A stretch of DNA of 12,453 nucleotides from a bacterium (GTDB lineage Bacteria; SM23-81; DAOVCL01): positions 1 through 12,453 of the forward strand of contig JAOZPP010000086.1 in the NCBI GenBank assembly GCA_029932675.1, written 5' to 3'. Under the pieces are notes generated by a model. That model did not search any database, was not told the origin of the DNA, and saw nothing but the letters and a program-made list of their open reading frames with translations. The position numbers were made by a program, and so were the translations under genes. This document shows positions 1 to 12,453 of the stretch, piece by piece (position 1 is the stretch's first letter; each line of letters begins with the position of its first letter).

Positions 1-104
1 CATGTTCAATATGCAGCAACGTGAGATGTAAACTATTTAGTGCTCCGAGTAATAAATTGCTCCCTGTTAGCCAGTGGGTATCCGTGGTGAACTAAGTTAT
101 CTCT

Positions 105-728
105 TCAATGCAATATCCCCAGCCAATCGGTCATCAGGAATTGCACCCTGCCAATTAAGAGGGATATCCTGGACATCACCGTATACCCAAAGGTGGCTCC
201 GAATCCAATCATAATGAACCAGATACCTATCTTAGCGGAAACCCCCAATACACCTTTATGCTCAGCGGAGAAGAAGAAGTAAATCAAGGAAGTCAGCACT
301 CCGAATATGATGAAAAGGCTCATCCATCCTTGGTACGAGTGGAAGTTAACCGGCAACATGGTAGCCTGTATCTGTCTGATTATTAGGGTGTGCATAATGG
401 GGGGGATCCCCAGGCCTGAGGCCGTTCCCAAATAGAATGCTATAGCCCATCTGCTAATCCAAGAATATTTTGGGACATATCTGGCCCACATAAAGAGACC
501 GAGGATCATTGGAAAAATCAAAACCAAATGCCCTTGTTGGAAAAGGGGGATGATAAGTTTTGGCTTAACTATCTGAAACCACATGGTTACTACATAGTAA
601 CCACCAGCAAGTCCGATCACGAGGTGCTCAGCAAACTTATAAAATGGATTGTCTTTGTAAAGAAAGGAATAGACAAAGAGGGTCAAAAAGGCTGCAACCC
701 AAATTCCTATGTTAGACGAGATATGCAT
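105..728 (-). CDS. Module 1 protein D: six-helix membrane protein of unknown function
   Basis: The 207-residue hydrophobic protein has about six predicted membrane helices (near residues 7-23, 35-52, 67-83, 92-110, 134-153, 167-185). It is the paralogue of the genes at 3514-4113 and 6925-7527. Shared motifs are YKDNP-x-YK just after helix 1 (24-31), FFFSAEHKG at the end of helix 5 (151-159), GYTVM-x-RISLLIGR (181-194) and the C-terminus DWLG-x-LH (201-207). Charged and polar residues inside or beside helices, such as Glu156 and His157, are candidate functional positions because they are kept in all three copies. ATG start 9 nt after the stop of C1, with a G-rich SD (GGGGGTAAG) before it. It is the last gene of the operon seen here. 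I do not recognise a named family. Confidence 0.9.
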   Translation of the reverse strand: MHISSNIGIWVAAFLTLFVYSFLYKDNPFYKFAEHLVIGLAGGYYVVTMWFQIVKPKLIIPLFQQGHLVLIFPMILGLFMWARYVPKYSWISRWAIAFYLGTASGLGIPPIMHTLIIRQIQATMLPVNFHSYQGWMSLFIIFGVLTSLIYFFFSAEHKGVLGVSAKIGIWFIMIGFGATFGYTVMSRISLLIGRVQFLMTDWLGILH

Positions 729-737
729 CTTACCCCC

Positions 738-1574
738 CTATTTACCCTTAGTGCTCTTGGCTCGTTTGCCCAAAATATAACCTATATTCCCGATGACTAT
801 AAAGAAGACAATTAGTAAATGAGCCATATTTTGTCCATCCATCCCCTTGGTGGCCATATCCGGATGTCTGATCAGCTTCTCGTATTCGGCCGCCCCCTTG
901 AGGCCTCCAAGAAGACCCACAAGCTGTCCAGATTGAAGGTATTTGTAATAGTCTGTAGCCATAACTGCGGTAACACCGGCCCCAATGGGAACTCCATACC
1001 TTCCCCCCGCATAGATCACCCAGGTGTCAATGATCCCGCTGCCCGATATAGTTATCACTATCTTGAGGTCTTTATAGTTCTTTATTCCTCGCATCATTGG
1101 GATATCTTCCATACTGGTGCCGTAGTAGTCGTTAGGAAAGGCCAAGCGGAAATTCTCTCCCATTGACAACATTACCGCTCCCGGTGCCGGCTTGTAGCCG
1201 AGGAAAACGTAGTCCTCTCCGTTTTTCTTTTCATACTCCCGGGCGGCCTGAGTAAGCGCCATCTCTGCAGTACCCAATCCCTCTGGCCTGGCTAAACTGG
1301 TAACCATCACTTTTATCCCCTTGCCGAAACAGTGTCTAAGAATACCCAAAGCCATAGGGTGACATTCCGCCATAGTGGATGGGTCATAATCAAGGGAAAG
1401 GAGGATAGCCTCTCCTGGTTTTAAACTATCGATGAACTCATAGAGGTGTCTTACCTCTTTGGTCACATTTATGGGAAGGAGCAATGGTTTGAGAAGGGGA
1501 ATGATCACCGAAACTGCTATGAGGATGAAAAGGATCCTCCGATCGATGGACATCATCTTTTCGTATATGTTCAT
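738..1574 (-). CDS. Module 1 protein C: membrane-anchored alpha/beta protein, divergent copy
   Basis: The 278-residue protein has a membrane helix at about 14-33 and another near 250-268. Basic residues flank both outer ends (IDRR before helix 1; KRAKSTKGK after helix 2), which by the positive-inside rule puts the central domain of about 210 residues outside the cytoplasm. That domain alternates beta- and alpha-like segments and keeps the family motifs DYDP-x-TM, RHCF-x-KGIKV, GYK and GLLGGLKGAAEYE. Unlike C2 and C3, it has GAGVTAV where they have a cysteine (GCTAV), GSGIIDTW where they have SAG-x-PG, and an extra cysteine in ECHPM. ATG start with AAGGAG 7 nt upstream; the B1 stop is 11 nt before the start. 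Function unknown. A specialised or decaying paralogue are both possible, though the frame is intact. Confidence 0.9.
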   Translation of the reverse strand: MNIYEKMMSIDRRILFILIAVSVIIPLLKPLLLPINVTKEVRHLYEFIDSLKPGEAILLSLDYDPSTMAECHPMALGILRHCFGKGIKVMVTSLARPEGLGTAEMALTQAAREYEKKNGEDYVFLGYKPAPGAVMLSMGENFRLAFPNDYYGTSMEDIPMMRGIKNYKDLKIVITISGSGIIDTWVIYAGGRYGVPIGAGVTAVMATDYYKYLQSGQLVGLLGGLKGAAEYEKLIRHPDMATKGMDGQNMAHLLIVFFIVIGNIGYILGKRAKSTKGK

Positions 1575-1585
1575 AGTTCTTCTCC

Positions 1586-2212
1586 TTACTTTCCTCCACC
1601 GAGGTAGGACCTTTCAATGCCCAAGATTATCTTCAACGCTGTAGAGAGCATCCCTAATCCTACTCCTAAGCCGATAGCCCTCTTAGCTACCATATTGGGA
1701 TAATCTAATAACCAATTCGAAATTACTCGGATCGGAGACCAGATCTTGGCCCCGATGGGGACTCTACCGATCATTACGATGATGGCAGCTAGGAGGAGAA
1801 GGGTAGCGATAAACGATCTGGCTCGAAAGGCTCTGTATGCTGCTGAAGCGATGAAGAAAGCTAAAAGGGAAAACATAGTTGCTTGGATAGGGTTTTGTGC
1901 GTAGATAAATATCTGCATAAATGGCTTGTCAGAGGCCATCCCGCCAAAGAAGAGACCAGCAATGGCCATCATGACCAGTCCTAATAAGGCTACTAAGCTG
2001 TATCCCCACCCCTCTTTTTGGCGTTTCACCTTCTCTGTGTGATGGGTTACCAGGCTGCCGATACCTAAAACCAACACGAAGCCCCCAACGATCATTTGCC
2101 AGTCCAGTACCCCCCGGTATATCTCCTGAGAGATCTGATGAGGGATGAAATACTGAATGATCATCACCACACCACCGATAAAGGTTATGGCCAGTGGAAT
2201 CTGTCTCCTCAT
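1586..2212 (-). CDS. Module 1 protein B: six-helix membrane protein of unknown function
   Basis: The 208-residue protein starts MRRQIPLAIT like B3 and has about six hydrophobic segments (near 5-24, 38-57, 69-90, 110-128, 133-149, 174-195). Family motifs are a GWGYS turn before helix 3, LLAFFIASAAYRAFRAR at helix 4 and after, VMIGRVPIG, and the C-terminal ILGIERSYLGG. The basic RAFRAR segment probably sits on the cytoplasmic face. Start ATG with AAGGAGG 5 nt upstream, and 14 nt after the stop of A1. Paralogues are at 4972-5631 and 8361-8981. The conserved arginine in GIER and the short Gly-rich end suggest a contact with another module subunit, but this is inference. I do not recognise a named family. 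Confidence 0.9.
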   Translation of the reverse strand: MRRQIPLAITFIGGVVMIIQYFIPHQISQEIYRGVLDWQMIVGGFVLVLGIGSLVTHHTEKVKRQKEGWGYSLVALLGLVMMAIAGLFFGGMASDKPFMQIFIYAQNPIQATMFSLLAFFIASAAYRAFRARSFIATLLLLAAIIVMIGRVPIGAKIWSPIRVISNWLLDYPNMVAKRAIGLGVGLGMLSTALKIILGIERSYLGGGK

Positions 2213-2226
2213 AGAACCTCCTTGGT

Positions 2227-3432
2227 TCAGTGACCTACAGTAAAGAGGTTTATAAAGGTATCAAAATGAAAGCTGGCGAAGAAACCCCCAAGTATAATTA
2301 GAGCGATGAGCCCCGCCTTCCCCCAGTCCTGGGCCTTGATTGAACCCAAGAGTTTCGGCTCTCGAGAAAGATAGGCGGAGGCGGCATAGAACTCTTCCCC
2401 GATTAGGGTATAATCACAAGAGGTGATAAAGAAAGGCAACTGGGTTACCGCGTCGGTCCCCGCAATCTGGATGGATCCGGCGATGTTGCCGGTTTCAGCT
2501 AAGATAAGGGACTCCGCATAGAACATCCCCAAGTAGAAGTTGGTCGCCGTTTTCTCTCTCAGCATTATCCCATTAACCCCAGCAGCATAGGCGAACTGGG
2601 AGCTGGAGAGAAACCAGATATTGCTCTCATCGTAGCTGTCTGGCCGGCCAGCATCTAAGTAGGCGTTCTTCACTACCTCCTGGGCTACAGTCATAACTAT
2701 GGGGTTGTAGCAGGGGACCAGAAGTTTGCTTTGGAACTCAGCAACCTTCTTGGCTACCCTTCCTAAGATGGTCAAGGAGGCTATGGTGGCTACATCTGAT
2801 ATGGTGCTTAGGCCGAGGATATAGAGGATGGGTCGGCCCATCTCAGTGGCTCTGCCCACAGCCTCATCTACGGCATCCATCCCTGGTATGGGCCTTACAT
2901 AGAGTTTCTTCCCCTTTTTGGCACTCTCCACGAAGTAGATTACTAAGGCGGTGAAAATGACCACAAAAATTAGCACAACCGTCTTACCTTTGTGATACCA
3001 CTGGCCGCTGGCCTGGACAGGACCCACGGTGGGTGAGTCGGAAGAGGTATGATCCTTAGCCCTTACCTTGTAGAAATAATTCCTCCGGTTTTTTACCTTA
3101 TCATCTTGGAAGGTGGAGATACCAGCAACCACCGAACCCACCACTTCGAACTTCCCTTCTTGAGACTCTGACCTCAAGATGTCATACCCCTTGACTATGT
3201 TCCTTCCTGCTCCATCATCCGTCGAGAGCTTCCAATTGATAGTGATGTTTTTCCCCGCATCGTTGGGGGTGTCAAAGGCGGTTACTTCTGTGGGAGGGGA
3301 GGGGGGGAGAGTGTCGACTGGGGATTGCGCCCGAATCGTTCCCCAGAGAGCCAGTAGGATGATGAAAGCCGTCAGTGGGAGGACCTTCCGTCTCCACTTG
3401 CATTTCTCTTTGGTCCAAAATCTTGTGTCCAA
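2227..3432 (-). CDS. Module 1 protein A: Fn3 and DUF6754-like membrane protein, TTG start
   Basis: From the TTG at 3432 the protein has 401 residues, nearly equal to A2 (400). An SD (AAAGGAGG, 3440-3447) sits 7 nt before this TTG. The ATG at 3465 in the same frame has no SD and would add 11 residues ahead of the signal peptide. Layout: signal peptide about 14-35 (possible cleavage after IRA), Pro-rich DTLPPSPP linker, one Fn3 domain about 47-140, helix about 150-168, cytoplasmic domain about 175-370, C-terminal helix about 372-388. The cytoplasmic domain resembles what I recall as DUF6754, with motifs DAVDEAVGRATEMG, AESLILAETG, QLPFFIT and CDYTLIGEE. This copy is the outlier: TISDVATIAS replaces the DD-(I/V)-QTIAG kept in A2 and A3, and REKTAT replaces REKPAA. 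Role unknown. It begins the distal module, 81 nt after D2. Confidence 0.88.
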   Translation of the reverse strand: MDTRFWTKEKCKWRRKVLPLTAFIILLALWGTIRAQSPVDTLPPSPPTEVTAFDTPNDAGKNITINWKLSTDDGAGRNIVKGYDILRSESQEGKFEVVGSVVAGISTFQDDKVKNRRNYFYKVRAKDHTSSDSPTVGPVQASGQWYHKGKTVVLIFVVIFTALVIYFVESAKKGKKLYVRPIPGMDAVDEAVGRATEMGRPILYILGLSTISDVATIASLTILGRVAKKVAEFQSKLLVPCYNPIVMTVAQEVVKNAYLDAGRPDSYDESNIWFLSSSQFAYAAGVNGIMLREKTATNFYLGMFYAESLILAETGNIAGSIQIAGTDAVTQLPFFITSCDYTLIGEEFYAASAYLSREPKLLGSIKAQDWGKAGLIALIILGGFFASFHFDTFINLFTVGH

Positions 3433-3439
3433 CGAATTC

Positions 3440-3447
3440 CCTCCTTT
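3440..3447 (-). promoter_or_regulatory. Ribosome binding site that sets the TTG start of A1
   Basis: AAAGGAGG on the minus strand lies 7 nt upstream of TTG at 3432. It lies inside the frame if the upstream ATG at 3465 is used, so it argues for the TTG start. The resulting N-terminus is a normal signal peptide and matches the length of A2, which also starts with TTG. Confidence 0.75.
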
Positions 3448-3513
3448 CTTTCCTGAGAGTTCCATCCACTACAAAAAGTTTGGAGAAAGGTAAATGCCGT
3501 AAATCAATTCATC

Positions 3514-4113
3514 TCAATGCAAGAGCCCCAACCAGTCGCTGAAGAGGAAATGCATTCTGCCTATAAGAAGCGAAATCCTGGCCATCACTGTATAGCCAAA
3601 AGAGGCACCAAATGAGACCATAATAAACCAGATTCCTACCTTCGCCGCCCCACCCAATAGGCCCTTGTGCTCGGCGGAGAAGAAGAAGTAGATCAACCCA
3701 GTAATCACCCCTACGATCATCATAATGTTCCCTATCGAATTGAGGGGAGCCAGGGTCCCTCGTATCTGCTTCATCACATTACTCTGTAGATAGACTATAA
3801 AATTTAGACCTGCTCCAGTTCCGATCATAAAAGCAACTGCCCAACGGCTTAGCCAGCCAATTTTGGGAATCAATCGGAACAGCATCATCACCCCTAAGAT
3901 GCCGGCTACGGCATACCACCATTCCCCCTTCTGCAAATTGCCCAAAAGGTTTGGTTCTATCACATTATAAATCATATACACAAACCAATATGCAGCGGAG
4001 ACGCCGATGAAGATCGATTCGGAAACCTTATAAAACGGATTATCCTTATAGAGAAAGCTGAGTATCCCCAAGGTAAGGAAGGCGGCAATCCATACACCTA
4101 TATCTGTACTCAT
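3514..4113 (-). CDS. Module 2 protein D: six-helix membrane protein of unknown function
   Basis: The 199-residue polytopic protein is a paralogue of D1 and D3. Helices lie near 5-21, 34-52, 66-80, 90-110, 128-145 and 158-178. It keeps YKDNPFYK (22-29), FFFSAEHKG (143-151), GYTVMARISLLIGR and the DWLGLLH end. It differs from D1 and D3 in having SES where they have AEH just after the first motif, so that histidine is not essential to the family. The start ATG overlaps the TGA of C2 (ATGA, 4110-4113), which implies translational coupling. Its last 26 nt are identical to those of D3 (6925-6950). Family unnamed; a structural or channel-like subunit of the module complex is only a guess. Confidence 0.9.
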   Translation of the reverse strand: MSTDIGVWIAAFLTLGILSFLYKDNPFYKVSESIFIGVSAAYWFVYMIYNVIEPNLLGNLQKGEWWYAVAGILGVMMLFRLIPKIGWLSRWAVAFMIGTGAGLNFIVYLQSNVMKQIRGTLAPLNSIGNIMMIVGVITGLIYFFFSAEHKGLLGGAAKVGIWFIMVSFGASFGYTVMARISLLIGRMHFLFSDWLGLLH

Positions 4114-4952
4114 CTTTTCTCTCCCTTCCTGACAACAAAGAAAGCAATATTTCCAATAATGATGAAGATGACAATTACAAGATGGGCGATGGATTGGGAA
4201 GGCATATATCGAATCCCTGTCCCCGATGACTTAGTTAACCATTCATAATCCGCTGCTCCCTTTAATCCACCCAAAAGACCTGACAGTTGTTTGGTTTGTA
4301 GATAAGGATAAAGCATAGGAGCACTGACCGCGGTACACCCAGCGGCCATCGGGACATGGAATCTGTCATGGGCGAACATCACCCAGGCCGGAGTCCCGGG
4401 ATCCCCAGCAGAAAAGTCCAATACAAAAGTAATATCATTGAAGTTACGAATTCCCTTCATTAGGGGCAATTTCTCTATGGGGGTACCGGCCATATCGGTG
4501 GGGAAAGTAGCTGGTATACTAGTCCCCATAGATTGGATGACAACTGCCCCACCTGCCTTATACCCTAAGTTTACATAGTCCTTTCCATATTGGAGATTCA
4601 TTTCCTTAAACTCTTTCTCTTTAAATACTTCCTGTAGAGCCTGTCCCTCCAGAGCCGGCCCTTGCGGCCATAACCCCATAAGGATAACCTTGATGCCCTT
4701 ACGGAAACAGTGTTTCAAAGCCCCGATCATCATCGGTTGAATCTCGGGCGCCGTTCCTGGATCATACTCTCCAGAGATGATTACGGTGGAGCCTTCCGGA
4801 AGTTTTTCTACTGCATTATAGAGCCCTTGGGAGGCAGGGGTTGGGTGCATCTTAAGATGGAAGGGGATAAATAAGGGTACCACTACAGCCCCAGCGATTA
4901 AAATAAAGATAATTCGCCGATCTAAGTTCAACATTCCTCGAAAAAACCCCAC
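4110..4952 (-). CDS. Module 2 protein C: membrane-anchored alpha/beta protein, GTG start
   Basis: The 280-residue protein begins with GTG at 4952, supported by AGGAGGT (4958-4964) 5 nt upstream. An ATG six codons later is less well placed. One helix at about 13-31 and one near 255-272 bracket a central domain predicted to be extracytoplasmic from flanking charges (LDRR before helix 1, VRKGEKR at the C-terminus). Conserved elements are EYDPGT, KHCFRKGIKV, LGYKAGG, GTP-x-EKLPLMKGIRN, DFSAGDPG, GCTAVSAP and GLLGGLKGAADYE. Cysteines in HCF and GCTAV match those of C3 and could form a disulfide outside the cell. The domain looks Rossmann-like by its beta-alpha pattern, but I see no nucleotide-binding loop I would trust. 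It overlaps D2 by 4 nt and follows B2 by 19 nt. Function unknown. Confidence 0.9.
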   Translation of the reverse strand: MGFFRGMLNLDRRIIFILIAGAVVVPLFIPFHLKMHPTPASQGLYNAVEKLPEGSTVIISGEYDPGTAPEIQPMMIGALKHCFRKGIKVILMGLWPQGPALEGQALQEVFKEKEFKEMNLQYGKDYVNLGYKAGGAVVIQSMGTSIPATFPTDMAGTPIEKLPLMKGIRNFNDITFVLDFSAGDPGTPAWVMFAHDRFHVPMAAGCTAVSAPMLYPYLQTKQLSGLLGGLKGAADYEWLTKSSGTGIRYMPSQSIAHLVIVIFIIIGNIAFFVVRKGEKR

Positions 4953-4957
4953 CCTTG

Positions 4958-4964
4958 ACCTCCT
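4958..4964 (-). promoter_or_regulatory. Ribosome binding site that sets the GTG start of C2
   Basis: AGGAGGT on the minus strand, 5 nt upstream of GTG at 4952. It decides in favour of the GTG over the ATG six codons downstream. Confidence 0.7.
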
Positions 4965-4971
4965 TTTTTAC

Positions 4972-5631
4972 CTAGTCACCACCTAAATACGATCTCTCTA
5001 TTCCCAATATTAGTCGCAAGGAGGTGGAGATAATGCCCAGTGCTATGCCAATCATAATTGCCCTCTGAGCAGCCATATTGGGATAAGCCATAATCCAATT
5101 AGCTATAGTAGAAAGGTGCAGCCACTTCAATGGTATCCAAGAGGTAAGATAGTCACCTATAGGCACCCGACCAAGCATTACAAAGAAAGCAGCAGTAAGG
5201 AGGAGGGCAGCTTCCTTGTTCCGGGCGCGGAAGGCGCGGAAAGAAGCGGAAGCCACAAAAAAGGCTAAAAGAGCAAAGACCGTGCTGGTTAAGGGGTAGT
5301 AAACATTGTAGAAGAGATACATAAAGGGGGTACCCTCTTCCAAGGGGGAAGCCTTGCTACCCAACTTGAATGTGCCAATCCCTGCCATAACCAAAAAGCT
5401 GAGGATGATAATTACCGAATAGCCCCATCCCTTTGATCTGCGGTAGACCTTGTCCCCGTTTACAACCATCAGGTTGAGTACCCCCAAAATAATAGCAAAG
5501 GCAGCGATGATCTGGAACCAGGTTTGGAATAGGTCTTGGATTTGATTAAAGGGAGGATGGGGGATGAAATAGGCGATAATAAAGACTACCCCCGTTATTG
5601 CTGTGATAAAAAGGGGAATTTCCCTGCGCAT
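4972..5631 (-). CDS. Module 2 protein B: six-helix membrane protein of unknown function
   Basis: The 219-residue paralogue of B1 and B3 starts MRREIPLFIT. It carries about six hydrophobic segments and the family signatures GWGYS, ALLAFFVASASFRAFRARN, VMLGRVPIG, NW-x3-YPN, AQRAIMIGIALG and the end LRLILGIERSYLGG. The extra length over B1 and B3 comes mainly from loops, around the DYLTSWIPLKW segment and between helices 3 and 4. The start ATG is 16 nt after the stop of A2. Only a weak GAGAGG about 10 nt upstream is visible, so initiation may depend on ribosomes finishing A2. C2 follows after 19 nt. Probably a membrane subunit of the module complex; no named family recognised. Confidence 0.9.
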   Translation of the reverse strand: MRREIPLFITAITGVVFIIAYFIPHPPFNQIQDLFQTWFQIIAAFAIILGVLNLMVVNGDKVYRRSKGWGYSVIIILSFLVMAGIGTFKLGSKASPLEEGTPFMYLFYNVYYPLTSTVFALLAFFVASASFRAFRARNKEAALLLTAAFFVMLGRVPIGDYLTSWIPLKWLHLSTIANWIMAYPNMAAQRAIMIGIALGIISTSLRLILGIERSYLGGD

Positions 5632-5647
5632 AACTTAAGTGCCTCTC

Positions 5648-6850
5648 TTACTGCGTGGTAAAAAGCTGGGAAAAACCGGTGATCCCTAAGGTCTCCAGAA
5701 CAACCCCTAAACCAAGGATAAAGAGGATAATCGCCTTGCCCAGATCCTGTCCCTTGATGCTACCTAAAGCCCTGGGCTCTCGAGAGAGATAGGCCGAGGC
5801 GGCAAAGAGCTCCTCCCCGATCAGGGTGTAATCGCAGGCGGTGATGAAGAACGGCAGTTGGGAGGGCATCGCTGTCCCGGCAATCTGAATAGCCCCCACA
5901 GAGAACCCGGTCTCCGCTAAGATCAGGGACTCAGCATAAAAGGCCCCTTGATAAAAGATGGCCGCTGGTTTTTCCCTGAGCATCAACCCATCCACCCCGG
6001 CAGCATATCCAAATTGGTCGTCTGTGAGATAATGGACGATCTCATCGTTGTAGGCATCCGGATGGCCGCTATCGAGGTAGGCCTCCTTTACCGTTTCCCT
6101 TGCGGTGACCATTACCACCGATCTACAAACCGGCACTTCCAATTTGGTCCCGTATTCAGCAGTGAGCTTAGCTACCTGTCCTAAGATACTCAATCCGGCT
6201 ATAGTCTGGACATCGTCTAAGTCTAAGATCCCAGGGATGAAAAAGACCTTTCTGCCCATCTCCGTAGCCCTTCCCACGGCCTCATTTACGGCGTCTAGGC
6301 CCGCTATCTTGCGGATGTAGAGTTCCTTCCCTGCCCTAGCCCTACTGATGAAATAGACTATGCCTAGGGAGAGGATGAATCCAGCGAGGAGCATATTCAA
6401 TCTCTTAAAGTTAAACCATTGGGCCTTGGAATGAACTGCCTGGCTAGGTGGGGACTCGGATATGTTTACTCCATCGGAAACGCTAACCTTGTAGAAGTAG
6501 TCAACTCCATCCTTCGTAGTAGTGTCCTCATACCTCACTGCCCCAGCAGGCAATTTGGTGATCTCCTTATAGGGTCCCTCTTTCCTCTCTGCCCTGAGGA
6601 TAATGTAGGCCGTCACATCCCCTGCTCCAGTGCCATCATCGGTCGACTTTCTCCAGGTAAGGGTGATACTTCCCCCAGCATCATTAGGGGTGTCAAAGGC
6701 GGTTACCTCCCTTGGGGGGGAGGGGGGTAGAGTATCCAAGTCCTCTGCCCAGGCACCATCCCAGAGAAATAGAAAAAAGATAAAGGCTGCCAGGGGGATT
6801 AACCCCCCTTTCCGACAGCCTCTCCCTTTCCTCCGAAGTTTTTCGCTCAA
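5648..6850 (-). CDS. Module 2 protein A: Fn3 and DUF6754-like membrane protein, TTG start
   Basis: The 400-residue protein starts at TTG (6850), with GAGGAG (6856-6861) 5 nt upstream. Layout: basic n-region and signal peptide 1-35 (cleavage likely after AWA), DTLPPSPP linker 39-46, Fn3 domain about 48-143 with the DTPNDAGGSI-x3-W and ST-DDG pattern, helix about 151-169, basic stop-transfer segment SRARAGK, cytoplasmic DUF6754-like domain about 174-372, and a C-terminal helix about 373-390. Conserved motifs include DAV-x-EAVGRATEMG, LDDVQTIAG, VPVCRSVVM, DQFGYAAGVDG, REKPAAIF, AESLILAETG, QLPFFITACDYTLIGEE and AASAYLSREP. The Fn3 domain is expected outside the membrane and the conserved domain inside. 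It opens module 2, 74 nt after D3, and closely resembles A3. Function unknown; a sensor, scaffold or adhesion-linked subunit are possibilities without direct support. Confidence 0.9.
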   Translation of the reverse strand: MSEKLRRKGRGCRKGGLIPLAAFIFFLFLWDGAWAEDLDTLPPSPPREVTAFDTPNDAGGSITLTWRKSTDDGTGAGDVTAYIILRAERKEGPYKEITKLPAGAVRYEDTTTKDGVDYFYKVSVSDGVNISESPPSQAVHSKAQWFNFKRLNMLLAGFILSLGIVYFISRARAGKELYIRKIAGLDAVNEAVGRATEMGRKVFFIPGILDLDDVQTIAGLSILGQVAKLTAEYGTKLEVPVCRSVVMVTARETVKEAYLDSGHPDAYNDEIVHYLTDDQFGYAAGVDGLMLREKPAAIFYQGAFYAESLILAETGFSVGAIQIAGTAMPSQLPFFITACDYTLIGEELFAASAYLSREPRALGSIKGQDLGKAIILFILGLGVVLETLGITGFSQLFTTQ

Positions 6851-6855
6851 CCGAT

Positions 6856-6861
6856 CTCCTC
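6856..6861 (-). promoter_or_regulatory. Ribosome binding site that sets the TTG start of A2
   Basis: GAGGAG on the minus strand, 5 nt before TTG at 6850. A short inverted repeat (CTCAAT, 7-nt loop, ATTGAG) lies directly upstream, so the site could be affected by local folding. The TTG gives a normal basic n-region and signal peptide. Confidence 0.65.
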
Positions 6862-6924
6862 TTTCCTCAATGCAGTCAATTGAGTCAGTTAGTGGGTAAG
6901 TGATCTATTGTATCCTGCCTCTGT

Positions 6925-7527
6925 TCAATGCAAGAGCCCCAACCAGTCGCCAAGCAGAAATTGCATCCTCCCTATGAGCAGAGAGATCCTCGCCATTACC
7001 GTATAGCCAAAGGAGGCCCCGAAGGCGACCATCAGAAACCAGATGCCCAGCTTGGCTGTGCCTCCTAAGACACCCCGGTGTTCGGCGGAGAAGAAGAAGT
7101 AAATCAAACCGCTGAGCACCCCCACAACGAGGATGATATTGTTAATTTGGCTGAAGTTCAAAAGGCTGGCCCTCACCTGATCCACAGCATTGGTTTGCAG
7201 GTAGGTGATCAAGTAGTAGCCAGAGGTTATTCCTACTATGAAGGCAATGGACCACCGGGAGATCCAACCTATCTTTGGGAAGAGCCTCATCACCATCATC
7301 AGACCCAATATAAGGGGGATGATGAGGAGAAGCTTCCCCTGGTGGAAGAGGGGATTGTAGAGGTTGGGCTTGAAGACATTTTGGTAAAGGTAGCTAACCC
7401 AATATCCGGCAGACACTCCGATGAAGAGGTGTTCAGCCATCTTATAAAGCGGATTATCTTTGTAAAGAAAACTAAAGATGAAGAGGGTTAATAATGCTGC
7501 TACCCATATACCAATAGTATCCGCCAT
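6925..7527 (-). CDS. Module 3 protein D: six-helix membrane protein of unknown function
   Basis: The 200-residue protein has about six helices and the same motif set as D1 and D2: YKDNPLYK after helix 1, MAEHLFIG, FFFSAEHRG after helix 5, GYTVMARISLLIGR and the DWLGLLH end. In SAEHRG the lysine of the other copies is replaced by arginine, so the positive charge is kept. Start ATG with TTAGGAGGAG a few nt upstream; the TAG stop of C3 is part of this SD, so C3 and D3 translation are physically linked. The 74-nt gap after it leads to A2 without a visible terminator. No family name recognised. Confidence 0.9.
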   Translation of the reverse strand: MADTIGIWVAALLTLFIFSFLYKDNPLYKMAEHLFIGVSAGYWVSYLYQNVFKPNLYNPLFHQGKLLLIIPLILGLMMVMRLFPKIGWISRWSIAFIVGITSGYYLITYLQTNAVDQVRASLLNFSQINNIILVVGVLSGLIYFFFSAEHRGVLGGTAKLGIWFLMVAFGASFGYTVMARISLLIGRMQFLLGDWLGLLH

Positions 7528-7535
7528 AACTCCTC

Positions 7536-8360
7536 CTAAGCTTTCCCCTTGTTGCCCAAGAACATAAAGAGATTTCCGATAAAAATAAATAGAATGATCA
7601 CAAGATGAGCTATTGACTGGGCATCCATACCCCCGGCGGCTGCCCCCCTGGCATTCATCAAGGTTTCATACTCAGCCGCCCCTTTCATCCCCCCTAATAG
7701 CCCCACTATCTGCTTTGATTGAAGGTAAGGGTAGTAAGAGGGTGCGCTCACCGCTGTGCATCCCCCCCCGACCTTCACATGATGCCGTCCCCCGGCAATC
7801 ATCGTCCATTCCACTATGCCTGGGAAACCTGCCGAAAGGTCAATAACCAGGTCGATGTTCTTTAGACTCCTTACGCCCTTCATTATGGGTAGCTCCTCTA
7901 AGGGGGTCCCACGAAAGTCAATGGGAAACTGCTGTGGAATGCTCTTTCCCAGGTTGGAGATGAGAACTATATCCCCTGCCTTATAACCCAGGTTTACGTA
8001 ATCCTGACCATAGCTTTTCCCGTAATCCTTAGCTGCTATCTCAAAGGCCTCTTCCCCCAAGGGGACTCCGGTCGGCCAAAGTGCCATTCCGATTACCTTC
8101 AAATCTTTGGCAAAGCAGTGACGAACAAGGGCGATATTCATTGGGTAGAGCTCCGGCATTGTGGTAGGATCATAGTCAAAGGAGATAAGCACTTTCGAAC
8201 CCGGGGGGAGCTGATCAATGGCCTTATACATCCGTTGGGCGGGTTCGCTGACCCTAATCTGCAGACCGATGGGGAAGAGAAGAGGGAGAGCTACAGCTAA
8301 GCCAATCACCAGGAATATTATCCGTCTATCTATCTGCGAGAGCTTCTTCCCCATCCCCAT
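7536..8360 (-). CDS. Module 3 protein C: membrane-anchored alpha/beta protein
   Basis: The 274-residue protein has helix 1 at 13-32 and helix 2 at 251-269; the central domain between them is predicted outside the cytoplasm (KK and DRR before helix 1, NKGK after helix 2). Motifs: FDYDP (61-65), MPELYPM, RHCF (80-83), NLGYKAG (123-129), GTPLEELPIMKGVR (151-164), DLSAG (174-178), GGGCTAVSAP (198-207) and YPYLQSKQ-x-VGLLGG-x-KGAAEYE (210-231). Cys82 and Cys201 match the two cysteines of C2. The coding strand has a run of eight G at the GGG before Cys201, a possible slippage site. The ATG directly follows the TAG of B3, and GGAGGT 6 nt upstream lies inside the B3 3' end. Function unknown; the DYDP and DLSAG acidic clusters are the best candidates for a ligand site. 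Confidence 0.9.
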   Translation of the reverse strand: MGMGKKLSQIDRRIIFLVIGLAVALPLLFPIGLQIRVSEPAQRMYKAIDQLPPGSKVLISFDYDPTTMPELYPMNIALVRHCFAKDLKVIGMALWPTGVPLGEEAFEIAAKDYGKSYGQDYVNLGYKAGDIVLISNLGKSIPQQFPIDFRGTPLEELPIMKGVRSLKNIDLVIDLSAGFPGIVEWTMIAGGRHHVKVGGGCTAVSAPSYYPYLQSKQIVGLLGGMKGAAEYETLMNARGAAAGGMDAQSIAHLVIILFIFIGNLFMFLGNKGKA

Positions 8361-8981
8361 CTATTCACCTCCCAAGTGGGCCCTTTCAATACCCAAGATT
8401 ATCCTCAGGGAAGTGGAGACAACCCCTAAGGCGATGCCGATCATAATGGCCCTCTGACCAGCGGTATTGGGAACCTTCATTATCCAGTCGGCAATCACCG
8501 GAAACTGACCCCACAATGCCTTCCCCATTGGAACCCTTCCTAACATAACCAGAACGGCAGAGATGAGCAAGAGGAAAGCCTCAAAATTTCGTGCCCGGAA
8601 GGCTCGATAGGAAGCAGAGGCAATGAAGAAGGCCAAAAGGGCAAACATAGTGGAACTCATCGGCACATAGAGATGCCAGTAGAGGTAGAAGAAAGAAGTG
8701 CCTGGCTCAATGCCCCACCCAATGCCAGTGATAATCATCACCGTTAGGCCCAAAAGGAGAAGCACACTGTAACCCCACCCCCTCTCCAACCGATATATGC
8801 GATCCCCATGAATCTTTATTAGATTCCCTACCCCCAAGACGATGGCAAAGGCGAAGATGACTATAGCCCAAGTGTTAAATAGATCATAAAGATTGCCCAC
8901 CGGCTTGTGGGGAACAAAGTACTGCACCACCATCACCAACCCTACCACTAAGGTTATGGCCAAAGGTATCTGTCTTCTCAT
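8361..8981 (-). CDS. Module 3 protein B: six-helix membrane protein of unknown function
   Basis: The 206-residue protein has helices near 5-24, 38-56, 69-88, 108-126, 133-149 and 176-195. Motifs are GWGYS (68-72), ALLAFFIASASYRAFRARN (114-132), VMLGRVP (145-151), AGQRAIMIGIALG (174-186) and ILGIERAHLGGE at the C-terminus. Its ATG overlaps the TGA of A3 (ATGA, 8978-8981) and no good SD precedes it, so translation probably relies on re-initiation after A3. That would fix the A3 to B3 ratio. Paralogues are B1 and B2. No named family is recognised; a membrane-embedded subunit of the module complex is inferred from context. Confidence 0.9.
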   Translation of the reverse strand: MRRQIPLAITLVVGLVMVVQYFVPHKPVGNLYDLFNTWAIVIFAFAIVLGVGNLIKIHGDRIYRLERGWGYSVLLLLGLTVMIITGIGWGIEPGTSFFYLYWHLYVPMSSTMFALLAFFIASASYRAFRARNFEAFLLLISAVLVMLGRVPMGKALWGQFPVIADWIMKVPNTAGQRAIMIGIALGVVSTSLRIILGIERAHLGGE

Positions 8982-10144
8982 CCCGTGGTCATCAAGGCCG
9001 TTAAAAAGTGATAGCCTAAGTTCTCTAAGATTACTCCTAAGATGATGATGGCCATAAAGATGGCCTTACCCACATCCTGGCCCTTCAAGGAACCAAGCAG
9101 TCGCGGCTCACCGGAGAGATAAGCGGAGGCAGCAAAGAGTTCCTCCCCGATTAGGGTGTAATCACAAGCGGTAATAAAGAAGGGTAACTGGGATATCTCT
9201 GCCGTTCCAGCTATCTGAATAGCCCCAATGGAGAAGCCGGTCTCGGCTAAGATAAGCGATTCGGCAAAGAAATGACCCATCAAGAAGATGGCCGCTGGCT
9301 TCTCTCTCAGCATAATTCCATCTACTCCAGCGGCATATCCGAATTGGTCGTCAGTGAGATAATTTATCTTATTGGCATCATAGGCATCGGGTCGACCTGC
9401 ATCTAAATAAGCTTCCTTGACTACCTCCTGTGCTACGGACATCACTACCGAACGACACACAGGGACCCTCAAGGTGGTCTCATAGTCAGCAGTCTTGCGG
9501 GCCACCCTCCCTAAAATAGTCATCCCGGCGATGGTCTGGATATCGTCCATATCCATAATCCCAGGGATGAACAGCACTGGCTTGCCCATCTCGGTGGCCC
9601 TCCCTACTGCCTCATCTACAGCATCCAAGCCAGCTATCTTCCGAATAAAAAGCTTTCCTCCAGCCCTCGCCTTTCTAATATAGAGGAGAATTGCCGCAGA
9701 GATTACCAGGAGGACTAAGAGCATATTGGTCCTCTGAGTGTTAAACCACTGGCCCCGTGACCAAACAGGAGAAGACTTGGTCAGAGCACTCTTCCCCTCC
9801 TTTCCAATAGCCTGAACGGCATAGATATATTTGGTACCATCCCTTGTCCCCTCATCCACATACTTGGTTACCCCTGAGCTAACTTCCCCCAAGAGCTGGA
9901 ATTCCCCTCCCTCTGAGGCCCTAAAGATGTGGTAAGTGGTAACCTTACCTGCCGCTTCGTCTGGTGAAACCTCCCAATCTACTGTTATGCTTCCCCCTCC
10001 GTCATTGGGGGTGTCCACAGCAGTAACCTTAGCTACGGGAGCCAAGGCGAGGCTATCCTGTCCGTAAGCTCCCCCAATCCCTAAAAAGAGGGGAAGCGGG
10101 AAGAGAACAGCAAGTAATATTTCGCTTTTCCTTAACCGGTTCAT
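8978..10144 (-). CDS. Module 3 protein A: Fn3 and DUF6754-like membrane protein, first gene of operon
   Basis: The 388-residue protein begins with ATG at 10144. Signal peptide 1-29 (cleavage likely after AYG), Fn3 domain about 37-130 (VTAVDTPNDGGGSITVDW), helix 139-156, basic stop-transfer RKARAGGK, cytoplasmic DUF6754-like domain about 163-360, C-terminal helix 361-378. The cytoplasmic domain carries DAVDEAVGRATEMG (174-187), MDDIQTIAG (199-207), VPVCRSVVM (227-235), DQFGYAAGVDG (266-276), REKPAA (280-285), AESLILAETG (294-303) and CDYTLIGEE (327-335). I recall this domain as DUF6754 (function unknown) from memory, not from a search. There is no SD before the ATG, and the promoter -10 ends 8 nt upstream, so the message is probably leaderless. 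It lacks the DTLPPSPP linker of A1 and A2. It overlaps B3 by ATGA. Confidence 0.92.
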   Translation of the reverse strand: MNRLRKSEILLAVLFPLPLFLGIGGAYGQDSLALAPVAKVTAVDTPNDGGGSITVDWEVSPDEAAGKVTTYHIFRASEGGEFQLLGEVSSGVTKYVDEGTRDGTKYIYAVQAIGKEGKSALTKSSPVWSRGQWFNTQRTNMLLVLLVISAAILLYIRKARAGGKLFIRKIAGLDAVDEAVGRATEMGKPVLFIPGIMDMDDIQTIAGMTILGRVARKTADYETTLRVPVCRSVVMSVAQEVVKEAYLDAGRPDAYDANKINYLTDDQFGYAAGVDGIMLREKPAAIFLMGHFFAESLILAETGFSIGAIQIAGTAEISQLPFFITACDYTLIGEELFAASAYLSGEPRLLGSLKGQDVGKAIFMAIIILGVILENLGYHFLTALMTTG

Positions 10145-10152
10145 CTAAGTGA

Positions 10153-10180
10153 ATTAAAAGCCAAGGGATAAGGTTGTCAA
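10153..10180 (-). promoter_or_regulatory. Sigma70-like promoter of the module operon, leaderless start
   Basis: On the minus strand, TTGACA (10175-10180, perfect -35), a 16-bp spacer, and TTTAAT (10153-10158, 5 of 6 to TATAAT). Only 8 nt separate the -10 from the ATG of A3, so transcription would begin at or within a couple of nt of the start codon. The same 16-bp spacing occurs in the promoter at 11494-11521. Confidence 0.72.
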
Positions 10181-10228
10181 GTGAAAACTTAACTTTTCTC
10201 GTTTTATAAGGATCGTCCCTAATTTGAA

Positions 10229-10271
10229 CTTAAAATAGATAAACTAAACAGCAGCCACACAAGGGCTACCG
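10229..10271 (-). terminator. Probable intrinsic terminator after the KOW-like gene
   Basis: On the minus strand, an 8-bp stem (10264-10271 with 10249-10256, including two G-U pairs) with a 7-nt loop is followed by a T-rich but interrupted tract (TTTAGTTTATCTATTTT). It lies about 70 nt downstream of the KOW-like gene stop and about 50 nt upstream of the operon promoter. It may separate the two transcripts, or leak and allow read-through. Confidence 0.45.
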
Positions 10272-10342
10272 ATTTCACTTATCAATAACTCCTTAAGCCT
10301 CACCGGGAAAGGATTGCCCCAAAAACCCCTGAGTTAGTAATT

Positions 10343-11473
10343 CTACTCCTCAATGGTCTCCACATTGGCCCGCGGGATAATCGCCTTCTCTCCGTCCTCA
10401 AACTCCACCTCTAAGACTCTGGCCTTTGATTCGGTTTCCAGTCTCTGTAGCTGCGGGGGGAGAGCCGAGACCTTTCCCAACCTCCCAAAATAGGGCTGTC
10501 TGATAACCCTTACCGGGCTGCCCACCTGTAGGCCTATACCCTCTAAATCTTCTTCCGACTTGCCCTCTAACCCCGTTCCATCCTGGAGAGGAATAACAAC
10601 CTCTGGTCTAATAACCCCAGCCCTTATCTGGGTCGCTCCATTTATGCAGGTTAACTTCCCTTCTTTTGACTTGAGAAGCTCAAATGTCTTCTCGGCCATA
10701 TCTATCTCCCCAAATCCCTCAGTAATAACTAAGGTAATCCCCAGCTCTTCAGAGCCAGTGATAGCCACTCCCAGATCATAGCCCAGAAATTCCCTCAGGT
10801 CCTTGTCGTTGAAACCTCCAGCTACTACTCCCCTCGCTCCTACCTCAATGGCCTTCTGCAAAGCCTCATAGGTAACCAAGCTTCCCCCCACTATGATCTT
10901 CCCCTGGCAACCTTTGTCTATCTCTGCATCGGTGAGAACCCCACTGGAATCCTCAGTAAGGATGAGCAGCTCCCCATGGGTCTCACCTCCTATGCCAAAG
11001 ATTCCTTGGATAAAGGTGGCCCAGGTTTGAACCATAACCCCCTCCTCAGGGTAAGTCTCCACCACCTCGCCATCTAAATATGCCTTAACCTCTACCGGAT
11101 GGGGTTCCCCTCTTAGGAGAACCTGACCGGTGACATTAGATATGTTCTCCACTATCCCCTTTTCTGGGGCCTTCACTTGGGATTTGAAGAGGCCAAAGAA
11201 GCTCTTGCTGGAGGCAATTACCTCATCCTTCTCTACCTTTTCCCCCTCCTTCTTCTTCATACATTCTGGGACATCCTCCGGGGGGAGGCCCAAGATATTA
11301 GCCACATTAATGGGGATAACATCCCCCGGGAGATGGGTACGAGCTACCACCCTATCGGGGACTACCTTCTCCCCCTTCTCAACTACCACCTCCCCCTTAA
11401 GGGGGAGGATCCTCTTCTTCCTCACCAAAGTCCGCTCAGTGACCTTTAGTCCCGGTGTATATGCATGCGCCAT
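10343..11473 (-). CDS. Soluble barrel-sandwich and KOW-like protein of unknown function
   Basis: The 376-residue protein starts at the second of two adjacent ATGs (11473), 4 nt after AGGAGG; the first ATG (11476) is only 1 nt from it. No signal peptide or membrane helix is visible, so it should be cytoplasmic. Residues about 25-125 look like a lipoyl/barrel-sandwich hybrid (repeated KGE/EGE turns, V-x-KDEVIASS, KAPEKGIVENIS), as in RnfC or the RNA polymerase beta' subunit. The middle (about 165-270) is alpha/beta with GKIIVGGSLVTYEALQKAIE and GARGVVAGG. Residues about 317-375 resemble a KOW/SH3-like barrel (VGSPVRVI, GRLGKVSALP, FEDGEKAIIPRANVE). It has its own consensus promoter and sits directly upstream of the module operon, so it may be a cytoplasmic partner. 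That link is inference; nucleic-acid binding is possible from the KOW-like part but unproven. Confidence 0.88.
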   Translation of the reverse strand: MAHAYTPGLKVTERTLVRKKRILPLKGEVVVEKGEKVVPDRVVARTHLPGDVIPINVANILGLPPEDVPECMKKKEGEKVEKDEVIASSKSFFGLFKSQVKAPEKGIVENISNVTGQVLLRGEPHPVEVKAYLDGEVVETYPEEGVMVQTWATFIQGIFGIGGETHGELLILTEDSSGVLTDAEIDKGCQGKIIVGGSLVTYEALQKAIEVGARGVVAGGFNDKDLREFLGYDLGVAITGSEELGITLVITEGFGEIDMAEKTFELLKSKEGKLTCINGATQIRAGVIRPEVVIPLQDGTGLEGKSEEDLEGIGLQVGSPVRVIRQPYFGRLGKVSALPPQLQRLETESKARVLEVEFEDGEKAIIPRANVETIEE

Positions 11474-11493
11474 CATCCCTCCTATTACAGAGA

Positions 11494-11521
11494 ATTATAT
11501 GAAAAATTTGCCTCCTGTCAA
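11494..11521 (-). promoter_or_regulatory. Consensus sigma70-type promoter of the KOW-like gene
   Basis: On the minus strand, TTGACA (11516-11521) and TATAAT (11494-11499) are both perfect matches, separated by 16 bp. The predicted start site leaves a leader of roughly 13 nt that contains the AGGAGG ribosome site, a very compact and probably strong constitutive promoter unless repressed. Confidence 0.85.
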
Positions 11522-11541
11522 GCCATTTCTTCTCCCCTCAG

Positions 11542-11568
11542 TCGATGCCCCTAACATCTGGGCATCAA
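11542..11568. repeat. Inverted repeat upstream of the KOW-like promoter
   Basis: Arms of 9 nt (11542-11550 and 11560-11568; core GATGCCC/GGGCATC perfect, one wobble in the flank) surround a 9-nt loop. It ends about 20 nt upstream of the -35 box. No T-tract follows on either strand, so it is not an ordinary intrinsic terminator. It may be an operator or activator site. Confidence 0.55.
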
Positions 11569-11607
11569 ACCTGAAGGTCAACCCCTCTTGAGCTAATTCA
11601 ACTTAGA

Positions 11608-11651
11608 CCTTGACAGAGCAGAAGGCTTTGCATACCTTTAATGTGTCAAGG
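11608..11651. repeat. Inverted repeat with TTGACA in both arms
   Basis: CCTTGACA at 11608-11615 and its perfect reverse complement TGTCAAGG at 11644-11651, 28 bp apart. Each arm contains a consensus -35 hexamer facing inward, but I find no good -10 at the proper distance on either strand. It could be a binding site for a dimeric regulator or chance. Confidence 0.45.
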
Positions 11652-11707
11652 CAAGTGGGGAAGGGGCCTCCCTTTGGGTTCCTGGTTTCCCTCTGGTGAA
11701 ATGGCCT

Positions 11708-11743
11708 CAAAGGAAAAGGCCGCCGAGAGGGATCCCGGCAGCC
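11708..11743 (-). terminator. Strong intrinsic terminator after the DNRLRE-like gene
   Basis: An 11-bp GC-rich stem (11733-11743 with 11718-11728, two G-U pairs) and a 4-nt loop are followed by CTTTTCCTTT on the minus strand. It begins 13 nt after the stop codon at 11757. Position, stem and T-tract all fit Rho-independent termination. Confidence 0.8.
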
Positions 11744-11756
11744 CTGGTTGAGAGGT

Positions 11757-12302
11757 CTACTTGCTTACCTCTTGTGCGGTGTAGTAGACCTCTACCTTAG
11801 CCTTCACCCCTGGGGGAAACTCTGGGTCCTGCACCACGGTGAGGTTCCTTCCCTTCTCTATTAAGGACTTTATGATCAGGCCATAGTTTGGCCTCCCCTT
11901 GGCCCAGGCGGAGAGTATCCCAGTCAGGTCTAAACTAATCCTTTGGCTTTCCTCCCCCGAAATGGTAGAGACGGTCAGGGTGCTGTCGTTGTAGTCTCCT
12001 CCTGGGTTTGCCCACGGGTAGCTCCAGTTTACTGTGCCCATATCCCAACCGGTGGTGAGCCGGTAACCAGCCAGATCCAGGGGCCCTGAACCAGAGTCCG
12101 GTTGGGCTCTGAAGCGTAACTCTGCATAGTCGATTGTGCTCCCCACCAACTGAGAAGGTAGGTCAAACCGCAACAAGAACCTGGTGGTATCACCAGAGGA
12201 TATGGTAGCCATATCGGTCACCTCCACCTCTAAGTTTGCCCCTCTAACCTGCAGGACAAAGGCCACAGCTACAACCAAGCAAATTAATCCCATCCTTTTC
12301 AT
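11757..12302 (-). CDS. Exported DNRLRE-like beta-sandwich protein
   Basis: The 181-residue protein starts at ATG 12302, where AAAAGGAGG (12309-12317) is 6 nt upstream. A longer frame from 12368 would add 22 polar residues before the signal peptide and run into the heptamer repeats, so it is rejected. Residues 1-21 (MKRMGLICLVVAVAFVLQVRG) form a signal peptide. The rest matches the DNRLRE pattern of cell-surface beta-sandwich domains: an early FLLRFDLP strand, the AELRFRA strand, TVNWSYPW, SLDLTGILSAWAKGRPNYGLIIKS, and a final V-x-VYYT strand. Such domains usually occur as parts of larger surface or extracellular proteins; here it stands alone with no sorting tail. It follows the T9SS-type gene by 94 nt without an obvious promoter, so the two may be co-transcribed. 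The terminator at 11708-11743 ends the unit. Confidence 0.85.
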   Translation of the reverse strand: MKRMGLICLVVAVAFVLQVRGANLEVEVTDMATISSGDTTRFLLRFDLPSQLVGSTIDYAELRFRAQPDSGSGPLDLAGYRLTTGWDMGTVNWSYPWANPGGDYNDSTLTVSTISGEESQRISLDLTGILSAWAKGRPNYGLIIKSLIEKGRNLTVVQDPEFPPGVKAKVEVYYTAQEVSK

Positions 12303-12308
12303 CTTCTC

Positions 12309-12317
12309 CCTCCTTTT
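12309..12317 (-). promoter_or_regulatory. Ribosome binding site that sets the start of the DNRLRE-like gene
   Basis: AAAAGGAGG on the minus strand, 6 nt before ATG at 12302. It places the start directly at the signal peptide and excludes the upstream in-frame ATG at 12368. Confidence 0.85.
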
Positions 12318-12339
12318 AGCTAAGCGGTTTTCGTCCTTC

Positions 12340-12391
12340 CCGAACCACGAGCACGAGCAACGATCCACGATTTACGATAGACGATCAACGG
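12340..12391. repeat. Degenerate heptamer tandem array (ACGATNN)
   Basis: On the plus strand the units are a partial CGAACC, ACGAGC, ACGAGCA, ACGATCC, ACGATTT, ACGATAG, ACGATCA and a partial ACGG. Four consecutive units keep ACGAT with two variable bases, and the adjacent ones vary to ACGAG. The period is 7 bp except for one 6-bp unit. It fills the intergenic space between the T9SS-type gene stop (12397) and the DNRLRE-like gene, and encodes nothing I can support. Confidence 0.75.
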
Positions 12392-12396
12392 CTTCT

Positions 12397-12453
12397 TTAC
12401 CTGATCAGCACCATCTTCCTGGTCTTTACCATCTTTAACCTATCACCCATCAC
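12397..12453 (-). CDS. 3' end of a probable T9SS sorting-domain protein (partial)
   Basis: The last 18 codons before the TAA at 12397-12399 read VMGDRLKMVKTRKMVLIR. A basic tail with K-x-KMVL-(I/L)-R is typical of the end of the type IX secretion system type A sorting domain, where it follows the final strand of the C-terminal beta-sandwich. The rest of the gene lies beyond the window, so the cargo cannot be named. The call rests on this short tail alone, but the in-frame stop, the codon pattern and the secreted neighbour agree with it. If true, the organism exports proteins through a T9SS. Confidence 0.6.
   Translation of the reverse strand: MMGDRLKMVKTRKMVLIR

Follow-up and report, generated by a model that had tools for sequence, protein, structure and literature searches.

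The triplicated locus and its gene families

We analysed a window of 12,453 bp that comprises an entire contig (G000:C101). Twelve open reading frames on its minus strand run from position 10144 to 105 and repeat the gene order A-B-C-D three times. The first-pass annotation had read them as three modules with order and lengths kept, and the proteins of copies 1, 2 and 3 bear this out (A, 388/400/412 aa; B, 206/219/208 aa; C, 274/280/278 aa; D, 200/199/207 aa). Identity between modules was 43–61% over the twelve frames (A, 49–60%; B, 49–60%; C, 43–51%; D, 53–61%), with similarity 36–62 SD over shuffled sequence; the copies of A, B, C and D are certainly paralogous.

Upstream of the three cassettes lies gene E (10343..11476, minus strand), probably the first gene of the operon, encoding a soluble protein of 377 aa that weakly matches the barrel-sandwich hybrid domain RnfC_N. 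Genes within cassettes are separated by -4 to +19 bp, and the cassettes by 74 and 48 bp. A sigma-70 consensus promoter (TTGACA-16-TATAAT; 11494..11521, minus strand), identified by consensus match only, agrees with the consensus at 12 of 12 positions, whereas the remaining 11 matches in the window score 9. This perfect consensus stands about 18 bp 5' of the start codon of E, which therefore probably opens a single transcription unit that takes in the three cassettes. Further upstream, a gene for a DNRLRE/CBM96-type secreted protein (11757..12368, minus strand) is probably a unit of its own, closed off by a terminator-like hairpin of 13 pairs at 11745-11716 (11716..11745, minus strand), which has the longest stem of 17 matches in a search whose number of matches equals that expected by chance.

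The A proteins (A1, 8978..10144; A2, 5648..6850; A3, 2227..3465; all minus strand) are full-length members of DUF6754 (PF20539), as had been proposed, with 422.6, 407 and 398 bits respectively (398–424 bits against a curated cut-off of 27). The proposed Fn3 domain was backed both by sequence (fn3 E=1.8e-4 in A1) and by fold (Z 13–14). The description of A as bitopic has to be revised: hydropathy, the positive-inside rule and an AF2 model (A1, pLDDT 89.3) place a signal/TM helix, Fn3 outside, a middle TM helix, DUF6754 inside and a second, C-terminal TM helix in that order. Mean pairwise identity was 67% in DUF6754 versus 31% in Fn3, and the 33 to 46 invariant columns of A, among them C327-D328, R182, E185, R280, E295 and E301, fall mostly within DUF6754. 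Outside the membrane the family is variable, with proteins reaching 943 aa, N-terminal extensions in some, and Fn3 absent from several (L034, L035, L037, L039). Fold searches with the whole A model (Foldseek/VIA) returned lists filled by Fn3 and are uninformative on DUF6754. The sole match in PHROGs and PADLOC was of Fn3 to tail fibres, with no defence family, and a search for A homologues on plasmids found none.

Hydropathy and the positive-inside rule give six TM helices for B (B1, 8361..8981; B2, 4972..5631; B3, 1586..2212; minus strand), five to six for D (D1, 6925..7527; D2, 3514..4113; D3, 105..728; minus strand), and two for C (C1, 7536..8360; C2, 4110..4952; C3, 738..1574; minus strand), which has an alpha/beta domain outside. 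Relative to the first copy, identities in copies 2 and 3 were 60% and 49% for B, 51% and 46% for C, and 61% and 58% for D. Neither B, C nor D gave a significant match in Pfam, NCBIfam, PHROG or PADLOC or to PDB sequences, and E likewise matched no sequence of solved structure. A clear match to a known transporter or secretion complex, which would have told against the first-pass annotation, was likewise not seen for B, C or D among these curated families and solved structures. In hhalign comparisons no relation was detected between A and C or between B and D. The extracytoplasmic domain of C is Rossmann-like in the AF2 model (C1, pLDDT 94.6); its best VIA match was to MT0777 (Z 10.2; 139 residues, 3.4 A), followed by CODH epsilon (Z 9.1) and TrkA (Z 9.0), with Foldseek query TM below 0.35, and a search by both programs for a decisive structural relative found none. 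In locus L092 the B protein carries an FG-GAP propeller in the loop that joins TM helices 3 and 4, and this insertion suggests that the loop faces outside.

A-B-C-D as an obligate set, and its partner families

We surveyed 173 bacterial genomes, mostly metagenome assemblies and a non-random sample spread over the bacterial domain. A was found in 46 (about a quarter), and B, C and D each in all 46 of those (Fisher p about 1e-40 for co-occurrence of A–D). Each of B, C and D occurred in at most two genomes without A, as weak or partial matches only: B in G043 (E 2.8e-4), C and D in G096, which also has a divergent B at the locus, and D in G090, a genome 85% complete. Independent occurrence of the families, which would have told against a common complex, was thus not seen beyond these. 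With copies counted by hand and pieces of one frame joined as one gene, each family had 1–7 copies per genome (up to 7/7/7/7), in equal numbers in 42 of the 46 genomes and in 20 of the 23 multicopy ones. The genes also stay together, with neighbours overlapping or within 60 bp in 115–120 of 126 complete cassettes. Linkage alone does not explain the co-occurrence: in G139, a single contig of 6.4 Mb, A, B, C, D and the three partner families described below are all kept, yet A, B, C and D lie far apart, the whole being scattered except for an E-A pair. The four genes A-B-C-D are shown to make up an obligate set that is passed on as a unit. In a collection of species genomes the system turns up at over 570 places, and it was found in none of 14 model or control genomes tested. 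Separately, a stretch of G124 (C38:18271-23215) has four C genes in a row beside one A, B and D, so that C alone is amplified there.

Neighbourhoods of 98 loci yielded three further families: E, a long GlmL-like ASKHA ATPase (PF13941; hereafter MutL-long), and c1, a protein of about 105 residues. The order c1-MutL-E-A-B-C-D recurs in several lineages. E was present in 44 of 46 ABCD genomes versus 0 of 127 others, MutL-long in 43 versus 2, and c1 in 44 versus 2, where the counts of 43 and 44 include split or divergent copies in G033, G037, G063, G132 and G163 (MutL or E) and that of c1 includes a G011 copy broken by stops. MutL-long was not found in the ABCD genomes G010, G061 and G080, two of which also miss E; outside the ABCD set, MutL-long and c1 occur in the same two incomplete genomes, G001 (of the window's genus) and G090. 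The idea of a four-gene complex is supported as regards the A-B-C-D set, but the complete system is larger, comprising seven families with E, MutL-long and c1. These partners are nearly always single (E and MutL-long in almost all genomes) versus 1–7 copies of ABCD. The genome from which the window comes carries c1 and MutL-long (PF13941, 441 bits) on a different contig, G000:C41 (L121 8247-10388). At the same locus (5834-7624 and 7826-10388), a TPR and Peripla_BP_6 protein resembling LppC/LpoA is followed by c20, a short membrane protein, then by c1 and MutL-long; a relative of the TPR protein is also found close to the E-MutL pair of L031.

MutL-long carries canonical ASKHA motifs and matches both NF040745 (GlmL; E=4e-69) and NF040744 (Or-4; E=4e-68). 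It is nonetheless not GlmL, because it is about 600 aa long, scores below the NCBIfam cut-offs (233.5 versus 475 bits for NF040745 and 177.4 versus 204 bits for TIGR01319; also under that for NF040744), and keeps no company with glutamate mutase E. The latter (PF06368) exceeded its cut-off only in G081, G101 (marginally), G110 and G122; the strong matches (G081, G110, G122) adjoin short MutL genes and never the long form, and G122 is the sole ABCD genome among them.

Two kinds of gene fusion support the partnerships: C and D are joined in a single frame on chromosome CP070824 (L093:15637-17352), and MutL and E in five loci (L122–L126). The MutL-E fusion proteins (862–1015 aa) are extra paralogues; at least four genomes have them, and their gene contexts are unrelated. 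The neighbours of the MutL-E genes and of the fusions (arginyl-tRNA synthetase, SAICAR synthetase, PcrB, DAHP synthase, a penicillin-binding protein) pointed to no pathway. Around the system at large, glycine cleavage, shikimate/DHQ and TonB-ExbBD genes are each neighbours in few lineages, and since contexts differ between phyla they imply no pathway. Where they do occur, the c1-MutL-E-A-B-C-D operon comes after glycine-cleavage genes (gcvP) in L071, L074, L077, L078, L085 and L134, and TonB-ExbB-ExbD genes are found downstream of the cassette, at a distance of a few kb, in L085, L071, L078, L086 and L041–L047 (Fermentibacterota, Stahlbacteria/WOR-3).

History of the triplication

To place the three modules, we used a tree of 129 cassettes built from concatenated A–D (1,054 columns; FastTree with local supports). 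Module 1 groups with cassettes of Latescibacterota and Stahlbacteria/WOR-3 (support 83), module 2 with the first cassettes of Zixibacteria (support 91), and module 3 falls in a third class (support 100). Organism labels of metagenome assemblies can be wrong, as for L080, which is labelled Armatimonadetes and groups with Cloacimonadota. Gene by gene, the nearest relative in another genome was of the same class for 64–65 of 65 cassettes, a test not fully independent of the tree from which the classes were taken. Of 64 cassettes in multi-cassette loci, only three, all in L113, had a nearest relative within their own locus whichever of the four genes was compared.

The triplication is ancient, the window's cassettes being three paralogue classes that span phyla and are kept in tandem. 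With classes of this breadth, and with same-locus relatives limited to L113, the paralogues appear from these comparisons to predate the split of several phyla; alternatively, whole arrays may have spread by horizontal transfer. The tandem triplication noted earlier is thus real, but a local or recent origin for it is not: its copies are old classes common to other phyla.

A candidate membrane machine and its relation to known systems

We infer with good support, from sequence comparisons, that the products of A–D assemble into a single inner-membrane complex of about 16 TM helices. A similarly well-supported orientation would put DUF6754 in the cytoplasm, with both the Fn3 domain of A and the Rossmann-like domain of C on the outer side of the membrane. 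MutL-long, E and c1 are, again with good support, likely to be one cytoplasmic set serving every ABCD complex, the sharing being read from copy numbers only. Comparative evidence thus supports the ABCD unit and a shared cytoplasmic set well, and a mechanism can be proposed on top of them. MutL-long would use ATP and, through E, would assemble, reactivate or drive the ABCD complexes; these in turn could act on envelope substrates or partners, with variable ectodomains, such as the FG-GAP propeller in B and the N-terminal extensions in A, setting the specificity of each paralogue. Taken as a whole, we regard ABCD membrane complexes served by a shared MutL-long/E/c1 set, together with this mechanism, as moderately likely to be the best explanation. 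The mechanism in itself, an ATPase-assisted envelope machine with paralogue-specific ectodomains, is a tentative proposal that we hold to be somewhat unlikely.

A reactivase or chaperone role towards cobalamin aminomutases is commonly attributed to GlmL-type proteins, and the clear relation of MutL-long to GlmL could point to a membrane-bound enzyme complex in which DUF6754 is catalytic and MutL-long/E its reactivase or chaperone. The invariant Cys-Asp pair and many other invariant polar residues of A would suit a catalytic domain. Against this, we identified no known catalytic motif or fold, and glutamate mutase E is missing from ABCD genomes save G122, where it stands beside a short MutL; an enzyme is unlikely, if worth serious consideration.

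The divergence of the ectodomains relative to DUF6754, the great length of some A proteins and the propeller inserted in B would also be expected of an envelope sensor or adhesion complex whose Fn3/Ig ectodomains bind outside ligands and whose DUF6754 relays their state inwards. Yet some A proteins do without Fn3, and no output domain or regulator is linked to the genes, which makes such a role quite improbable. An Rnf/Nqr-like ion-translocating redox complex, with E as RnfC/NqrA and B and D as paired six-TM subunits, draws on the weak similarity of E to RnfC_N (E=0.0075, under the cut-off set by Pfam) and on the presence of two multi-TM subunits of about 200 aa. This we consider very improbable: conserved cysteines are absent from B and D, and no cysteine of E exceeds 61% conservation, so that iron-sulfur ligands are lacking; no relation between B and D could be detected; and no Rnf-Nqr family of Pfam was matched. 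Finally, recent local amplification without functional meaning does occur elsewhere, in that the three cassettes of L113 (WOR-3 bin53) are mutually nearest relatives, but it has next to no chance of explaining the window, whose copies differ by 39–57% and sit in three cross-phylum classes.

Returning to an ATPase-served membrane complex, it is possible, short of probable, that the system is a multi-subunit membrane machine of a new class, widespread among little-studied bacteria, whose GlmL-like ASKHA ATPase, together with E and c1, energises or assembles several paralogous ABCD complexes of differing outside specificity. To our knowledge, the only role on record for GlmL-type ASKHA ATPases is that of helping cobalamin mutases, and a tie to a membrane complex, if true, would be a new one; the long form is misnamed by the label 'glutamate mutase L'. 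Seven families are gained and lost together here, in 46 of 173 genomes, with no described function. Our literature search returned no paper naming DUF6754 or PF13941, with MutL mentioned in passing beside a reactivating factor, and none describing the seven-family system.

Among known families, DUF6754 includes A over its full length, but this Pfam family accounts for A alone, with no function assigned to it. MutL-long shares the PF13941 match and ASKHA motifs of GlmL/MutL (TIGR01319, NF040745, NF040744) and differs in length (about 600 versus about 460 aa), in its scores and in its gene company. E resembles RnfC/NqrA-type barrel-sandwich subunits weakly, in its RnfC_N match, and differs in having no fully conserved cysteines and a long conserved C-terminal part without family match. 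ECF-type transporters, in which one shared energising module serves many membrane partners, have an ABC ATPase that the ABCD system lacks and no sequence relation to it, but they provide an analogy of organisation: here too, a single-copy cytoplasmic ATPase set accompanies several paralogous membrane complexes.
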